DNA of 64,000 nucleotides, from positions 62,001 through 126,000 of the forward strand of contig JAENZP010000001.1 of NCBI GenBank assembly GCA_016841205.1. Direction: 5' to 3'. The stretch's first letter is position 1; each line of letters opens with the position of its first letter. This document shows positions 1-64,000 of the stretch, in pieces. Origin of the DNA: Desulfoscipio geothermicus (GTDB taxonomy: Bacteria > Bacillota > Desulfotomaculia > Desulfotomaculales > Desulfallaceae). The notes beneath the pieces are model-generated. The model ran no database searches. It was not told where the DNA came from and worked only from the letters and a program-made list of their open reading frames with translations. A program made the position numbers and the translations under genes.

Positions 1-315
1 TCCGGGCGTTTGTCGGGCTATTCACACCGGGCCTCCGTGAATATTGGACTAACCATCACTTCCAGGGGGGAGTTTTCAATTATTTTAGCCGGCCTGGCCA
101 AAGCCGGGGCTTTATTACCCGTCCTGCAATCCTTTGCTGCTCTTTATGTCTTGATTCTGGCCGTATTGGGACCGCTGTTAACAAAGGAATCCAAGTGGGT
201 TTATTCCAAATTAGGTCGTTTGTTTAAGTGGCCTCCTATAGTAGATAAAGGCAAAGGAAAACAAGGGAGTAGAGTATTGGCTGAAAATTGTTTAGTCTAT
301 AGTAAAGATAGGTGA
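1..315 (+). CDS. Cation:proton antiporter, C-terminal part
   Basis: The reading frame is open from the first base, so only the last ~104 residues are present. They form the end of a CPA2-type (KefB/KefC-like) membrane antiporter, which exchanges H+ for K+ or Na+ across the cytoplasmic membrane. The fragment shows the conserved stretch TSRGEFSIIL, followed by a hydrophobic helix (about QSFAALYVLILAVLGPLL) and a short basic cytoplasmic tail. There is no cytosolic NAD-binding (RCK/TrkA-N) domain after the last helix, so this is a membrane-only subunit type. Whether it is host DNA or lies inside the recombinase element to its right cannot be decided here. Confidence 0.8.
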   Translation, partial: SGRLSGYSHRASVNIGLTITSRGEFSIILAGLAKAGALLPVLQSFAALYVLILAVLGPLLTKESKWVYSKLGRLFKWPPIVDKGKGKQGSRVLAENCLVYSKDR

Positions 316-407
316 TAGCATGAAGGGTACTACCCCAATTAAGTGTTTTTTTTGGGGATGGCTTTGATTTTTGCTCCGATAACTTTTGATACGTTAACTA
401 TAGAAAC

Positions 408-614
408 TCAACCAAACAACAATCGCTGGATATGGCCAAGGAGGTAGATGTAAATAATATTGAACAGGTATACTGCAACAATCGGTGCCGCCACTGTAAG
501 GGCAAAAACATTTGCTGCAACAGGGTTGCTCTCGTAAAAAGCAATGATTTGCCGGTAAATTTCTGTTGCGTTGGCTACATGACCAATGAGAACATCACAT
601 ATATTTTGAAGTAT
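408..614 (-). CDS. Small membrane protein, no canonical start codon
   Basis: This minus-strand frame of about 68 codons has a coherent protein-like composition and a clear C-terminal membrane helix (about FALTVAAPIVAVYLFNIIYI), ending HIQRLLFG before a TGA. A good ribosome binding site (AAAGGAG) sits 8 nt before an ATA codon at 614; no ATG, GTG or TTG is in register there. The start may have mutated from ATG to ATA, or a rare AUA start is used. It lies downstream of the 45-residue gene on the same strand, an arrangement usual for small phage or mobile-element genes. Function unknown. Confidence 0.4.
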   Translation of the reverse strand: MLQNICDVLIGHVANATEIYRQIIAFYESNPVAANVFALTVAAPIVAVYLFNIIYIYLLGHIQRLLFG

Positions 615-699
615 GAATATCGCTCCTTTCTTCTCCCCCGCCGTCTCAACCGGGGCTTTTCTTTACTTATGTTTGGGGGCTTGTCCATCGGGGCGGCCC

Positions 700-837
700 T
701 TACGTGCCGCTTAATGCTTTTTTAATAATCTTAGCTACCCGTGCAAGTATTCGATCAATCTCTTCTTGTGTTTTAACACATGCATCGTCACATACTTTTA
801 TCCGTGTATTGCCTATTTTGCATTCATCAACAATCAT
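700..837 (-). CDS. Small hypothetical protein (45 aa), phage-like
   Basis: The short gene starts at an ATG preceded by a strong AGGGGG site. The predicted 45-residue product begins MIVDECKIGNTRIKVCDDAC and continues as a basic amphipathic helix ending KKALSGT. Two closely spaced Cys residues and an N-terminal beta-like segment are visible; there is no membrane segment. It is encoded just upstream of the small membrane protein on the same strand and opposite the ImmA-like gene and recombinase. I do not recognise a family; size and context suggest a mobile-element accessory gene. Confidence 0.55.
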   Translation of the reverse strand: MIVDECKIGNTRIKVCDDACVKTQEEIDRILARVAKIIKKALSGT

Positions 838-933
838 TTATCATACCCCCTAATGCAACATATGGCGGAGTGCTTGTTTTTGTGAATATTTTAGACTGCT
901 CATTTCGTGTCTTTAGGGTTGCTCTTGTAGAAA

Positions 934-1407
934 ATGGTTACCTTAAATCGCTTACTTATAATTGCTGATACACTTGGTATCAAAGTTGCATTTAAGGATT
1001 TAAACAGAAACCACTCTGGATTATTAGGAAAGGCCAATGCAAGCAAAAGGTAAGTGACATTAGACAACTCGTTAAAATTTTGTACGCGTGAACAAAAGTG
1101 TGTTTTAGCTGAAGAAATAGGTCATGTACTCTATCCACTACGACCTGGCCATATAGCTTATCAGGCTCGCGGGTATTACGATATTGATAACATTGAAAGA
1201 AGCATGATTAAAGCATTTGTTGCCCAGTATAAGCGTAGAGCACTCGACTGGGCATCAAATGCTTTAATACAAGATGATGTCGAATTTTGGCGAGCTTTGA
1301 AAGAGGGAGAAAGCACACTTTATGATTTACATGAATATTTTTCTGTTACGGAATGGTTTTTGAGGTTAAAAATTGGTTATATCAGGAGAAAAGCACGCGA
1401 TCCTTGA
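934..1407 (+). pseudogene. ImmA/IrrE-type metallopeptidase, in-frame stop
   Basis: ImmA/IrrE proteases cleave phage-type repressors to induce mobile elements. Translation from the ATG at 934 gives MVTLNRLLIIADTLGIKVAF and on to KANASKR, then TAA at 1051-1053, and the same frame continues with VTLDNSLKF and the metallopeptidase motif LAEEIGH. The two parts read as one protein of about 157 residues, so the TAA looks like a nonsense mutation (a TAT or TAC codon would restore it). A GTG at 1054 could restart translation of the C-terminal 117 residues. The motif is EExGH rather than HExxH, a variant common in this family. It lies directly before the serine recombinase. Confidence 0.6.
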
Positions 1408-1466
1408 GGTTAGGACAATCGGAAAACTTAAAAGAAATTGATCTTGTATTGAAAAGAGGCATTCAT

Positions 1467-3005
1467 ATGTATTGCATGTATTTGCGAAAATCACGTGCTG
1501 ATGCAGAGGCAGAAGCGCGAGGAGAGGGTGAAACCCTTGCAAGGCACGAAAAGATTTTATTTGAGCTGGCGAAAAGAAGAAATTTAAGTATCACAAAAAT
1601 TCATAAAGAAATCGTTTCCGGGGAAACAATTTCTTCCAGACCAGTAATGCAACAACTTCTCAATGAGGTTGAACAAAACATATGGGAAGGTGTGCTGGTG
1701 GTGGAAGTAGAAAGACTAGCACGTGGGGATACTATAGATCAAGGCTTAGTAGCTCAAACATTTAAATATTCAAATACTAAAATAATAACCCCAATGAAAG
1801 TATATGATCCGGCTAATGAGTTTGATGAAGAGTATTTTGAGTTTGGCCTATTTATGTCCCGTCGAGAATATAAAACTATAAATCGCCGCTTACAACGGGG
1901 AAGGCTGGAATCGGTAAAAGATGGTAAATATGTGGGAAATAAGCCACCTTACGGGTATATGAGGAAAAAAATAATTGGCCAGCGCGGTTATAGCCTGGAA
2001 CCGCATCCAGATCAAGCTAATGTGGTAAAGTTAATATTTGACCTTTATGTTAATGGCTATGGTATATCTAAAATAGTTAGAAAGTTAAACGACTTGAAAA
2101 TACCAACGGTAAAGGGTGGAGATTGGGTAGTATCCAGTATCAGAGGTATTTTGTCTAATCCCATTTATACCGGTAGGGTTCGTTGGAATTTTCGTCCACA
2201 AGTTAAAAAGATTATTGATGGTGAAATGACAAGGGAGCGTCCTAGGGCCAAGTCATGGGATATATTTGACGGTTTACATGAAGCTATAATTGACCAAGAT
2301 GTGTTCAATATTGTACAAAAAATTCTTACTGAAAATCCTTCCACCCCTGCACCAAAAAACCTGGGTGTAAAAAACCCTCTAGCTGGTTTGGTTGTATGTG
2401 GTAAATGTGGCCGTAAAATGGTTAGGCGTCCTTATAGAGATGAATACCCAGATACGCTTATGTGTGCAACTACATCATGTAATAATGTAAGCTCACAATT
2501 AGTAATTGTGGAGAATAGAATTCTGCAAAAGTTAGCTACATGGCTACATAAATATGAAATAGATATTGCTATAGATGAAAAAGAAGATATGGAAAGTGAT
2601 TTGATTAGGAAAACTATAGTACAACTTACAGGGGAAATAGAAACCCTGGAAAAACAAATTAATAAATTACATAATTTACTGGAACAAGGAATTTATACCA
2701 CGGAAACTTTTTTAAATAGAGCTAATATTTTAAATGATAAGATCAATACTGTTAAATTAAATAAGGAACAGTTAGAAACAAAGTTAAAAGAAATGTCAAT
2801 TAAGGAAAAAAGTAAAACAGAAATAATTCCGGCAATAAAAAAAGTTATAAATGGTTATTTGAAAATAGAAACACAGGAAGAAAAAAATAAAGTACTGAAA
2901 GAAGTGTTGGAAAAGGCTGTTTATACTAAAGATGTAAGTGGTCGTTGGCATGCTAAACCTGATGATTTCGAACTGATATTATATCCTAAATTACCCTTAG
3001 CTTAA
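1467..3005 (+). CDS. Large serine recombinase (site-specific integrase)
   Basis: This enzyme cuts and rejoins DNA at attachment sites to integrate or excise an element. Start chosen at the ATG at 1467, preceded by AGAGG with 7-nt spacing; the frame upstream overlaps the ImmA gene and lacks similarity. The resolvase domain is N-terminal (YLRKSRAD with the catalytic Ser; later VVEVERLARGD), followed by the recombinase domain (NKPPYGYM, then NPIYTGRVRWN), a zinc ribbon (CGKCGRK with a second CATTSC pair) and a long C-terminal coiled coil. The length (512 aa) is normal. Its end lies about 30 bp from the cotJC remnant, so it is the terminal gene of the inserted element. The coding DNA is more AT-rich than the neighbouring host genes. 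Confidence 0.92.
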   Translation: MYCMYLRKSRADAEAEARGEGETLARHEKILFELAKRRNLSITKIHKEIVSGETISSRPVMQQLLNEVEQNIWEGVLVVEVERLARGDTIDQGLVAQTFKYSNTKIITPMKVYDPANEFDEEYFEFGLFMSRREYKTINRRLQRGRLESVKDGKYVGNKPPYGYMRKKIIGQRGYSLEPHPDQANVVKLIFDLYVNGYGISKIVRKLNDLKIPTVKGGDWVVSSIRGILSNPIYTGRVRWNFRPQVKKIIDGEMTRERPRAKSWDIFDGLHEAIIDQDVFNIVQKILTENPSTPAPKNLGVKNPLAGLVVCGKCGRKMVRRPYRDEYPDTLMCATTSCNNVSSQLVIVENRILQKLATWLHKYEIDIAIDEKEDMESDLIRKTIVQLTGEIETLEKQINKLHNLLEQGIYTTETFLNRANILNDKINTVKLNKEQLETKLKEMSIKEKSKTEIIPAIKKVINGYLKIETQEEKNKVLKEVLEKAVYTKDVSGRWHAKPDDFELILYPKLPLA

Positions 3006-3025
3006 ATAATTTTTTATTACCATTA

Positions 3026-3045
3026 CTGATAACTTGATGGTACTG
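3026..3045 (+). other. Probable element/host junction (attR) inside cotJC
   Basis: Upstream of this point the sequence is AT-rich, with in-frame stops relative to cotJC. From GAT GGT ACT GAA onward it reads as the middle of CotJC (DGTEELAH). The change occurs at the codons for the conserved DIGTEE segment, so the crossover most likely lies within GATGGTACT. The exact core cannot be set without the other end of the element, which is not in the window. Confidence 0.5.
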
Positions 3046-3428
3046 AAGAACTGGCTCATATGGAAATAGTGGCCTCACTGGTATATAAACTCATCGATGG
3101 CGCCTCTATCGAAGCTATAAAAGCCGCCGATTTAGGTAGCCATTATGCAGACCACGATCGTTCCCTGTACTGGGAAAATGCCGCCGGGGTACCCTGGGTG
3201 GCCGCCTACGTTTCCGCCACCGGAGATCCGGTAGCCGACCTGCACGATAACCTGGCCGCAGAGCAAAAAGCCCGGGCTGTATATGAAAACCTAATTCAAT
3301 TATCCGATGACCCGCAGGTAACAGATGTGCTGTGCTATTTGCGGGAGCGGGAAGTCGTGCACTACCAGCGCTTTGGTGAAACACTAATGTATGTGCAAGA
3401 CTATCTGGAAAAAAAGAAAGTATATTAA
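3036..3428 (+). pseudogene. cotJC: Spore coat protein CotJC, 3' part interrupted by element
   Basis: CotJC is a manganese-catalase-like spore coat protein. The frame reads DGTEELAHMEIV, then GLGSHYADHD-like and NAAGVPWVAAYV segments, AAEQKAR and REREVVHYQRFGE, matching the C-terminal two thirds including the likely metal ligands (E/H in EELAHME, E in AAEQKA, E/H in REREVVH). The N-terminal ~70 residues are absent: an in-frame TAA lies just before CTT GAT, and no ribosome binding site precedes the ATG at 3060. The missing half is presumably beyond the left end of the element. Excision in the mother cell could rebuild the gene, as known for sigK and spsM in Bacillus. Confidence 0.85.
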
Positions 3429-3468
3429 GCTGATCCACCAGGGGACAATAAACGACATGCAAATAGTT

Positions 3469-3494
3469 GCCCGTAATATGCGGGCAGCTTTTAT
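3469..3494 (+). terminator. Rho-independent terminator after cotJC
   Basis: GCCCG-TAATATG-CGGGC hairpin followed by AGCTTTTATTT, 40 nt after the cotJC stop. Confidence 0.7.
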
Positions 3495-3558
3495 TTGTAA
3501 TGAGTTTTTTATTATAATAGTGTTATAAATGGCCTTATGTAACAAAGGAAGTGATTAA

Positions 3559-3765
3559 GTGCCTGACAAGTGGAACTTAATTATTTACAATGGTGATAAA
3601 TTTTGGATTATCAAGGAAGAGGGAACCGCCTCTGAGTATGTTGTAATGAAAAAACCAATTGGTTTATTCGGAAACGGTCATCCCATAAAGCATTATAAAG
3701 CTGCCAATAACGAAGAGGCAATTGAAAAGGGTTTAATAATTGCAAAAGAGAACGGATTATTGTAA
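3559..3765 (+). CDS. Hypothetical protein (68 aa)
   Basis: The start is a GTG at 3559 with AAGGAAGTG upstream. The soluble product begins MPDKWNLIIYNGDKFWIIKE and contains a beta-rich front (YVVMKKPIGLFG) and an acidic helical end (NNEEAIEKGLIIAKENGLL). A TATAAT-like box lies about 45 nt upstream in the AT-rich stretch after the cotJC terminator. No signal peptide, metal motif or known family is recognised. It appears to be a single-gene transcription unit. Confidence 0.65.
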   Translation: MPDKWNLIIYNGDKFWIIKEEGTASEYVVMKKPIGLFGNGHPIKHYKAANNEEAIEKGLIIAKENGLL

Positions 3766-3977
3766 TATTAATATCTTATGTTTTAAAATATTTTGTGACC
3801 TGAGCAGAGGGGATTCAAAGTAGTCAGGCTAAAAAACATTTTATATCAATCTTAAAGAATATCAAACCCAAAACCTTGTTCATTGCCAATTAATGGAATT
3901 AACACTGATATTTACTATAATGAGCTTATCAAGCAGCTACCTTTGTCAGTGATTTATTCTAGTGTGATATTGATGGT

Positions 3978-4021
3978 GCTCCAAAAAGCCGCCCGCGATG
4001 AAACAGGCAGCTTTTTGGAGC
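3978..4021. terminator. Bidirectional terminator
   Basis: Near-perfect inverted repeat: GCTCCAAAAAGCCGCC pairs with GGCAGCTTTTTGGAGC. T-runs are within both arms, so it can serve the + gene at 3559 and the - gene at 4033. The preceding 200 nt (3770-3977) show nothing else recognisable. Confidence 0.75.
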
Positions 4022-4032
4022 TTGTCTAATCC

Positions 4033-4881
4033 TCAATTTTGAAGCAGCTTTTCCGTTTCCGAAATAAGTTCTTGCAGTATTTCTACTCCCATACTTGTTT
4101 TATCTGGGACTAAACAAATTAATGTGATCGCATAATCGATCTTTTGCTTATAATTTGACGGCTTGATATTAAAAAAATCTATCTTTGTAGCTGCCATTTT
4201 TTCATTGAAGCAGTATTCTTCGTTTAACGCAAATATGACTTGGTTTAAACAAGCAATGGTGCGATAACAACAGCCAGCGACATAAGTGAGGTCGTTTTTC
4301 TCCACATTGTCTGCAGCATACATTAAGGATAAATTTGCTTCAAACATAAAGTATTTAATAATGGCCTGCTGCATTGGTTTAGGGTACTGTACAGTTTTAG
4401 CTTTTAATTCGGCAATTCGATTGGTTGGATCTGCTAATATCTTACCGGTAGCTATTTCACCCATATATATAACATTTAAAAAAGCATGGGGATGTCCGGC
4501 ATGGTAATGAGCCGCCACATTACCTTTTAAGCATTCATCAATAACCTGTGAGACTTGCTCTATATCACGAAATACAAAATCAAAAAGGTTTCCTTCAATC
4601 TCCAGCCACCCACCGCCGTTTACCCACGGGCCCCATTCCCCTAAAGCGGTAATTAATCCTTCTCTATGCTCGTCATCAATATGAGCGGCTATTTTGCCGA
4701 TATCTCGCACATCAAAACCCGCCGCTTTACTATAATAAATACCAATATCTATATCAGAATTTATACTTTGAGTGCCTCTTGCTCTTGACCCGCCCAAAAC
4801 TACACCTACGACACCAGGCGCCTCTAATAATATCCCTGCTACATCATCAATAAGTTTCTGCAAATCATCTAAAATATCCAA
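4033..4881 (-). CDS. Nucleotidyltransferase-fold protein
   Basis: This is an enzyme of the polymerase-beta nucleotidyltransferase superfamily (the fold of kanamycin and lincosamide nucleotidyltransferases). The N-terminal motif GGSRARGTQSINSDIDIGIY supplies the GS and the DxD metal ligands. The C-terminal part is helical and includes several aromatic-rich segments. An open frame extends to a GTG at 4956, but there is no ribosome binding site there. GGAGG stands 11 nt before a TTG at 4881; an ATG at 4890 is too close to it. Natural substrate unknown; antibiotic modification is possible but not shown. It runs toward the bidirectional terminator. Confidence 0.75.
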   Translation of the reverse strand: MDILDDLQKLIDDVAGILLEAPGVVGVVLGGSRARGTQSINSDIDIGIYYSKAAGFDVRDIGKIAAHIDDEHREGLITALGEWGPWVNGGGWLEIEGNLFDFVFRDIEQVSQVIDECLKGNVAAHYHAGHPHAFLNVIYMGEIATGKILADPTNRIAELKAKTVQYPKPMQQAIIKYFMFEANLSLMYAADNVEKNDLTYVAGCCYRTIACLNQVIFALNEEYCFNEKMAATKIDFFNIKPSNYKQKIDYAITLICLVPDKTSMGVEILQELISETEKLLQN

Positions 4882-4984
4882 AATTACCATTTCCTCCAAT
4901 CTATGCAAGAAAGGTATTGCTGTCCTATGCTGGCAATAATACCCTTCATTTATCACTAGTATTGTTCAGCTTATTAAAAAATAT

Positions 4985-5383
4985 TTAAAATGTTATACTT
5001 TCAAAATTTCCTTTCATGTCCGCAAATTCTGCGACTCCGTCTTTAATATAGAAATTTCCAAGCGTTTGTCCAGTTTGTTCGTTATACAGAGCTTTCAAAG
5101 CAGGCATGGTTTCAAAGACCTTGTCCATTACTTCCTGACGCTCGTCGAATACCGCCGTTCCGCGGATGCGAATCCATTGTCCTTTTGTACCGGCAGTACA
5201 GATTTCTACATTCGGGTTGGCCACGGTTTGGGCATACGACTGTTTATGCTTACCCATGCCGAAGTATAATTTCCCTTCATATTCCATGTAAAAGCCGAAA
5301 GGTCTCACTCTTGGTTTGTCCCCGTCTACCGTTGCATAATAGAATACCGGGTTTTCTTTTAAAAAGGCTAGTATTTTTTCCAT
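4985..5383 (-). CDS. Pyridoxamine 5'-phosphate oxidase-family FMN protein
   Basis: 132-residue split-barrel flavin-binding protein. Features visible: N-terminal FLKENPVFYYATVDGDKPRV, a central RPFGFYMEYEGKLYFGMGKH strand pair, and IRIRGTAVFDERQEVMDKVF. Proteins of this short type are usually FMN-dependent reductases or general stress-type flavoproteins rather than true PdxH, and the PdxH substrate motifs are missing. It lies 100 nt downstream of nothing on its strand, so it probably has its own promoter in the AT-rich gap before the AOR gene. Role in the cell unknown. Confidence 0.8.
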   Translation of the reverse strand: MEKILAFLKENPVFYYATVDGDKPRVRPFGFYMEYEGKLYFGMGKHKQSYAQTVANPNVEICTAGTKGQWIRIRGTAVFDERQEVMDKVFETMPALKALYNEQTGQTLGNFYIKDGVAEFADMKGNFESITF

Positions 5384-5580
5384 AAAGCACCCCCATTAAT
5401 ATTCCTAATTATAATTTTAATATTAATTTTTTATGTAGTAAAGTCAAGATATGGTTTCATTAATAACGGATCTTGGTATAATTTTAGAAAAAGAGGTCTA
5501 TTTAAGGTACAATTAAGATATGAGAAAATAATTGAAACACAGCAGAATGTATCTGGTAGGACTGAGGAAAGCATTTAACA

Positions 5581-5602
5581 AACCTATTATTTATAATAGG
5601 TT
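5581..5602 (+). repeat. Perfect hairpin in AOR upstream region
   Basis: AACCTATTA and TAATAGGTT form 9-bp arms around a TTTA loop, about 45 nt before the AOR start codon. It could be an operator or a 5'-leader hairpin; it lacks a T-run. Confidence 0.45.
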
Positions 5603-5648
5603 ATCTAAATTACCACTTATAAGATTTGTTAGCAAGGAGGTTAATCAA

Positions 5649-7580
5649 ATGAATGGTTGGTTTGATTGCCGTTTAAGGGTGGATTTAAGCTCCGGCAGTG
5701 TACTCCGGGAACCTATCGGCGAGCAGGTGCTGCGTGCCTTTATCGGTGGGCGAGGTTTGAATGATTGGGTATTGTTTAACGAAGTGCCACCAGATTGTGA
5801 CCCGCTGGCCTCTTGCAATGTTTTGTGTTTTGCGCCCGGGCCTCTGACGGGTACCATCATGCCGATGAATTCCCGCTGTGAGGTTAGTACTATTGGTCCC
5901 CACAGTAACATCCTGGGTGATGGCAACGGAGGCAACCGGTTTCCATTCCGGATGAAAATGTCCGGTTTGGATCAGATAGTGGTAACCGGGCAATCCGAAC
6001 ATCCAGTGTACCTATGGATTGAAAATGATACGGTAGAGCTGCGCTACGCTGCTGCTTTGTGGGGACTGGACACCTGGCGGTGTACTGATATTTTAAGGGA
6101 AATGCACGGCAGTGATATCGGTGTGGCCTGCATTGGCCAAGCTGGGGAGAATTTAGTGCGCTTTGCCAGTGTTATTTTTGATCGGTTCAGTTCGGCGGCG
6201 CGCGGTGCCGGCGCGGTAATGGGCTCAAAAAAACTTAAAGCCATCGCGGTACGGGGAAATAAGCATGTCTCTCTGGCCGACCCGGAGACCTTCAAAATAT
6301 TAGCCGAGGAAGACAGGCATTTCTTCCGTACTGACCCTTTCCAGAGGAGTACCGTATCCCGGGTGGGTACGCATCATGGTCTAAGAGCGTGGTTTCCCGG
6401 CTGGCGTAACAATGCTAGGTACCTGGCTGCCGAGGAAGTGCCGGAACAAATAAACACTGAAGCCTGGGCAAAATACCAAATCAAACGCACCGCTTGCTAT
6501 ACCTGTCCCTCGTTTTGCAAGGATGTCTACCGGATACCCGATGGCCCGTATGCCGGGGAGGTAGGTTCGGCTTTAGAATATGATAGCATCCACTGCCTGG
6601 GCATTAACTGCGGGATTGAGGAACCGATACCCATCATGGTTATGCAGAATCTTGCCGATAAATATGGAATGTGTTCTATTCCCTTGGGAAATAACATTGC
6701 CTTTGCTAAGGACCTGTTCGCGCGTGGAATTATCGGCCCGGATGATGTGGACGGGCTTGATCTTAGCTGGGAAAATGACAGTACGCAAATAGAGCTTATC
6801 CACCGCATTGCTTTACGGCAGGGATTCGGCAGTGTACTGGCCGAAGGGGAAATTGGTGCACCGCAAATTATTGGTCGGGATTCTTTCTATTATAACGACC
6901 AGGTCAAGGGAACCGGGCGCGGGCATTTTCAGCCGGGCGTTTTTGCCCTGGCCCATGCCACATCCACCCGTGGTGCCGACCACCTGCGCGGGCGCAGCTG
7001 GGCGTATGGGGAAAACGATGGCGATCTATTCCCCTCCCTGATTAAACAGGGCTATATACCGTCCGACGATATAGGTATATTGCTGGCCAGCGAAGAGGCC
7101 TGTGCTATAAACGATTGTTTGGGGCGCTGCAAGGGTTCTGTAAACGCCTGGGTCAACGCCATTCCACTGGTTTGGAAATATCCGCTTTACGCAGGTCTGA
7201 CCCGGGTGCTTACTGCAGCAACGGGTATTAAATTCACTGAACAAGAGCTATCCACGGTGGGCAAGCGCGTCTATTTGCTGGAAATGGCCCTTAATGCCCG
7301 GCGCGGGGTTAACCGTTCGGCTGACAGGCTGGTACAGCGCCCGGATTTGCTTAATACCCCTGAAGGGCAGCAGCAGAGGGAGCAGCATGACGCCATGCTG
7401 ACCGAATACTATCGGCGCCGCGGGTGCTATACCGACAGTGGCATACCAGCACGTTCAGCGCTTGAAGAAGTTGGCCTGCCAACTGTGCCCGATACTTTGG
7501 AAACAGAACCGGCAAGGGTGTGGAGTGGTCCTCTGCTATGGCCCTTATCGGCTTATCCCACAGGAACAAACAGAGCGTAG
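5649..7580 (+). CDS. Tungsten-type aldehyde:ferredoxin oxidoreductase
   Basis: AOR oxidises aldehydes to carboxylic acids, or the reverse, with ferredoxin as partner, using a tungsto-bispterin and one [4Fe-4S] cluster. The start is the ATG at 5649, behind AAGGAGG; the open frame extending upstream to 5532 has no ribosome binding site. The 643-residue product starts MNGWFDCRLRVDL and has the N-terminal pterin-binding region (GRGLNDW, PGPLTG, GDGNGGNRFP). The cluster ligands are C283, C286, C290 (CYTCPSFC) and C490 (NDCLGRC), the usual spacing. No pterin-synthesis or electron-transfer gene sits beside it. Length is slightly above the classical ~605 aa. Confidence 0.93.
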   Translation: MNGWFDCRLRVDLSSGSVLREPIGEQVLRAFIGGRGLNDWVLFNEVPPDCDPLASCNVLCFAPGPLTGTIMPMNSRCEVSTIGPHSNILGDGNGGNRFPFRMKMSGLDQIVVTGQSEHPVYLWIENDTVELRYAAALWGLDTWRCTDILREMHGSDIGVACIGQAGENLVRFASVIFDRFSSAARGAGAVMGSKKLKAIAVRGNKHVSLADPETFKILAEEDRHFFRTDPFQRSTVSRVGTHHGLRAWFPGWRNNARYLAAEEVPEQINTEAWAKYQIKRTACYTCPSFCKDVYRIPDGPYAGEVGSALEYDSIHCLGINCGIEEPIPIMVMQNLADKYGMCSIPLGNNIAFAKDLFARGIIGPDDVDGLDLSWENDSTQIELIHRIALRQGFGSVLAEGEIGAPQIIGRDSFYYNDQVKGTGRGHFQPGVFALAHATSTRGADHLRGRSWAYGENDGDLFPSLIKQGYIPSDDIGILLASEEACAINDCLGRCKGSVNAWVNAIPLVWKYPLYAGLTRVLTAATGIKFTEQELSTVGKRVYLLEMALNARRGVNRSADRLVQRPDLLNTPEGQQQREQHDAMLTEYYRRRGCYTDSGIPARSALEEVGLPTVPDTLETEPARVWSGPLLWPLSAYPTGTNRA

Positions 7581-7618
7581 CCAAACAAAATAAACAAAAG
7601 GATCAGTAAATGCCAACT

Positions 7619-7642
7619 CCGGCTCCTATTCATAGGAGCCGG
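7619..7642. terminator. Strong hairpin after AOR
   Basis: CCGGCTCCTAT and ATAGGAGCCGG form 11-bp arms with a TC loop, 39 nt after the AOR stop. No clear T-run follows, so intrinsic termination is uncertain; it may protect the mRNA 3' end. Confidence 0.5.
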
Positions 7643-7696
7643 CCACTATATCTCTGATACTGAAATTTTTATGCCCGTCAAAGAAATCAGATAAAA

Positions 7697-7803
7697 TAAG
7701 CCCGGCAGCAATGGGGCGATGAAAATCCATACATGAATACCTGCCTTTATCAATTGCCTAACCGCAGCTAGGCGCAGTTGTGGCGGAGAAGCATATCGTT
7801 CAC
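7697..7803 (-). pseudogene. Radical-SAM (photoproduct-lyase-like) fragment
   Basis: The minus strand reads about 35 residues, ERYASPPQLRLAAVRQLIKA then GIHVWIFIAPLLPGL, before losing frame. This matches the segment of SPL/Rv2578c-type radical SAM enzymes in which an AVRxLxxAGI helix precedes IAPxLPGL. There is no CxxxCxxC cluster motif, start or stop nearby, so it is a decayed remnant. Family assignment rests on one motif only. Confidence 0.4.
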
Positions 7804-7828
7804 CCACGTATTGCTTACTTAACTGAAC

Positions 7829-8377
7829 TTAATAAATCATTTTACCCATGTTATGATCAAGGGGTATAAAACCGATTGCTCTACTGTCAAGGCTAAAATT
7901 ACGGTTGTCACCCATAACAAATATATGGTTATCAGGAACAACCCACTTTTCTTCTGGAGAATAATTCATGGCCTCTTTGATATAAGGTTCATTTAACTCC
8001 ACACCGTTTCGATATAATTTATCACCTTTAAGCTCTATAACGTCACCAGGTTTTCCGATAACCCTCTTTACAAAGTAAATAGGATCATTTTTTCCTAATA
8101 TAGCCTGAAGAACAGGAAACTCCAAAATATCATCCTTAATAGAACGGTCACGGTTTACCCGACTATCAATTATAACAATATCTCCATATTCCGGTATACG
8201 AGAAAAAGTGTGTTGAAGTTTAGAAATATATATTCGCTCCTGATCATGCAAAGTTGGGTCCATAGAATGTCCTTCAACTTTGTAAGGTTGGAATATAAAA
8301 ATGCTAATAAATAATGTAATGACAAAAGCTATCCCACAAGTGTTTACCCAGTCCCAGACTTTTGTTAATATTTTCAT
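7829..8377 (-). CDS. lepB: Type I signal peptidase
   Basis: Membrane-anchored protease that removes signal peptides from exported proteins on the outer face of the cytoplasmic membrane. The 182 residues contain one N-terminal transmembrane segment (about 14-30), the catalytic Ser38 in GHSMDPTL and the general-base Lys104 in YFVKRVIG. C-terminal boxes D (MGDNRNFSLDSR) and E (GFIPLD) are present. Length and topology are those of Gram-positive SipS-type enzymes. It is a single gene, and the upstream 270 nt to the DUF1653 gene show only a weak terminator. Confidence 0.95.
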   Translation of the reverse strand: MKILTKVWDWVNTCGIAFVITLFISIFIFQPYKVEGHSMDPTLHDQERIYISKLQHTFSRIPEYGDIVIIDSRVNRDRSIKDDILEFPVLQAILGKNDPIYFVKRVIGKPGDVIELKGDKLYRNGVELNEPYIKEAMNYSPEEKWVVPDNHIFVMGDNRNFSLDSRAIGFIPLDHNMGKMIY

Positions 8378-8602
8378 CTAATTTTACACCTTTCAGAAAG
8401 AATTCTTCATTAAAAATAACATGATAATAACTTGGTAATGTTTTTTCAATCAATTGTATCATAAAACTTTATTAACCGAAAAGTAAGCAAAATTAATAGC
8501 GTCAAGAGCAATAGGCCACGCGCATCATAGCAGTAACATGCGGTCCAATTACTAATAATTCGGCGTTAAAATAAAAAATACTTCCTATTATTATCCCCCT
8601 CA

Positions 8603-8645
8603 AAAAGCTGTTGGCTCATGATGACTAAATGGACCAGCTTTCTAA
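8603..8645 (-). terminator. Possible terminator after DUF1653 gene
   Basis: On the minus strand, AAAGCTGG and CCAACAGCTTTTT can pair around a ~20-nt loop and end in T5. The loop is long and the stem imperfect. Confidence 0.35.
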
Positions 8646-8652
8646 AAGATAC

Positions 8653-8892
8653 TTATGTATCTTGATTAAAATTTGTGCCATCTCCAATATACTTAAATCT
8701 TTCTACCTCTACTCCATCCTTAACAACTTTTTCGCAAAACATTTGTTCTGGTCTTACCCACCAATTTCTGTCACCATATAAAGGTTGATAAACAACAAGA
8801 TTTTCTAATGTTTCGGAATGTTTCGCAATTCCAATAACTTTGTAAAACTTTTTTTTATAATGTTCATAAATTCCGCCAATAATAACGCTCAT
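8653..8892 (-). CDS. DUF1653 domain protein
   Basis: The 79-residue product fits the short DUF1653 family: GIYEHYKKKFYKVIGIAKHS at the front, then ENLVVYQPLYGD and WVRPEQMFCEKV. This is a small beta-barrel of unknown function found widely in bacteria. It has an ATG start with an AGGGGG site a few bases upstream. No operon partner; it is followed by the weak hairpin at 8603. Confidence 0.8.
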   Translation of the reverse strand: MSVIIGGIYEHYKKKFYKVIGIAKHSETLENLVVYQPLYGDRNWWVRPEQMFCEKVVKDGVEVERFKYIGDGTNFNQDT

Positions 8893-9158
8893 TTATAGGT
8901 CCCCCTGATTTAAAATTGGCAATGAAACATAGCTCAAGGTTCTCAGTTTAAATTATTTAATTGTATTATATAATAATGAGTAAGGCTTGCAAATAACACG
9001 GGTTCGTTAGGCCGGAACTGGTGCAGTTCCAGCAGGTTTTTGTTGGTCATTTTAGTATCTTCCAGGCTCACCTGGATGGACTGGGCCCAGCAGGAATAAC
9101 TAGTTTAAATAGGGAATATGTGTATAATTAGAATTTCTATTAAAAGAGGTGTTAAAAA

Positions 9159-9605
9159 ATGGATTATAATGATATATTAAAACATCTTGCACCCTGCGGT
9201 CTTGATTGTGTGAGATGTGCCGATTATGAACACGGGGAAATCAGACAATTTAGTTCAAAGCTCATTCAACTACTTGGTAATTATAAACCGGTCGCAAAAA
9301 TGAAAACAGAAAAAACACCTATTTATAACGGTTACTCTCAGTTCGAAGAAATCCTGGCGTCTTTTTCCAATGCTTCATGTAGCGGTTGTAGAGGTGAAAA
9401 TGTACAGTGTCCGATAACAACTTGTTCTGCTAAAACATGCCATAAGGAGAAAAGTGTTGATTTTTGCTTTCAATGCAATGAATATCCTTGTGAAAAGCAG
9501 TTTACAGGTCGTTTAAGGGATCGCTGGAGATATATTAATGATCGCATGAAGGAAATTGGGGTAGTCGAATATTATTACGAGCAGATTGAGATATCAAGAT
9601 ATTAA
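9159..9605 (+). CDS. DUF3795 Cys-rich protein
   Basis: 148 residues with many paired cysteines: APCGLDCVRCADYE, CSGCRGENVQCPITTC, CHKEKSVDFCFQCNEYPCEK. This is the pattern of DUF3795 proteins of anaerobes and methanogens, probably metal- or FeS-binding, function unknown. It starts at an ATG with AAAAGAGGTG upstream and has a TATAAT box about 40 nt before. It ends with a short basic/aromatic tail. No neighbour on the same strand suggests a partner. Confidence 0.8.
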   Translation: MDYNDILKHLAPCGLDCVRCADYEHGEIRQFSSKLIQLLGNYKPVAKMKTEKTPIYNGYSQFEEILASFSNASCSGCRGENVQCPITTCSAKTCHKEKSVDFCFQCNEYPCEKQFTGRLRDRWRYINDRMKEIGVVEYYYEQIEISRY

Positions 9606-9645
9606 AAATATATTACTTTGCAATTGACTAATTCTCAAGTATAAA

Positions 9646-9719
9646 AAGGCTGCCTGATCTTGCGCCGACAATAAGTTCTCTATACCATCAAAACATATCG
9701 GCAAGATGTAGGTAGCCTT
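9646..9719. repeat. Long imperfect inverted repeat
   Basis: The left arm AAGGCTGCCTGATCTTGC and the right-arm reverse complement AAGGCTACCTACATCTTGCC match over about 20 positions with few differences, around a ~30-nt spacer. It lies just after DUF3795 and may act as a terminator for it, or be a MITE or IS-end remnant. No transposase is adjacent. Confidence 0.45.
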
Positions 9720-9821
9720 AGTCACGATAACGCCACATATACCGGTTTAGGCCGTTAAGGATGAGTTGGACTTGCCGGTAAAACCTCCAAAGAAACATTT
9801 TTCCAGCACTGCTTTTAATCC

Positions 9822-10020
9822 TTATAAATTCAGCTTAAAGAGTTTGTTGGCATTTTCACGTCTGATCTTGTATCAGTCGCACTCATTAATGGTGCAATTG
9901 TCAAACCATACGCAAGCGTCTTCAACCGTTTCAAACGGGAAGTCATTGGCAAAAAGCACCCTGTCGGACCCAAATTCCATCATTGTGTTCAACAACGTGT
10001 TCAACAACGCTGACTTATGG
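9822..10020 (-). pseudogene. Amidohydrolase (decarboxylase-type), C-terminal remnant
   Basis: The minus-strand frame reads MMEFGSDRVLFANDFPFET then VEDACVWFDNCTINECD, an in-frame TGA, and RRENANKLFKLNL before TAA. This matches the end of amidohydrolase_2 enzymes such as gamma-resorcylate or ACMSD-type decarboxylases (SxDxPFE with the metal-binding Asp, and the final NAxxLFKL helix). The N-terminal three quarters are gone; an in-frame TGA and a tandem duplication of GTGTTCAACAAC (plus strand) precede the fragment. Confidence 0.6.
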
Positions 10021-10143
10021 TATTGTCAACATTCTACCTCATCACCTTTCGGATGTTTCCGTCCCCGGCAAATGGTTCATTTAACAAAAGCCCCTCACGC
10101 GTAACGTGAAGGGCTTATTTAAACTAGTCTCCCCAAAATAAAA

Positions 10144-10218
10144 TGGAGCGGAAGACGGGATTCGAACCCGCGACCCTCGCCTTGGCAAGGCGATGCTCTA
10201 CCACTGAGCTACTTCCGC
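10144..10218 (-). tRNA. tRNA-Gly (GCC)
   Basis: Complete cloverleaf: acceptor GCGGAAG pairs with CTTCCGC, the D arm has AGCTCAGTGGTAGAGC, the anticodon loop is TTGCCAA (GCC), and the T arm is GGGTTCGAATCCC. CCA is encoded. It lies 23 bp from tRNA-Asp on the same strand, probably co-transcribed. Confidence 0.97.
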
Positions 10219-10241
10219 TTGATTAATTATTATGAGGTTAT

Positions 10242-10318
10242 TGGCGGAGCTGACGGGAATCGAACCCGCGATCTTCGGCGTGACAGGCCGACATGTTAGA
10301 CCGCTACACCACAGCTCC
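10242..10318 (-). tRNA. tRNA-Asp (GTC)
   Basis: Acceptor GGAGCTG pairs with CAGCTCC. The anticodon loop is CTGTCAC (GTC), the T arm GGGTTCGATTCCC, and CCA is encoded. Upstream partner of tRNA-Gly. Confidence 0.97.
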
Positions 10319-10495
10319 GCAATATGCTACCGCATCAGCGACATTAAGTATTATACCTGCTTACCTGTAATATGTCAAAGGTTTTTCGCGGTTTAAACGA
10401 ATTTGGGCCACTGCTATTGATTTAAGCTGGCAGAAATGTATAAAATTAATAAGCAAGATAAACGAAGTTATTTAATCAGGAAAGGGATAATTAGG

Positions 10496-10978
10496 ATGGC
10501 TAAAAACAAAACCCCCATAACTCCCGCCATACGTTTACTGCGTAATGAAAAGGTTAATTTTGATGAATTTACCTATGCCTATGAGGACAGGGGCGGAACC
10601 GCCGTTTCATCCAGAGAACTGGGCGTTGACGAGCACTTAATGATTAAGACACTGGTAATGGAGGACGAAATCAAGCAGCCCTTAATTGTTTTAATGCATG
10701 GCGATCGTGAGGTTTCCACAAAAAATCTAGCCCGGCTGATTGGCGCTAAAAGCATATCCCCTTGTTCCTCTGAAACGGCTGCCAAACATACGGGGTACCA
10801 GGTGGGGGGCACTTCCCCCTTTGGCACCCGCAAGTCCATGCCTGTTTATATGGAAAAATCCATTGCCGAACTGCCAAAAATCTATATTAACGGCGGCAAA
10901 CGCGGTTTTCTGGTCAGCCTAGACCCACGGGAAGCAATGCGCATTTTGCAGCCCACACTTGTGCAGGTGGGTATATAA
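10496..10978 (+). CDS. ybaK: Cys-tRNA(Pro) deacylase, YbaK type
   Basis: Trans-editing enzyme that hydrolyses Cys-tRNA(Pro) formed by mistake, acting in the cytoplasm. Start taken as the ATG at 10496 after AAAGGG; the open frame reaching 10436 adds a Lys-rich tail without a site. The 160-residue product shows the family pattern: TPAIRLLRNEKVNFDEF, KTLVMEDE, GDREVSTKNLARLIGAKSI and GYQVGGTSPFG, with a final RGFLVSLDP. It is convergent with the histidine kinase, the two stops being adjacent. Confidence 0.92.
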   Translation: MAKNKTPITPAIRLLRNEKVNFDEFTYAYEDRGGTAVSSRELGVDEHLMIKTLVMEDEIKQPLIVLMHGDREVSTKNLARLIGAKSISPCSSETAAKHTGYQVGGTSPFGTRKSMPVYMEKSIAELPKIYINGGKRGFLVSLDPREAMRILQPTLVQVGI

Positions 10979-12394
10979 TTATTCCTCACAGCAAAGGGGC
11001 AGCCTAACAGCAAAAATACTTCCGCCTTCCGGTCGGTTGGCGGCATTGATGGAGCCACCGTGCCGGTCTACAATCCAACGGGCGATGGACAGGCCAAGCC
11101 CTGAGCCCTCCTGACCACGGGTGCTTTCACTGCGGTAAAAGCGGTCAAAAATGCGGTTTTCATCCCCTGGGGTCAGTCCGGGTCCCTGGTCTATTACAGA
11201 TATTTCAACCCACCTCTGGCCGTTATTAAAAGCGGTTAGTTCCACTGTACCGCAAGGGGGTGAATATTTAAAGGCGTTGTCCAGCAATATAAACATTAAC
11301 TGGCTGAAATAGTCGCGGTTCACTTGCACCTGGGACTGGGGCGGGTAATGTTCCTCAAAAACAAACTCCCGGTTACCCGCTAAAAAGCGGGCTTTTCTTA
11401 CCGCTCCCTGCAATAACTCCGTCAATAGAACTGTCTCCTTTTCAGGCATGAAACCGGCGTCAGCCCGGGCTAGTACCAGCAGGTCTTCCACCAGCCGGGT
11501 CAGGCGGCGGGCCTCGTCGGTAATATCGTTGAGCGCCTCTGCTACAAGGACAGGGTTACCGTCCTGCATTTTCAGCAGCAGCTCGGCATTGCCCCGAATA
11601 GTGGTTAGCGGAGTGCGTAGTTCGTGAGAGGCGTCGGAAACAAAACGGCGCTGCAATTCATAGCTTTGCTGCAGGCGGTGGTACATGTTTTCCAGCCTTT
11701 CCAACATGGCGTTTAAAGTGTCCACCAGCCGCCCCAGCTCATCCGCCGGGCCGGTATACTCAATGCGCCTGCTTAAGTCGCTGCCGATTTCGATGGACGC
11801 CGCAGTTTTTGTAATTTTATCCAGGGGCCTTAAAGCAGTCCGGGCTAACAACCACCCCAGCAGTGCGGCGAGTATTACAGATGCCGTACCTACCAGGGCA
11901 ATAAAAAAGCGCAGCCGGACCAGCAGTGTGTGTACAGTGGATAGCGCACGTCCCACCTGCAGCAGACCAACCAGGTGTCCCTCAACCACCAGAGGTACAT
12001 TGTATACCCGTATTTGCTGTCCGCCGGCCAATACAGTTTCGTAAAAACCTTCCCCTTGCAGGGCGCGTTGTAGGGTGTATTCCCCCAAGGGCAGGTATTG
12101 TCCCCCCAGGTTATTGGAGCGGGAAACCACACGCCCCCGGGTATCGACTACCTGCAGGTAAGTATCAGGCGTTGCAAATACATCTACGTCGGGCAGCATT
12201 ACTTCGCGCAGCGAGGAAAGACTGCCGGTTACTCTAATGGATTTGACCAGCGATGCCGCCCTGGCGGCAATGCCTTCATCCACTTCTTTGTATAAAGTAT
12301 GTGAAGTGGCAAAAAGCAATACCACAGTCAGTATTAGCAGTACCAGGCCTAGTACTCCGGTGTAAAGCAGGGTAAGTTTAGTTCGCAGGTGCAT
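10979..12394 (-). CDS. Sensor histidine kinase (CssS-like context)
   Basis: 471-residue membrane kinase that senses an envelope signal and phosphorylates the response regulator encoded 7 nt upstream. Two transmembrane helices (about 8-30 and 165-187) flank an extracytoplasmic sensor domain. A HAMP linker (about 187-240) follows, then the phosphoacceptor His257 in SDASHELRTPL and the ATPase boxes DNAFKYS, DQGPGL and GSGLGLSIA. Third gene of the htrA-regulator-kinase operon. Association with an HtrA protease resembles B. subtilis CssRS, which monitors secretion stress; that role is inferred from context only. Confidence 0.95.
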   Translation of the reverse strand: MHLRTKLTLLYTGVLGLVLLILTVVLLFATSHTLYKEVDEGIAARAASLVKSIRVTGSLSSLREVMLPDVDVFATPDTYLQVVDTRGRVVSRSNNLGGQYLPLGEYTLQRALQGEGFYETVLAGGQQIRVYNVPLVVEGHLVGLLQVGRALSTVHTLLVRLRFFIALVGTASVILAALLGWLLARTALRPLDKITKTAASIEIGSDLSRRIEYTGPADELGRLVDTLNAMLERLENMYHRLQQSYELQRRFVSDASHELRTPLTTIRGNAELLLKMQDGNPVLVAEALNDITDEARRLTRLVEDLLVLARADAGFMPEKETVLLTELLQGAVRKARFLAGNREFVFEEHYPPQSQVQVNRDYFSQLMFILLDNAFKYSPPCGTVELTAFNNGQRWVEISVIDQGPGLTPGDENRIFDRFYRSESTRGQEGSGLGLSIARWIVDRHGGSINAANRPEGGSIFAVRLPLCCEE

Positions 12395-12401
12395 TTAATG
12401 A

Positions 12402-13079
12402 TCACTGCTCTCTTAAAGTATAACCCACACCACGTACGGTATGGAGCAGTTTGGGTGCTTGCGGTCCTTCCAGTTTCTGGCGCAGGCTGCCAATGTAAAC
12501 CTCCAGGACGTTGGATTCGCCGGAAAAATCATAGCCCCAGATATGTTCCATGATTTGGTTGCGGGTCAGAACCTGGCGAGGGTGCTGCATAAAAAGCTTA
12601 AGCAGTTCAAACTCCCGGGTAGTCAGGGGGATTATCTCGCCGCCCCGCCGGGCCTCCCTTTTTTCCAGATCCAATGTTAAATCGGCAAAAGTCAGCACAG
12701 GTTCGTTCCCCTGGCTAAGCCGTCGCACCCGGCGTAAAAGCGCTCTCACCCGCGCCAGCAATTCCTCCAGCGCAAAGGGTTTCATTATATAGTCATCGGC
12801 GCCCACATCTAAACCTCGCACCCGGTCCGCCACTTCGTCCCGGGCGGTGAGCATTAAAATGGGCACATCACTTTGCATACGCAGCCTTCGGCATACTTCC
12901 CAGCCGTCCAGCCCCGGCATCATTATATCTAGTATTACTAGGTCCGGATTACACTGCTCAGCCTGACGAAGCCCATCCTCGCCGTTATATGCGATAAATG
13001 CTTCATGACCTTCAAAGGTGAGTACCCTTTGCATCATGCTGGTGATTTTTTTATCATCGTCGATAACAAGTATTTTCAA
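12402..13079 (-). CDS. OmpR-family response regulator
   Basis: 225 residues: receiver domain (acidic DDD at 7-9, phospho-acceptor Asp51 in VILDIMMPG, Lys in MKPF) and a C-terminal winged helix ([42 protein letters not shown]). Phosphorylated by the kinase encoded directly downstream, it binds DNA to control transcription. It starts 21 nt after the htrA stop. It probably regulates its own operon, but no operator was identified in the 97-nt gap before htrA. Confidence 0.95.
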
Positions 13080-13100
13080 CGTACCAACTCCTGTACCGGG

Positions 13101-14249
13101 CTATTTTTCCGCCAGGGTAACAGTTATATTTTGCTGGGAGCCGTTTCTTTCCACCAGCAAAGTAACTTTATCGCCTACTTTGCTTTTTTCAATGAAATCC
13201 GTTATGTCACTGGCGTCGGTTATCTTTTGCTTGTTTATGGCTAAAATGGCATCGCCTTGTTGAAGTCCCGCTTTATCCGCAGGGGATCCGGCCACTACCC
13301 CTGACAACACAGCACCCTCGCTGTTTTGGAGCCCCAGCTGATTGGCCAGGTCGGCGTTCAAAGTCTGGATATATACCCCCATCCAGGGATGGGATACTTT
13401 ACCATTTTTAATTAATGTATTCAGTACGGAATTTACTGTGCTGGCGGGGATAGCAAAGCCAATCCCTTGAGCACTGGCGTTAACAGCGGTGTTGATACCA
13501 ATTACTTGTCCCGCAAGATTCAAAAGCGGCCCTCCACTGTTGCCAGGGTTAATAGAGGTGTCGGTTTGCAGCAGGTTTTTATACTGCCGGTCCTCCACTT
13601 GCACCGGCCGGCCTTTGGCGCTGATTACACCGGCGGTAACAGTGTGATCCAGACCGTACGGGTTGCCGATGGCGATAACCCATTCACCCACCTGGGTATT
13701 GTTATCATTACCCAACTTCAGGTAGGGCAGATTGCTGGCGTTAATTTTGAGCACTGCCAAATCAAGTTCGGCATCTGAGCCAACTACCTTGGCGGACAGC
13801 GATTTTTCCTGTTCAGTAAGATAAACATTAATTTCTGTAGCACCACTTATCACGTGTTCATTGGTTAAAATGTAACCATCTTCACTGATGATGAATCCTG
13901 ATCCCATGCCCTCAGTAATATTCGGTTGCACCCTATAAGGGCCTTGTGAGCCGAAAAACTCACGGAAAAACGGGTCGTTAAAAAACGGGTCATACCGGGT
14001 ATTACTCTTTGTTACGGTTTCAATTTTCACCACTGCCGGGCTGGTTTTAGCTACCGTGTCGGCGATTATGTTGGTACCTACCGGTGAAACAGCGGTATTC
14101 ACAGCTGTCGATGTTTCGGTTGCGGCCTGTACCAGGCTTAAACTTTCTTTGGGGAAGTAAGAGAATATTCCTACCAGCAAGGCAGCTTCCAGCATCAGCG
14201 CTCCTAAAACGGCTATAATCGTTTTCCGTATGTTCTTGTCCTTAAACAT
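13101..14249 (-). CDS. htrA: HtrA-type membrane serine protease with PDZ domain
   Basis: Envelope quality-control protease that degrades misfolded exported proteins. 382 residues: an N-terminal membrane anchor (about 10-31), then a trypsin-like domain with His132 (LTNEHVISG), Asp163 (DLAVLKI) and Ser238 (GNSGGPL), then one PDZ domain (about 290-378, with GSPADKAGLQQGDAILAI). The 90-residue linker after the anchor is Thr/Ala rich. It leads the operon with the two-component system; the gap from the nitroreductase is 97 nt and AT-rich, so a promoter is likely there. Confidence 0.95.
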   Translation of the reverse strand: MFKDKNIRKTIIAVLGALMLEAALLVGIFSYFPKESLSLVQAATETSTAVNTAVSPVGTNIIADTVAKTSPAVVKIETVTKSNTRYDPFFNDPFFREFFGSQGPYRVQPNITEGMGSGFIISEDGYILTNEHVISGATEINVYLTEQEKSLSAKVVGSDAELDLAVLKINASNLPYLKLGNDNNTQVGEWVIAIGNPYGLDHTVTAGVISAKGRPVQVEDRQYKNLLQTDTSINPGNSGGPLLNLAGQVIGINTAVNASAQGIGFAIPASTVNSVLNTLIKNGKVSHPWMGVYIQTLNADLANQLGLQNSEGAVLSGVVAGSPADKAGLQQGDAILAINKQKITDASDITDFIEKSKVGDKVTLLVERNGSQQNITVTLAEK

Positions 14250-14345
14250 TGTTCATCCCCCCAGGTTATATATTTCCTGGCATAATTATGACAGTTCAAT
14301 ATGAAAAGAAGCTGAAGTAAACATTAAAAATTTTTAATATTTGCG

Positions 14346-14957
14346 CTATACTTCTTTAATTAACAAATCTTCCATAGGCAGCCGGGGCCTTGGTAATGGA
14401 TCTTGGTCGGCATAGCCTACCGGTATCAATGCCAGCACTTCTATATCTTCACCCAATCCTAATATCTCTTTGACACTGCTTTGGTCAAACATCATTACCC
14501 AGCAGGTGCTCAGCCCCAGATCGGTAGCCCGTAAAACTAATTGCTGAGTGGCAACCGCGCAATTTATCGAAACATATTCCCGAATCCCGTCTGCATCCAA
14601 TGCCCCGCGCTGCTTCCAGTATTTATCACCGTCGTTAAATTCTAAATCTACGCCGGAAAAGGCTCCTGCCCTGGTCAATTCCTTTATGCGCTTCGGTTTA
14701 TGCTGTCTATAAGTGTTAAGGTCTACACAACAAGCCACAACAACTGGTGCGGTGGTGACGAAATTTACTGTGTGCCCCAGCAGCTCATGGCGCTTTTCCG
14801 CACTTTTAATTATTACGAACCGCCAGGGCTGCAGATTAGTGCCCGATGGGGCAAGCCTGGCTGCCTCTAATATTTCCCTAATAAGCTCATCAGGGACCGG
14901 GTCGGGCTTAAATTTACGTATGCTCCTGCGCTTGCGGATTACTTCCATAAATTCCAT
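14346..14957 (-). CDS. Nitroreductase-family FMN oxidoreductase
   Basis: 203-residue NAD(P)H/FMN-dependent reductase. The FMN-binding RKRRSIRKFKPDPVPDE start and the LAPSGTNLQPWRFVIIKS motif are typical, as are the LVLRATDLGLSTCWVMMFD segment and a final GYADQDPLPRPR. The physiological substrate is not known; homologs reduce nitroaromatics, quinones or flavins. It has an ATG start with GAGGTTAACC-like purines before it. Probably monocistronic, with htrA further downstream. Confidence 0.9.
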   Translation of the reverse strand: MEFMEVIRKRRSIRKFKPDPVPDELIREILEAARLAPSGTNLQPWRFVIIKSAEKRHELLGHTVNFVTTAPVVVACCVDLNTYRQHKPKRIKELTRAGAFSGVDLEFNDGDKYWKQRGALDADGIREYVSINCAVATQQLVLRATDLGLSTCWVMMFDQSSVKEILGLGEDIEVLALIPVGYADQDPLPRPRLPMEDLLIKEV

Positions 14958-15022
14958 AATAGGTTAACCTCCCTCGGACAATATTATTGCGCTTGGATGC
15001 TATCAACTCAATGCCACCTAAA

Positions 15023-15412
15023 CTATTTTCCTTTCTGCAAACTGCTCACTATTGGCCAGTCCGCTTCGGCAAAATCATAGCTATGCAGCTTGCTGGGTTC
15101 CACCCACCTAAAATCGCGGCAGTCCAAGGTTTGAGCGCTGCCTCCGGTAAACCTGCACAGGTAGCAAAGTAAGATAATGTGCCGGTCTTCATAGCTGTGG
15201 GATATCACATCAAATATTTTCATTACCTCAATGTTAAGTCCTAATTCCTCTCGTATTTCCCTTATCAGGCATTGTTCCGGTGATTCGCCGGGTTCCAGTT
15301 TACCCCCTGGGAACTCCCACTTAAGAGCTTGGTTTACGTTTTCCTTGCGCTGGGCAATTAATATTTTGTCGTTATGTTTTATTATAGCGGCCGTAACTAT
15401 AACGGATTGCAT
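15023..15412 (-). CDS. mutT: Nudix hydrolase, MutT-type 8-oxo-dGTP diphosphatase
   Basis: 129 residues with a complete Nudix box (GGKLEPGESPEQCLIREIRE followed by ELGL) and the start VTAAIIKHNDKILIAQRKE. This enzyme class hydrolyses oxidised nucleoside triphosphates such as 8-oxo-dGTP and so prevents mutation. WEFPGGK just before the box and a C-terminal FRWVEPSKL favour the MutT subgroup, where substrate choice involves such residues. It ends in EADWPIVSSLQKGK. Its own promoter probably lies in the 160-nt gap to rbr. Confidence 0.9.
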   Translation of the reverse strand: MQSVIVTAAIIKHNDKILIAQRKENVNQALKWEFPGGKLEPGESPEQCLIREIREELGLNIEVMKIFDVISHSYEDRHIILLCYLCRFTGGSAQTLDCRDFRWVEPSKLHSYDFAEADWPIVSSLQKGK

Positions 15413-15573
15413 GGGTATTGGTTACATCCCTTTCTCTTAAAAACAGATAGTATTAAGAATAAATAAGCTGCTAACTCCTTAATAAAAAGGTCGGCAGCAG
15501 CTTATTAGACCTTACGGCATATTGAAATACCTATATTTTAGGTGAAGTCTTATCTTTAAGTGAATACCAATGT

Positions 15574-16077
15574 CTAATAGGACTTAAATGATTTGGCCGG
15601 TGCATTACATATGGGACACCGTTCGGGCGCGTGATCTGCGGCTACGTAACCGCACACGGGGCAGAGGTAAAAAGTTTCGGCCTGCATATCTCTCCCGTCC
15701 CCCAGCGCCTCGAGTGCCTTTTTAAACAGCTCGGCATGCACCTTTTCTGCCTCGTTGGCTAAATTAAAACTCTTAGCTGCTGCCGTCTGCTCCTCCTGTT
15801 TAGCCTCTTTAATAAAGCCCGGATACATTTCAGTGAACTCATGGGTTTCGCCTTCAATAGCTGCTTTTAAGTTGTCCAGTGTGGAGCTGACCTTACCGGC
15901 TGTTTCCAAATGTTTTAATGCATGAATAGTTTCCGCCTCGGCTACTGTTCGGAATAACCGGGCTATCTTTTCTTTGCCTTCTTTTTCCGCCTTTTGGGCA
16001 AAGGCCAGGTACTTACGATTGGCCTGTGATTCGCCGGCAAAGGAATCCATTAAGTTATCTTGGGTTTTTGTAGACAT
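15574..16077 (-). CDS. rbr: Rubrerythrin
   Basis: Non-haem diiron protein that reduces hydrogen peroxide in anaerobes, fed by rubredoxin or NADH-linked reductases. The N-terminal ferritin-like four-helix domain carries the ligands (FAGESQANRKY, AEAETIHALKHLE, ETHEFTEMYPGF, NEAEKVHAELFKK). The C-terminal rubredoxin-type Fe site has two CxxC pairs (CPVCGYVA and CPICNAP). At 167 aa it is slightly short, as usual for single-domain-plus-rubredoxin Rbr. It lies 86 nt downstream of the PerR-type gene on the same strand, so the two are likely co-regulated. Confidence 0.95.
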   Translation of the reverse strand: MSTKTQDNLMDSFAGESQANRKYLAFAQKAEKEGKEKIARLFRTVAEAETIHALKHLETAGKVSSTLDNLKAAIEGETHEFTEMYPGFIKEAKQEEQTAAAKSFNLANEAEKVHAELFKKALEALGDGRDMQAETFYLCPVCGYVAADHAPERCPICNAPAKSFKSY

Positions 16078-16163
16078 GTAGTACCCTCCTTATATTATTT
16101 TTGATAATACTTCTAACTTACCAAATATTACACCCATATTTATCCTCAGTAAACTGGCTAACT

Positions 16164-16580
16164 TTATATCTTGGTCCCGTCATCTTTGCTGCTGCAGTGT
16201 TCACACTCACCATACAGGTAAAGAGAAAAACTTTGAATATTAAAACCGCCCGCCTGGTGCGGGACAGGTAAATCCTCCAAAGCGATATCTAAATCATAAA
16301 CCCTTTGGCACCGGTTGCATAGGAAGTGACAATGCGGCCGGGGGTTGGGATCAAAACGGCGTCGCTGTGGATCAATGCTTATTTCTTGAATCTCACCGAC
16401 CTTGGCCAGTGCTTCCAGGGTATTATATACGGTGGCTGCAGATAAAGACGGGTATTTCGGTTTTAACTCATGATATATTTCCTCCACCGAAGGGTGGCTG
16501 GTATTTCCTTGTAACAATTGCATGATTGCCATGCGCTGCGGAGTTGCCCTCAGACCAAATTTTTTTAAAGTGTCAATCAT
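16164..16580 (-). CDS. perR: Fur-family peroxide regulator, PerR type
   Basis: Metal-dependent repressor sensing peroxide. Start chosen at the ATG at 16580, after GAGGGG with 6-nt spacing; the frame opens 10 codons earlier. The winged helix is visible (LRATPQRMAIMQLL, SHPSVEEIYHELK, SLSAATVYNTLEALAKVGEI). The regulatory metal site reads RRFDPNPRPHCH: an Asp six residues before the first His, as in PerR rather than Fur (which has Glu). Structural zinc pairs are CNRC and CEHC. The neighbouring rubrerythrin supports a peroxide role. Confidence 0.88.
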   Translation of the reverse strand: MIDTLKKFGLRATPQRMAIMQLLQGNTSHPSVEEIYHELKPKYPSLSAATVYNTLEALAKVGEIQEISIDPQRRRFDPNPRPHCHFLCNRCQRVYDLDIALEDLPVPHQAGGFNIQSFSLYLYGECEHCSSKDDGTKI

Positions 16581-16610
16581 AGCTGTCCCCTCATCCTTAT
16601 ACAATAGCAT

Positions 16611-16862
16611 TCTAATAACCTTATCTCTTCTAGGATGCTATTCTTTTTAATAAGGCATATTTGATTATAATAAAAATAAAATAAAAATTATTTTTTGTCA
16701 AGGGATATAGCTTTATTTTTGTTTATTATACAACAACTCCACATTCAGGTGCAGAGCTTGGTGGGCATAAAAACAAAAAAAACGGAGTTTGCCCAAAAAA
16801 GTTTCCGCAAAAGGAAGAAAACATAAATTTCTATAAATTTATTAGTGGTATAAAAAAATAGA
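16611..16862. promoter_or_regulatory. AT-rich perR upstream region with palindrome
   Basis: The 250 nt between the perR start and the FNT terminator are very AT-rich and hold no gene. A perfect palindrome, ATAAATTT-CTAT-AAATTTAT, occupies 16823-16842. No convincing PerR box (TTATAATNATTATAA) was found by eye. Confidence 0.35.
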
Positions 16863-16884
16863 GGGCGGGATTGATACCCCGCCC
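16863..16884 (-). terminator. Terminator after formate transporter gene
   Basis: GGGCGGG and CCCGCCC arms around an 8-nt loop, followed on the minus strand by TCTATTTTTTTAT. Confidence 0.9.
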
Positions 16885-16907
16885 TTAAACGTTAATTAAG
16901 CTATAAT

Positions 16908-17798
16908 TTATGCTGATGCAGATTTGTCTTGTTTGGCTGCGGCAGGCTTTTTCATGTAGACCAACCAGTAATACGCACCTACAAAAATACCTCCGCCTAC
17001 TATGTTGCCTAGGGTAACCGGAATTAGGTTTTTGCTGATAAATGTTCCGTAGTTGAACAAAGCAAGAACTGCGTCCGGGGACATTTTCAGGACAGCAGCT
17101 GTTGCTTCAGGAGCTCCGTTTGCTATAACAATACCCATAGGAACAAAAAACATATTGGCAACACAGTGCTCAAAACCGCTGGATACGAAAGCCATGATCG
17201 GGAAGAATATGGCAAATATTTTTCCGGCTATGTCTTTAGCTCCTAAGGCCATCCATACAGCCAAACATACCAGCCAATTACATAAGATAGCGCGGCAGAA
17301 TGCCTGACTCCAGCTCAGAGCCAATTTTCCCTTGGCAATAGCCAGAGCTTTGCCGCCCTGGGCGGTTATGGCCAGAGCACCGGTTGCTGCGTCAGGGGTA
17401 CCCCAGTAGTTGCCGGAATAAACGATATAAACTAATAATAACGATCCAATAAAATTGGTAATGTAAACTACAATCCAGTTATAAGCCAGGCCGCCCCAGC
17501 CGGACTGACCATTTATAGCGGATGCCATACAAAACATATTGTTGCCGGTGAAAAGTTCTGCACCGGCAATGACAACCAACATCAGGCCTACAGAAAAGAC
17601 TGCGCCGAATAGGAACTGACCTCCCGCTGTACCAGGATTATCCATAGAACCTATTTTAGTCGCCAGGTTGGCTCCAAATCCAATGTAGACTCCGGCCAGA
17701 ATTCCTAACAGGAGCAGCTTTCCAAATGCCATTTCCGATTTGGTTTTGCCGGCGTTACAAACAGCAGCTGCTATCTCAGCAGGTGTTTGAAAATTCAT
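16908..17798 (-). CDS. focA: Formate/nitrite-family channel (probable formate transporter)
   Basis: Pentameric membrane channel of the FNT family, moving formate or a related anion. The start is the ATG at 17798 (MNFQTPAEIAAAVCNAG), 8 nt after GGAGG; the TTG-started frame 5 codons longer contains the Shine-Dalgarno itself. About 296 residues with six hydrophobic segments; family marks are LLLGILAGVYIGFGANLA, ELFTGNNMFC, the WLVCLAVWMA helix and SGFEHCVANMFF with the pore His. It follows fdhA by under 100 nt on the same strand, so formate is the probable substrate. Confidence 0.9.
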   Translation of the reverse strand: MNFQTPAEIAAAVCNAGKTKSEMAFGKLLLLGILAGVYIGFGANLATKIGSMDNPGTAGGQFLFGAVFSVGLMLVVIAGAELFTGNNMFCMASAINGQSGWGGLAYNWIVVYITNFIGSLLLVYIVYSGNYWGTPDAATGALAITAQGGKALAIAKGKLALSWSQAFCRAILCNWLVCLAVWMALGAKDIAGKIFAIFFPIMAFVSSGFEHCVANMFFVPMGIVIANGAPEATAAVLKMSPDAVLALFNYGTFISKNLIPVTLGNIVGGGIFVGAYYWLVYMKKPAAAKQDKSASA

Positions 17799-17890
17799 TT
17801 TTATTTCCTCCAATCAAATAACAACTTATCTTTTCTATAATTTTTTTCTCTAAATTTGTTTTTCTAAATAATTTCTTTAATATATTGACA

Positions 17891-20593
17891 CTATATCTTT
17901 TCAACTTTCGCTGCAGATACTTTATATTCCGGAATTTTAGCAGTCGGATCCAAAAATTCCGAGCTGGTCAGCAAGTTAGCCGGAGTTTCCGCAAAATGGA
18001 AAGTCGTAAAAATAACTCCGGGGGCAACCATATCGGTAACCTTGGCTTTCATTTCCAGGCTGCCACGGCGGGTTGATACCCTGACCATACCATCATGTGC
18101 AATACCCAGTGCTTTAGCTTGTTCCGGATTTATTTCCAATTCAGCCGCCGGTACATGCTCATTTAGAGCCGAGGCGCGGCGGGTCATGGTTCCGGTATGG
18201 TAATGGAACAGGCTGCGGCCGGTGGTAAGTATTAATGGATACTTTTCGTCGGAGAGTTCACCGGGGGTGATATAATCAATCGCGGTAAATGCACCCAAGC
18301 CGCGGCTGAAGTTGCCGTCTTTGTGCAGGTAGGGTGTACCCGGATGTTCTTCAGTCGGGCATGGCCATTGCAAACTGCCGTTTTCAATGCGCTGGTAACT
18401 TATGCCGGCATAGGATGGAGTTAAAGTACGAATTTCTTCAAAGATTTGTTCGCTGTTCTCGTAACTCATTGGATAGCCCATGCGGGTAGCTACTTCACAC
18501 ATAATTTCCCAGTCAGTACGGGCTTCGCCTGGTGCTGACACCGCTTTGCGAACTCGCTGAACTCTTCTTTCAGTGTTGCTGAAGGTACCATCCTTTTCTG
18601 CAAAGCAGGCGCTAGGCAGAACTACGTCAGCGTACTTGGCCGTTTCACTTAAGAATATATCTTGCACCACCACAAAATCAACTTTGCCCAGGGCCTCCTC
18701 CACATGCTCCAGCTCAGGGTCACTCATGAGAGGATTTTCACCAACGACATAAAGGGCTTTGATTTCACCATGATGGGCCTTGTTAATTACATCCGTCAAA
18801 ACCAGGCCATTTTGACCGGAGAGCGGCACACCCCAGGCCTTTTCAAATTTTTCCCGGGCGGCATCATTGGTTACAGCCTGATAGGCGGTAAATACGTTGG
18901 GCAAACCACCCATATCACAGGCTCCCTGCACGTTGTTCTGACCTCTTAAGGGGTCCACCCCGGTGCCCGGACGGCCTATGTTTCCAGTGAGCATGGCCAG
19001 GTTACAGACTGATTTAACGTTATCAGTTCCGGTGCGATGCTGGGTTAGGCCCATTGCGTAACAAATCGCAGCACTGCCGCTTTGAGCATAAAGCCGGGCT
19101 GCTTTGCGAATATCTTCGGCCGGTACGCCAGTGATGGGCTCAGCATACTCAGGGGTAAATTTCGAAATTACAGCTGCCATATCTTCATAGCCCTCGGTAT
19201 GCTGGGCAATGAAATCATGATTGGCCAAACCCTCATTGATGATGACATTCATCATCGCGTTCACCAGAGCAACGTCAGAACCAGGCTGGTGCGGCATGTA
19301 CACATCGGCGATTTTAGCGAGATCAGTACGGCGCGGGTCAGCCACAATCAAACGAGCCCCGTTATAAAGGACATTTTTCTTTATTTTCATACCAATAACC
19401 GGGTGATTCTCGGTTGTGTTAGAACCGATGACAAATATACACCTGGCGTCTTTTTCTAATTCCCCGATGGAATTAGTCATTGCTCCGCTTCCGAATGCTG
19501 CCCCCAGACCGGCGACAGTAACGGAGTGTCAGAGACGGGCGCAATGGTCAACGTTATTGGTGCCCAGAACGGCGCGGGTAAATTTTTGCGCCACGTAATT
19601 TTCTTCATTGGTTACCCGGGCAGAAGTAAATACGGCCATGCTGTCCGGACCAAATTCCGTTTTAATCTCACCCAGACGTTTAGCCACCAAGTCTAGTGCT
19701 TCATCCCAGCCGGCCGCACGAAATTGTCCATTTTCCTTGATCAAGGGGGTGGTCAGACGATCTGGAGAATTGATGAAGTCCCAGCCAAAGCGGCCTTTAA
19801 CGCACAGGGCGCCTTTGTTAACCGGGCTGCCGGTAACGGTGCGGTTGGAAGTAACTCCCACTACGCAATCGTTCTTAACATTTAGTTCCAGGGTACAGCC
19901 GGTACCGCAGTAGCTGCAGGTGGTCAGAACCTTATCAACCTCATAAGCTCGGCCCAAGCCGGCGCTGACTTTACTGGTCAGGGCGCCCGTCGGGCAGACC
20001 ATTATGCACTGTCCGCAGAAAACACAAGGGGAATCGGCCAGATTGCCGTCAAAAGCAGTAGCTATCTTGGCATGGTGACCGCGATTCTCGACGTTGATAG
20101 CACGAGCTATGGATATTTCTTCACAAGCTCGGACACAACGGGTGCACATGATGCATTTGTTATAATCCCGCTCTATAAACGGGTTGCAGTCATTAATGGG
20201 ATAATTAGTTTCTTCACCATAATCGTAACGGCTTTCCTTAATCCCGTATTGATAGCAGTAATCCTGGAACTTGCAATTGCCATTTTTTTCACATACTTGG
20301 CAATTAAAATTATGACGGGCTGACAGCAGTTCCAGAATAACCTTGCGGGCGGCTACTATGCCCGGACTCTCGGTTTCTACAACTATGCCGTTTTCCGCCG
20401 GTGTTACACATGATGCTGCATACAAGGGACGGCCTTTTATTTCTACTAGACACATGCGGCAGGAACCGGCTAAACGTAAATCGGGATCATAACAAAGGGT
20501 AGGTATGGGAATGCCGGCCTGCTGGCAGGCTTCCAGAATGGTACTGCCCTGGGGGGTCTGGACTTCTTTGCCGTTAATCGTTAAAGATATCAT
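17891..20593 (-). CDS. fdhA: Formate dehydrogenase catalytic subunit, selenoprotein
   Basis: Mo/W-bis-MGD enzyme interconverting formate and CO2. Two open frames are separated only by a UGA at 19531-19529 in DHCARL-U-HSVTVAGLG, exactly where FdhA has its metal-ligand selenocysteine (residue 355). I therefore annotate one 900-residue protein. N-terminal NuoG-like part: [2Fe-2S] Cys (LCYDPDLRLAGSCRMC), HNFNCQVCEKNGNC with its His, two [4Fe-4S] motifs (CIMCTRCVRAC, CVFCGQCIMVC), then the CSYCGTGC cluster of the catalytic domain. The C-terminal pterin region includes TGRSLFHYHTG. It ends an operon nuoE-nuoF-fdhA with gaps of 25 and 16 nt, giving an NAD-linked, cytoplasmic complex. Confidence 0.95.
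19495..19531 (-). promoter_or_regulatory. Bacterial SECIS element in fdhA
   Basis: Directly after the UGA the mRNA can fold CUGUCGCC / GGGGCAG around an apical GGUCUG. The GGUCU loop matches the SelB-recognised loop of E. coli fdhF and fdnG, at the expected distance from the UGA. Pairing was judged by eye. Confidence 0.7.
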
Positions 20594-20609
20594 CCTATTA
20601 CCCTCCTTT

Positions 20610-21836
20610 CTATTGGATTTGCAGCCGAGCTTGATACTCGGGATAAAAATGTTTCAGTGTAGTTAAGATCGGTGAGGGAGCTGCTTGCCCTAGACCGCAC
20701 AGGCATGCTTTTTCCATAACCTGAGACAGGAGGGTAAGGTTCTCAATATCCTGCACTGACGCCTGGCCCTTGTTGATCTTTCTCATAATTTCGTAAGCAC
20801 GGAAAGTGCCTTCCCGGCAGGGATTACATTTACCACATGATTCATGTTCAAAGAATTTAGCAATACGGGTAGTAATATCTACAATGTCCCGGGTCTCATC
20901 CATAACGAATACCGCCCCGGTGCCCAGGGTTGCCCCTATACTGCGCATCGAGTCAAAATCGATGGGGGTATCGAGCATTGATTCGGGAATAAAACCGCCT
21001 GATGTTCCGCCAACCTGCACGGCTTTAAATTTCTTGCCTTCTTTGATGCCACCACCGAAGTCATAGATAACTTCCCGCAGTGTAGCAGTAGTAGGGACTT
21101 CAATAGATACACGATTGGCTACATCACCTGTAAGAGTTAATACCTTGGTACCCGGATAATTGGGTGCGCCAATGGCCGCAAACCACTCTGCACCGTTAAG
21201 TACAATTGAGGGTAGGTTGGAAAATGTCTCCACATTATTTACCACAGTAGGCTGTGCCCAGAGTCCCGCCACGCCTGGAAAAGGCGGTTTAAATCTTGGT
21301 TCACCGCGATGGCCTTCTATAGATTCAATAAGAGCGGTTTCTTCGCCGCATACATAAGCGCCGCCACCCATGCGTACTTCAATGTTAAAATCACCCAATA
21401 TGCCTTTGCCGCGGGCTTGGTCAATTGCCAGGTTCAGCAATTCCACTACATAAGGGTACTCTCCACGACAGTAGATGTAGCCCTGCTTGGAATTGACCGC
21501 ATGACCACAAATGGCCATACCTTCCAACAGCAGCTGCGGGTCCTTTTGAACGATGATGCGGTCCTTGTAGGTACCAGGTTCGCCTTCATCAAAATTGCAG
21601 ACCACATAAGAAACCTGGGCATCGGCTGGTACAAAGCTCCATTTTAATCCACAGTTGAAAGCGGCTCCACCGCGGCCTCTCAGGTTGGACTTTTTAATCT
21701 CAGCGATAAGATCAGGACGTGACATCGAGCGGGCTTTTACCAGACCCTGGTAGCCGCCGGCTTGCAGATAGTCTTCGATCTTTTCCGGATTAATCAGGTC
21801 TGCATTGCGCAAAACTATACGTTTTTCTTCAATCAA
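20610..21836 (-). CDS. nuoF: NuoF-like NADH-binding diaphorase subunit
   Basis: Carries FMN, binds NAD(H) and passes electrons between FdhA and NAD+. 408 residues: the glycine-rich nucleotide region (NLRGRGGAAFNCGLKW, CNFDEGEPGTYKDR, GGGAYVCGEETALIESIEG), an SLBB-type domain (about 245-330), and the C-terminal [4Fe-4S] motif ESCGKCNPCREGT with a later CLCGLG Cys. Unlike many clostridial FdhB/HydB proteins it has neither an N-terminal thioredoxin-like [2Fe-2S] domain nor a C-terminal 2x[4Fe-4S] domain, so it resembles complex I NuoF. Encoded between nuoE and fdhA. Confidence 0.93.
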   Translation of the reverse strand: MIEEKRIVLRNADLINPEKIEDYLQAGGYQGLVKARSMSRPDLIAEIKKSNLRGRGGAAFNCGLKWSFVPADAQVSYVVCNFDEGEPGTYKDRIIVQKDPQLLLEGMAICGHAVNSKQGYIYCRGEYPYVVELLNLAIDQARGKGILGDFNIEVRMGGGAYVCGEETALIESIEGHRGEPRFKPPFPGVAGLWAQPTVVNNVETFSNLPSIVLNGAEWFAAIGAPNYPGTKVLTLTGDVANRVSIEVPTTATLREVIYDFGGGIKEGKKFKAVQVGGTSGGFIPESMLDTPIDFDSMRSIGATLGTGAVFVMDETRDIVDITTRIAKFFEHESCGKCNPCREGTFRAYEIMRKINKGQASVQDIENLTLLSQVMEKACLCGLGQAAPSPILTTLKHFYPEYQARLQIQ

Positions 21837-21861
21837 TCTATTCCCCCCCTTCTTGTCTATA

Positions 21862-22308
21862 TTACTGACACAAGGCTAGCACCGCTGGTACCTGCTCGGG
21901 ATTCATATTAACATAGGGCACACTGTTGATCGTAATGACCGGGGTGCCTTGACATTGACCGACACACTCGGTAAGTTCCAGGGTAAATTTTCCGTCCGCC
22001 GTAGTTTCCCCAGCCTTAATTCGCAAAGCTGTTTCAAAAGCTTTGATTAAAGCTTCGGCACCGGCAATGTGACAGGGCGCGCTCTCGCACATTCGGATGA
22101 CATATTTGCCGCGTTTCGCGACAGATAGATAGGAATAAAACGTTGCCACACCGAAAGCCTGGGCTTCTGAGACTCCAAAAGTCTCGGCTGCCACAGCGAT
22201 GGTCTCTTCCGGCAAGTAATTGTATGCTTTTTGAACCGCATGATAAGCTTCAATGATTCCACCGGGTTTATCCCGAAAAGATAAAATAATGTCTTGGATG
22301 GTAGCCAT
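21862..22308 (-). CDS. nuoE: NuoE-like [2Fe-2S] subunit
   Basis: Thioredoxin-fold [2Fe-2S] protein of 148 residues, partner of the NuoF-like subunit. Helical front (RDKPGGIIEAYHAVQKAYNY), then VATFYSYLS and the cluster ligands CESAPCHIAG and CVGQCQGTPV. The start is an ATG with AGGAGGTGAA directly upstream. First gene of the formate dehydrogenase operon; the upstream 470 nt hold a three-unit tandem repeat that may be regulatory. Confidence 0.94.
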   Translation of the reverse strand: MATIQDIILSFRDKPGGIIEAYHAVQKAYNYLPEETIAVAAETFGVSEAQAFGVATFYSYLSVAKRGKYVIRMCESAPCHIAGAEALIKAFETALRIKAGETTADGKFTLELTECVGQCQGTPVITINSVPYVNMNPEQVPAVLALCQ

Positions 22309-22543
22309 TTTTTCACCTCCTTTTACTCAAATTGTGATCCTCCACGAATAATAGTAATGGGATTGACGCTACGCGCGCGTTTTATATATTATGCCATCGT
22401 TGTTTAAGGTGGCGCGCTATTGTATTAAACATCTAACTTGTGGGCAATTAATCTATTATTAATTACCTTTTAGAGATATTCTGCGAAAAAGAATAGTTTA
22501 TTTCAATCTTCTTGTCCATGTTTATACACAATTACTTTATTAT

Positions 22544-22657
22544 ATTACCACAATAGAAAATCAAGTTTTATGACATAATATTACCAAAAGAGAGAATAAA
22601 GTTATATGTCATAATTTTACCACAGTAGATAACGAGAAAATGGAGTTATATGTCGAC
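22544..22657. repeat. Three tandem 36-42 bp imperfect direct repeats
   Basis: Units at 22544-22579, 22580-22615 and 22616-22657 each begin A/TTTACCA and end with TATG(A/T)C(A/G)(T/A)(A/C); units 1 and 2 share a TATGACATAAT/TATGTCATAAT end. They lie 240-350 nt upstream of nuoE (minus strand), in an AT-rich stretch without a gene. Multiple regulator-binding sites are one explanation. The rest of 22309-22783 shows nothing else except the terminator below. Confidence 0.65.
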
Positions 22658-22727
22658 TCTATGTGTTTTTTTAATAGTTAAAAAGTTTATATAAACATTA
22701 ATTATGGTTGGTATTCTAAATAGACCA

Positions 22728-22757
22728 TAAAAAAAGAGCAAGGCATAATTGCCTTAC
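22728..22757 (-). terminator. Terminator after thioesterase-side convergent region
   Basis: AAGGCA-ATTA-TGCCTT hairpin followed on the minus strand by GCTCTTTTTTT. It lies beyond the thioesterase stop (22784) and would end that minus-strand transcript. Confidence 0.8.
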
Positions 22758-22783
22758 CCGAAGTCGTAGCGTTTCATACTCAT

Positions 22784-23167
22784 TTATTCTTTAAGAGCCT
22801 GAATAATTTCCTCAGGTAACCTTTGGGGTTTCCTTTCCTTTCCCACACATGCTAATTTTACTTTACCTTCTACAAGCAGTTTTCCGTCATTCACCCGAAG
22901 CACCCGGTGGGCAAGGGTAAAAGAGGTTTTACTAATTTCCTGTACTTCTGTTTCCACCTTAAGCAAATCATCCTGCAAAGCCGGGGCGCGGTAATTAATC
23001 TCCATGTGCACAACTGGAAAGGCTGTTCCTCTCCTGGCCATTTCCGCGACCGAAAATCCCCGCTTACGAAGATATTCAGTCCTTCCTCTTTCAAAATATT
23101 TTAGATAATTTGCGTAATAGACTACCCCGCCTGCGTCAGTGTCTTCGTAATAAACCCGAATTTCCAT
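22784..23167 (-). CDS. Acyl-CoA thioesterase, YbgC/4-hydroxybenzoyl-CoA type
   Basis: Hot-dog-fold thioesterase of 127 residues that hydrolyses acyl-CoA. Start at the ATG at 23167 (MEIRVYYEDTDAGGVVYYAN), behind GGAGGG; the frame opens 14 codons earlier without a site. The catalytic Asp of DTDAGGVVYYANY and the FERGRTEYLR helix are present. The C-terminal hot-dog strands include FTLAHRVLRVNDGKLLVEG. In Gram-negatives such proteins work with the Tol system, which is absent here; the substrate is unknown. Downstream of the ABC exporter operon by about 65 nt, so possibly read from it. Confidence 0.9.
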   Translation of the reverse strand: MEIRVYYEDTDAGGVVYYANYLKYFERGRTEYLRKRGFSVAEMARRGTAFPVVHMEINYRAPALQDDLLKVETEVQEISKTSFTLAHRVLRVNDGKLLVEGKVKLACVGKERKPQRLPEEIIQALKE

Positions 23168-23233
23168 TAGAAATACCCTCCGGTAAATATATATGTGTAT
23201 TCGACTCAATTGCTTAAACAGCCTTCAATAAAC

Positions 23234-24439
23234 CTAAAATCTTGACGGATAAGTGTTTCTGCTGTTTACCACTAGCCCCTCTCCTACAGGTGGATTCCGT
23301 CTTTTGGAAAAGGTTAAGGCGAAAAATAAAGTCACTGCAGCTATTATGCTTAACATTATAATCGTTATGTTCAAGTAATTATAACCCAAGTCCTTTACCG
23401 TGACCCAACGAAAACCTTCAGCCATCCAAGTGTAAGGCAAAAGCCTGCTCAGCCAATAAAGTAACGCCGGCATTTGGGTGCCGGGCCAGGTGAACCCGGA
23501 AATAAAGAAAAGAGGAATCGACAGCAGCATGAGATAACGCACCACTTGCAAGGAGTTGGACGAATACAGCGAAATGACGAACCCCAGCGAGGTAATGATA
23601 ATGTTAAAGAGCAGGCCCAGCAACAGAATCAAAGCCAGCGAGCCTTCAACCTTGACGTTAACAAAGCGGGCTACTACCCATAATAATAAACTATAGTTAA
23701 AAAAGTTGACGATAAAGTAAGGCAGGGCTTTGCCCATAAAAATCTTCCACTGGGGTACCGCGGCACATATATACTGGATCCATGAATTCCGTTCCTTTTC
23801 TCTGGTGATAGTAAGACCAATGCCCAGAAGACCAATCTGGTGAAGGATCAAAATAACCAAACCCGGAAAAATAAAGGTATTATAGTTATAGGTTGGATTA
23901 TACCAAACCTGCATATTAACGGAAACAGTATCCATAACGTTTGTAATCTCTTGCTTGCTCATGCCCAGCCCGCCGAGATAGGCAGCAGTGTGGTCTGCAC
24001 TAAAGATATTAAGCACCTGCTGGAAATACCTGCGGGTATTAAACCCGTAAATCAGGTTGGAACCATCATAAACGATTAAAATTTGGGTAAGCCGGTGCTG
24101 AGATAACTTTTGGGAATAATCATCCGGGATTACTACTCCGGCCCGGACCGTACCGTTTTTCATCCCTTTCTCCAAGCCGGCATATGTATCAATTTCCGGG
24201 ATTACATTAAAATTATTAGTGTTCTCAAATGCCGAGACTACGTTACGGCTTTCAACAGAGTTGTCCAGATCAACAATGCCGAGCGGCACATGCTGCAGGA
24301 TGCTGGAGGCATAAATCATGCCCAGCAGCAATGTATAGAGCAATGGCACGAAAAATATAATCAAAAAAAGAATCCGGTCTTTTAATATCTGAACGACTTC
24401 GTAGTAGGCAATATTTAGAATTTGTTTCATGTCAAGCAC
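23234..24439 (-). CDS. ABC-2 type exporter permease (second)
   Basis: 401-residue membrane subunit of the YbhR/YbhS type. One N-terminal transmembrane helix (about 22-44) is followed by a large extracytoplasmic domain (about 50-180, including GIVDLDNSVESRNVV and VIPDDYSQKL) and five C-terminal helices. ITREKERNSWIQY lies on the coupling loop. A basic C-terminal tail follows the last helix. Its stop codon is 3 nt before the next gene's start frame, and its partner permease is encoded 3 nt upstream. The two permeases presumably form a heterodimer exporting a hydrophobic compound. Confidence 0.9.
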   Translation of the reverse strand: MLDMKQILNIAYYEVVQILKDRILFLIIFFVPLLYTLLLGMIYASSILQHVPLGIVDLDNSVESRNVVSAFENTNNFNVIPEIDTYAGLEKGMKNGTVRAGVVIPDDYSQKLSQHRLTQILIVYDGSNLIYGFNTRRYFQQVLNIFSADHTAAYLGGLGMSKQEITNVMDTVSVNMQVWYNPTYNYNTFIFPGLVILILHQIGLLGIGLTITREKERNSWIQYICAAVPQWKIFMGKALPYFIVNFFNYSLLLWVVARFVNVKVEGSLALILLLGLLFNIIITSLGFVISLYSSNSLQVVRYLMLLSIPLFFISGFTWPGTQMPALLYWLSRLLPYTWMAEGFRWVTVKDLGYNYLNITIIMLSIIAAVTLFFALTFSKRRNPPVGEGLVVNSRNTYPSRF

Positions 24440-24442
24440 CTC

Positions 24443-25609
24443 TTATCTGAAACGCGCCTTCAATCCGTGCGTAAACAAAGCAGCCAAGCTGTAGCAGATA
24501 ATTGACATAATACCTAACGTCAAAAAGTAACAACTCATAAATTCCCAACCAGGGTTTTTAAAAAAAAGATAGTTGATTCCCTGAAAAAACCAGGTTTGGG
24601 GGAGAACCCAGGCTACCGGCTGAAACCATTGCGGCATTGCTGCAAGTGGCCAGGTAAAACCGGATATCACAAAGGACGGCAGTGCGATAACCATCCCAAA
24701 ACGAGACGCATCAACCGCATTCCTGGAAAAACTCGATATCAGTGTGCCAACGCTGTGCAGGGAAATAGCAAATACCAATGTAAATAGAAGGAAAGTAATA
24801 AACCCGCAGTTAAGGGGCAGCTTAAAGACCACGAAAGCCAGGAAATAAACCGGTAAAATGATCAGCATAAAAATGCCTACATGGACGATAGACTTGTAGA
24901 AAAAAAGCTTAAATGTAGACACCCCGGAAACCTTGATCTGCAGCCAGCTGCGGACCCCGCTCTCGCCAATGATATTCATGCAGGAAGCCAGCATACAACA
25001 TTGCTGCCAGATATTCAGTACTAGGGGCAGCACCAGAAAATAGGCATAGTTTAAGGTAGGGTTAAACCAGGCTTCTTCCCGGATGTCAATGGACTGGTAG
25101 GCTTCTTTGGCCTGGTCCGGTTGAATCCCCCGGGCGATCAATGTTTTCACCCCGACCTCAGCCCCCAGCGTTCGTGTGACCCTTAAAACTGCACTTGCCG
25201 CATTTGTAGCATAAATAATATTAGCGCCGTCAATAAATACAGCCACCTTGGTCTGGCGCTGTAGGGCAATATTTTTAGCATAATTTTCAGGGATGACGAC
25301 ACCAACCGTTACCTGTCCCCTTTTTATTAACTCTTCCAGCTGCTCAAAGTTATCGGGATAACAGACGACTTCTAAATCTTGGGTATTCTTTAACTCAGCA
25401 ATAACTTTGCGGCTGGCACCGCTCTTATCCAAATCAACGATTGCTGTGGAAATATGGTCAATCCTCGGTTGGCTATAGATACCCATAAACAAAAACAGCC
25501 CAAGCAATGACCCGATAATCAAAATATTACGTAAACCTCTGTCGCGCCACATATATAATATCTCACGCTTCACAATTACCGGGCACTGTTTAAGCATGAT
25601 GACCATCAC
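24443..25609 (-). CDS. ABC-2 type exporter permease (first)
   Basis: 388-residue paralog of the next permease with the same plan: one N-terminal helix (about 28-45), an external domain with IVDLDKSGASRKVIAEL and VVIPENYAKNIAL, then five helices including MLASCMNIIGE and the FVISGFTWPLAAMP turn. The start overlaps the end of the ATPase gene by 20 nt (the ATG at 25609; a second ATG four codons later is equally possible), which points to translational coupling. Substrate unknown. Confidence 0.9.
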   Translation of the reverse strand: MMVIMLKQCPVIVKREILYMWRDRGLRNILIIGSLLGLFLFMGIYSQPRIDHISTAIVDLDKSGASRKVIAELKNTQDLEVVCYPDNFEQLEELIKRGQVTVGVVIPENYAKNIALQRQTKVAVFIDGANIIYATNAASAVLRVTRTLGAEVGVKTLIARGIQPDQAKEAYQSIDIREEAWFNPTLNYAYFLVLPLVLNIWQQCCMLASCMNIIGESGVRSWLQIKVSGVSTFKLFFYKSIVHVGIFMLIILPVYFLAFVVFKLPLNCGFITFLLFTLVFAISLHSVGTLISSFSRNAVDASRFGMVIALPSFVISGFTWPLAAMPQWFQPVAWVLPQTWFFQGINYLFFKNPGWEFMSCYFLTLGIMSIICYSLAALFTHGLKARFR

Positions 25610-26297
25610 TCTGTTCTGAGTAGAATTTTACCTGCCTGTCCCATTCCACCAGGGCTTCTTTTGGTTCATAGATGTGTAACTGACCGTTTTCCAGCCAGCC
25701 GACTTGGCTCATCTGTTCACAAAATTCAATACTGCTGAAGCCGTAAACACAGGTTCCGCCCTCAGCCTGGAATTGCCGCAGCTCTTTTAAAATGAGGTTA
25801 CGCGAGTATAAATCAAAATCCTTAATAATTTCATCAGCAATCAATAATTTGGGCCGGTTAAGCATGGCGCAGGCCAAGGAAAGCCGTTGAAAGGCCCCCA
25901 TTGCCAGCGCAGTGACGGGCTCAGATAGAAAATCCTTTAATTCATACCGTTCGATCACGCTGTACACATTTACCCGGGAAGCTTTTTTTAAAGCGGCAAT
26001 AAAGTCGAGATTTTCCCCTGCCGTCATATCTAGAAACAAGCTTTTCTCTTGGGTGACTATTCCCAAATCACGCTTGAACTTTTCGGATTTTGTTATATTG
26101 TAACCCAGAATTTCAACTTGGCCGGACTTAAACCGGTCTACACCGGCCAAAATATGTAACAGCGCTGTCTTACCTGCTCCACGGAGGCCAAATACACCAA
26201 AACTTTCTCCGGGCAACACATCAAAGGATATACCATTGAAAAGCGTATGGCGCCCGGTTTTTTGTAACAGATTCCTAACTATAATTACTGGTTCCAC
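25590..26297 (-). CDS. ABC transporter ATPase with degenerate motifs
   Basis: 235-residue nucleotide-binding subunit of the exporter. Walker A is good (GLRGAGKTALL) and Walker B is LLIADEI with the catalytic Glu. The signature normally LSGGQ reads AMGAFQR, and the switch His position reads FSSIEF, so both hallmark sites are altered. The Q-loop region is VTQEKSLF. Such changes usually lower ATPase activity or mark the inactive half of an asymmetric pair, yet no second ATPase is encoded in the operon. It lies 3 nt after the HlyD-type gene. Confidence 0.88.
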   Translation of the reverse strand: MEPVIIVRNLLQKTGRHTLFNGISFDVLPGESFGVFGLRGAGKTALLHILAGVDRFKSGQVEILGYNITKSEKFKRDLGIVTQEKSLFLDMTAGENLDFIAALKKASRVNVYSVIERYELKDFLSEPVTALAMGAFQRLSLACAMLNRPKLLIADEIIKDFDLYSRNLILKELRQFQAEGGTCVYGFSSIEFCEQMSQVGWLENGQLHIYEPKEALVEWDRQVKFYSEQSDGHHA

Positions 26298-26300
26298 AAT

Positions 26301-27368
26301 CTATTGCCCCCCCTCAATGATCTTGACTCTGGCTGTCATACCTGTCTTCAAGGCTAGATCATCGTTGGGCACATCGATCTTGACTTGGAAGCTACGGATA
26401 TCATGTTCATATTGATCATCGATAGCTTTTTGTATTGCAAATTCACCGGCATCGTTGATTAACACCACCTTACCCTTAAAGACCCGGTTCGGGAAGGCAT
26501 CGACAATGATTTCGGAAATCTGATTTAGCCGGACACGTCCAATTTTTTTCTCGCTTAGATAAATGTTTACATAAGGATGGTCGATATCGGTAATCTCAAA
26601 TACCGGGGTACCGGCATTGAGCATTTCACCCGGCTGGAGATACTTTTCAGTTATATATCCGGATATAGGAGAAAGTAAATGGGTGTTTTTTAGATAAACC
26701 TCGGCTTTTTGGACGGCACCACTGGCTTGTTGAACTGCTCCCTGGGCAGCCCGGTATTGAGATTGGGCTAGTGATACGTTAGTTTGAGCTGCTAAGGCCT
26801 GGTCAAGACCTGCCTGAGCTTCCTGCAATTTGCTTTGCGCCAGGTCATAAGCATTAATGGCATCATCCAGAGTTTTTTGAGCAACAGCTCCGTTTTCAAA
26901 CAATGATGATGCTCGCTCGTAGGTTAGTCTAGCATCTTTGACTCCAATTTCAGCCTGAGACACTTTAGCTTTTAACTGGTTAATAGTACTCTCTACCTGT
27001 TGACTGGTTAGGGAAACCGAATCTGCTGCTTGCTTTGCCTGAGCAACTGCTGCATCATAGGCACCACGAGCAGTAACCAAATCAGAACTAATTTCCTGAG
27101 CTTCCAAGGAGGCTATTTCCTGCCCGGTATTCACTTGGCTACCTTCGTCTACTAATATACTCTCCAGTTTACCAGGAATCTTGAAAGATGCCAGCACAGC
27201 TGTGGCCTCAATTGTTCCCGTCGCAGACAGACTCTGGCGTTCATTGTCCAAGGCGACCTTTTGCACATAGAAGTAGCGGTTGAAGATGAGAATACCGGCG
27301 GCAACAATCCCTAAAAAAAGTATTAGGATGATCCCTTTTTTCAAATTAATTTTGTTTAAAGCATCCAT
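26301..27368 (-). CDS. HlyD-family membrane fusion protein
   Basis: 355-residue periplasmic-adaptor-type protein with one N-terminal membrane helix (about 12-32). The split lipoyl/barrel-sandwich halves (IPGKLESILVDEGSQVNTGQ; LLSPISGYITEKYLQPGEML) flank a long Ala/Gln-rich coiled-coil hairpin (about 85-220), and a beta-barrel follows (INDAGEFAIQKA and RVKIIEGG). It resembles YbhG, which partners YbhFSR. In a single-membrane organism such adaptors work with ABC-2 permeases on the outer face. Second gene of the TetR-led operon, 18 nt after it. Confidence 0.92.
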   Translation of the reverse strand: MDALNKINLKKGIILILFLGIVAAGILIFNRYFYVQKVALDNERQSLSATGTIEATAVLASFKIPGKLESILVDEGSQVNTGQEIASLEAQEISSDLVTARGAYDAAVAQAKQAADSVSLTSQQVESTINQLKAKVSQAEIGVKDARLTYERASSLFENGAVAQKTLDDAINAYDLAQSKLQEAQAGLDQALAAQTNVSLAQSQYRAAQGAVQQASGAVQKAEVYLKNTHLLSPISGYITEKYLQPGEMLNAGTPVFEITDIDHPYVNIYLSEKKIGRVRLNQISEIIVDAFPNRVFKGKVVLINDAGEFAIQKAIDDQYEHDIRSFQVKIDVPNDDLALKTGMTARVKIIEGGQ

Positions 27369-27386
27369 TACTAATGGCCTCCTTAT

Positions 27387-28037
27387 CTAACTAAAGATTC
27401 CATCAAAAACAAGTTTTAAAATATGCTCCAAGCATGCTTCAAGCATTTCCTCTGAGAACATATCTTCATGCCAGAGGGACTGAACAACCTCTTGCCTGGT
27501 AAAATAAACTAGGCATAAGGCATGCACGCTGAGAATCACCTGTCGGATATCTATATCCGGTCGAATGAACCCCCGCTCAATCCCATCCTTAATAATATCG
27601 TCAAACTCTAACTCAATTAGATCAAAAAATTTGGGAAAGAGCTTGCCTGCACACCGGCCGCCACAGAGTGCTTCCCAACTGGTCAGCCGCACATGAGCCT
27701 CATTTTCGGCTAAATAGTAAAAGTAAGCTCGAATAGCCCGGGCTACGTTCACCCTGGGATCATCGGCAAAATCAATAGCATTCTTACTTAAAGTATAGAT
27801 TTTATTGTAATTGTGACGAAGGACTTCCACATAAAGATTTTCCTTACTGCCAAAATAATGATAGATCATCCGTTTATTAATTCCCGCCGCATCAGCAATT
27901 TCATCTACCCGGGCTCCCTCAGGACCTTTTTCGGCAAAAATACTGGTTGCTGCCTTTAAGATACGGGAACGGCTTTCCTTTGAGCGCTGTTCCCGGCCAT
28001 CCACTTTTGGGAATGATGTTTGTTTAAGTGCTTCCAT
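27387..28037 (-). CDS. TetR-family regulator of the exporter operon
   Basis: 216 residues with an N-terminal helix-turn-helix (RSRILKAATSIFAEKGPEGA, ARVDEIADAAGINKRMIYHYF) and an all-helical ligand domain with VLSVHALCLVYF. It is the first gene of the exporter operon, so it is probably an autorepressor released by the exported compound. A perfect 6+6 palindrome is found 29 bp upstream of the start codon. Start: ATG at 28037 with GGAGGAT in the leader. Confidence 0.92.
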   Translation of the reverse strand: MEALKQTSFPKVDGREQRSKESRSRILKAATSIFAEKGPEGARVDEIADAAGINKRMIYHYFGSKENLYVEVLRHNYNKIYTLSKNAIDFADDPRVNVARAIRAYFYYLAENEAHVRLTSWEALCGGRCAGKLFPKFFDLIELEFDDIIKDGIERGFIRPDIDIRQVILSVHALCLVYFTRQEVVQSLWHEDMFSEEMLEACLEHILKLVFDGIFS

Positions 28038-28065
28038 GATGTATCCTCCAATTAAAAGAAAGTAA

Positions 28066-28081
28066 GTAACTGGTTAGTTAC
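28066..28081. promoter_or_regulatory. Probable TetR operator
   Basis: GTAACT-GGTT-AGTTAC, perfect 6-bp arms, upstream of the TetR gene and within the expected promoter region. Confidence 0.6.
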
Positions 28082-28498
28082 CTATATTTTAAGTTGTGCT
28101 GAATTAATATGTCAAGAATATGCTGTCCATATAGAAATGAAAAATAGAAATGATAATTTTGTTTGGAAACGGGTAAAAATCACAAATGCGAATTTCTTCA
28201 TAACTCAGGTCTATAAAATGCCTTAATAGTAAAATCAAACTTTCTTCAATAGGTAATTGCATACTAAGGTATGGAAAATTGTAAAAATTAAAAACACCCC
28301 TGAGTAGGAGTGCATGTTTTGATTTATCTGGACTATTATATTATTTAACTGAATGTAACCATTGATTGACTGTCCATTGAATGCAGTGGCAAAACCACTG
28401 CTATTAGGGCCAAAGTAGAAGGAATTAATCTAGTCTCCCATAAAAGTATTTATATTTTCCATTCGGACATGTCGTCTATAGCATTTTACAATGAAATC
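28082..28498. other. Intergenic stretch without a recognised gene
   Basis: 417 nt, AT-rich near the TetR gene and less so toward the crotonase. A short segment near 28385-28440 has a P-loop-like reading (ECSGKTTAIRAK) in one + frame, but there is no start codon or continuous gene. Confidence 0.3.
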
Positions 28499-29248
28499 CT
28501 AGAGCAAATCAGTATTACCTTCAAAGCGATTCCTAGTGGAAAATGCAATTGTCGAAGCTAATTTTTCTAATAGCAGCCCGGAGTTAATGTTACTGTTGGC
28601 ACCCATATTAAGGGCTGCTTTAGCCAAACTGACCGCCACTGGCCCTTTGGTAATTATTTTTTGCGCCATTTGTTTGGCAACCGGCATCAAATCATCGAAT
28701 TTCTCTACTACTTTATTGAGGAGGCCAATTTCTTCGGCCTCCCGGGCACTGATGGTATCGCCAGTAAAAATTAATTCTTTAGCTTTAGCAATTCCCACTA
28801 ATCTCTGCAACCTCTGCGTACCGCCCGCCCCGGGGATGATACCTAGGCCTGCTTCCGGCTGTCCCAGTTTGGATCGGCTGGTGGCAATTCTTATATCACA
28901 GGCCAGGGCCAGCTCACAGCCACCGCCAAAGGCAAAGCCGTTAATGGCGGCGATAACGGGCTTTTCCAGATTTTCTACATAATTTAGCGACTCATGAGCT
29001 TCACTTTTTAATATATCTAGACTTCTGCGCTCATTTAAAGAACGTATATCTGATCCAGATGCAAATGCTTTACCTCCTGCACCGGTAATAATAACTACCC
29101 GCACATCTTGATCAAAACGGCATTCCCGCGTGGCTTTACGGATCTCCATCCAGGTTCGGGGGTCCAGGGCATTGTACACATCCGGACGGTTCAAAGTTAT
29201 CAGTGCAATATGACCGTCTTTTTCGAGTAATAAATGTTGATATTCCAT
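28499..29248 (-). CDS. Enoyl-CoA hydratase/crotonase-family protein
   Basis: 249-residue crotonase-fold enzyme, probably adding water to enoyl-CoA in fatty-acid or butyrate-type metabolism. Oxyanion-hole segments are AGGKAFASGSDIRSL and GFAFGGGCELALACDIRIA; the second catalytic Glu lies in GQPEAGLGIIPGAGG. The C-terminus stops at RFEGNTDLL, about 10 residues earlier than most family members (which continue with FLEKR.P.F), so the tail is missing or variable. No other beta-oxidation gene is adjacent. Confidence 0.88.
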   Translation of the reverse strand: MEYQHLLLEKDGHIALITLNRPDVYNALDPRTWMEIRKATRECRFDQDVRVVIITGAGGKAFASGSDIRSLNERRSLDILKSEAHESLNYVENLEKPVIAAINGFAFGGGCELALACDIRIATSRSKLGQPEAGLGIIPGAGGTQRLQRLVGIAKAKELIFTGDTISAREAEEIGLLNKVVEKFDDLMPVAKQMAQKIITKGPVAVSLAKAALNMGANSNINSGLLLEKLASTIAFSTRNRFEGNTDLL

Positions 29249-29254
29249 ACAGGT

Positions 29255-29446
29255 TCCTTCCTATTGCATGGTTAACTTGCTGCGGTATTCCTCTGCATAT
29301 TTTCCTATTTCCGGCTTTATTCATGTCCTGAACCGCACAGTGGCCCTGTATATCCGTTAAAGGGGTTTGGGCAAAACCGAATACCGGCATCATTAATAAG
29401 TTAGCCGCTAGCCCCAGGGTAAGTATACTTCATAAACGTTAAGGTT
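29255..29446 (-). pseudogene. S-layer homology protein, N-terminal remnant
   Basis: The minus strand reads a signal-peptide-like SILTLGLAANLLMMPVFGFAQ followed by TPLTDIQGHCAVQDMNKAG, similar to the start of an SLH domain (FxDxxGHWAxxxIxKA). The ATG AAG likely to begin it is one base out of frame, the invariant Trp is Cys, and the frame decays after about 60 codons. It is therefore a fragment. Confidence 0.45.
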
Positions 29447-29470
29447 GTGATTTTATCACAGCAAGATTGA

Positions 29471-30238
29471 CTATGAATGGTTTGTTTGGTAACGAGTTTG
29501 ATGATTAGCCAGCATTGTGGCGATATTATGCGCTTCGTTAGGGGTTAGTTCTGTCCCCTTGTTATTAAGTATCAGCTGGTGCAATTCGTTCGGCAAACAA
29601 ATCCTGGTATTTTCAGGCGGTACCACTTTTGCCGCTAAATTCAGTTTAGCATTAGAGTTGGCCATGACAATGATAGAGCATATTGGTAAAGCCAAACCCA
29701 ACTTCTTATTTAAGAAAGTCTTCAGCGATAAAACATGTGCGGAATTTTGTTCAGCTGGGTTGGCTTTAACTGAAACCCAATTACCAAGGTGAAAGCGGTA
29801 CCAATTTCCATTTTCATCGCAGCCGGCATTGTTCCAATTCTTAGTTTCCAAACAAAAAACGCCCAGTGGTCCAATAACAATATGGTCAATTTGGGTGCCA
29901 TTAATTTTTATATCATTAATAATAAGCCAACCTTCAGGCAGATTATCCAAGAGGCCCGCCACAAGTTCCTCTCCCGTTAAGCCCTTAAGTAATTTCTCTC
30001 TTTCGATATTTGTTTGCCATAGCTTTCGACCTAAATAGTTTAAAACAACTATAAAGGACCAAATTAGAAATAAAATTATGGTCAAACCGGTGTTTTTAAA
30101 ATATAGCTGAATTATAAAACATATTAGGCCTATCGCCAGAGTCGGAAATAACTTTAAAACAGGTTCTTTTGGGTGTTTTTCTTTGAGGCTGGCTATCTGC
30201 TTATTTAAGGATCCCGGCCATCGTAATGTATCAGCCAT
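29471..30238 (-). CDS. NERD-domain membrane protein
   Basis: NERD (nuclease-related domain) proteins have a restriction-endonuclease-like fold; roles in DNA processing are presumed. Start at the ATG at 30238 (MADTLRWPG), behind AAGGTGG. Two close transmembrane segments (about 29-68) precede GEELVAGLLDNLPEGWLII, the catalytic-type NGTQIDHIVIGPLGVFCLET with Lys in ETKNW, and a helical tail. The PD-(D/E)xK-like residues D, E and K are all retained. Immediately downstream of the 102-residue SAP/Rho-N-like protein, maybe co-transcribed. Confidence 0.88.
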   Translation of the reverse strand: MADTLRWPGSLNKQIASLKEKHPKEPVLKLFPTLAIGLICFIIQLYFKNTGLTIILFLIWSFIVVLNYLGRKLWQTNIEREKLLKGLTGEELVAGLLDNLPEGWLIINDIKINGTQIDHIVIGPLGVFCLETKNWNNAGCDENGNWYRFHLGNWVSVKANPAEQNSAHVLSLKTFLNKKLGLALPICSIIVMANSNAKLNLAAKVVPPENTRICLPNELHQLILNNKGTELTPNEAHNIATMLANHQTRYQTNHS

Positions 30239-30277
30239 ATTTACCACCTTACTGTCTTCATCCTCATCCAGGTCAAT

Positions 30278-30586
30278 TTACTCTTCAGAGGTCTGTTCTT
30301 TGTACAGCTCCATAATGGCAACAATTACATCCTCTTTTTTTGCTTCTTTGGGTAGACCAATCTCCAGTTCCTCGGCGATTTCCTTCAGTTCCTTAATATC
30401 CATGTCATCCAGGTTGAGCTCTATCTCTTCTTCGTTATTATAAAAAAGGGTAATTGTACGAGCGAAAATTTCATCATAATTAGGCGCGGGGTCAGCAATA
30501 ATTTCACCACTAAGAAATACTTCTCTCCTCACCTCCTTTACAAGCTTTTCAATTGCGTCCAGTTTTTCCAAGATACTATTCTGCAT
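30278..30586 (-). CDS. Acidic protein with Rho-N/SAP-like C-terminus
   Basis: About 102 residues; the start is the ATG at 30586 (MQNSILEKLDAIEKLVKEVR), behind GGGAGGTAC. A helical N-terminal segment is followed by an acidic middle and DIKELKEIAEELEIGLPKEA then KKEDVIVAIMELY, which has the helix-loop-helix pattern of Rho-N/SAP modules that bind nucleic acid. Not assigned to a named family with certainty. It precedes the NERD gene by 39 nt and may act with it. Confidence 0.7.
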   Translation of the reverse strand: MQNSILEKLDAIEKLVKEVRREVFLSGEIIADPAPNYDEIFARTITLFYNNEEEIELNLDDMDIKELKEIAEELEIGLPKEAKKEDVIVAIMELYKEQTSEE

Positions 30587-30810
30587 TATATGTACCTCCC
30601 AAGTATTTCTAGGGCTACCCTGTGCCAATCATTTTCCACTAGGAATTAAAGGTTCGTATGAATGTCTCAAGCAACAGCTATCACATTAAAAATTTCTTGC
30701 CCCTACACAGAATGTTTTTAAGTATTATAACATGCACAAGTTGTTTTGATTTCTTCACTTCCCCTTACCACTAAAACGAACACTTAAACATTCTACAGCA
30801 TGTAAAAGTA

Positions 30811-30850
30811 AAAAACCTGCAATTCCTAAATATAAGGATTGCAGGTTTTT
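30811..30850 (-). terminator. Terminator after tRNA-Arg
   Basis: Near-perfect AAAAACCTGCAATCCT / AGGAATTGCAGGTTTTT hairpin directly after the tRNA 3' end. Confidence 0.85.
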
Positions 30851-30853
30851 GTT

Positions 30854-30928
<75 letters not shown>

Positions 30929-31077
30929 ATACCTTTAAATTTGCTACATAGATTATTGTATCATAAATATTGAATAATGCAAGGTTAAAAGCCCGGTAAT
31001 TAGTATATTTTACGGGAACAAAGGATTCCTTTACCTTACCGCGTACGGTACCCACCTTTGCCTCGGCAATAAACAGT

Positions 31078-31920
31078 TTATATATCCCTTTTATCAAACA
31101 TGTATACTGCCAAACCCGTAAAGAATATAACGTAAAAAATTGCATAAATCACCATCCAAACACTGGGCTCGGACATGCTGCCAAAGGGCCCCATCTGCTG
31201 GAGTGCCTGCAATGGGTTATCGGTAGGGTTCATAAGCAGGTGAACTATTTTGCGATACAGTGCGTCGACGGGCATAATTAAGCTGGCCAGTATGCCGGTC
31301 TGCTGCAAGGTAGCATTATTAATCAGCCAGCCTATTTGCTCAACCATGCCGCCAATTACGGACACCGCATACAGCATAAACATTACCACACCATTAGCAA
31401 TGGTGGGCAATACTGTGGAGCCGCACAGTGTTACTGCCAGCAGCACCACAGGCTGCAGGGCAAACAGTGCCAGGGCGTTCCACAGCCCGGTTAACTCAAG
31501 ACCCGTTTTAAGGTTTATAAGCAGGTAAATAACCATAAAAAACAACGCAGCGTACATGGTCAGAAAAAGGCCTGTACCCAGGAATTTGCCCAGCACTATT
31601 TCATAGCGCCGCACCGGCTTGGGGATAATAGTCTGGATTATTCCGCTTTCAATCTCCGATGCTATGGAACCTACAGCTGAAAAAATAGCTAAAAAGGATA
31701 CAATAAATCCGCCGAAATAGAGGCCGAAGGACAGCAATTGGGGGTAAATCATTTGCGCCAGCATCGGGTTTGGGTGCCGGGCCAAGTCCCTGGCGACAAA
31801 ATGCACCCCGGTACCGTACAACCCCAGATAAGCAGCAGCAAGTATGAGCGAAATAAGCACTACTTTACGGCCTAGTGCCTCACGAAAAGTTATTTTAATG
31901 ATCGCCAGCACTGTTCTCAC
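31078..31920 (-). CDS. ABC-2 type permease (NosY-like)
   Basis: 280-residue integral membrane subunit with six hydrophobic segments. The N-terminal amphipathic KITFREALGRKVVLISLIL is typical of these permeases, as is IIQTIIPKPVRRYEIVLGKFLGTGL on the cytoplasmic side. It overlaps the ATPase gene by 26 nt, so the two are translationally coupled. Last gene of the ECF sigma/anti-sigma/ABC operon; exports or processes an unknown substrate, perhaps in response to the sigma factor's signal. Confidence 0.9.
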   Translation of the reverse strand: MRTVLAIIKITFREALGRKVVLISLILAAAYLGLYGTGVHFVARDLARHPNPMLAQMIYPQLLSFGLYFGGFIVSFLAIFSAVGSIASEIESGIIQTIIPKPVRRYEIVLGKFLGTGLFLTMYAALFFMVIYLLINLKTGLELTGLWNALALFALQPVVLLAVTLCGSTVLPTIANGVVMFMLYAVSVIGGMVEQIGWLINNATLQQTGILASLIMPVDALYRKIVHLLMNPTDNPLQALQQMGPFGSMSEPSVWMVIYAIFYVIFFTGLAVYMFDKRDI

Positions 31921-32821
31921 CCTCCTGCGCCATACTGATAAACATTTCCTCCAAAGAAGAACGTTTACGGTTTAATTCATATAACCTGCCACCACCCTGA
32001 ATAACTGCTTCCGCCAGTAATGGGATATCCTCTTCCCGGCTTACCGAAGCTAAAACATTATCGCCCTTTATGGTCAGAGAAAGGGTGATACCGGCCAGTA
32101 CATTCCTTATTTGGTCAGTTATTCTCTCCAATCGTATTTCCACGTTAATCTCGGCGGACCTCAGTTCATCCAAGGTCCCCTGCCGGATGATTGTCCCCTG
32201 TTTTATAAAAGCCACCGTATCGCAGATCATCTCTACCTCGCTAAGCAGGTGGCTGTTTAAAAAAATAGTCTTGCCGCTGGCCCGCAGCTCCACCAGTATC
32301 TCCCGCACATCGCGGCGCCCCAGGGGATCTAGGGCCGAGGTAGGCTCGTCCAGAAACAGTAAATCGGGATCGGGCAGCAGTGCACAGGCCAGCCCGACCC
32401 TTTGCTGCATGCCCTTACTATATGTGCGTATCTTTTGACCTTCTCGTCCAGATAGCCCTACTTTATCTATAACCTGCGGTATGCGATGCTTTTTGTCTGC
32501 GTTACTCATACCGTATAGAGAGGCGTGAAAATCCAATAGTTGCCTGAAGGTCAGCCAGTCGTGGTAGCGGAAGTTTTCCGGTAAAAAACCAATTTTTGTC
32601 CTTACACCGATGTCCCCCAGAGGCTTACCAAGCAGACGGGCCTCTCCCGAAGTGGGGAAAAGCAGCCCCATCAATGTTTTAACTAGGGTACTTTTACCTG
32701 CCCCGTTGGGACCTAAAAATCCGAAGATTTGCCCCCGGGGAACCCGGAGGCAAATATCTGTACAGCCTACTTTATGTCCATAATGCTTGGTTAAGTTAAG
32801 CGTTTCGATGGCCAAATCCAA
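31895..32821 (-). CDS. ABC transporter ATPase (CcmA/NosF-like)
   Basis: 308-residue ATPase with all motifs intact: Walker A GPNGAGKST, Q-loop LPENFRYHDWL, signature YSKGMQQRVGLA, Walker B LLFLDEPTSALD and switch His in NSHLLSEVE. A C-terminal ~80-residue extension after the nucleotide domain is usual for drug/antibiotic-type ATPases. Third gene of the operon, 14 nt after the anti-sigma gene. Drives the permease encoded next. Confidence 0.94.
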   Translation of the reverse strand: MDLAIETLNLTKHYGHKVGCTDICLRVPRGQIFGFLGPNGAGKSTLVKTLMGLLFPTSGEARLLGKPLGDIGVRTKIGFLPENFRYHDWLTFRQLLDFHASLYGMSNADKKHRIPQVIDKVGLSGREGQKIRTYSKGMQQRVGLACALLPDPDLLFLDEPTSALDPLGRRDVREILVELRASGKTIFLNSHLLSEVEMICDTVAFIKQGTIIRQGTLDELRSAEINVEIRLERITDQIRNVLAGITLSLTIKGDNVLASVSREEDIPLLAEAVIQGGGRLYELNRKRSSLEEMFISMAQEGENSAGDH

Positions 32822-32835
32822 CTTAATATCCCACC

Positions 32836-33942
32836 TTATTTCATTTGCCCCGCTATAGCCAGTGCGGATTGCTCATCCAGGTTAGTGCCCGAGAGGGTAT
32901 ATACTACACCATTATCCTGCCAAACTAAAAAGCTCATCGGTACAGAGTTGTCGTGCCTGGTGTTGCCATCCACAAAAACCCCTTGACTGCCGTTAACCAT
33001 AACATCCCTGGATGCGCCGTTCATATTTGGGATTAATACCGTGTGCTGCCAGTCGTCTACCGCCAGCAGCTGGTTGCGTAAGTTTTCCGGCAGTGCGGGC
33101 ACATTTAAAAGGGCATCCTTTATGGCTAGTACATCCACCCCGGACGGTGCTTTCATTTCAGGACTTCTAGCTTGGGTTACGGTGAGCATATCATTGCCCG
33201 AACGGTAATTGGCCATTATGGCAGTAGGCATGTGCATGGTAAATGTTTGCCCGTCCAGACTTTCCGGTAGCAATTTGGTGCTGCCTAGGGACTGCAGCAG
33301 ACTATTTACACTAGCCACGTCCAGTGTGAGGCTGGCTGTGCTGGCGGTTATCTTTTGCAGCTCGGGTTCGTTGTAACCAGTCGGTGGGGGCAGTTTGATG
33401 GTAAAGTCCACAGCTTCCGCCGCCTGGGCAATGGTTACCGAAACCGCTTCATGTTTACCGGTTACTTCAACCTTGCCAAAGTTATCAATGTTCACATTAC
33501 CGGTCCCTTCATTAAAAGCTCTTTCCAGTTGTTCAATATCCCCAGGGTTAACGGTAATGGTCTGTACCTTTTCCATTCTAAACACGGTTAGAAATTCACC
33601 GGCCATACTGCGCACGGCTGGGAAACTAAAGGCGGTAAACAATACAGCGACCATTGCCGCGGTGGCAATAAATTTTCTATAAGGTTTCATGACATTTAAA
33701 CTCCTTTTAAATCGTCTTAGCCTATTGTCGCGTAACCCGGTTGTCAAGGCGTTAGGGGCTTTGGGCAGGTTTGCCAGGTACTGGTTCATACATAGGTTGA
33801 CAAAATTACTATTTGACTGCAATTCCTCCAATATATAACGGCATTTATCACATTGCTCCAGGTGCCGAGTTATCTCACGCCTTTGCTCGCTGTTTAATTC
33901 ATTATCCATGTAAGCCTGAAGGATGCCTTCTTGATAACACAT
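32836..33942 (-). CDS. Anti-sigma factor with zinc-finger N-terminus
   Basis: 368-residue membrane protein. The N-terminal ZAS domain (MDNELNSEQRREITRHLEQC, with H-x3-C-x2-C) binds and holds the sigma factor encoded just upstream. A single transmembrane helix lies at about 92-112 and a large external domain follows (about 115-368, DUF4367-like, Asn/Thr-rich, ending LSGTNLDEQSALAIAGQMK). The external part may sense the signal that releases sigma. The ATG of this gene overlaps the sigma stop. Confidence 0.87.
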   Translation of the reverse strand: MCYQEGILQAYMDNELNSEQRREITRHLEQCDKCRYILEELQSNSNFVNLCMNQYLANLPKAPNALTTGLRDNRLRRFKRSLNVMKPYRKFIATAAMVAVLFTAFSFPAVRSMAGEFLTVFRMEKVQTITVNPGDIEQLERAFNEGTGNVNIDNFGKVEVTGKHEAVSVTIAQAAEAVDFTIKLPPPTGYNEPELQKITASTASLTLDVASVNSLLQSLGSTKLLPESLDGQTFTMHMPTAIMANYRSGNDMLTVTQARSPEMKAPSGVDVLAIKDALLNVPALPENLRNQLLAVDDWQHTVLIPNMNGASRDVMVNGSQGVFVDGNTRHDNSVPMSFLVWQDNGVVYTLSGTNLDEQSALAIAGQMK

Positions 33943-34472
33943 TATGCGTCACATCCTTTCTGTTCCAGATATACCCTTTTAAACTTGGCTTGGGCCCGGG
34001 CAATGATGGTACCTACTGATGTTTTTTTTGTACCGATGGCTTCCGCTATTTCATCGTAACTAAAACCGGAATGCTTCATTAACAGACATAATCTATCCCT
34101 CTCAGGTAAGATCTGTAAAGTGATTCGTACGAGGCTTGCTTCTTCATTTTGGAGCGCTGCTTCCTCACTTGAAATCGCTGTCAATCCATGATGCTTGGTG
34201 TTTTCTTCCCTGCGCAGGCGGCTCTTTTCGCTGCGCAGGTAATTGTAAGCCAGATTGATTGCCACCCTGGAAAGCCACCCCCCGATGTTTTGGTATTGCC
34301 GGGGCGGTGTGCAGTACAGCTTTAGGAAAGCCTCCTGGGTAATTTCCTCCGCAACCGCATGACTTCCCAGCATATAGGTAAGCTGGCGGCATACAGCCGG
34401 GTAATAATGGTTGTATGTTTCCTGGTAAGACTTCTGGGATTTTGCACCCTTTTCCATTTGAGACGGGAAAAT
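33942..34472 (-). CDS. ECF-type RNA polymerase sigma factor
   Basis: Extracytoplasmic-function sigma factor, 176 or so residues. Region 2 reads LGSHAVAEEITQEAFLKLY and region 4 reads LPERDRLCLLMKHSGFSYDE then IAEAIGTKKTSVGTIIARA. The start is uncertain: a strong GGGGGAGG stands about 9 nt before an ATT at 34472, in frame. The nearest ATG (34457) is 24 nt from that site and an upstream TTG (34502) has only a weak site. I use the ATT; starting at 34457 would cost 5 residues. Followed by its anti-sigma gene with overlapping codons. Confidence 0.85.
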   Translation of the reverse strand: MFPSQMEKGAKSQKSYQETYNHYYPAVCRQLTYMLGSHAVAEEITQEAFLKLYCTPPRQYQNIGGWLSRVAINLAYNYLRSEKSRLRREENTKHHGLTAISSEEAALQNEEASLVRITLQILPERDRLCLLMKHSGFSYDEIAEAIGTKKTSVGTIIARAQAKFKRVYLEQKGCDA

Positions 34473-34610
34473 GGCCGGCCACCTCCCCCGTTTTCTTTTC
34501 AACTTTATAACACAGCTGCATTTGTTAAAATGACACTAGAGATAATTATTTCTTGGAACCAGCCCAAAAGCTCTTACTTAATATTAAACAAAATCACAAT
34601 AATAAAAATA

Positions 34611-34629
34611 CCGGGAAAGATATTCCCGG
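34611..34629 (-). terminator. Terminator after small membrane gene
   Basis: CCGGGAA-TATC-TTTCCCGG hairpin followed on the minus strand by TATTTTTATTATT, 71 nt after the small gene stop at 34700. Confidence 0.75.
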
Positions 34630-34699
34630 ATTAATGAATTTTCATGTTCGCAAAAAGGTAACCTGCGCATTAATAGTCGGCACGCGACTAACAGTTTCC

Positions 34700-34843
34700 T
34701 CAAGTTGTACCGGAGGCAAAAAACATTAGCACCCCGGCAATGCCCATAAGCATTGCATACGGACCCGGCAACCCGCCGAGCATGGCCATCCCGATCAATG
34801 CAATACCACCAAAGCGCAGCAGTATTTTTACCGTCCTCTTCAT
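34700..34843 (-). CDS. Small membrane protein (47 aa)
   Basis: A short gene with ATG start and GAAAGG upstream. The product MKRTVKILLRFGGIALIGMA continues MLGGLPGPYAMLMGIAGVLM and FFASGTT, that is a basic N-terminus and a long Gly-rich hydrophobic hairpin with a Pro turn. No catalytic motif. It sits 37 nt after rimI on the same strand and before its own terminator, so it is probably the last gene of the tsaE-tsaB-rimI unit. Function unknown. Confidence 0.7.
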   Translation of the reverse strand: MKRTVKILLRFGGIALIGMAMLGGLPGPYAMLMGIAGVLMFFASGTT

Positions 34844-34879
34844 ATTGAACAACCTTTCACACTAAAGTTGTTAAATATG

Positions 34880-35371
34880 TCAAATGTCAAGGTCTGACTC
34901 CAAATTGTTCTTCCACATAATGATGGCGTCTTCCCGGCTATCCGAATAATAATTTTTTCTGCGGCCGTATTCTTCAAAACCCAGGCGAGCATATAAAGCC
35001 CGGGCCGGTGTATTAGAGGGACGCACTTCAAGTGTCATACGCTGACATCCTAGCATGATTGCCCTTTGGATAAGTTGGAGCATTAAGGCCATACCCAGAC
35101 CGTAGCCACGGTAATCCTGGTGTACAGCAATATTGGTAACATGGGATTCGTCTAAAATGACCCACATGCCCGCATAACCGGCTACTTTATAGGCATCCGT
35201 TAGAGCTACTATGTAATGGGCAAAATCATTATTTTGCAACTCGTATTCGAATGAATTTTTAGACCAGGGTGTGGGAAAAGAAACATTTTCAATTTGCAGA
35301 ACCTGATCCAACTGGTCTACCTGCATTTGCTCAAAAGTTATGTTTTTAGGGCATGCTGATTCTTTATCCAT
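34880..35371 (-). CDS. rimI: Ribosomal protein S18-alanine N-acetyltransferase
   Basis: GNAT acetyltransferase of 163 residues. The acetyl-CoA P-loop is VHQDYRGYGLGMALM, followed by MTLEVRPSNTPARALYARLG and FEEYGRRKNYYSD, which is the RimI signature. The start overlaps the tsaB end by 8 nt. The tsaE-tsaB-rimI order is the standard Firmicute arrangement, supporting the name. Confidence 0.93.
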   Translation of the reverse strand: MDKESACPKNITFEQMQVDQLDQVLQIENVSFPTPWSKNSFEYELQNNDFAHYIVALTDAYKVAGYAGMWVILDESHVTNIAVHQDYRGYGLGMALMLQLIQRAIMLGCQRMTLEVRPSNTPARALYARLGFEEYGRRKNYYSDSREDAIIMWKNNLESDLDI

Positions 35372-36074
35372 TGAACCGGCACCTTTCCCGCCATTTTAAT
35401 TCCGCTTCCGATTCCCGCACGTAATATGGCAGCAGCGTTAGAGGATCGGAAACTGCACCCGTCTGCAACTGCCGCAGACCCAGTTCCGCCACCGCCGCGC
35501 CCCTGGGAAACGATGCACACTCAGGCGCCAGGCAGGCACGTTCACCCATTTGAGATTTTAAGATACCCGCATATTCAGCTAAGCCATCTCCGATAAATGT
35601 AACTTGTTCCCCGTACCCTTCCAGCAATTCCAGGAGATCGTGTATACTCGCAGCCCGGGCAGGCATCAGGCAGTCCTGTCCTGTGCTGGTGCTGAGGTAC
35701 AGAGCGGCATAAACTTCGTTTTTCCGGGCATTAAGTATGGGACAAACCAATCCGGCACGACCGCTAAGCGGGTAGGCCAGCGCGTCTAAAGTTGGTACGC
35801 CAACTAGTGGCAGGCGTAATACCTGAGCCAGGGTGCGGGCGGTACTCATGCCGATGCGCAGCCCGGTAAAAGATCCTGGACCGGAGGAAACGGCAATGCC
35901 CGTCAGATGTTCTTTGTTGATACCTGCATCAGCCAGTGTATCCTTAACCATAGGCAGCAGGTTTACTGAATGGGTACGGCGATTGTTCACCATCCGCTCA
36001 GCCAGTATTTTCTCCTCTGTGGCTATCGCTACAGCAGCCACCGGAGTGGCTGCTTCAATGCCCAGCACAAACAC
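35364..36074 (-). CDS. tsaB: tRNA threonylcarbamoyl-adenosine protein TsaB
   Basis: Partner of TsaD in making t6A37 in ANN-decoding tRNAs. 236 residues with the ASKHA fold: LGIEAATPVAAVAIAT, SSGPGSFTGLRIGMSTAR and GVPTLDALAYP are characteristic. The C-terminal domain has the FIGDGLAEYAGIL segment. The start overlaps the end of tsaE by 20 nt. tsaD is not in the window. Confidence 0.94.
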   Translation of the reverse strand: MFVLGIEAATPVAAVAIATEEKILAERMVNNRRTHSVNLLPMVKDTLADAGINKEHLTGIAVSSGPGSFTGLRIGMSTARTLAQVLRLPLVGVPTLDALAYPLSGRAGLVCPILNARKNEVYAALYLSTSTGQDCLMPARAASIHDLLELLEGYGEQVTFIGDGLAEYAGILKSQMGERACLAPECASFPRGAAVAELGLRQLQTGAVSDPLTLLPYYVRESEAELKWRERCRFNG

Positions 36075-36534
36075 GCTGCATTAACTCCTCTACCAGTTTA
36101 TTATATCGGACACCCCGGGGTATTATCCGTAGTATTCTAAGATTATCATCACCCTGCTGCTTTTCTATAAAAATATCCAACCGCTCAGCGGGCAAATACT
36201 GTTCAACTAGTTCAGCCCATTCAACCATAGTAATTCCGGAGCCATAAAAGTATTCTTCAAACCCCAGATCCTCCAATTCTTCAGGACTGGCTAACCGGTA
36301 AACATCCAGATGATATAAAGGCAGCTTACCGTCATACTCATTGATCAAATTAAAGGTGGGACTGGTGACTCTCTCTATAATGCCCAAACCTTTGGCCACA
36401 CCGGCGGCAAAACAAGTCTTACCGGAGCCTAATTCTCCATTTAATGTAATAACGTCCCCTGCCTGCAGCAGGCCGCCCAGTATGGAACCCAAACCACCGG
36501 TCTCTGCGGCTGACAAAGTTTTTATGATTACCAA
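36055..36534 (-). CDS. tsaE: tRNA t6A biosynthesis ATPase TsaE
   Basis: P-loop ATPase supporting t6A synthesis with TsaB/TsaD. The frame opens at 36642, but the first 36 codons are AT-rich and have no site. GGGGG lies 7 nt before a TTG at 36534, so I start there (LVIIKTLSAAET...). Motifs: Walker A GELGSGKT, TSPTFNLINEY with the Thr/Ser switch, and the LYHLDVYRLASPEELEDLG helix. About 159 aa, normal size. First gene of the tsaE-tsaB-rimI operon. Confidence 0.92.
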   Translation of the reverse strand: MVIIKTLSAAETGGLGSILGGLLQAGDVITLNGELGSGKTCFAAGVAKGLGIIERVTSPTFNLINEYDGKLPLYHLDVYRLASPEELEDLGFEEYFYGSGITMVEWAELVEQYLPAERLDIFIEKQQGDDNLRILRIIPRGVRYNKLVEELMQRVCAGH

Positions 36535-36626
36535 AATACTACCCCCAAAAAACTTTAAACAACACGAAATAATAAGTAAAACTTTTTTGTCTATAGATAT
36601 TATTATAAACAAAGATGGACTCATTA

Positions 36627-36674
36627 AAAAGAGTGCAGACAAAAAAGAAGCGGACTGGCTTGTCCACTCTTTTT
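36627..36674 (-). terminator. Terminator after Spo0F-like gene
   Basis: AAAGAGTGGACA and TGTCTGCACTCTTT arms around a ~20-nt loop, then T5 on the minus strand. Confidence 0.7.
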
Positions 36675-36687
36675 ACATTATGTTTGT

Positions 36688-37080
36688 CTAACAAGATATA
36701 TTCTTTATTTCCCGGTGAGTAAAATCCTCTAAAAAATCTTTTATATCATCAACATCAAAGGGTTTGGCCATGCAGCAAAGTGCGCCTTGTTTCTGAGCTT
36801 GTAAAATAGTATCATCCGAGCCGTACGCAGTCATAATTACTACCTGGGTATCTGGAAGCATTTTTTTTATTTTGCTTAGCGCCTCTAGGCCACCCATCAA
36901 AGGCATGCGTACATCCATAAAAACCAGGTTGGGCTTTATAGCACGTACCTTCTCCACCGCTTCAAGGCCGTTTTGGGCTGTATGTACTCGGTGGCCAACC
37001 TCTTTAATTACTATATCCAACAGATAACGAACTCCCGGGTGATCATCAACGACCAGTATATCCATACAATTCGAGCCCAT
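36688..37080 (-). CDS. spo0F: Stand-alone response regulator, Spo0F-like
   Basis: About 130 residues and only a receiver domain: DDHPGVRYLL at the front, phospho-Asp in LVFMDVRMPLMGG, Thr in VIMTAYGSDD, and Lys in MAKPFDV. Start at the ATG at 37080 behind AAGGGTG; the frame begins 9 codons earlier. A single-domain receiver with this YGSDD/CMAKPFD pattern resembles Spo0F, the phosphorelay intermediate for sporulation, but orphan CheY-like proteins are also possible. The C-terminus has a short extra helix and NISC tail. Monocistronic. Confidence 0.75.
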   Translation of the reverse strand: MGSNCMDILVVDDHPGVRYLLDIVIKEVGHRVHTAQNGLEAVEKVRAIKPNLVFMDVRMPLMGGLEALSKIKKMLPDTQVVIMTAYGSDDTILQAQKQGALCCMAKPFDVDDIKDFLEDFTHREIKNISC

Positions 37081-37226
37081 AATAGCCACACCCTTCTTTT
37101 TCTGCAAAATTTTACATTTGATTGAATTTCAGTATATATATTCCAGACCTATAATTATATCTTCGACAGTTGATAGGGAAATCCTTTTTCTTTAAAACAT
37201 ATTTTTTATTTTTTTTATTTTTTATT

Positions 37227-38384
37227 CTAATTATTTATGTCGATTATCTTCCCGCAGGTATAAACTCTGTTTACAACAGTACCCAAATAAAATGGTTGTC
37301 CGCTTAAGACTACCACATCTCCGTCTTTCCCCGGCGTGATACTGCCGATGCGGTCATCCAAACCCAGCACCCTGGCCGCACCAATTGTAATAGCACCTAG
37401 CGCCTGTTCCTCGGATAGCCCACCTCGGGTAGTAAGCCCGGCGGAAATGAGCAGGTATTGTATAGGCACCACCGGATGATCGGTCATAATGGCGAAGCTT
37501 ACGCCCTGAGCGGCCAGTGCCGCCGCGGTTTTTAGCGAGCGGCCCATAAGCTCCACCTTGGCCCGGTTAATTAGCACCGGACCGACCACGGCCGGCACGC
37601 CGGCTGCAGCCAGCCTGTCCGCCACCAGATGGCCTTCAGTGCAATGCTCAATAACCAGGCGCAGGTTAAATTCATTGCCAATGCGCAGTGCGGTCATGAT
37701 ATCGTCCGCCCGGTGGGCATGCACCCGCAAGGGTATTTCCCGACGCAACACCCGGGCTACGGATTCCATCTTTAAATCTCTCTCTGGTGGTTCTGCCTTA
37801 CCGTTAAGCGCCCTGGCCTGTTTTTCAAGGTATTGCTGGCCACGCGCAAGCGTATCCCGCAACAAAGCGGCAGAGGCCATTCTGGTTACCGGCGTTTTTT
37901 TATTAGGCCCGTATACCCGCTTAGGATTTTCTCCTAGCGCTGCCTTTAGACCTGCGGGACAACTGATTACCATATCGTCCACCACCGAGCCACAGGTCTT
38001 CACAGCCACCATTTCGCCACCCAGTATATTGGCGCTGCCGGGACCGGTAACAACGGTAGTTACCCCTGCCTGAAGTGCGTCTTGAAAAGCCATATCCATA
38101 GGGTTGATGGCATCTATAGCCCGTAGGTGTGGTGTAACGGGGTCGGTAACTTCATTTAAGTCGTCCCCTTCTTCGTATATTTCCTCCAATATGCCCAAGT
38201 GAGTGTGGGCATCAATAAAACCGGGCATGATCACCATGCCCGCTGCATTATATATTTCAGACCCGTAGGGGATAGCAATGTTCTCTCCTACAGCGGTTAT
38301 TTTCCCATTTTCGATAAGCACAGTTCCCTGTGGCAAACGTGGACCGTGCATAGTCCAAATTTCGCCGTTAACGATGGCCTGCAT
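37227..38384 (-). CDS. Amidohydrolase (imidazolonepropionase-like)
   Basis: 385-residue metal-dependent hydrolase. The strand pair GTVLIENGKITAVGENIAIP starts the beta-sandwich, GFIDAHTHLGI provides the HxH metal ligands, HAHRADD and IEHCTEGH provide further His, and IMTDHPVV gives the catalytic Asp. The C-terminal sandwich (GSITPGKDGDVVVLSGQPF) closes the fold. Substrate unknown; members act on cyclic amides and related bonds. Monocistronic by spacing. Confidence 0.87.
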   Translation of the reverse strand: MQAIVNGEIWTMHGPRLPQGTVLIENGKITAVGENIAIPYGSEIYNAAGMVIMPGFIDAHTHLGILEEIYEEGDDLNEVTDPVTPHLRAIDAINPMDMAFQDALQAGVTTVVTGPGSANILGGEMVAVKTCGSVVDDMVISCPAGLKAALGENPKRVYGPNKKTPVTRMASAALLRDTLARGQQYLEKQARALNGKAEPPERDLKMESVARVLRREIPLRVHAHRADDIMTALRIGNEFNLRLVIEHCTEGHLVADRLAAAGVPAVVGPVLINRAKVELMGRSLKTAAALAAQGVSFAIMTDHPVVPIQYLLISAGLTTRGGLSEEQALGAITIGAARVLGLDDRIGSITPGKDGDVVVLSGQPFYLGTVVNRVYTCGKIIDINN

Positions 38385-38442
38385 GCTATCATCTCCAAGT
38401 AGTATCTTTCCACAATAGCTGCTTCTTTTCCTTTAATTGTGC

Positions 38443-39165
38443 TCAATTTTTGCTCGACAAAAACTGAGTGCAGGCTTCAATAAAAGCAATAAATATACTT
38501 AATATGAAAGGATATTTAAAATACATATTTTCAGGATGAAATTGTACACCCAGCGCAAAATTTTTGTCGTCTGTGCATTCAATAGCCTCTACTACATTGT
38601 CTTCGGCCATTGCTGATATTACTATGTTCTTACCTAAATTGTCAATCATTTGGTGATGAAAAGAGTTCACTCTTACCATGTCCCTGCCCAATATGCGCTG
38701 CAGCAGTGAGCTTTTGAATATTTTTATGTTGTGGGTAGCATACCAGCGTGGTGCCTGCTGGCTGTGCTGCAGTGGCCGGTTGGTCATCAGACTGATGTCT
38801 TGACAGATACCTCCCCCCGCAGCCACATTAATCACCTGCATACCTCTGCATATTCCTAAAACCGGTACTCCCTGCTCTAGGGCCATCCGAGTTAGAAGTA
38901 TTTCAAAACTGTCCCGCAGTGGGTCTATATAACCATTTACCGGTAAAGGCTCTTCGTCAAAATAAAAAGGGTCGATATCACCTCCGCCCGATAGCAGCAC
39001 ACCGTCCAGCTTGGTTAGTAAAGAAGCGGCATGCTCATTGCTCCGGTGGGGTATCAGCAGAGGCACCCCACCGGCCGCCTGAATCGCCTGCACATAGTCA
39101 TCCCCAATGGTAAACTTTTTGGTATCTTCATCATAACTGCATGTAATACCGATCAGTGGATACAT
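38443..39165 (-). CDS. Gamma-glutamyl-gamma-aminobutyrate hydrolase-type amidotransferase
   Basis: Class I glutamine amidotransferase-like protein of 240 residues (peptidase C26, PuuD/YvdE group). LLSGGGDIDPFYFDEEP, PVLGICRGMQVINVAAGG (nucleophile Cys) and ALGVQFHPE (His-x-Glu of the triad) are all present. PuuD cleaves gamma-Glu-GABA in putrescine breakdown, but no puu genes are near, so the substrate is uncertain. It has an ATG start in a 180-nt gap containing the mazEF terminator. Confidence 0.9.
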   Translation of the reverse strand: MYPLIGITCSYDEDTKKFTIGDDYVQAIQAAGGVPLLIPHRSNEHAASLLTKLDGVLLSGGGDIDPFYFDEEPLPVNGYIDPLRDSFEILLTRMALEQGVPVLGICRGMQVINVAAGGGICQDISLMTNRPLQHSQQAPRWYATHNIKIFKSSLLQRILGRDMVRVNSFHHQMIDNLGKNIVISAMAEDNVVEAIECTDDKNFALGVQFHPENMYFKYPFILSIFIAFIEACTQFLSSKN

Positions 39166-39262
39166 TCATAAACCCCCTTCCTTTAATAAACTATATGGGA
39201 AGTGGGACAGATATTGCATCTTGTACAAACTAAATTTTTATATTTCATAAGTTTAGTGCATA

Positions 39263-39293
39263 AAAAGCCGTAACCTTTTCAGGCAACGGCTTT
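39263..39293 (-). terminator. Terminator after mazEF
   Basis: AAAGCCGT and ACGGCTTT arms with GCC/GGT extension around a ~6-nt loop, then TTTTA on the minus strand. Confidence 0.75.
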
Positions 39294-39345
39294 ATATATA
39301 AAATATGTATTAACTTATATATCAAATAACTTAAATATGTATGTA

Positions 39346-39696
39346 TTAGATATCCATAAGACCGAGACTTATTTCCACTGCCTGGTCAACTTTGACCATC
39401 ATGTCAGTCTGCAGTGAAGTTACTTTTTCCAGCAACCTGCTTTTGTCAATGGTACGTATCTGTTCCAAAAGGATTACTGAATTTTTGCCCAACCCATCTC
39501 GTTCCGACGGTAATTCTACATGTGTGGGTAGCTTAGCTTTAGATATTTGGGAGGTAATGGCGGCAACAATAGTGGTTGGGCTGTATTGGTTGCCAATGTC
39601 GTTTTGTAGTATTAATACCGGTCGCGTACCCCCCTGTTCCGACCCCACTACAGGGCTGAGGTCGGCGTAATAAATTTCACCACGGCGTATTTGCAT
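39346..39696 (-). CDS. ndoA: MazF/EndoA-type mRNA interferase toxin
   Basis: 116-residue toxin that cleaves mRNA at specific short sequences when freed from its antitoxin. PemK/MazF fold: [20 protein letters not shown] with the catalytic Arg, [22 protein letters not shown] and the [13 protein letters not shown] strand. Length and sequence pattern match Bacillus EndoA. The start codon overlaps the antitoxin stop by 1 nt. Confidence 0.95.
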
Positions 39697-39974
39697 TATC
39701 GCTTGCCTCCTGCTAAAGACTCGTCGAATGCCGGCGCCACCTCGGATTCCAGTCTGTACTGTTCAATGGCCAGGGATAGGTTTATGGTAGCCATTTCCAC
39801 ATAACCTTTTTTCATTTGTTCCCTTAATGTTTGACGTTTTCGCTCGGCAAGGTAAAGCTTCATGGCCTCCCGGACAAATTCACTCCGGTTTTGTTTCTCA
39901 GCGGCTGCAATACAATCTATCTCGGTAAGTAGATAATCCGGCAGGCTGATCATGATACGCTTTACTTGTGCCAC
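39696..39974 (-). CDS. ndoAI: MazE/EndoAI-type antitoxin
   Basis: 92-residue ribbon-helix-helix antitoxin that neutralises and represses the toxin gene. The start is a GTG at 39974 behind GGAGG with 9 nt spacing; the longer frame to 40043 lacks a site. The RHH core reads [20 protein letters not shown] then [14 protein letters not shown]. The C-terminal toxin-binding tail is acidic ([15 protein letters not shown]). Immediately precedes the toxin. Confidence 0.92.
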
Positions 39975-40061
39975 CTGTAACAACCTCCAGTATACACATT
40001 TTATATAAAACAAATATATATAATTATATACACGGATAGCCACCTTATGTCAATACAGACT

Positions 40062-40559
40062 TTATTTTTCATCCTTTGCTGCCAGAGGTTGGCGAGAGAG
40101 GGCAATTTTACCCGTACGTACCATTTCAACAATACCCTGGTGCTCCAGTACTTGAGTAAAGGCGCTAATCTTTTGCTCGTCGCCAATAATCTGGATGACC
40201 ATCGTTTCTTGGCCAACGTCCACGATATTAGCGCGGAATATTTCTACGATATCCACGATATCCCGGCGTGTTTCCGGGTTCGCCTGGATCTTTATCAAGG
40301 CTAGTTCTCTTTCGATGACATTGCGGTCCTCCAGCTTGGTAATCTTAAGCACATCCACTAGTTTAGATAGTTGTTGAATAACCTGCTCCAATTCGCGCTC
40401 GTCTCCTTTAACTACAAGGGTAATTCTGGAGACATCAGGTTCTTCGGTATAACCGGCGGCAATACTTTCGATATTAAATACCCGCCTGCTTAATAATCCC
40501 GTAATACGAGCTAAAACGCCGGGTTTGTTTAAGGCGATAACCGCTAAAGTGTGGGTCAT
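40062..40559 (-). CDS. ilvN: Acetolactate synthase small subunit
   Basis: Regulatory subunit of acetohydroxyacid synthase, conferring valine feedback. 165 residues: an N-terminal ACT domain (AVIALNKPGVLARITGLLSR, NIESIAAGYTEEPDVSRI) and a C-terminal domain (DIVEIFRANIVDVGQETMVI). The catalytic ilvB is not next to it, which is unusual; it follows glnA (205 nt) on the same strand. Start ATG with GGGAGGAATT upstream. Confidence 0.93.
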   Translation of the reverse strand: MTHTLAVIALNKPGVLARITGLLSRRVFNIESIAAGYTEEPDVSRITLVVKGDERELEQVIQQLSKLVDVLKITKLEDRNVIERELALIKIQANPETRRDIVDIVEIFRANIVDVGQETMVIQIIGDEQKISAFTQVLEHQGIVEMVRTGKIALSRQPLAAKDEK

Positions 40560-40710
40560 ATAAATTCCTCCCTAGTTTAATTAATTGGATTATGCTGCAT
40601 ACCATAGTCTCATAGTATTACTGAAGCCTGATGGATTTAGGATAAAAATATTTTAACACAAGTTAACAGCCCACCCAAATATAATTTGGCAGAAATCAAA
40701 AGATCCACAA

Positions 40711-40732
40711 AACAGGTCGGTAGTTACCTGTT
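40711..40732 (-). terminator. Terminator after glnA
   Basis: AACAGGT-AACTACCG-ACCTGTT hairpin with TTTTG following on the minus strand, 33 nt after the glnA stop. Confidence 0.7.
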
Positions 40733-40764
40733 AATGTGAATCTTTTCATATGCGCTGATTTTGT

Positions 40765-42096
40765 TTAAAACTTGGTAAGGTATTGCTCCAATTCCCAGGG
40801 GTGCACTTGCTGCCGGTAGTTGTTCCACTCAATGCGCTTGGCTTCCAAAAAACGCTGTATAACGTGCGGGCCAAGGGCATCCATGATCACCTGGTCAGTT
40901 GACAATTGATACATTGCTTCTTTAAGACTTTCGGGCAGTGTCGCTATGCCCAGCTCATCACGCTCCTGCGGTGTCAATTCATATATATTACGGTCACAGG
41001 GTGTTGGTGGTACAATCTTATTTTTTAGACCGTCAAGTCCCGCCTCAAGGCATGCCGCCAAGGCTAAATAGGGGTTGCAGGACGGGTCCGGGCTGCGTAA
41101 CTCAATACGGGTAGACTGGCCTCGTTTAGCAGGCACCCTAATCAGCGGGCTGCGGTTGCGGTAAGACCAAGCAATGTATACCGGTGCCTCATAGCCAGAA
41201 ACCAACCTTTTATAAGAGTTTATGGTAGGGTTAATGATGGAAGTGATGGCAGGAATATGCCGCATCAGCCCTCCAATATAATAAAGGCAATCCTGGCTGA
41301 GCTGGTTTGGTGTATCGGGATCGTAAAATGCATTAATACCGTCTTTCATCAGCGACTGATTTAAGTGCATGCCCGATCCTGCAATGCCAAAAACCGGCTT
41401 GGGCATAAAAGTGGCATGCAAGCCATGCCGCTGGGCAATGGTACGTACCACAAACTTAAAGGTTACAATTTTATCGGCGATATCCAGGGCATTGGAATAC
41501 TTAAAATCAATTTCGTGCTGGCCGGGTGCCACTTCGTGATGGGAGGCTTCAATTTCAAAGCCCATTTGCTCCAAGTTGAGCACCATATCCCGGCGGGCGT
41601 TTTCACCAAAGTCAACCGGAGTCATATCGAAATAACCGGCCTGGTCCTGGGTAATAGTGGTCGGCCTGCCGTCCTCATCCACGTAGAAAAGAAAAAACTC
41701 AGCCTCGGGACCAACGCTCATCGTGTAACCCATTTCCTCCGCTTCAGCAATGGCCCTGCGCAAAACGTAGCGTGGGTCGCCGATAAAAGGGGTGTCGTCG
41801 GAATTATATATATCACAGATTAATCTTGCTACCGCGCCGTCACGTGGTTTCCATGGGAAAACCACAAATGTTGACGGATCGGGATGCAGGTACATATCGG
41901 ATTCCTCAATGCGTACAAAACCTTCTATTGATGAACCATCAAACATTAACTCATTATTCAACGCCTTTTCCAATTGTTCTACGGTAATGGAAACATTTTT
42001 TAAGACACCAAATATGTCGGTAAACTGTAAACGTATGAATTTAACACCATAGTCCTTTACCATAGTACGCACGTCATCACTAGTAAATGCAGGCAC
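40765..42096 (-). CDS. glnA: Glutamine synthetase type I
   Basis: Makes glutamine from glutamate, ammonia and ATP. 443 residues, the GSI-alpha size of Firmicutes: grasp domain start [36 protein letters not shown] latch, catalytic GPEAEFF and [23 protein letters not shown], and the [20 protein letters not shown] substrate loop. Its mRNA leader (42100-42300) contains two hexaloop hairpins and a terminator, i.e. ANTAR-dependent antitermination is likely, with the regulator encoded just upstream. Start ATG behind AGGAGAGG. Confidence 0.97.
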
Positions 42097-42155
42097 TATA
42101 AGTCACACCTCTCCTTAAAAAGAGGCACAATGAGTATTCCAATATATAATATTAC

Positions 42156-42237
42156 AAAAAAACCCACACTGACAGAATTTTCGCGCAAACTGTCAAGTGG
42201 GCTTCGTTGCCCTTATTTTAGATACGCCATTGTACCT
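42156..42237 (-). promoter_or_regulatory. ANTAR-type antiterminator/terminator leader of glnA
   Basis: Read on the minus strand. Hairpin P1 (42237-42220) is AGGTAC-AATGGC-GTATCT, a 6-bp stem with hexaloop A1..G4. A 7-nt linker follows, then hairpin P2 (42212-42199), GGGC-AACGAA-GCCC, again A1..G4. The P2 3' arm overlaps the 5' arm of a terminator (42201-42163: CCCACTTGACAG with CTGTCAGTGTGGG) ending in T7. These are the two hexaloops and the mutually exclusive terminator known for ANTAR targets. Pairing checked by eye only. Confidence 0.88.
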
Positions 42238-42259
42238 TTAAAATTATTTTGATTGTTTT

Positions 42260-42302
42260 TTGTGCTATGATATAGTATATGCTATCCAACAGTATAGCAC
42301 AA
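42260..42302 (-). promoter_or_regulatory. glnA promoter inside an inverted repeat
   Basis: Minus strand: TTGTGC (-35), 17 nt, TATACT (-10). TTGTGCTAT and ATAGCACAA arms flank it, a possible operator. Transcription from here would begin upstream of the ANTAR leader. Confidence 0.6.
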
Positions 42303-42327
42303 GTATGTTTTAATTTCAGTATTTTTG

Positions 42328-42912
42328 CTATTTATTTAATGAGTGGGCCATAATAACCGCTTCGGCTACCAATCGTATGCTAACCCGCTTATTCATACTC
42401 TGGCGCTGCATGCGTTTAAAAGCTTCGGCTTCAGTTAAGCCCTGAGTTTCCATTAAAATACCCTTGGCCCGCTCTACAATTTTTCTGGTTTCCAGTGTTT
42501 CCTGCAATTCCTTAATCTTTTGTTCCAGGATGGTAATCTCTTGATATTTAGACATGGCCAGCTCCACAGCCGGTAACAGTGACATTTCTCCCATGGGTTT
42601 GATTAGTAGTGCAAATACCCCGGCTTCCTTGGCCTTTTCCATTATGCTTTGCTCTTCGGATATGCTGGTAACAAGCACTGGTGCTAATTTATCTTCGTGT
42701 ACTATTTTGGCCACCTGCAGTCCGTCCATGCCGCCAGGTAGGGCGGCATCTATAATTAGTAAATCAGGCTCTCTGCTGCGCACAAGTTTAATTGCGCTTA
42801 GGCCATCGCCAGCCTCTCCCACAACCCAGTGGCCATACTTGGTGAGCATAGCCTTTACATTTTTGCGCCAAACGTTATCGGAGTCGATTAATATTACCCT
42901 GTATTCACCCAT
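42328..42912 (-). CDS. ANTAR-domain response regulator (antiterminator)
   Basis: 194-residue RNA-binding regulator. Receiver domain: IDSDN acidic residues, phospho-Asp in LLIIDAALPGGMDG, Ser/Thr in VLVTSIS and Lys in LLIKPMGE. A coiled coil (about 120-145) is followed by an ANTAR domain (about 140-192: VERAKGILMETQGLTEAEAF then KRMQRQSMNKRVSIRLVAEA). It probably dimerises on phosphorylation and binds paired hexaloop hairpins to prevent termination. Such hairpins lie in front of glnA and of this gene itself. No cognate kinase is in the window. A known precedent is NitR near clostridial glnA. Confidence 0.92.
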   Translation of the reverse strand: MGEYRVILIDSDNVWRKNVKAMLTKYGHWVVGEAGDGLSAIKLVRSREPDLLIIDAALPGGMDGLQVAKIVHEDKLAPVLVTSISEEQSIMEKAKEAGVFALLIKPMGEMSLLPAVELAMSKYQEITILEQKIKELQETLETRKIVERAKGILMETQGLTEAEAFKRMQRQSMNKRVSIRLVAEAVIMAHSLNK

Positions 42913-42934
42913 GAAGGCCGCCCTCCTGTATAAA

Positions 42935-43012
42935 CAATAAAAATACCCGTGCAGGTATTATTATAACCTACATCGGGCAATCTTTGCCATTTAAGGATAC
43001 ATCATTGTATCC
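42935..43012 (-). promoter_or_regulatory. ANTAR-type leader of the ANTAR regulator gene
   Basis: Minus strand: P1 (43012-42995) GGATAC-AATGAT-GTATCC, perfect 6-bp stem with A1..G4 hexaloop, almost the same as glnA P1. Then P2-like GGCA-AAGAT-TGCC (42988-42976; a 5-nt loop, so not a perfect hexaloop) whose 3' arm overlaps a terminator (42977-42946: CCCG..AGGT / ACCT..CGGG) followed by TATTTTTATT. Suggests autoregulation by antitermination. Confidence 0.7.
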
Positions 43013-43180
43013 CTTTATTTATTTTAAACTAAATTAAATTATATCAATATATTTTGGAAAAGCAATGATTTTTTTTTTCATTATATAAAAATTATACTCT
43101 TCTTCTGTCCATAAGTAATAGGATAGTTTTTTCAGAGTAACAACTTGGAGTTTAATTCCAAAACGAATTTTACCATAAGT

Positions 43181-44515
<1,335 letters not shown>

Positions 44516-44687
44516 TTAAATAAACCCTCCTAAACGTCTTTGTTTAGTTATTAAGCTATGATAGCGCCGCTGCTACCCTGCCGGCTATATCCCTAAGGAG
44601 ATAGCCTTAAAATTTGTCAATTCCACGGGGTTGTCTGCTAATCGTTTTATAATTAGTTAAATTATGTAGTTGTGGAAACAAAAACAT

Positions 44688-44702
44688 TTTCTTATCGTGA
44701 AA
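44688..44702. promoter_or_regulatory. IclR-type operator (sub-type A) in gdhA/iclR gap
   Basis: TTTCTTATCGTGAAA; reverse complement TTTCACGATAAGAAA. It is nearly identical to the site at 46145-46159 before gltB. Confidence 0.6.
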
Positions 44703-44806
44703 TATATTATCATAATGTAAAAGAAAAGAAAAGTTTTTTGATGCAATTCAAGATAGTATACATAATACTTAGCGGTAATATGGGCTGCTTTGACACTCTA
44801 TGTTTC

Positions 44807-44834
44807 TTGACAATTCCTCCATGTTTTGTATACA
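44807..44834 (+). promoter_or_regulatory. Promoter of first iclR gene
   Basis: TTGACA, 16 nt, TATACA, about 50 nt before the ATG at 44884. Confidence 0.65.
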
Positions 44835-44883
44835 ATTTTGAAAAGGTTATTTTAATAATATTGTTTAAGGAGATTCGATTTAA

Positions 44884-45684
44884 ATGGCTAAACAAATCAT
44901 CAATGGGGATGATGCCAAAACAGTTCAAGCAGTGGAAAGAGCCTTATATATATTGGAAACCTTGGCCGAGGCGGGTATTCCTATTACTATTACCCAAATA
45001 GCCCAAAAAACAAGCCTTACCCTGGGTACTGCCCACCGGCTTTTATATACCATGATACAAAGAGGTTTTGTGGAACAAAATACAGAAAACAGTAAGTACC
45101 GGCTGGGAATAAAAGCATTTCAAGTAGGCAGTGCGGCAGCCTATTTCAAAGATCTGCGCTCTGTGGCCCGCCCGGTCATGGAAGACTTGCAGCAAAAGTA
45201 TAATGAAACTGTTAATTTAGCCACTCTGGACGGCACCGAGGTAGTTTATGTAGATCAGGTGGAATCAACTAATATAGTGTTGGTCAGAATGTTTGCGCGT
45301 ACAGGAAATCGCGGTCCTGCCTATTGCACAGGCTCAGGAAAGGTTTTACTTTCCAGCTTGCCTCAGGACAAGCTAAAAGATTTAGTGTACAACATGGAAT
45401 TAAGGAAGTTTTCCAATGAAACCATTACCGATCCTGAACTACTTATGAAAGAACTTAACCATGTAAAGCACGATGGATATGCACTTGATCTTGGGGAGCG
45501 GGATGAAGGAGTACGGTGCGTAGCGGCACCAATTAATAATTTCGAAGGTAAGGTTGTAGCTGCACTTAGCATTTCAGGGCCCAGTATTCGTATTACCACA
45601 CCGTTTATCAAGAATGAACTGGTGGATGCCATTAAAAATGCCGCAAAAACAATATCTATTCAGTTAGGCTATAATGAGAATTAA
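44884..45684 (+). CDS. IclR-family transcriptional regulator (first)
   Basis: 266 residues: winged helix (VQAVERALYILETLAEAGIP, ITQIAQKTSLTLGTAHRLLY) and a GAF-like effector domain (about 90-262) with VYVDQVESTNIV, GPAYCTGSGKVLL, DLGERDEGVRCVAAPI and AALSISGPSIRI. Close to the second IclR protein at 47902, probably by duplication. Start ATG behind AAGGAG. Divergent from gdhA and upstream of the glutamate synthase gene, so it may control glutamate metabolism; the effector is unknown. Confidence 0.93.
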   Translation: MAKQIINGDDAKTVQAVERALYILETLAEAGIPITITQIAQKTSLTLGTAHRLLYTMIQRGFVEQNTENSKYRLGIKAFQVGSAAAYFKDLRSVARPVMEDLQQKYNETVNLATLDGTEVVYVDQVESTNIVLVRMFARTGNRGPAYCTGSGKVLLSSLPQDKLKDLVYNMELRKFSNETITDPELLMKELNHVKHDGYALDLGERDEGVRCVAAPINNFEGKVVAALSISGPSIRITTPFIKNELVDAIKNAAKTISIQLGYNEN

Positions 45685-45725
45685 TAAATTATTAAAACAA
45701 AAAGTTATCAAGCAATAATTGAAAG

Positions 45726-45762
45726 AGAGAGCATGGCCGTTTTTAAGACGAGGCTCTCTTTT
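45726..45762 (+). terminator. Terminator after first iclR gene
   Basis: AGAGAGC and GCTCTCT arms around a ~23-nt loop, then TTTTGATTT. The following 230 nt (45763-45993) show nothing recognisable. Confidence 0.65.
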
Positions 45763-46092
45763 GATTTATAATGTATTAAATTTGCCCTTACGACCATTAT
45801 GTATAATCCTTAACGTTTACTTTATTTATCATTGATTATTTATTTCCTCTTAACTAACTGCCACCTACTTGACCGTAATGCATCTCGATCATGTTATCTT
45901 ATCGACCCTTTACCTTTCATGTCTCCTCTATCATCCTACGTTTTGTAGCTTGAGCTTAATATACGTCTTTAAAATATACTGTTTGTGAGCGGTTTTCCAC
46001 ATGGTGAAATCATATACCGTTTTTTATATTTTAAGTTGGTTGTTGTACTATTGTATACAAAGTACGCTTTCCACAATGTGAAACACAATAAA

Positions 46093-46136
46093 CCTGTATT
46101 GTGTATGCAATATTCATACGCAATACAGGCTTTTAT
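46093..46136 (+). terminator. Terminator-like hairpin within operator region
   Basis: CCTGTATTGTGTATG and CATACGCAATACAGG pair with one mismatch around a 7-nt loop, then CTTTTAT. It lies between operators, upstream of the gltB promoter. It may end a short transcript from the left. Confidence 0.55.
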
Positions 46137-46169
46137 ATTGAATATTTCATATCGTGAAAACAATTTCTA

Positions 46170-46198
46170 TTGACTGACTAGTTTACAAAAGCTAAAAT
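46170..46198 (+). promoter_or_regulatory. Promoter of glutamate synthase-like gene
   Basis: TTGACT, 17 nt, TAAAAT. An operator ends 10 nt before the -35 and another begins near the expected transcription start. Confidence 0.65.
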
Positions 46199-46282
46199 AT
46201 TTTAAGATAAGTGAAATACACTTTCACAACATGGAAAATGTACAGCGATGTACATTAATTAGACGAGGAGGTCTGATGATTA

Positions 46283-47863
46283 ATGGGTTATAGTAACGGA
46301 ATCAATGCTAGTACAGCTACACTGACCAAAAACAGAACAGCGGGTAATGTTTGTTCCTCCAGCGGCTTATGCGCAACCTGTATAGAAGGCTGCCCCGGGC
46401 TTTGCGAAGTAGGCAAATCAGCCTACCGGGGGCGTGAGGTCATCTATCCCCAGCCGTACGGCAATATGACTGCCGCTTCCCAGAAGGAGTACCCGGTTGA
46501 TATGTCCCATTTGAACATAATGGGTACGGCTGTTGGCGCGCATGGAATCGAGGCCGATAGCAACAAAGCCACTTTCCCGGCTGTTAACATTGAATCAGAA
46601 ATCGGTTCTGATAATATTATTAAGCTTAAGCTACCCATTGTAATACCTGGTCTTGGCTCAACCAACGTGGCTAGAGATAACTGGGAAGGTTTGGCCATTG
46701 GCGCGGCTATTTCCGGTGTTGTCCTAACTATTGGTGAAAATGTCTGCGGCATGGACCCCGACGGGGAAATTAAAAATGGACGGGTAGTTAAGTCTCCAGA
46801 CATGGAACGCCGGGTCAAACTATTCCAGGAATGGTACAACGGGTATGGTGCCATTGTGGTGCAGTTTAACGTTGAAGATACAAACCTTGGAGTGGCTGAT
46901 TATGTACTAAGCGAGCTGGGCGTTGAAGCAGTGGAAATTAAGTGGGGGCAGGGTGCCAAGGATATCGGCGGCGAAGTAAAGCTTCCCTCCGTAGATAGAG
47001 CCAAGCAGCTTAAATCCCGTGGCTACATTGTACATCCGGATCCGGAAAACCCAGATGTACAGCAAAGTTTTGCCCAGGGATCGTTAAAGGAATTTGAACG
47101 GCATTCTCGCATTGGCATGGTTGATGAGGAATCCTTCATGGCCCGGGTGGCCGAACTGCGTGGCCTGGGAGCTAAACATGTACTGCTGAAAACCGGTGCT
47201 TATCGCCCGGCTGACTTAGCCAGGGCTGTTAAGTTCGCTTCACTGGCTAAAATAGATCTTCTCACCATTGATGGTTCCGGCGGCGGCACAGGGATGAGCC
47301 CCTGGCGAATGATGAACGAATGGGGCGTGCCCACAGTCTACCTGGAAGCACTGCTGTATCAATACATTGAACGCATCAAAGCCAAAGGCATGTTTGTGCC
47401 TAAGGTTGCTGTAGCCGGTGGTTTCTCCTTGGAAGATCATATGTATAAGGGTCTCGCTTTGGCTGCGCCATACGTTAAAGCCATCGGCATGGCCCGTGCT
47501 CCGATAGCTGCTGCTATGGTAGGCAAAACTATCGGTAATTATGTAAAAGAAGGCAAAGTGCCCGCCGATATGGCCAATAAGTACGGCAATACCGTTGAGC
47601 AAATCTTTACCACCAATGCAGCCTTAAAAGAAAAATTTGGTGCTGATGCCGAAAGAATTCCGGCTTCTGCCATAGGTGTATATAATTACTTCGACCGTTT
47701 GGGTGTTGGCCTGCAGCAGCTTATGTGCGGCGCCCGTAAGTTCGCCCTTGAATATATCACCAGAGACGATCTGGCCAGCCTTACCCGCGAGGCTGCAGAT
47801 GTCACCGGTATCCCCTACGTCATGGATGTAGATGCCGAAGAAGTTGAACAGATACTGAGTTAA
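46283..47863 (+). CDS. FMN-binding glutamate synthase domain protein (GltB-like)
   Basis: 526 residues centred on the FMN/3Fe-4S synthase domain of glutamate synthase, without the class II glutaminase or the GXGXG domain. The N-terminus is Cys-rich (CSSSGLCATCIEGCPGLC), unlike classical GltB, and might bind a cluster. Barrel motifs: VIPGLGSTNVARDNWEGLA, VEIKWGQGAKDIGGEVKLP, LLTIDGSGGGTGMSPWRMMN, VAVAGGFSLEDHMYKGLALA. Archaeal and clostridial homologs are annotated as glutamate synthase. Start taken at ATG 46283 behind GAGGAGG. Probably an operon with the second iclR gene. Confidence 0.85.
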   Translation: MGYSNGINASTATLTKNRTAGNVCSSSGLCATCIEGCPGLCEVGKSAYRGREVIYPQPYGNMTAASQKEYPVDMSHLNIMGTAVGAHGIEADSNKATFPAVNIESEIGSDNIIKLKLPIVIPGLGSTNVARDNWEGLAIGAAISGVVLTIGENVCGMDPDGEIKNGRVVKSPDMERRVKLFQEWYNGYGAIVVQFNVEDTNLGVADYVLSELGVEAVEIKWGQGAKDIGGEVKLPSVDRAKQLKSRGYIVHPDPENPDVQQSFAQGSLKEFERHSRIGMVDEESFMARVAELRGLGAKHVLLKTGAYRPADLARAVKFASLAKIDLLTIDGSGGGTGMSPWRMMNEWGVPTVYLEALLYQYIERIKAKGMFVPKVAVAGGFSLEDHMYKGLALAAPYVKAIGMARAPIAAAMVGKTIGNYVKEGKVPADMANKYGNTVEQIFTTNAALKEKFGADAERIPASAIGVYNYFDRLGVGLQQLMCGARKFALEYITRDDLASLTREAADVTGIPYVMDVDAEEVEQILS

Positions 47864-47901
47864 TTAAGTAAAATTAAGGAGAGCTAAGGAGAGGTTGTCC
47901 A

Positions 47902-48687
47902 ATGCCAACTGGCAATGAACGAAAAGCAAAAACAGTTCAGTCGGTGGATCGCACTCTAGCTATCTTAGAAACTCTGGCCAATCATAGGGAACCGATATCA
48001 CTTACTTTGCTCAGCGTTAAACTAGGTCTGAACATTAGTACGGTTCACCGCCTGCTCAATACACTAATTGTTGCCGGGTTTGTAGAGCAAGAGCCTAACC
48101 AGGGGCATTATCGCCTGGGTCTGAAAACCTTTGAAATAGGTAACGCTGCTCTTTATAATTTAGACATTCGCTCTATTGCCAAACCTTATCTTAAAGAACT
48201 GGTGGATAGGTGCAGTGAAACGGCCAACCTTTCTGTGCTCAATCATGGTGACGTAGTCTATATAGATCAGGTGGAATCACCCAATATAGTAAAAATGTTT
48301 GCTCAACCCGGGACCAGGGGACCAGCATATTGCACGGCCAGCGGCAAGGTGCTGCTGGCCGCCCTGACCCCGGTCGAAGTAAACCAAATAATAAAGGAAA
48401 CCAAGTTCTTTAAATATACCGATAGCACCATCACTGATCCTGAACTATTGAAAGAAGAAATAGCCAAAGTTCGGCAGCAGAATTATGCTATTGATTTTGG
48501 TGAGTTGGAAGAAGGGGTGCAATGTGTGGCAGCGCCCATACGCAATCATGAAGGTAAAACCATTGCAGCTATTAGCGTCTCAGGGCCGGAAACCCGCATC
48601 AGACAATTTTTTCCCCAAGCAGAATTAATAAAGCTAATTACGGAGGCCGCTAATCGTATATCTCTTAAATTGGGCTTTTATCGTTAA
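47902..48687 (+). CDS. IclR-family transcriptional regulator (second)
   Basis: 261 residues, strongly similar to the IclR protein at 44884: VQSVDRTLAILETLANHREP, LLSVKLGLNISTVHRLLNTL, VVYIDQVESPNIVKMFAQPG, GPAYCTASGKVLLAAL and EEGVQCVAAPIRNHEG. It follows the glutamate synthase gene by 38 nt with GGAGAGG before the ATG. Two paralogs flanking the same gene, with two operator sub-types, suggest that each recognises one. The effector is unknown. Confidence 0.93.
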   Translation: MPTGNERKAKTVQSVDRTLAILETLANHREPISLTLLSVKLGLNISTVHRLLNTLIVAGFVEQEPNQGHYRLGLKTFEIGNAALYNLDIRSIAKPYLKELVDRCSETANLSVLNHGDVVYIDQVESPNIVKMFAQPGTRGPAYCTASGKVLLAALTPVEVNQIIKETKFFKYTDSTITDPELLKEEIAKVRQQNYAIDFGELEEGVQCVAAPIRNHEGKTIAAISVSGPETRIRQFFPQAELIKLITEAANRISLKLGFYR

Positions 48688-48777
48688 TGTTATAACTAAA
48701 CTTTGTTTCAGGGTTCAAGATTTGATAAAATTATGATAAAAGTAGTATTTTCATACGAAAGAATAATAGATAAGAAG

Positions 48778-48836
48778 CTCTTTTTCTGAGATTATGTTGG
48801 TAAACAAGCCAAAACCAGAAAAAGAGTTGTTTTATT
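48778..48836 (+). terminator. Terminator after second iclR gene
   Basis: CTCTTTTTCTG and CAGAAAAAGAG arms (11 bp, perfect) around a 27-nt loop, then TTGTTTTATTT. The rest of 48688-49085 has no recognisable gene. Confidence 0.75.
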
Positions 48837-49085
48837 TGTTACCAGTTTTCCTCAAATAATTGAAGCTACCCAAACACAATTCTTCTTCCTCTCTAACTAA
48901 GGGCTTGTATAAAACACTTCTTTTTTAACTGCCCGAGCTAAGTCCTACAGAGCCTGCGCAGTAAGATCTTAATTATCCAATTTTATTATTTTATTTTTAA
49001 AAACCTGAAACAAACCCGAAACGATAATGCAATATACTTGGAGATAAGGAAATCATATTTGTCGCCTTGGCTAAGGAGGTGCGCT

Positions 49086-51647
49086 ATGGATATCAACAAT
49101 AAGGTAAGCACTGGCTTGAAGGGTTTCGACCAAACTATTGACATGCTGCGACTGGGCGATAATGTGGTGTGGCAGGTGGATTCAGTCACTGATTACAGGA
49201 AAATCGTTGAACCCTATGTAGCACAGGCCAGGTTGGACCAAAGAAAGCTGGTTTACGTTCGTTTTGGCAGCCATGCACCACTGCTGGAGGACAGCCCGGA
49301 GATTAAAACTTATCGCCTTGAAGCACAAAAAGGCTTTGAAAGCTTTGCTATAGCGGTGCATAATCTGGTAGAGCGGGAAGGGCTTAAAACTTTTTATCTT
49401 TTTGATTGCCTGAGTGATTTATTGGAATACTGGTATTCTGACTTAATGATCAGCAATTTTTTCAAGGTCTCCTGCCCGTTTCTACATGAACTCGACACCA
49501 TAGCTTATTTTGCCATCAAACGCAATGTTCACACCTACAGTACCATTGCATGCATCCGTGAAACGACACAGCTGTTGCTGGATTTATACCAAGTAAAGAA
49601 CCAATTTTATATACATCCCCTAAAAGTCTGGAAGCGTTATTCGCCTACCATGTTTTTCCCGCATTTAATTCAAGGTCAGGAGGCTGTCTGCATAACGGCC
49701 AGTTCCGAGGCCGCCGAATTGTTCTCCAGCATTAACCGCGGTGAGGAAAGGCTGGATTACTGGGATGTTGTTATTAACCAAGCCAGAGATGCGTTTGTTC
49801 TCGGGCCAAAAGAGCAGGAAAAAACCAAAAGGCTTTTAATGACCATGCTCATAGGCAGCGAGTCCAGAATGTTTGAACTGTGCAACCGGTATTTCAACCT
49901 AAAGGACATTTTAGACATCGCAGCCAGAGAAGTTGGATCGGGTTTTATCGGCGGCAAGAGCGTGGGTATGCTCGTGGCGCGAAAAATTTTAAAGCAGGAT
50001 AGCCATGATCGCTTTACCCCCTATCTAGAGCCCCATGACTCTTACTATCTGGGGTCGGATGTTTTCTATACCTATCTCGTGCAAAACGGTTGCTGGAAGC
50101 TGCGCACCAGGCAGAAGACAAAAGAAGGTTATTTCAAATACGCGCCTGAATTAAAGGAAAAAATATTAAACGGTAAATTTTCAGAGCCCATGCGGGAAAA
50201 ATTTATGCGCATGCTGGAATACTTCGGGCAATCACCCATTATTGTACGTTCCAGTTCCCTGCTGGAAGATAATTTCGGCAATACCTTCGCGGGAAAATAT
50301 GAAAGCGTGTTCTGCGTCAATCAGGGTACGCCCGAAGAACGCTATGCAGCCTTCGAACAGGCAATCCGCATCGTTTATGCCAGCACTATGAGTGAGGACG
50401 CGCTGGCCTACCGAATGAACAGAGGGCTCTTTGATAAGGATGAGCAGATGGCCATCCTGGTGCAGCGAGTGTCCGGGGATTATCATGAGGAAAAATTTTT
50501 CCCCCATTTGGCAGGGGTAGGCAACTCCTCCAACCTTTATGTCTGGGACAAAAGCATGGATATTAACTCAGGCATGCTGCGCCTGGTCTTTGGGCTGGGC
50601 ACCAGGGCGGTGGAAAGAACATTTGATGATTATGCCAAAATTGTTTGCCTGGATAACCCTTTACGAACCCCCCCGGTAAATTTTGAGGACAAAAAGAAAT
50701 TTTCCCAACATTATGTGGATGTGCTCTCCATAAAAGAAAACACCTTAACCAGCAAAAGTTGGGGAGATGTTTTTAATGATAAACTCAAAGTAGACAAAAA
50801 CCTTTTTATCTCTTGGGACCACCAAACAGCCAGCCGCCTGCGCGAGCTTGGCTATACTAGTAATCATCTGGCTTATATCCTTGATTTCTATAAACTTCTT
50901 AAAGATACTGAATTTCCAGGCCTGATGCGTGATATGCTGGCACTTTTATCCAAGGCTTATGATTACCCTGTAGATATTGAGTTCACAGCCAATTTTACCC
51001 CAGGCAACCATTTTAAGGTCAATCTTCTTCAATGCCGCCCTCTTAAGACAAGGGGTCTGGGTAACGCTGTGCAGATACCGGAACTGGTAGACGGGCAGGA
51101 CTGTTTCTTCTCCACGCGGGGTAATTTCATGGGCGGAAACGTGCGTTTACCTATTGATTATGTTGTTTATGTAGATGCGCAGGCTTATGCGAAACGTAAT
51201 GAACAAGGTAAATCCACGGTTGCCAGGCAGATTGGTTTCCTCAATACAGCACTGAAAGGCAAAAACATCATGCTGGTGGGCCCGGGCAGATGGGGCACCA
51301 CCACGCCGTCACTGGGCTTACCGGTACATTTTACAGAGCTGTGCAATATGTCGGTTATCTGCGAGGTTGCCTCCTGCGAAGCAGGATTTACACCCGAGCT
51401 ATCCTACGGCACCCATTTTTTTCAGAACCTGGTGGAAGCGGGCATTTTTTATGTTGCCATTTCTGACGGGCAGCACGATGTTGTGTTTAACCCTGAGCGC
51501 ATTTTAAAAAGAGAAAATATACTGGCAACCCTTTTACCTCAATGTGCGCAGTTTGCCGACGTAATTTATGTTGCTCAGACAGATGGCCTGGTCTTATTTT
51601 CAGATATTGTAACCCAGAAGCTGTTATGCAAACAGTTTAAATACTAA
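49086..51647 (+). CDS. PEP/pyruvate-binding (ATP-grasp) protein with KaiC-like N-terminus
   Basis: 853 residues; start at the ATG at 49086 behind AAGGAGG. Residues ~1-200 resemble a RecA/KaiC-like module (STGLKGFDQTIDMLRLGDNV, later FYLFDCLSDLL) but lack a Walker A Lys. The centre (about 300-690) is the nucleotide-binding domain of PEP synthase/PPDK: GGKSVGMLVARKIL, IIVRSSSLLEDNFGNTFAGK with YESVF, and LQCRPLKTRG. The phosphohistidine swivel and the PEP-binding TIM barrel are absent. The last ~170 residues are a conserved tail (VGPGRWGTTTPSLGLPV, ISDGQHDVVFNPERI). Substrate unknown. Confidence 0.8.
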   Translation: MDINNKVSTGLKGFDQTIDMLRLGDNVVWQVDSVTDYRKIVEPYVAQARLDQRKLVYVRFGSHAPLLEDSPEIKTYRLEAQKGFESFAIAVHNLVEREGLKTFYLFDCLSDLLEYWYSDLMISNFFKVSCPFLHELDTIAYFAIKRNVHTYSTIACIRETTQLLLDLYQVKNQFYIHPLKVWKRYSPTMFFPHLIQGQEAVCITASSEAAELFSSINRGEERLDYWDVVINQARDAFVLGPKEQEKTKRLLMTMLIGSESRMFELCNRYFNLKDILDIAAREVGSGFIGGKSVGMLVARKILKQDSHDRFTPYLEPHDSYYLGSDVFYTYLVQNGCWKLRTRQKTKEGYFKYAPELKEKILNGKFSEPMREKFMRMLEYFGQSPIIVRSSSLLEDNFGNTFAGKYESVFCVNQGTPEERYAAFEQAIRIVYASTMSEDALAYRMNRGLFDKDEQMAILVQRVSGDYHEEKFFPHLAGVGNSSNLYVWDKSMDINSGMLRLVFGLGTRAVERTFDDYAKIVCLDNPLRTPPVNFEDKKKFSQHYVDVLSIKENTLTSKSWGDVFNDKLKVDKNLFISWDHQTASRLRELGYTSNHLAYILDFYKLLKDTEFPGLMRDMLALLSKAYDYPVDIEFTANFTPGNHFKVNLLQCRPLKTRGLGNAVQIPELVDGQDCFFSTRGNFMGGNVRLPIDYVVYVDAQAYAKRNEQGKSTVARQIGFLNTALKGKNIMLVGPGRWGTTTPSLGLPVHFTELCNMSVICEVASCEAGFTPELSYGTHFFQNLVEAGIFYVAISDGQHDVVFNPERILKRENILATLLPQCAQFADVIYVAQTDGLVLFSDIVTQKLLCKQFKY

Positions 51648-51651
51648 AGTG

Positions 51652-51683
51652 GGGAGCAAGGGGACGGTTCTCCCCTTGCTCCC
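51652..51683 (+). terminator. Palindromic terminator / repeat-like hairpin
   Basis: GGGAGCAAGGGGA-CGGTTC-TCCCCTTGCTCCC, perfect 13-bp arms, 4 nt after the stop codon. No strong T-run follows. The GGGGACGGTTCT core is familiar from dispersed palindromes of this bacterial group. Confidence 0.65.
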
Positions 51684-51702
51684 TAAGTTTTGCTTCGCTT
51701 AT

Positions 51703-53804
51703 CTACTGTAAAAGACTCCCCAACGCCGCTGTCTCCGTCACCGGTTCCCGGCAAGCCCGGCCCCGGCAAACATATGCGGTAGCCCGACCGTTAATAGATC
51801 GTTGCTCCCGGGTATATGGTGCCAGTTTTTCTAGCTGCCTGCTATCCGTAACGTTACTATCCCCTTCCGGCCGGTAGATGAGCACAGTACCGGGCGTATA
51901 CTGTCCCTGGACTAGGCGTAGCATTTCCGCCACTTGGGGATCGTCCATTTGACCGGTAATGACGATTTCGCTGGTTGGCCCGCTGGCAAACAATAAGGCC
52001 GTCAGAAAATATGAGTACCCCCTGGGATACTCGGCGGCTGTTCCGGCAAAGTAGTTAACCTGGCGCGCAGCTAGTTCTTCCAGCTCGCTGTCCCCGGTTA
52101 TTGCAGCCAGCTGCAGCAGGTTAAGGGTCATTACGGAATTGCCCGAAGGCATGGCACCGTCATATATTTCCTTGGGCCGGGCAATCAGCTGCTCGGAGTC
52201 TGTACCGTAAAAAAAGAACCCCCCATGCTCCTGATCACAGAATAAATCCCGTACCTTATGGGTCAAGTCAATAGCACTGCTCAGGTAAACCACCTGGAAA
52301 GTGGCCCGGTACAATTCCAATAAACCCCAAATTAAAAAGGCATAGTCATCCAGGTAGCCGTTTAAGCCGGATTCCCCGTCCCGATAACGGGCCAGCAGTC
52401 GCCCATCCTGCCTCTGCAGCTTGTTGCGAATAAACTGCTCCGCCTTTTCCGCCGCTTTTCGAAAACGTACGTCTCCCAGCACAGCGGCTCCCCGGGCCAG
52501 GGCAGCGATCATTAACCCGTTCCAGGCCGTCAGTACCTTATCATCTTTAAACGGGTGTACCCTCTTGGCCCGATGAGCAAACAACTTTTGCCGGCTTTCC
52601 TCTAGCAACTGTTGCAATGCGCTGGTCTCTATACCCAGTTTTTTGGCGTATTCCTCGGGCAAAGCGGTAATTAAATTAGGTATACTTAGTCCTTCGAAAT
52701 TACCGCTTTCGGTAATGTTATAAACCTTACAGTAAATCTTACCATTTTCGCGCCCTAATACCTGGCTTACTTCGGCAGGGCTCCAAACGTAAAATTTCCC
52801 TTCTACTCCTTCGGAATCGGCATCTTCGGCTGAATAAAACCCTCCCTCGGAGTGAGTCATATCCCTCAGCACATAGGTAAATATTTGACGCGCTGCTTCG
52901 GCATAAAAATCATTTTGAGTAGCCTGGTAGGCCTCTAAAAACGCCAGTGCCAGCAAGGCATTGTCGTAAATCATTTTCTCGAAATGAGGCACCAGCCACT
53001 TTTCATCAGTGGAATAACGGGCGAAGCCAAAACCCACGTGGTCGTAAATGCCACCCCGGTAAATTGATTGCAACGTCTTTTGAGCCATGTCGAGGGCAGC
53101 TATTTCTCCGGTTTGTTTCCAGTAACGCATGAGAAAAAGCAGATTATGCGGGGTAGGAAACTTGGGTGCGGAGCCAAAACCACCGTATTGCTCATCAAAG
53201 GATTGCAGGAACTGCTTATAGCCCCGGTCTGTTATATCAGCCGGCGACTCTTCCGTAAAACGACCCCCAGGTATAAATTGCACTTGTTCGGTAATCATAT
53301 GGCTTGTTTGGATGAGGTTATCCCTATCCTTGGTCCACTTATCGGCCACTTGCTCTAAAATATCCAGCAGTCCGGACCGTCCCCAGCGGGAATGTTTGGG
53401 GAAATATGTACCGGCAAAGAACGGTTTTTTATCAGGAGTCATGATTACCGTCAGCGGCCAGCCGCCCTGGCCTGTCAGCGCCTGGCAAACAGTCATGTAT
53501 ATTTGGTCAATATCCGGGCGTTCCTCACGGTCTACTTTTATTGAGACGAAATGGTGGTTAAGGGCATCGGCCACTTCTTGATCCTCGAAAGATTCCCGCT
53601 CCATCACATGACACCAATGGCAAGTCGATCTAATAACACCTACGAATACCCAATAGATAAGAAAACAGGTTTATCTTCTGTTTTCGCCTTTTGAAAAGCT
53701 TCATCCCCCCAAGGATACCAATTTACTGGATTATAGGCATGTTGAAGAAGATATGGGGACTTTTCTTGGGCTAATCTATTGGGTATTTTTTGAATGTTTG
53801 TCAT
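51703..53804 (-). pseudogene. YyaL-type thioredoxin-domain protein (DUF255), frameshifted
   Basis: The gene starts at the ATG at 53804 behind AAAAGGAGGTGG and reads [30 protein letters not shown], then PVFLSIGYS before TAG. The remaining 634 residues are in another frame from TCHWCHVMERESFEDQE onward: thioredoxin-like domain with the CxxC, then a (alpha/alpha)6 glycoside-hydrolase-like barrel (GGIYDHVGFGFARYSTDEKW, HFEKMIYDNALLAL). Removing 17 nt (TAGGTGTTATTAGATCG) restores GYSTCHWCH and a 694-residue protein of the usual length. A downstream ATG (53607) could still give a shorter product lacking CHWC. Function of the family unknown. Confidence 0.85.
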
Positions 53805-54026
53805 GAGACCACCTCCTTTTTTTAAAAAAGATTATACTGTTTTTTAATTATTTCCAGTCATAAACTATTAAATTCAAAATCACTTTTGGGACAGTGATGA
53901 CAATACGATGACTTCTTGATGACAGTTCCTAAGTAAATTTGACCTGTCCCTCGAAAAATGTACAAGCTTTATTTAGAGAAATCGAATAAAATAAGTACAT
54001 AGGGGATGAGAAAATGAATGAAAAAA
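53805..54026. other. Intergenic, no recognised gene
   Basis: About 220 nt, AT-rich. It holds the ribosome binding site of the broken YyaL-type gene and otherwise nothing I recognise. Confidence 0.4.
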
Positions 54027-54167
54027 TCATCGCAAGTTAGCATGATAGCTGCAAAACAGAACACCACATAAAGCGGACTCCACAAAACCTTCCGGTACCG
54101 GATATCCGCCTTGAAACATTCTGGCCAGCATACCGCCTTTTCCGCCTGCAATATTATTATCAAGCAT
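54027..54167 (-). pseudogene. PEP-synthase/PPDK-type ATP-grasp N-terminal remnant
   Basis: The 46-codon minus-strand frame begins MLDNNIAGGKGGMLARMFQG and continues GYPVPEGFVESA, the start of a PEP-synthase/PPDK/rifampin-phosphotransferase domain (GGKGxNLxxLxxxGxPVPxGF). It runs into an unrelated end (LCGVLFCSYHANLR) and stops. Only the first ~30 residues are recognisable. Confidence 0.5.
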
Positions 54168-54219
54168 TTAATAAACTATCTTGAAATTTATCTTTATATC
54201 AAGCACTTCCGATGTACTA

Positions 54220-54268
54220 CCTATACGTATAGGAGGTCCCCATGCCTGAAACAAGAACCTGCAGGTTC
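54220..54268. promoter_or_regulatory. Two perfect palindromes around a short reading frame
   Basis: CCTATACGTATAGG (54220-54233) runs into AGGAGG and an ATG at 54242 that opens a 13-codon frame containing GAACCTGCAGGTTC (54255-54268). This may be a regulator operator or the 5' end of a lost gene. Nothing else is seen to 54487 except the LytTR ribosome site. Confidence 0.35.
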
Positions 54269-54487
54269 CCTATTTTAAGATAACCACAGTCAGGTGGATG
54301 TCAAGACCGCCGTTCTATCATATTAGGAAAATACTCCATGCTTTTCAAGAGACTTCGTCTAAAAATATGAAAAACTGCGGAATTCAAAGGTATAGTGTTT
54401 AAGAGACTGTCTAATTTATCGGGGGAAGAAATAACTGCACTTAACATGGTAGAATTATTATAAATATTTAGAGAAAGGAGAACGGGA

Positions 54488-54931
54488 TTGAAGATACTTG
54501 TAGAGCAATCTTTGGATTGCAAGGAAACTGAAATTAAAATAACCTGTGGACTTATGGATGAACGTTTAAAGCGAATTATTGAACAAATCAGACTGTTCTC
54601 ATTTTCTGTTACTGCTAAAAAAGACGGGGTTACACTTCCTATTGCATTAGAGAATATTTATTATTTTGATACAGTTGACAACAAAACGTTTGTATATGTT
54701 GAAAGGGATGTCTATCGTTGTGACAAAAAACTATATGAACTTGAAGCACAGCTTGTGGATACACCATTTATAAGGATTAGTAAAAACTGCATTTTAAACA
54801 CTTCTGTTGTTACTTTTGTACGAGCACAATTAAGCGGTAGATTGGAAGCAACACTTAATAACGATGAAAAGGTGATTATTTCTAAACACTACATAAAAGA
54901 CTTCCGCGAAAAATTTGAGCAAAGGAGGTAG
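54488..54931 (+). CDS. LytTR DNA-binding regulator
   Basis: 147 residues; TTG start behind AAAGGAGAACGG. The N-terminal ~45 residues are not a receiver domain. The LytTR beta-domain follows (GVTLPIALENIYYFDTVDNK, TFVYVERDVYRC, PFIRISKNCILNTSVV). Such LytTR proteins usually control the genes following them; here a DUF3021 membrane protein overlaps closely and an ABC exporter comes next. No histidine kinase is nearby, so regulation by the partner membrane protein is plausible. Confidence 0.9.
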   Translation: MKILVEQSLDCKETEIKITCGLMDERLKRIIEQIRLFSFSVTAKKDGVTLPIALENIYYFDTVDNKTFVYVERDVYRCDKKLYELEAQLVDTPFIRISKNCILNTSVVTFVRAQLSGRLEATLNNDEKVIISKHYIKDFREKFEQRR

Positions 54932-54932
54932 C

Positions 54933-55340
54933 ATGATGAAAAAGATTTTGATTATAACTTGCTCAAGCTTTACTGCAATCGTGTTGTTGTTTGCGCTATT
55001 CTCAACATTTGATATAGTGCCGGAACTGTCAAAAAGCATCGTTTTCCAACTATTTACCATGTCTATGTCGATTGCTCTGTTGATGTTCATCAGCGAAAGA
55101 GCAGAAGACAAATTAGATATAAGTTCACTTACTGTAGATGCACTTATACGGATGCTCATCTGTTATATCGTGGTATTTGTCGAAGGCAGTTTGTTTCGAA
55201 TGTTCCCTTTCAGTTGGAAAGCTATTGCCTCTATTAGCCCTGTTTTAATCCCAACATTTGTAATTACTTATGTGATTGGGTACTTTACTATTGTTGATTG
55301 TGCTAATAAAATTAATAAAAGCATAAAACGAAAATACTAA
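54933..55340 (+). CDS. DUF3021 membrane protein
   Basis: About 135 residues, four hydrophobic segments (IITCSSFTAIVLLFALF; SIVFQLFTMSMSIALLMF; LIRMLICYIVVFVEGSLF; PVLIPTFVITYVIGYF). This is the DUF3021 family, regularly paired with a LytTR regulator. Start at the ATG at 54933 behind AAGGAGG, 1 nt after the regulator stop. Probably holds or modulates the LytTR protein at the membrane (inferred from the pairing). It ends before a strong terminator. Confidence 0.85.
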   Translation: MMKKILIITCSSFTAIVLLFALFSTFDIVPELSKSIVFQLFTMSMSIALLMFISERAEDKLDISSLTVDALIRMLICYIVVFVEGSLFRMFPFSWKAIASISPVLIPTFVITYVIGYFTIVDCANKINKSIKRKY

Positions 55341-55350
55341 AACAACAAGT

Positions 55351-55382
55351 AAAAAAGCCGACGAACATTCGTCGGCTTTTTT
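55351..55382 (+). terminator. Terminator after DUF3021 gene
   Basis: AAAAAAGCCGACGAA-CA-TTCGTCGGCTTTTTT, a perfect hairpin with T6. Confidence 0.95.
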
Positions 55383-55495
55383 ACTTTACTTTTTTATCAT
55401 CTTACTTTTTTGTAAAGTCACATCACTTCTGTACCCATTGTAACCCAAATATAACTTGATATGATAATACCAGAAACAAAAAAGGAGCATTTAAA

Positions 55496-56404
55496 ATGTC
55501 AAGTATAATTAAAGTTAAAAATCTAAAGAAAACCTACGGTGAAATCAAAGCGGTCAAAGGAATAGATTTTTATATCGAAGCAGGAAAGCTATTTGCGTTC
55601 TTAGGTCCGAATGGGGCAGGAAAATCAACAACAATTGATATACTATGTACCCTACTTAAACCAAGCAGTGGACAGATAATAATTGACGGTCATGTCCTTG
55701 GTAAAGAGGATGACGCCATTAGAAATAAAATAGGTGTTGTCTTTCAAGACAGTATGCTTGATCCACTTTTAACAGTCAGAGAAAATCTAACAATAAGAGC
55801 ATGTTTCTATGGAATGAGCAAACAAAAAATCAGAGAAGCAGTAAGAATGGCTGCACTCACAGCGGACATTATGGAATTTATCGACCGCCCGTATGGAAAG
55901 CTGTCGGGAGGGCAACGGCGGCGAGCGGATATTGCCCGCGCGCTTGTAAATACTCCCAAAATACTGTTTTTGGATGAGCCGACAACCGGTCTGGACCCAA
56001 AAACCAAAGAAAACGTTTGGCAGACCATATTTGAGCTGCAGAAGAAAACGGGCATGACAGTCTTTCTCACCACACACTATATGGAGGAAGCGGCAACAGC
56101 CGATTACATCATCATTATTGACCACGGGCAGATTGCCGCAAAAGGCACTCCGTACGATCTGCAGGAGAGGTACAGTTCCGACAGAATCCATATTAAGACC
56201 CAAGACAGGGACGCAGTTATAAAAATTCTTGATGAGAAGCAAATGCCCTGGACAATAAAAAACGGTTTAATTACTGCCGACATATCCGACACCGTTACTG
56301 CAATTCCATTATTGGAAAAAGCAAAACCTTATATTAATAGCTTTGAGGTCATTCACGGCTCCATGGACGATGTTTTCCTTAATATCACGGGAGGTAAAAA
56401 CTGA
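55496..56404 (+). CDS. ABC exporter ATPase (daunorubicin/lantibiotic type)
   Basis: 302-residue ATPase: Walker A GPNGAGKST, Q-loop VVFQDSMLDP, signature KLSGGQRRRADIA, Walker B ILFLDEPTTGLD, switch His TTHYMEEA. A C-terminal ~80-residue DrrA-like extension ends SMDDVFLNITGG. The stop and the next start share one nucleotide (TGATG), so the pair is coupled. Behind AAAGGAGC, with its own promoter region after the DUF3021 terminator. Probably a drug or peptide exporter controlled by the LytTR pair. Confidence 0.94.
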   Translation: MSSIIKVKNLKKTYGEIKAVKGIDFYIEAGKLFAFLGPNGAGKSTTIDILCTLLKPSSGQIIIDGHVLGKEDDAIRNKIGVVFQDSMLDPLLTVRENLTIRACFYGMSKQKIREAVRMAALTADIMEFIDRPYGKLSGGQRRRADIARALVNTPKILFLDEPTTGLDPKTKENVWQTIFELQKKTGMTVFLTTHYMEEAATADYIIIIDHGQIAAKGTPYDLQERYSSDRIHIKTQDRDAVIKILDEKQMPWTIKNGLITADISDTVTAIPLLEKAKPYINSFEVIHGSMDDVFLNITGGKN

Positions 56405-57267
56405 TGTTAAATTTTGCAGTACGGAACTTAAAGATATTTTTTCGCCAGAAAAGCGCCGTATTCTTTTCTCTTTTAGGTGTATTTGTCATTATCGGCTTAT
56501 ATGTTTTGTTCTTGGGTAATATTTGGATAGATTATATTCCGGAGGGTTTGCCGGAAGCCGAAAACCTTATGAAAAACTGGATTATTGCAGGCATCGTTTC
56601 GGTATCATCTATTACTACGACAATGGGTGCCTTTGGGATAATGGTTGAGGACAGAGTAAGAAAAAGCAGCAAAGACTTTTATTCAGCACCGATTAAGCGG
56701 AGCAAAATCGTCGGTGGATATATCATTAGTTCATTTGTTGTAGGCTTCATAATGAGTTTCATAACTTTTATAACCGGGGAAACCTATATCCTCCTTAGTG
56801 GAGGAACGCTTTTATCATTCGTTTCATTGGTTAAGTTTTTGGGCGTAATGCTGATTTCCGTACTGTCGTCTAGCTCTATGGTATTTTTTGCTGTAAGCTT
56901 TTTCCAAAGCACAAGTGCCTTTACTACAGCAAGTACCATTCTAGGAACGCTTATAGGATTTTTGACAGGCATTTATCTGCCGATCGGAACATTGCCTGAA
57001 GCAGTTCAATGGGTAGTAAAACTGTTTCCGATATCCCATGCCGATGCACTTATGCGCCAAATTGTACTTGAAAAACCTATTGATATTAGCTTTGCAGGTT
57101 TTTCAGGAAGCAGTGTCTTCGAATTCAAGGAAATGATGGGTATTGCCTATACCTATGGTGAATACACTGCCACAGCTACTGTCCATATATTAGTTCTTAT
57201 AGGTGTAGCTTTTGCATTCTTTGCCCTTGCATTATGGAATGTTTCAAGGAAAAAAGAGTGGAATTAA
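56404..57267 (+). CDS. ABC-2 exporter permease
   Basis: 287 residues with six transmembrane segments. The N-terminal FAVRNLKIFFRQKSAVFFSL is the usual first cytosolic amphipathic stretch. KDFYSAPIKRSKIVGGYIIS is the coupling region and PIGTLPEAVQWVVKLFPISH lies before the last helices. An extracytoplasmic loop precedes the final helix. Works with the overlapping ATPase gene; no third subunit is seen. Confidence 0.9.
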   Translation: MLNFAVRNLKIFFRQKSAVFFSLLGVFVIIGLYVLFLGNIWIDYIPEGLPEAENLMKNWIIAGIVSVSSITTTMGAFGIMVEDRVRKSSKDFYSAPIKRSKIVGGYIISSFVVGFIMSFITFITGETYILLSGGTLLSFVSLVKFLGVMLISVLSSSSMVFFAVSFFQSTSAFTTASTILGTLIGFLTGIYLPIGTLPEAVQWVVKLFPISHADALMRQIVLEKPIDISFAGFSGSSVFEFKEMMGIAYTYGEYTATATVHILVLIGVAFAFFALALWNVSRKKEWN

Positions 57268-57372
57268 GTCTGCTTACTTTTTTAACCTATCTTCCGTTTT
57301 TTAATCAATATCTTTTTTACTACGTAGTAGTACCTATAGCTTGTTGAAATTTTAAAATTGGAAGTGTAAATT

Positions 57373-57543
57373 TTAAAATAGCCGGAATTTCTTTATATAC
57401 GCAGTAGTTGTGCCATCAAGAGAGATAACAGCAGCTACTTCCCGGGGATATTTCGCAGCGTAAGATTCACTGTAAATACTTGAAATCGAGTGTGGCATTA
57501 AAACATACGGTGCTTTAAAACCCTCTTGGCCGAGTGCAGTTCT
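57373..57543 (-). pseudogene. Alpha/beta hydrolase fragment
   Basis: The frame reads TALGQEGFKAPYVLMPHSIS, SIYSESYAAKYPREVAAVIS and LDGTTTAYIKKF, i.e. the nucleophile-elbow region (HSISSIYSE, the Ser in place) of an alpha/beta hydrolase, then stops. The start and C-terminus are missing. It abuts the next remnant. Confidence 0.6.
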
Positions 57544-57545
57544 TG

Positions 57546-57838
57546 TTTGTATGTGGGGAAACCATATATCCTATAGTAAAAAATATCGCTTCTTCTTTTC
57601 CAATTGCCTTTCATTCTTTGCCGACCAACTTTTGAATAGCAAAAGTATTACCAAATGTCAGTTCTTTATCAGTATCATTTTTCCAAACTACATTAAATTC
57701 ACTGACGTAAGGATACTGACTTTTCTCTGTATTCATGGAAACCCTCACAAGTTCCGATGTTCCTTCTGATTGATTTGCTTTGTTATCACATCTAATTATC
57801 AAGAATATAACGCAAAAAATGAGTACTGCTATTTCCCC
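57546..57838 (-). pseudogene. Lipoprotein with Ig-like domain, broken
   Basis: A hydrophobic LIFCVIFLIIRC lipobox-like start is followed by YPYVSEFNVVWKNDTDKELT, FGNTFAIQKLVGKE, then TGA, and continues KAIGKEEAIFFTIGYMVSPH. The TGA replaces a codon that is Trp in relatives (KEW). The frame then ends at the hydrolase remnant. It resembles small bacterial Ig-like-domain lipoproteins. Confidence 0.5.
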
Positions 57839-57840
57839 GT

Positions 57841-58941
57841 CTATTTTATTTCGGCAAGGTTGTTAACTCCTGCCAGTACGTCCTCCTGCAAAATTTGCTG
57901 CATTTTTTCAGGTTCTTCAAACAATGGACTGTGAGCAGATTGTTCAAAGGTATAAAATCCTTTTATGGGCGCCTGTAGCTTCTCAAAATAGTCCTTTGCT
58001 AAGGTGTAGGATACCGTGTAATCGTATCTGCCTACACAGAAATAGACTGGAATATCCAATTTTTGCACTTTCTTAGTTAAATCCGTTGCTACTAATTTGC
58101 TCCACAGGTTGGCTGTTTTTGTAGTAAAGAATTTACCGCGCCATATATTTATTTTTTCGCTGAGGGTGTATTCTTTGTTCAGCATTACCGGCAAAAAAAC
58201 ACCACTTATTACAGATTTCATTTTGTGCGTTGTGCCAATACCAAGCTTGTGCATCGGCGCATCACGCATAACATAGTATGAAGGCGTGTTTATCTCAGTG
58301 ATAGGATATTTCTCAAACTTATGTAAAATTCTTTTTTCCCCGAGCCGCGTAAGCTGTTTGATCATATATTTGTATGCCAGCTTTTCCGATTCGAGCTGAT
58401 TTGAGATCTGGGACACGGCAATGTAGGCGTGGTACAGCTCCGGTGCCCGCGACGCCGCTTGTATACCAGTAAAGGATCCCCCCGAATGTGCCATGAGGTA
58501 AATCTTTTCCTGTCCAAAACGCTTGCGGAGGTAATCTGTAACTCCCAGTGTGTCGGATATCAATTGCTCGAATGTCATTGTCTCGTACGAAATGTCAGAG
58601 CCATATGAAAGTCCGGCACCTCGCTGTTCCCACCAGCAGACTGTAAAATAATTCTCAAGAACGATAGGATATTTCCGACTAATCGCATATTCGGGCATAC
58701 CAGGACCCCCATGCAGGAAAAGCAGCACCGGCTTCGTTTTATCCTTACCCTTGATAAACATCCCCTGCTCTACCCCATTGATATTGACGTGGATCTTTTC
58801 TGAAATGCTACCTGACAACATCCTTCCGTTATCATTTAAGAAAGGTTCAGGTTTTCCCGGACTGTATGCCAGCAACAAACCCACAAGAATAATCGCACAA
58901 ACAAGTAAAACGATAGGTATGATCAGCATAGCTCGTACCAT
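57841..58941 (-). CDS. Membrane-anchored alpha/beta hydrolase (proline-iminopeptidase-like)
   Basis: 366 residues with one N-terminal membrane segment (about 5-26). The oxyanion region is LFLHGGPGMPEY, CWWEQRGAGLSYG is typical of the prolyl aminopeptidase group, and the nucleophile Ser lies in AHSGGSFTG. Asp is probably in VGRYDYTVS and His in QSAHSPLFEEPE. Peptidase or esterase activity on the outer face is inferred. Start ATG behind AAAGGATGG. It closes the TetR/CPBP/MFS group on this strand. Confidence 0.85.
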   Translation of the reverse strand: MVRAMLIIPIVLLVCAIILVGLLLAYSPGKPEPFLNDNGRMLSGSISEKIHVNINGVEQGMFIKGKDKTKPVLLFLHGGPGMPEYAISRKYPIVLENYFTVCWWEQRGAGLSYGSDISYETMTFEQLISDTLGVTDYLRKRFGQEKIYLMAHSGGSFTGIQAASRAPELYHAYIAVSQISNQLESEKLAYKYMIKQLTRLGEKRILHKFEKYPITEINTPSYYVMRDAPMHKLGIGTTHKMKSVISGVFLPVMLNKEYTLSEKINIWRGKFFTTKTANLWSKLVATDLTKKVQKLDIPVYFCVGRYDYTVSYTLAKDYFEKLQAPIKGFYTFEQSAHSPLFEEPEKMQQILQEDVLAGVNNLAEIK

Positions 58942-59019
58942 CCTTTGCGCAAATGGTTTAATTTAAATACCGCGGTATTAATCAAATATATCCATCAAAT
59001 CTTGCTTTTCATATCATTC

Positions 59020-60300
59020 CTATATTCCCAAATCCATTTCCAATACCTTTATTTTTTTAACTCTCCCTATTACTAGTGCAAGGATGGAAACACATAAGCC
59101 GGAAAGAATGAAAATAAAACCTATGCCCCTTCCTGGGCCCGTTCCAATCAGCAATCCAACACTATGACTTAATGCTCCATTCGGATTTAAAAGGGGGTTA
59201 AATAAATGATCTGCTAAGAAACCGGCTGAACAAAAAGCCAGGATATAACCCACTTGAGATATGATTGCAACCATGGACCACAGTCGTCCCTGCCTTTCAT
59301 TCTCAGCATTCCTGCGAATTAGTACCTCCAGGCTTGTGTTTACAAAAGGAAGTGTGCTAAAAAAGAGGAACCCGAAAACAATGATAAATATGATGTTTGG
59401 GAATAAACCCATTAGAGCATAGAATAGCCCGGAAAACGCCAGAAATATTGAAAGTATGGATACCATATTTTTTTTGATTCCAGATATTCCGATAAAAAGG
59501 CTGCTTGCCAGCATTCCAGATGCTGAAATGGAAAGGGCGATACCCAGCATTTTTGAGTCGGTCATCGTCAGTAACATAGGACCAAACAGTGCCTGAAGCA
59601 ACCCTATACAAAAGCAAACTAACGAAGTTAACAGAACTAAATAGAATATACCTTTTTGAGAGATGATGTAACGGAAAGATTCGGCCATATCCTGGAAGAA
59701 TTCTTGTTTCTCCTGTTTCCGGTAAGTGGTATCCGGGTTCTTGATCATCAACACTGCAGTTATAGCAATCATGAACGTAATGATATCAATGACTAAAACT
59801 ATTTCTATATGAAAAGCACTGATTAGCAGTCCTGCTATAATTGGAGATATTAGGTATTGGGCCGACCCTGCCAATTGAACAAGCCCGCTTGCTTGTGAAT
59901 ATAACTCTTCTGAAACCAGATCAGAAACGGCAGCCTTATATGCGGGACTTTGAACGGCAGTAAATAGTGAACTTATGGCTACCCCACCATATATGTATTC
60001 TAGTTGAAAGCTTCCCCGTAACATGATCAGCAGGATGAACAATACACCGATTATCGCACCGGCATCACCGATAATCATCATTTTCTTCCGATCAAATCTG
60101 TCTGCAAGCACCCCGCTAAAAGGAAGCAAGACAAAAGAGGGAAGAAAGGAGAAAAGAATGATAAGAGAATAGTTTACAGCAGATTGGGTGTTTTGAAAAA
60201 TATAAACGCCTAAGGAGAAAGCTGTCAGACCGCTTCCCAAAGCTGAAATCAACTGTCCAGACCAGATGATTAGAAATTCATCAAACTTTTTAGCTTGCAT
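59020..60300 (-). CDS. MFS transporter
   Basis: 426 residues and about 12 transmembrane segments. The loop motif FSGVLADRFDRKKMMIIGDA between helices 2 and 3 is the MFS signature, and SDLVSEELYSQASGLVQLAG is typical of the MFS_3/enterobactin-exporter-like group. Basic loop RNAENERQGRLWSMVA in the second half matches. Probably a drug or metabolite efflux pump; the substrate is not shown. It starts 20 nt after the CPBP gene. Confidence 0.9.
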   Translation of the reverse strand: MQAKKFDEFLIIWSGQLISALGSGLTAFSLGVYIFQNTQSAVNYSLIILFSFLPSFVLLPFSGVLADRFDRKKMMIIGDAGAIIGVLFILLIMLRGSFQLEYIYGGVAISSLFTAVQSPAYKAAVSDLVSEELYSQASGLVQLAGSAQYLISPIIAGLLISAFHIEIVLVIDIITFMIAITAVLMIKNPDTTYRKQEKQEFFQDMAESFRYIISQKGIFYLVLLTSLVCFCIGLLQALFGPMLLTMTDSKMLGIALSISASGMLASSLFIGISGIKKNMVSILSIFLAFSGLFYALMGLFPNIIFIIVFGFLFFSTLPFVNTSLEVLIRRNAENERQGRLWSMVAIISQVGYILAFCSAGFLADHLFNPLLNPNGALSHSVGLLIGTGPGRGIGFIFILSGLCVSILALVIGRVKKIKVLEMDLGI

Positions 60301-60320
60301 TATCTTTCACCTTTGCATTC

Positions 60321-61184
60321 TCAAAGCATTTTTAAGACAAGCCGGTTTTCCCTAATGTTGCTTGTACTCTTTGCAAAAAACACTTCTTTATCTACTGCCA
60401 CTAAAACAGCGGCAACAACTATAAGAACAAAAGTTTCAATGCACTTGGTTATTTGAGATATTGCAAACATCTCCTGTGACATGTTAATAATAAAGTGGAA
60501 GAGAATTGCTGAAATAATACTCTTTTTGTTTCTTATGCAGGCCCAACTGATAATCACACCCATAGGGACAACGCCTACAAAAAAGTTCACGCCAAACCAA
60601 ATGTTTTCATGACAAATTTCATATTGATAAGAGTTCTGTACAAAAATGAGGGGAAGATGCCAGAGTGACCAAAGTATGCTGAATATGATAGATGCCTTAA
60701 ACAACGAATACCTGCTCTGCAAACTATCAAAAGCATATCCCCTCCAACCAAGCTCTTCGAAGCTTGCTGCCAATATAAGCAGGAGCAATACCGGGATAAA
60801 GCCTGATGAAAATGAGAAACCTTCTGCCAGCTGAAACTGTGAAACCGCCCCCCCAAAGGGTAAAGAGATTGCTATAGATGCAAGTACAGATAGCGGCATG
60901 ATTAAAATGATAATTAGTATCATCTTTGGTTGAATAAGCCTTGGATTGAGAAGTCGGTTGAGAAAATCCTTTTTCATATCGATGTTCTTCGATGCCGCAA
61001 CCATTAGAACGGAAAGAAGAAAGGGTACCATAAGTCCGATCAGCATAAACAGCATATAATTCCCGCTGTTATTATCCTGATAACTGAAATATGCACCAAC
61101 AAACCAGAGAGCATAGGTTGCGAAAAAGGTAGTTGTAAAATACAGTTTGGGGTTGTATTCATAGTTTGATATCATATTATTCAC
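60321..61184 (-). CDS. CPBP-family intramembrane glutamic endopeptidase
   Basis: 287 residues and about eight hydrophobic segments. The Abi/CAAX-protease motifs are in order: EELGWRGYAFDSLQSRYS (EExxxR), FSILWSLWHLPL (FxxxH-type) and LFHFIINMS (HxxxN). Members process or sort membrane-associated peptides, or provide bacteriocin immunity. It follows the TetR gene by a few nucleotides, so they form an operon. The substrate is unknown. Confidence 0.9.
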   Translation of the reverse strand: MNNMISNYEYNPKLYFTTTFFATYALWFVGAYFSYQDNNSGNYMLFMLIGLMVPFLLSVLMVAASKNIDMKKDFLNRLLNPRLIQPKMILIIILIMPLSVLASIAISLPFGGAVSQFQLAEGFSFSSGFIPVLLLLILAASFEELGWRGYAFDSLQSRYSLFKASIIFSILWSLWHLPLIFVQNSYQYEICHENIWFGVNFFVGVVPMGVIISWACIRNKKSIISAILFHFIINMSQEMFAISQITKCIETFVLIVVAAVLVAVDKEVFFAKSTSNIRENRLVLKML

Positions 61185-61186
61185 TC

Positions 61187-61801
61187 CTATAATAAAAATG
61201 AAAAGGATCCGGAAGCAGCCCCTAAAGACCTTTCAATAATGGCCTGGAAAGATTGCATCCGTTTTGTCTGCTCTTCTTTATTCCATTTAAAAAGACCGGA
61301 TTCCAGAAGGAATTGGGAACCAGCTAAAAGGAATTGTATAGTTTCCAGAGGATATTCAACATTAAACACAGATTCCAGTTTACCTTGCTCTATAACTCCA
61401 GCAAATACAGGTGCAATTTTTATTACGATTTCAATGTTAATCCGCTCATGGAGCTCTCTGTTCTCAGGTCGATGAAGATTTTCCATCAACTTGTTTTCGT
61501 TTTTCGCATGCTGACTATCTCCTCTAAGCATCAGACGCATTTTATCTATTGCACCTATCTTTGAGTCATCAGCAATTTTTTTGTAATCTTCGCAGTGCTG
61601 ATTTACTATTTCATGGACAAGCGCATCTAAGATATCTTCCTTGGATTTAAAATAGTAATAAAATGTCCCTTTCGCTATTCTTACCTGCTGAATGATAGCT
61701 TCCACAGTTGTATTGACATACCCGTGATTCATAAAAAGTTCTTCTGCAGCCGTTAGTATCTCTTTTCGCCGCACTTCCGGATCCTTTATAATTCTTTTCA
61801 T
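61187..61801 (-). CDS. TetR-family regulator
   Basis: About 204 residues; start at the ATG at 61801 behind GGAGG with 5-nt spacing (a longer frame reaches 61849). Helix-turn-helix: EILTAAEELFMNHGYVNTT, VEAIIQQVRIAKGTFYYYF. The remainder is helical. Two identical-centre palindromes straddle its promoter, so it represses itself and the CPBP/MFS/hydrolase genes. The ligand is unknown. Confidence 0.92.
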   Translation of the reverse strand: MKRIIKDPEVRRKEILTAAEELFMNHGYVNTTVEAIIQQVRIAKGTFYYYFKSKEDILDALVHEIVNQHCEDYKKIADDSKIGAIDKMRLMLRGDSQHAKNENKLMENLHRPENRELHERINIEIVIKIAPVFAGVIEQGKLESVFNVEYPLETIQFLLAGSQFLLESGLFKWNKEEQTKRMQSFQAIIERSLGAASGSFSFLL

Positions 61802-61815
61802 AACAACCTCCAATC

Positions 61816-61868
61816 GACCGACGGTCGGTTTATGTGTATATTGTATCATGCGACTGACCGTCAGTCAA
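61816..61868 (-). promoter_or_regulatory. Promoter with two TetR operators
   Basis: Minus strand: -35 TTGACT (61868-61863), 17 nt, -10 TACAAT (61845-61840). Operators: GACTGACCGTCAGTC (61852-61866), overlapping the -35 and spacer, and GACCGACGGTCGGTT (61816-61830), near the transcription start. Both fit GACYGACSGTCRGTY. Confidence 0.75.
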
Positions 61869-62059
61869 TTGTAAAATTGCTATTGTTTATTAAAATATTT
61901 TTTATCAAACTTTTATTAGCGGAGCCATTGTATGTTTTATTATCTAAGTATAAGTCCAGTAAAATTGTGTTTTTGCTAAATTTAATATTTTGCCTGTAAT
62001 TACTATTTTTACGTACTATCTTTTTACCATCTACCTGCATAATATTTATTAAGGTTCAA

Positions 62060-62131
62060 GTAGATGCAACAGCGCATCTACCTCTTACGGCAATGTCGCC
62101 TGCCTTTTCGGAGGGTGACATTATTTTTTTT
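62060..62131 (+). terminator. Leader hairpins and terminator before asnB
   Basis: GTAGATGC-AACAGC-GCATCTAC (62060-62081) is followed by a terminator, TGTCGCC / GGTGACA (62094-62120) with T-rich TTATTTTTTTT. It lies 50 nt before asnB with no + gene upstream, so it is probably an attenuator. 61869-62059 is AT-rich and otherwise empty. Confidence 0.55.
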
Positions 62132-62180
62132 CTGGGCCATGCTATATGTTGATTTAATCGTCATGGGAGGGATAGATTAA

Positions 62181-64000
62181 ATGTGCGGAATTACTGGCTG
62201 GATAGACTGGGATGCAGACCTAACCCGACAGCGTCCCATACTGGAAGCCATGAATGAAATTCAGTTCCACCGCGGTCCTGATGCGGGAGATGCATGGATT
62301 TCAACTCATGCCGCTCTGGGCCATCGCCGGCTTGCGGTGGTTGATCCGGCGGGCGGAAGTCAGCCCATGCTTCGCCGGCGCGGAGATAATATATATGTAA
62401 TAGTGTATAACGGTGAGCTATATAATACTCCGGAATTGAGGAGGGAATTGACAGATCGCGGGTACACCTTTAGCGGGCATTCGGACACCGAAGTGCTGCT
62501 GTTATCGTATATTGAGTGGGGAACGGATTGCTTGCAGCGGTTAAACGGCATCTACGCCCTGGCTATCTGGAGCGAGCTGGACCAGAGCTTGTTTATGGCC
62601 CGGGACCGTGTGGGTGTAAAACCGCTGTTTTATACCCGGCAGGGCAATACACTGCTGTTTGGTTCTGAGTTGAAATCATTACTGGCCCACCCGAAGGTGA
62701 AGCCTGTAGTAGATGCCAATGGCCTGGCGGAAGTGTTAATCATGGGTCCGGGTCGCACGCCGGGCCATGGTGTATTTCGCAACGTGGCTGAGCTTAAGCC
62801 TGGTCACTACCTGGTGTATAACCGCAGCGGCCTGCGCATTCAGCGCTACTGGCAACTGGAAAGCAGACCGCACGAAGACGATCTGGACACCACCACGGCC
62901 AAAGTACGCGAACTTTTCTGCGATGCCGTGACACGCCAGCTAGTGGCTGATGTGCCTGTTTGCACATTATTATCGGGCGGGCTGGATTCCAGCGCCATCA
63001 CAGCGGTGGCCGCAGGCGTCTGGGATCAAAACGGCGCAAAACCGCTGCATACCTGGTCTGTAGATTATAGAGATAATGACATGTATTTTAAACCCGACCT
63101 ATTTCAACCAAATAGCGATGCCCAGTGGGTGAAACGTGTCTCGGAAAACTTAGGGACTGAGCATCATGAGGTTATTATTGACACCCCTGAACTGGTAGAT
63201 GCATTGGCAGCTGCCGTCCGGGCTCGGGATTTACCGGGCATGGCCGACGTGGACTCCTCGTTATACCTTTTTTCCCGGGCAATTAAAAAATCAGCCACTG
63301 TTGCCTTGTCAGGGGAGTGTGCTGATGAAATATTTGGAGGCTATCCCTGGTTCCACAAGCCCCAGGCTGCGGCAGAAGGTACTTTCCCCTGGCTGCGAGG
63401 GCTTACTGAACGTGTGCACATGCTGGCTCCTGAAATAGTTGATCTGCTGCAACCCGAAGAGTACGTAAAGCGGCGCTATCAGGAAACCCTGGCTGAAGTC
63501 CCCCGTCTGGCAGGTGAAGACCCCAGGGAAGCTCATTTACGGGAACTTGCGTATCTGACGATGAACTGGTTTATGGCTACCCTGCTAGACCGCAAAGATC
63601 GTATGAGCATGGCCGTAGGTCTTGAGGTGCGTGTCCCTTTCTGTGACCATCGTTTGGTAGAGTATGCTTGGAATATACCGTGGGTGATGAAAAACTGCGG
63701 CAACATGGAAAAGGGCATACTGCGCCGGGCGGTGACCGGCTTGCTGCCCGAGGATGTGCTTAACCGGCGAAAAAGTCCTTACCCCAAGTCTCACCATCCG
63801 GCTTACCTGGAGACGGTGAGGAGAATGGTAATTGAAATACTGGATGACTCCGCATCGCCACTGCTGCCTCTTATTAACGCGGATAATGTTCGTCGCATGA
63901 CTCAATCCACCGGTTCATTTTTTAGCCGGCCATTTTATGGCCAGCTGATGACCGATGCACAATACTTTGCTTATTTAATCCAGGTGGACACCTGGCTGAG
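62181..64000 (+). CDS. asnB: Asparagine synthetase (glutamine-hydrolysing), 3' end cut
   Basis: Converts aspartate to asparagine with glutamine nitrogen and ATP. ATG at 62181 behind GGGAGGG. The product starts MCGITGWIDWDADLTRQRPI; Cys2 is the glutaminase nucleophile, FHRGPDAGDAW and HRRLAVVDP follow. The synthetase domain has the pyrophosphatase P-loop LLSGGLDSSAI and LSGECADEIFGGYPW. 606 complete codons are visible, and the gene runs off the window (usual length ~610-650). Confidence 0.94.
   Translation, partial: MCGITGWIDWDADLTRQRPILEAMNEIQFHRGPDAGDAWISTHAALGHRRLAVVDPAGGSQPMLRRRGDNIYVIVYNGELYNTPELRRELTDRGYTFSGHSDTEVLLLSYIEWGTDCLQRLNGIYALAIWSELDQSLFMARDRVGVKPLFYTRQGNTLLFGSELKSLLAHPKVKPVVDANGLAEVLIMGPGRTPGHGVFRNVAELKPGHYLVYNRSGLRIQRYWQLESRPHEDDLDTTTAKVRELFCDAVTRQLVADVPVCTLLSGGLDSSAITAVAAGVWDQNGAKPLHTWSVDYRDNDMYFKPDLFQPNSDAQWVKRVSENLGTEHHEVIIDTPELVDALAAAVRARDLPGMADVDSSLYLFSRAIKKSATVALSGECADEIFGGYPWFHKPQAAAEGTFPWLRGLTERVHMLAPEIVDLLQPEEYVKRRYQETLAEVPRLAGEDPREAHLRELAYLTMNWFMATLLDRKDRMSMAVGLEVRVPFCDHRLVEYAWNIPWVMKNCGNMEKGILRRAVTGLLPEDVLNRRKSPYPKSHHPAYLETVRRMVIEILDDSASPLLPLINADNVRRMTQSTGSFFSRPFYGQLMTDAQYFAYLIQVDTWL

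Follow-up and report, generated by a model that had tools for sequence, protein, structure and literature searches.

In Desulfoscipio geothermicus, a short leader is directly followed by the glutamine synthetase gene glnA and directly preceded by the gene of an ANTAR response regulator, with the leader and both genes encoded on the minus strand of the 64,000-nucleotide stretch analyzed here (hereafter, the window; Table 1). The preliminary description of the leader as an ANTAR-controlled antitermination switch of glnA, with the regulator gene lying just upstream, is supported by our analysis, and we consider it very likely that the leader is a target of an ANTAR protein and that glnA is controlled by transcription antitermination. 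This well-supported reading rests on the observed anatomy of the leader, its mutually exclusive folds, their conservation and covariation, the co-occurrence with ANTAR genes and a motif common to the regulon.

Table 1. Features of the glnA leader and its surroundings (window positions; SD, Shine-Dalgarno sequence).
Feature	Positions	Strand	Basis
glnA, type I glutamine synthetase, GTG start	40765..42096	-	PF00120/PF03951, TIGR00653 above cut-off
Hairpin covering the glnA SD (CCUC...AAGGAGAGG)	42108..42125	-	folding
Conserved block CAUUGUGCCU immediately before the SD, with complementarity to AGGUACAAUG in P1	42123..42132	-	7/7 genomes; duplex energies
Intrinsic terminator, 5' arm including the P2 3' arm; U7 tract 42162-42156	42156..42204	-	folding; conserved in all seven genomes of the genus
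P2 hairpin, 4 bp, hexaloop AACGAA (A1, G4); antiterminator half	42199..42212	-	folding and covariance-model match
P1 hairpin, 6 bp, hexaloop AAUGGC (A1, G4)	42220..42237	-	folding and stem covariation in 26 leaders
Likely glnA promoter: CTGAAA (42319-42314), 17 nt, extended -10 TG-C-TATACT (42296-42291)	42291..42319	-	promoter scan and conservation
ANTAR response regulator, receiver (REC) and ANTAR domains; sole ANTAR protein found in the genome	42328..42912	-	PF00072, PF03861 above cut-off
Leader of the ANTAR gene, a second switch: AAUGAU loop in P1, A1 and G4 in the P2 loop, terminator overlapping P2	42938..43013	-	R1 match, 24.9 bits
Possible further target upstream of a glutamate-synthase-domain gene: AGCGAU-loop hairpin, then hairpin with the SD in its loop	46237..46274	+	weak R1 match, 16.2 bits

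Ramesh et al. 2012 (PMC3369931) define the ANTAR target as a dual hexaloop motif whose loops have A as their first and G as their fourth base, with a linker of 5-12 nt and an overlap between the second hairpin and a terminator. The architecture of the published eut type, to which, together with the nas type, the glnA leader had been likened, is matched in each of these respects. Two neighboring short hairpins, P1 (arms AGGUAC and GUAUCU) and P2 (arms GGGC and GCCC), carry the six-base loops AATGGC and AACGAA (in DNA letters), exactly as previously described and on the minus strand; they are separated by a 7-nt linker (AAAAUAA) and followed by ACUUGACAG...CUGUCAGUGUGGG-U7, and the genome encodes an ANTAR protein. 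When the leader is folded without the downstream arm, the minimum free energy structure consists of P1 and P2 (-12.7 kcal/mol); with this arm present, the terminator GCCCACTTGACAG..CTGTCAGTGTGGG-T7 prevails (-22.1 kcal/mol, z -3.4) and consumes the 3' arm of P2, so that P2 and the terminator exclude each other. Folding thus bears out the claim that P2 shares its 3' arm with the first arm of the T7 terminator, and structure prediction, which had been proposed as a check on which the reading would fall if no terminator formed, does yield one. A mechanical scan for paired A..G.. hexaloop hairpins, the second of them overlapped by a terminator, found this arrangement at one place in the window and at none in 20 shuffled windows (1.28 Mb).

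All seven genomes of the genus have the leader at the same place, and its loops read AAUGGY and AAYGAR there. Across the order, most orthologous leaders keep the hexaloop pair, the terminator and the loop G4, even when no loop letters were imposed; in the P2 loop, A1 is present in 37/47 and G4 in 36/47 leaders, counts that include misassigned rows. Conservation of the loop A and G in related glnA leaders, on which the earlier reading had been made to depend, was accordingly found, with G4 retained in the relatives and A1 occasionally replaced by G in P1. Leaders whose loop starts with G or whose stems are rich in wobble pairs escaped a strict motif descriptor, which was relaxed. In an alignment of 26 leaders, 100% of the cells pair and 12 double changes were counted, compared with 3.9 in shuffles; the leaders were chosen for loops that have a purine in first place and G in fourth, and the loop letters of this alignment are hence no independent evidence. 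The best match of a covariance model of the hairpin pair (named R1) in the 3.4-Mb genome was the glnA leader itself (45.7 bits, E 4e-8). Among 113 genomes of the order, the RNA motif (E up to 0.01) is present in 91 of the 99 with an ANTAR domain but in only 3 of the 14 without one (Fisher p 4e-8, kinship and genome incompleteness being ignored); in the three motif-bearing genomes without a detected ANTAR gene, assembly gaps are possibly responsible.

The promoter previously assigned to the leader, TTGTGC-17-TATACT, is present at 42302-42274, but conservation is lacking in its second hexamer (TATACT, TATATT or TATAAT at 42279-42274 in just 3/7 genus genomes). We dropped it in favor of the extended -10 element TGCTATACT, which is preserved in 7/7 genus genomes and, in the genome of the window, is preceded by CTGAAA at a distance of 17 nt. 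The actual glnA promoter is, on this pattern of conservation, probably located one spacer upstream of the one first chosen, and the transcript would start near 42284. The inverted repeat in which the leader was said to begin does exist, as TTGTGCTAT..ATAGCACAA over the transcript start (42256-42302, minus strand), but its perfect long form was seen, by eye, in this genome only. Some relatives have a shorter version of it, TGCTA..TAGCA, which may be an operator.

Could the leader work without the hexaloops? The terminator lies between two genes and is strong by itself, as would be expected if it just ended transcription of the ANTAR gene or constitutively attenuated glnA, with the hexaloops being incidental. 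Such a role is, however, very improbable, given that a conserved promoter separates the ANTAR gene from the terminator, that conservation and covariation are seen in the hexaloops, the linker and the stems, and that this arrangement is found again in front of the ANTAR gene, the second glnA and nifH. Even less credible is recognition of the leader by a sensor other than an ANTAR protein, that is, a riboswitch or T-box responding to glutamine or charged tRNA. Glutamine-sensing RNAs do occur in glnA leaders of other phyla, but a search of the leader with the Rfam covariance models returned no family at gathering thresholds and only chance-level matches at relaxed ones, leaving no curated match to a metabolite- or tRNA-sensing leader, and the dual hexaloop tracks ANTAR genes over the 113 genomes. 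How the ANTAR protein itself is activated is the point on which an alternative has considerable weight. The protein aligns over its full length with EutV (6wsh) and Rv1626 (1s8n), its similarity to these solved proteins being decisive, and both its receiver and its ANTAR domain were detected, in the REC-ANTAR architecture of the EutV type. According to the alignment, the EutV RNA contacts Met172, Asn173 and Arg175 are retained, whereas Arg168 and Arg177 are replaced by Gln169 and Ser178.

The regulator had been expected to bind in its phosphorylated form. The protein of the window retains Asp55, the acidic pair and Lys105, such that its gating by phosphorylation is possible. Among 49 orthologs, however, 21 have Asp as the phospho-acceptor, 24 have Glu and 4 have Ala, Asn or Ser at this place; because the acceptor Asp is thus replaced in 28/49, it is doubtful, judging from these sequences, that phosphorylation gating is a general property of the family, and the Glu at position 55 in about half of the orthologs suggests a pseudo-receiver. 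It is therefore nearly an even bet, though slightly less, that the ANTAR protein acts on the leader as a pseudo-receiver rather than as a phosphorylation-gated activator, being controlled by a protein partner (as in AmiC-AmiR and NasS-NasT) or by its abundance through its own switch. That no histidine kinase was recognized by eye among the neighboring ORFs, and that the regulator gene bears a switch of its own, would fit this variant; the intact acceptor site of the window's protein, which could still be phosphorylated, speaks against it. This raises the question of how nitrogen status is sensed by a regulator that, in half of its orthologs, is devoid of the residue to be phosphorylated.

Under the preferred reading of the leader as an ANTAR-controlled antitermination switch, the nascent RNA would by default fold into the terminator and transcription would end before glnA. 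We infer that the active regulator encoded by the adjacent upstream gene grips the hexaloops of P1 and P2, as a dimer if it resembles EutV, and that its control is activating: with the GCCC arm kept in P2, no terminator would form and glnA would be transcribed. Through a switch of the same kind, this regulator probably also drives the gene that encodes it, in a positive feedback, as well as the second glnA and nifH, and the inducing signal is probably nitrogen limitation.

Further candidate switches were found both within and outside the window. The one in front of the ANTAR gene, absent from the preliminary description, was matched by the R1 model at window positions 42975-43011 (E 0.007) and folds with z -5.8; its P2 loop has 7 nt in all seven genomes of the genus and mostly six in other genera. 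By eye, a switch precedes the ANTAR gene in all 21 genomes displayed across the order, and positive autoregulation of this gene is likely to be general in the order. A second glnA (contig C13, 158826, plus strand; L121:1501-1680) is preceded by two consecutive switches, first a dual hexaloop with its terminator, where the R1 model has a match (E 3e-4), and then an AAAGAA-loop hairpin overlapping a second terminator; in two relatives, the downstream site is a full hairpin pair. Upstream of nifH (C13:262300-264000, minus strand; L167), the model yielded two weak matches in tandem, each with E 2-4 and with terminators, in which the P1 loops start with G rather than A. Orthologous tandem sites precede nifH in relatives, and it is on this tandem placement and orthology that the individually weak nifH sites are proposed as candidates. 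Sites were also found upstream of glnB-amtB in one relative (NifH, GlnB and AmtB were identified by eye from protein sequence). In Desulfofundulus and Desulfallas, the ANTAR gene and two glutamine synthetase genes form a row in which every gene has a separate switch, and adjoin a third glutamine synthetase gene and a glutamate-synthase-domain gene; the row of Desulfofundulus also holds an iron-sulfur protein gene with its own switch. Other sub-threshold matches of the model (L123-L125, L127-L129), with no recognized nitrogen gene among the ORFs listed downstream, were set aside.

On the plus strand of the window, the element at 46237-46274 has no terminator, and its P1 and loop A1/G4 are preserved in 6/6 genus genomes having the downstream gene; possible roles are those of an ANTAR target acting on translation and of a palindromic repressor site in the DNA. 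Between the gene of an IclR-type regulator and this glutamate-synthase-domain gene, several inverted repeats of the type TTTC-N-GAAA (for instance, TTTCCACATGGTGAAA and TTTCCACAATGTGAAA) are present at 45985-46240 (plus strand) and resemble operator copies.

A conserved block downstream of the glnA switch hints at an additional layer of control. The sequence CAUUGUGCCU, which sits between the terminator and the glnA SD, is kept with small changes in 7/7 genomes of the genus, its surroundings varying slightly with 10-14 pairs to P1 remaining. The duplex with P1 has an energy of -15 to -20 kcal/mol, matched by 0-7 of 2000 shuffles (in seven related genomes, which are not independent), and the helix belongs to the best fold of the read-through RNA. 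The computed openness of the SD is 0.39 without constraint versus 0.18 in the form with P1 and P2, with ranges of 0.36-0.48 unconstrained and 0.09-0.27 with both hairpins held. These models allow for a third state of the leader, which we propose tentatively and regard as rather unlikely: after read-through, CAUUGUGCCU would invade P1, displace the ANTAR protein and free the ribosome site, since the long helix would draw bases from the hairpin hiding that site. If true, antitermination would be coupled to release of the regulator and to translation. The pairing suggests a second control step that is undescribed for eut, nas and ami leaders in the ANTAR-leader literature compared.

Among known systems, the leader most closely recalls the EutV-controlled eut leaders of Enterococcus faecalis, which (PMC3369931) likewise have two A1/G4 hexaloop hairpins, a linker in the same range and an overlap between P2 and the terminator, together with a REC-ANTAR regulator and several switches per regulon; P2 of the glnA leader also resembles the eut consensus AGCAANGRRGCUY given there. 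Unlike in the eut system, which comprises ethanolamine genes, the targets here comprise glnA, nifH and the gene of the regulator itself, no kinase partner was seen nearby and many orthologs of the regulator lack the phospho-accepting Asp. ANTAR antitermination of nitrogen genes is shared with the nas and ami leaders (NasR of Klebsiella, AmiR of Pseudomonas, NasT of Paracoccus and others), and AmiR and NasT act without canonical phosphorylation; these systems differ from the present one in signal domains and hosts, and no NasS- or AmiC-like partner was seen beside the ANTAR gene of the window. None of the papers found on NitR, Clostridium and glnA (the clostridial nitR gene presumably adjoining glnA) contained a description of this switch. 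The closest precedents come from related hosts, Desulfotomaculum acetoxidans and D. reducens, for which Ramesh et al. 2012 (PMC3369931, Fig. 9, Table S2; summarized in PMC3369936) predicted ANTAR leaders at nitrogen genes, among them a Desulfotomaculum regulon with genes for glutamine synthetase, glutamate synthase, PII and the ammonium transporter. The glnA leader belongs with these and is, as is well supported, a new member of an already predicted class of ANTAR leaders. Relative to these predictions, as given in the main text of that paper, our analysis adds another genus, evidence of covariation, switches of the regulator's own gene across the order and a conserved pairing located before the SD. 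Collectively, the results support the existence, in sulfate-reducing and syntrophic Firmicutes, of a regulon that governs nitrogen fixation and ammonium assimilation by ANTAR antitermination and to which the regulator's own leader belongs throughout the order.
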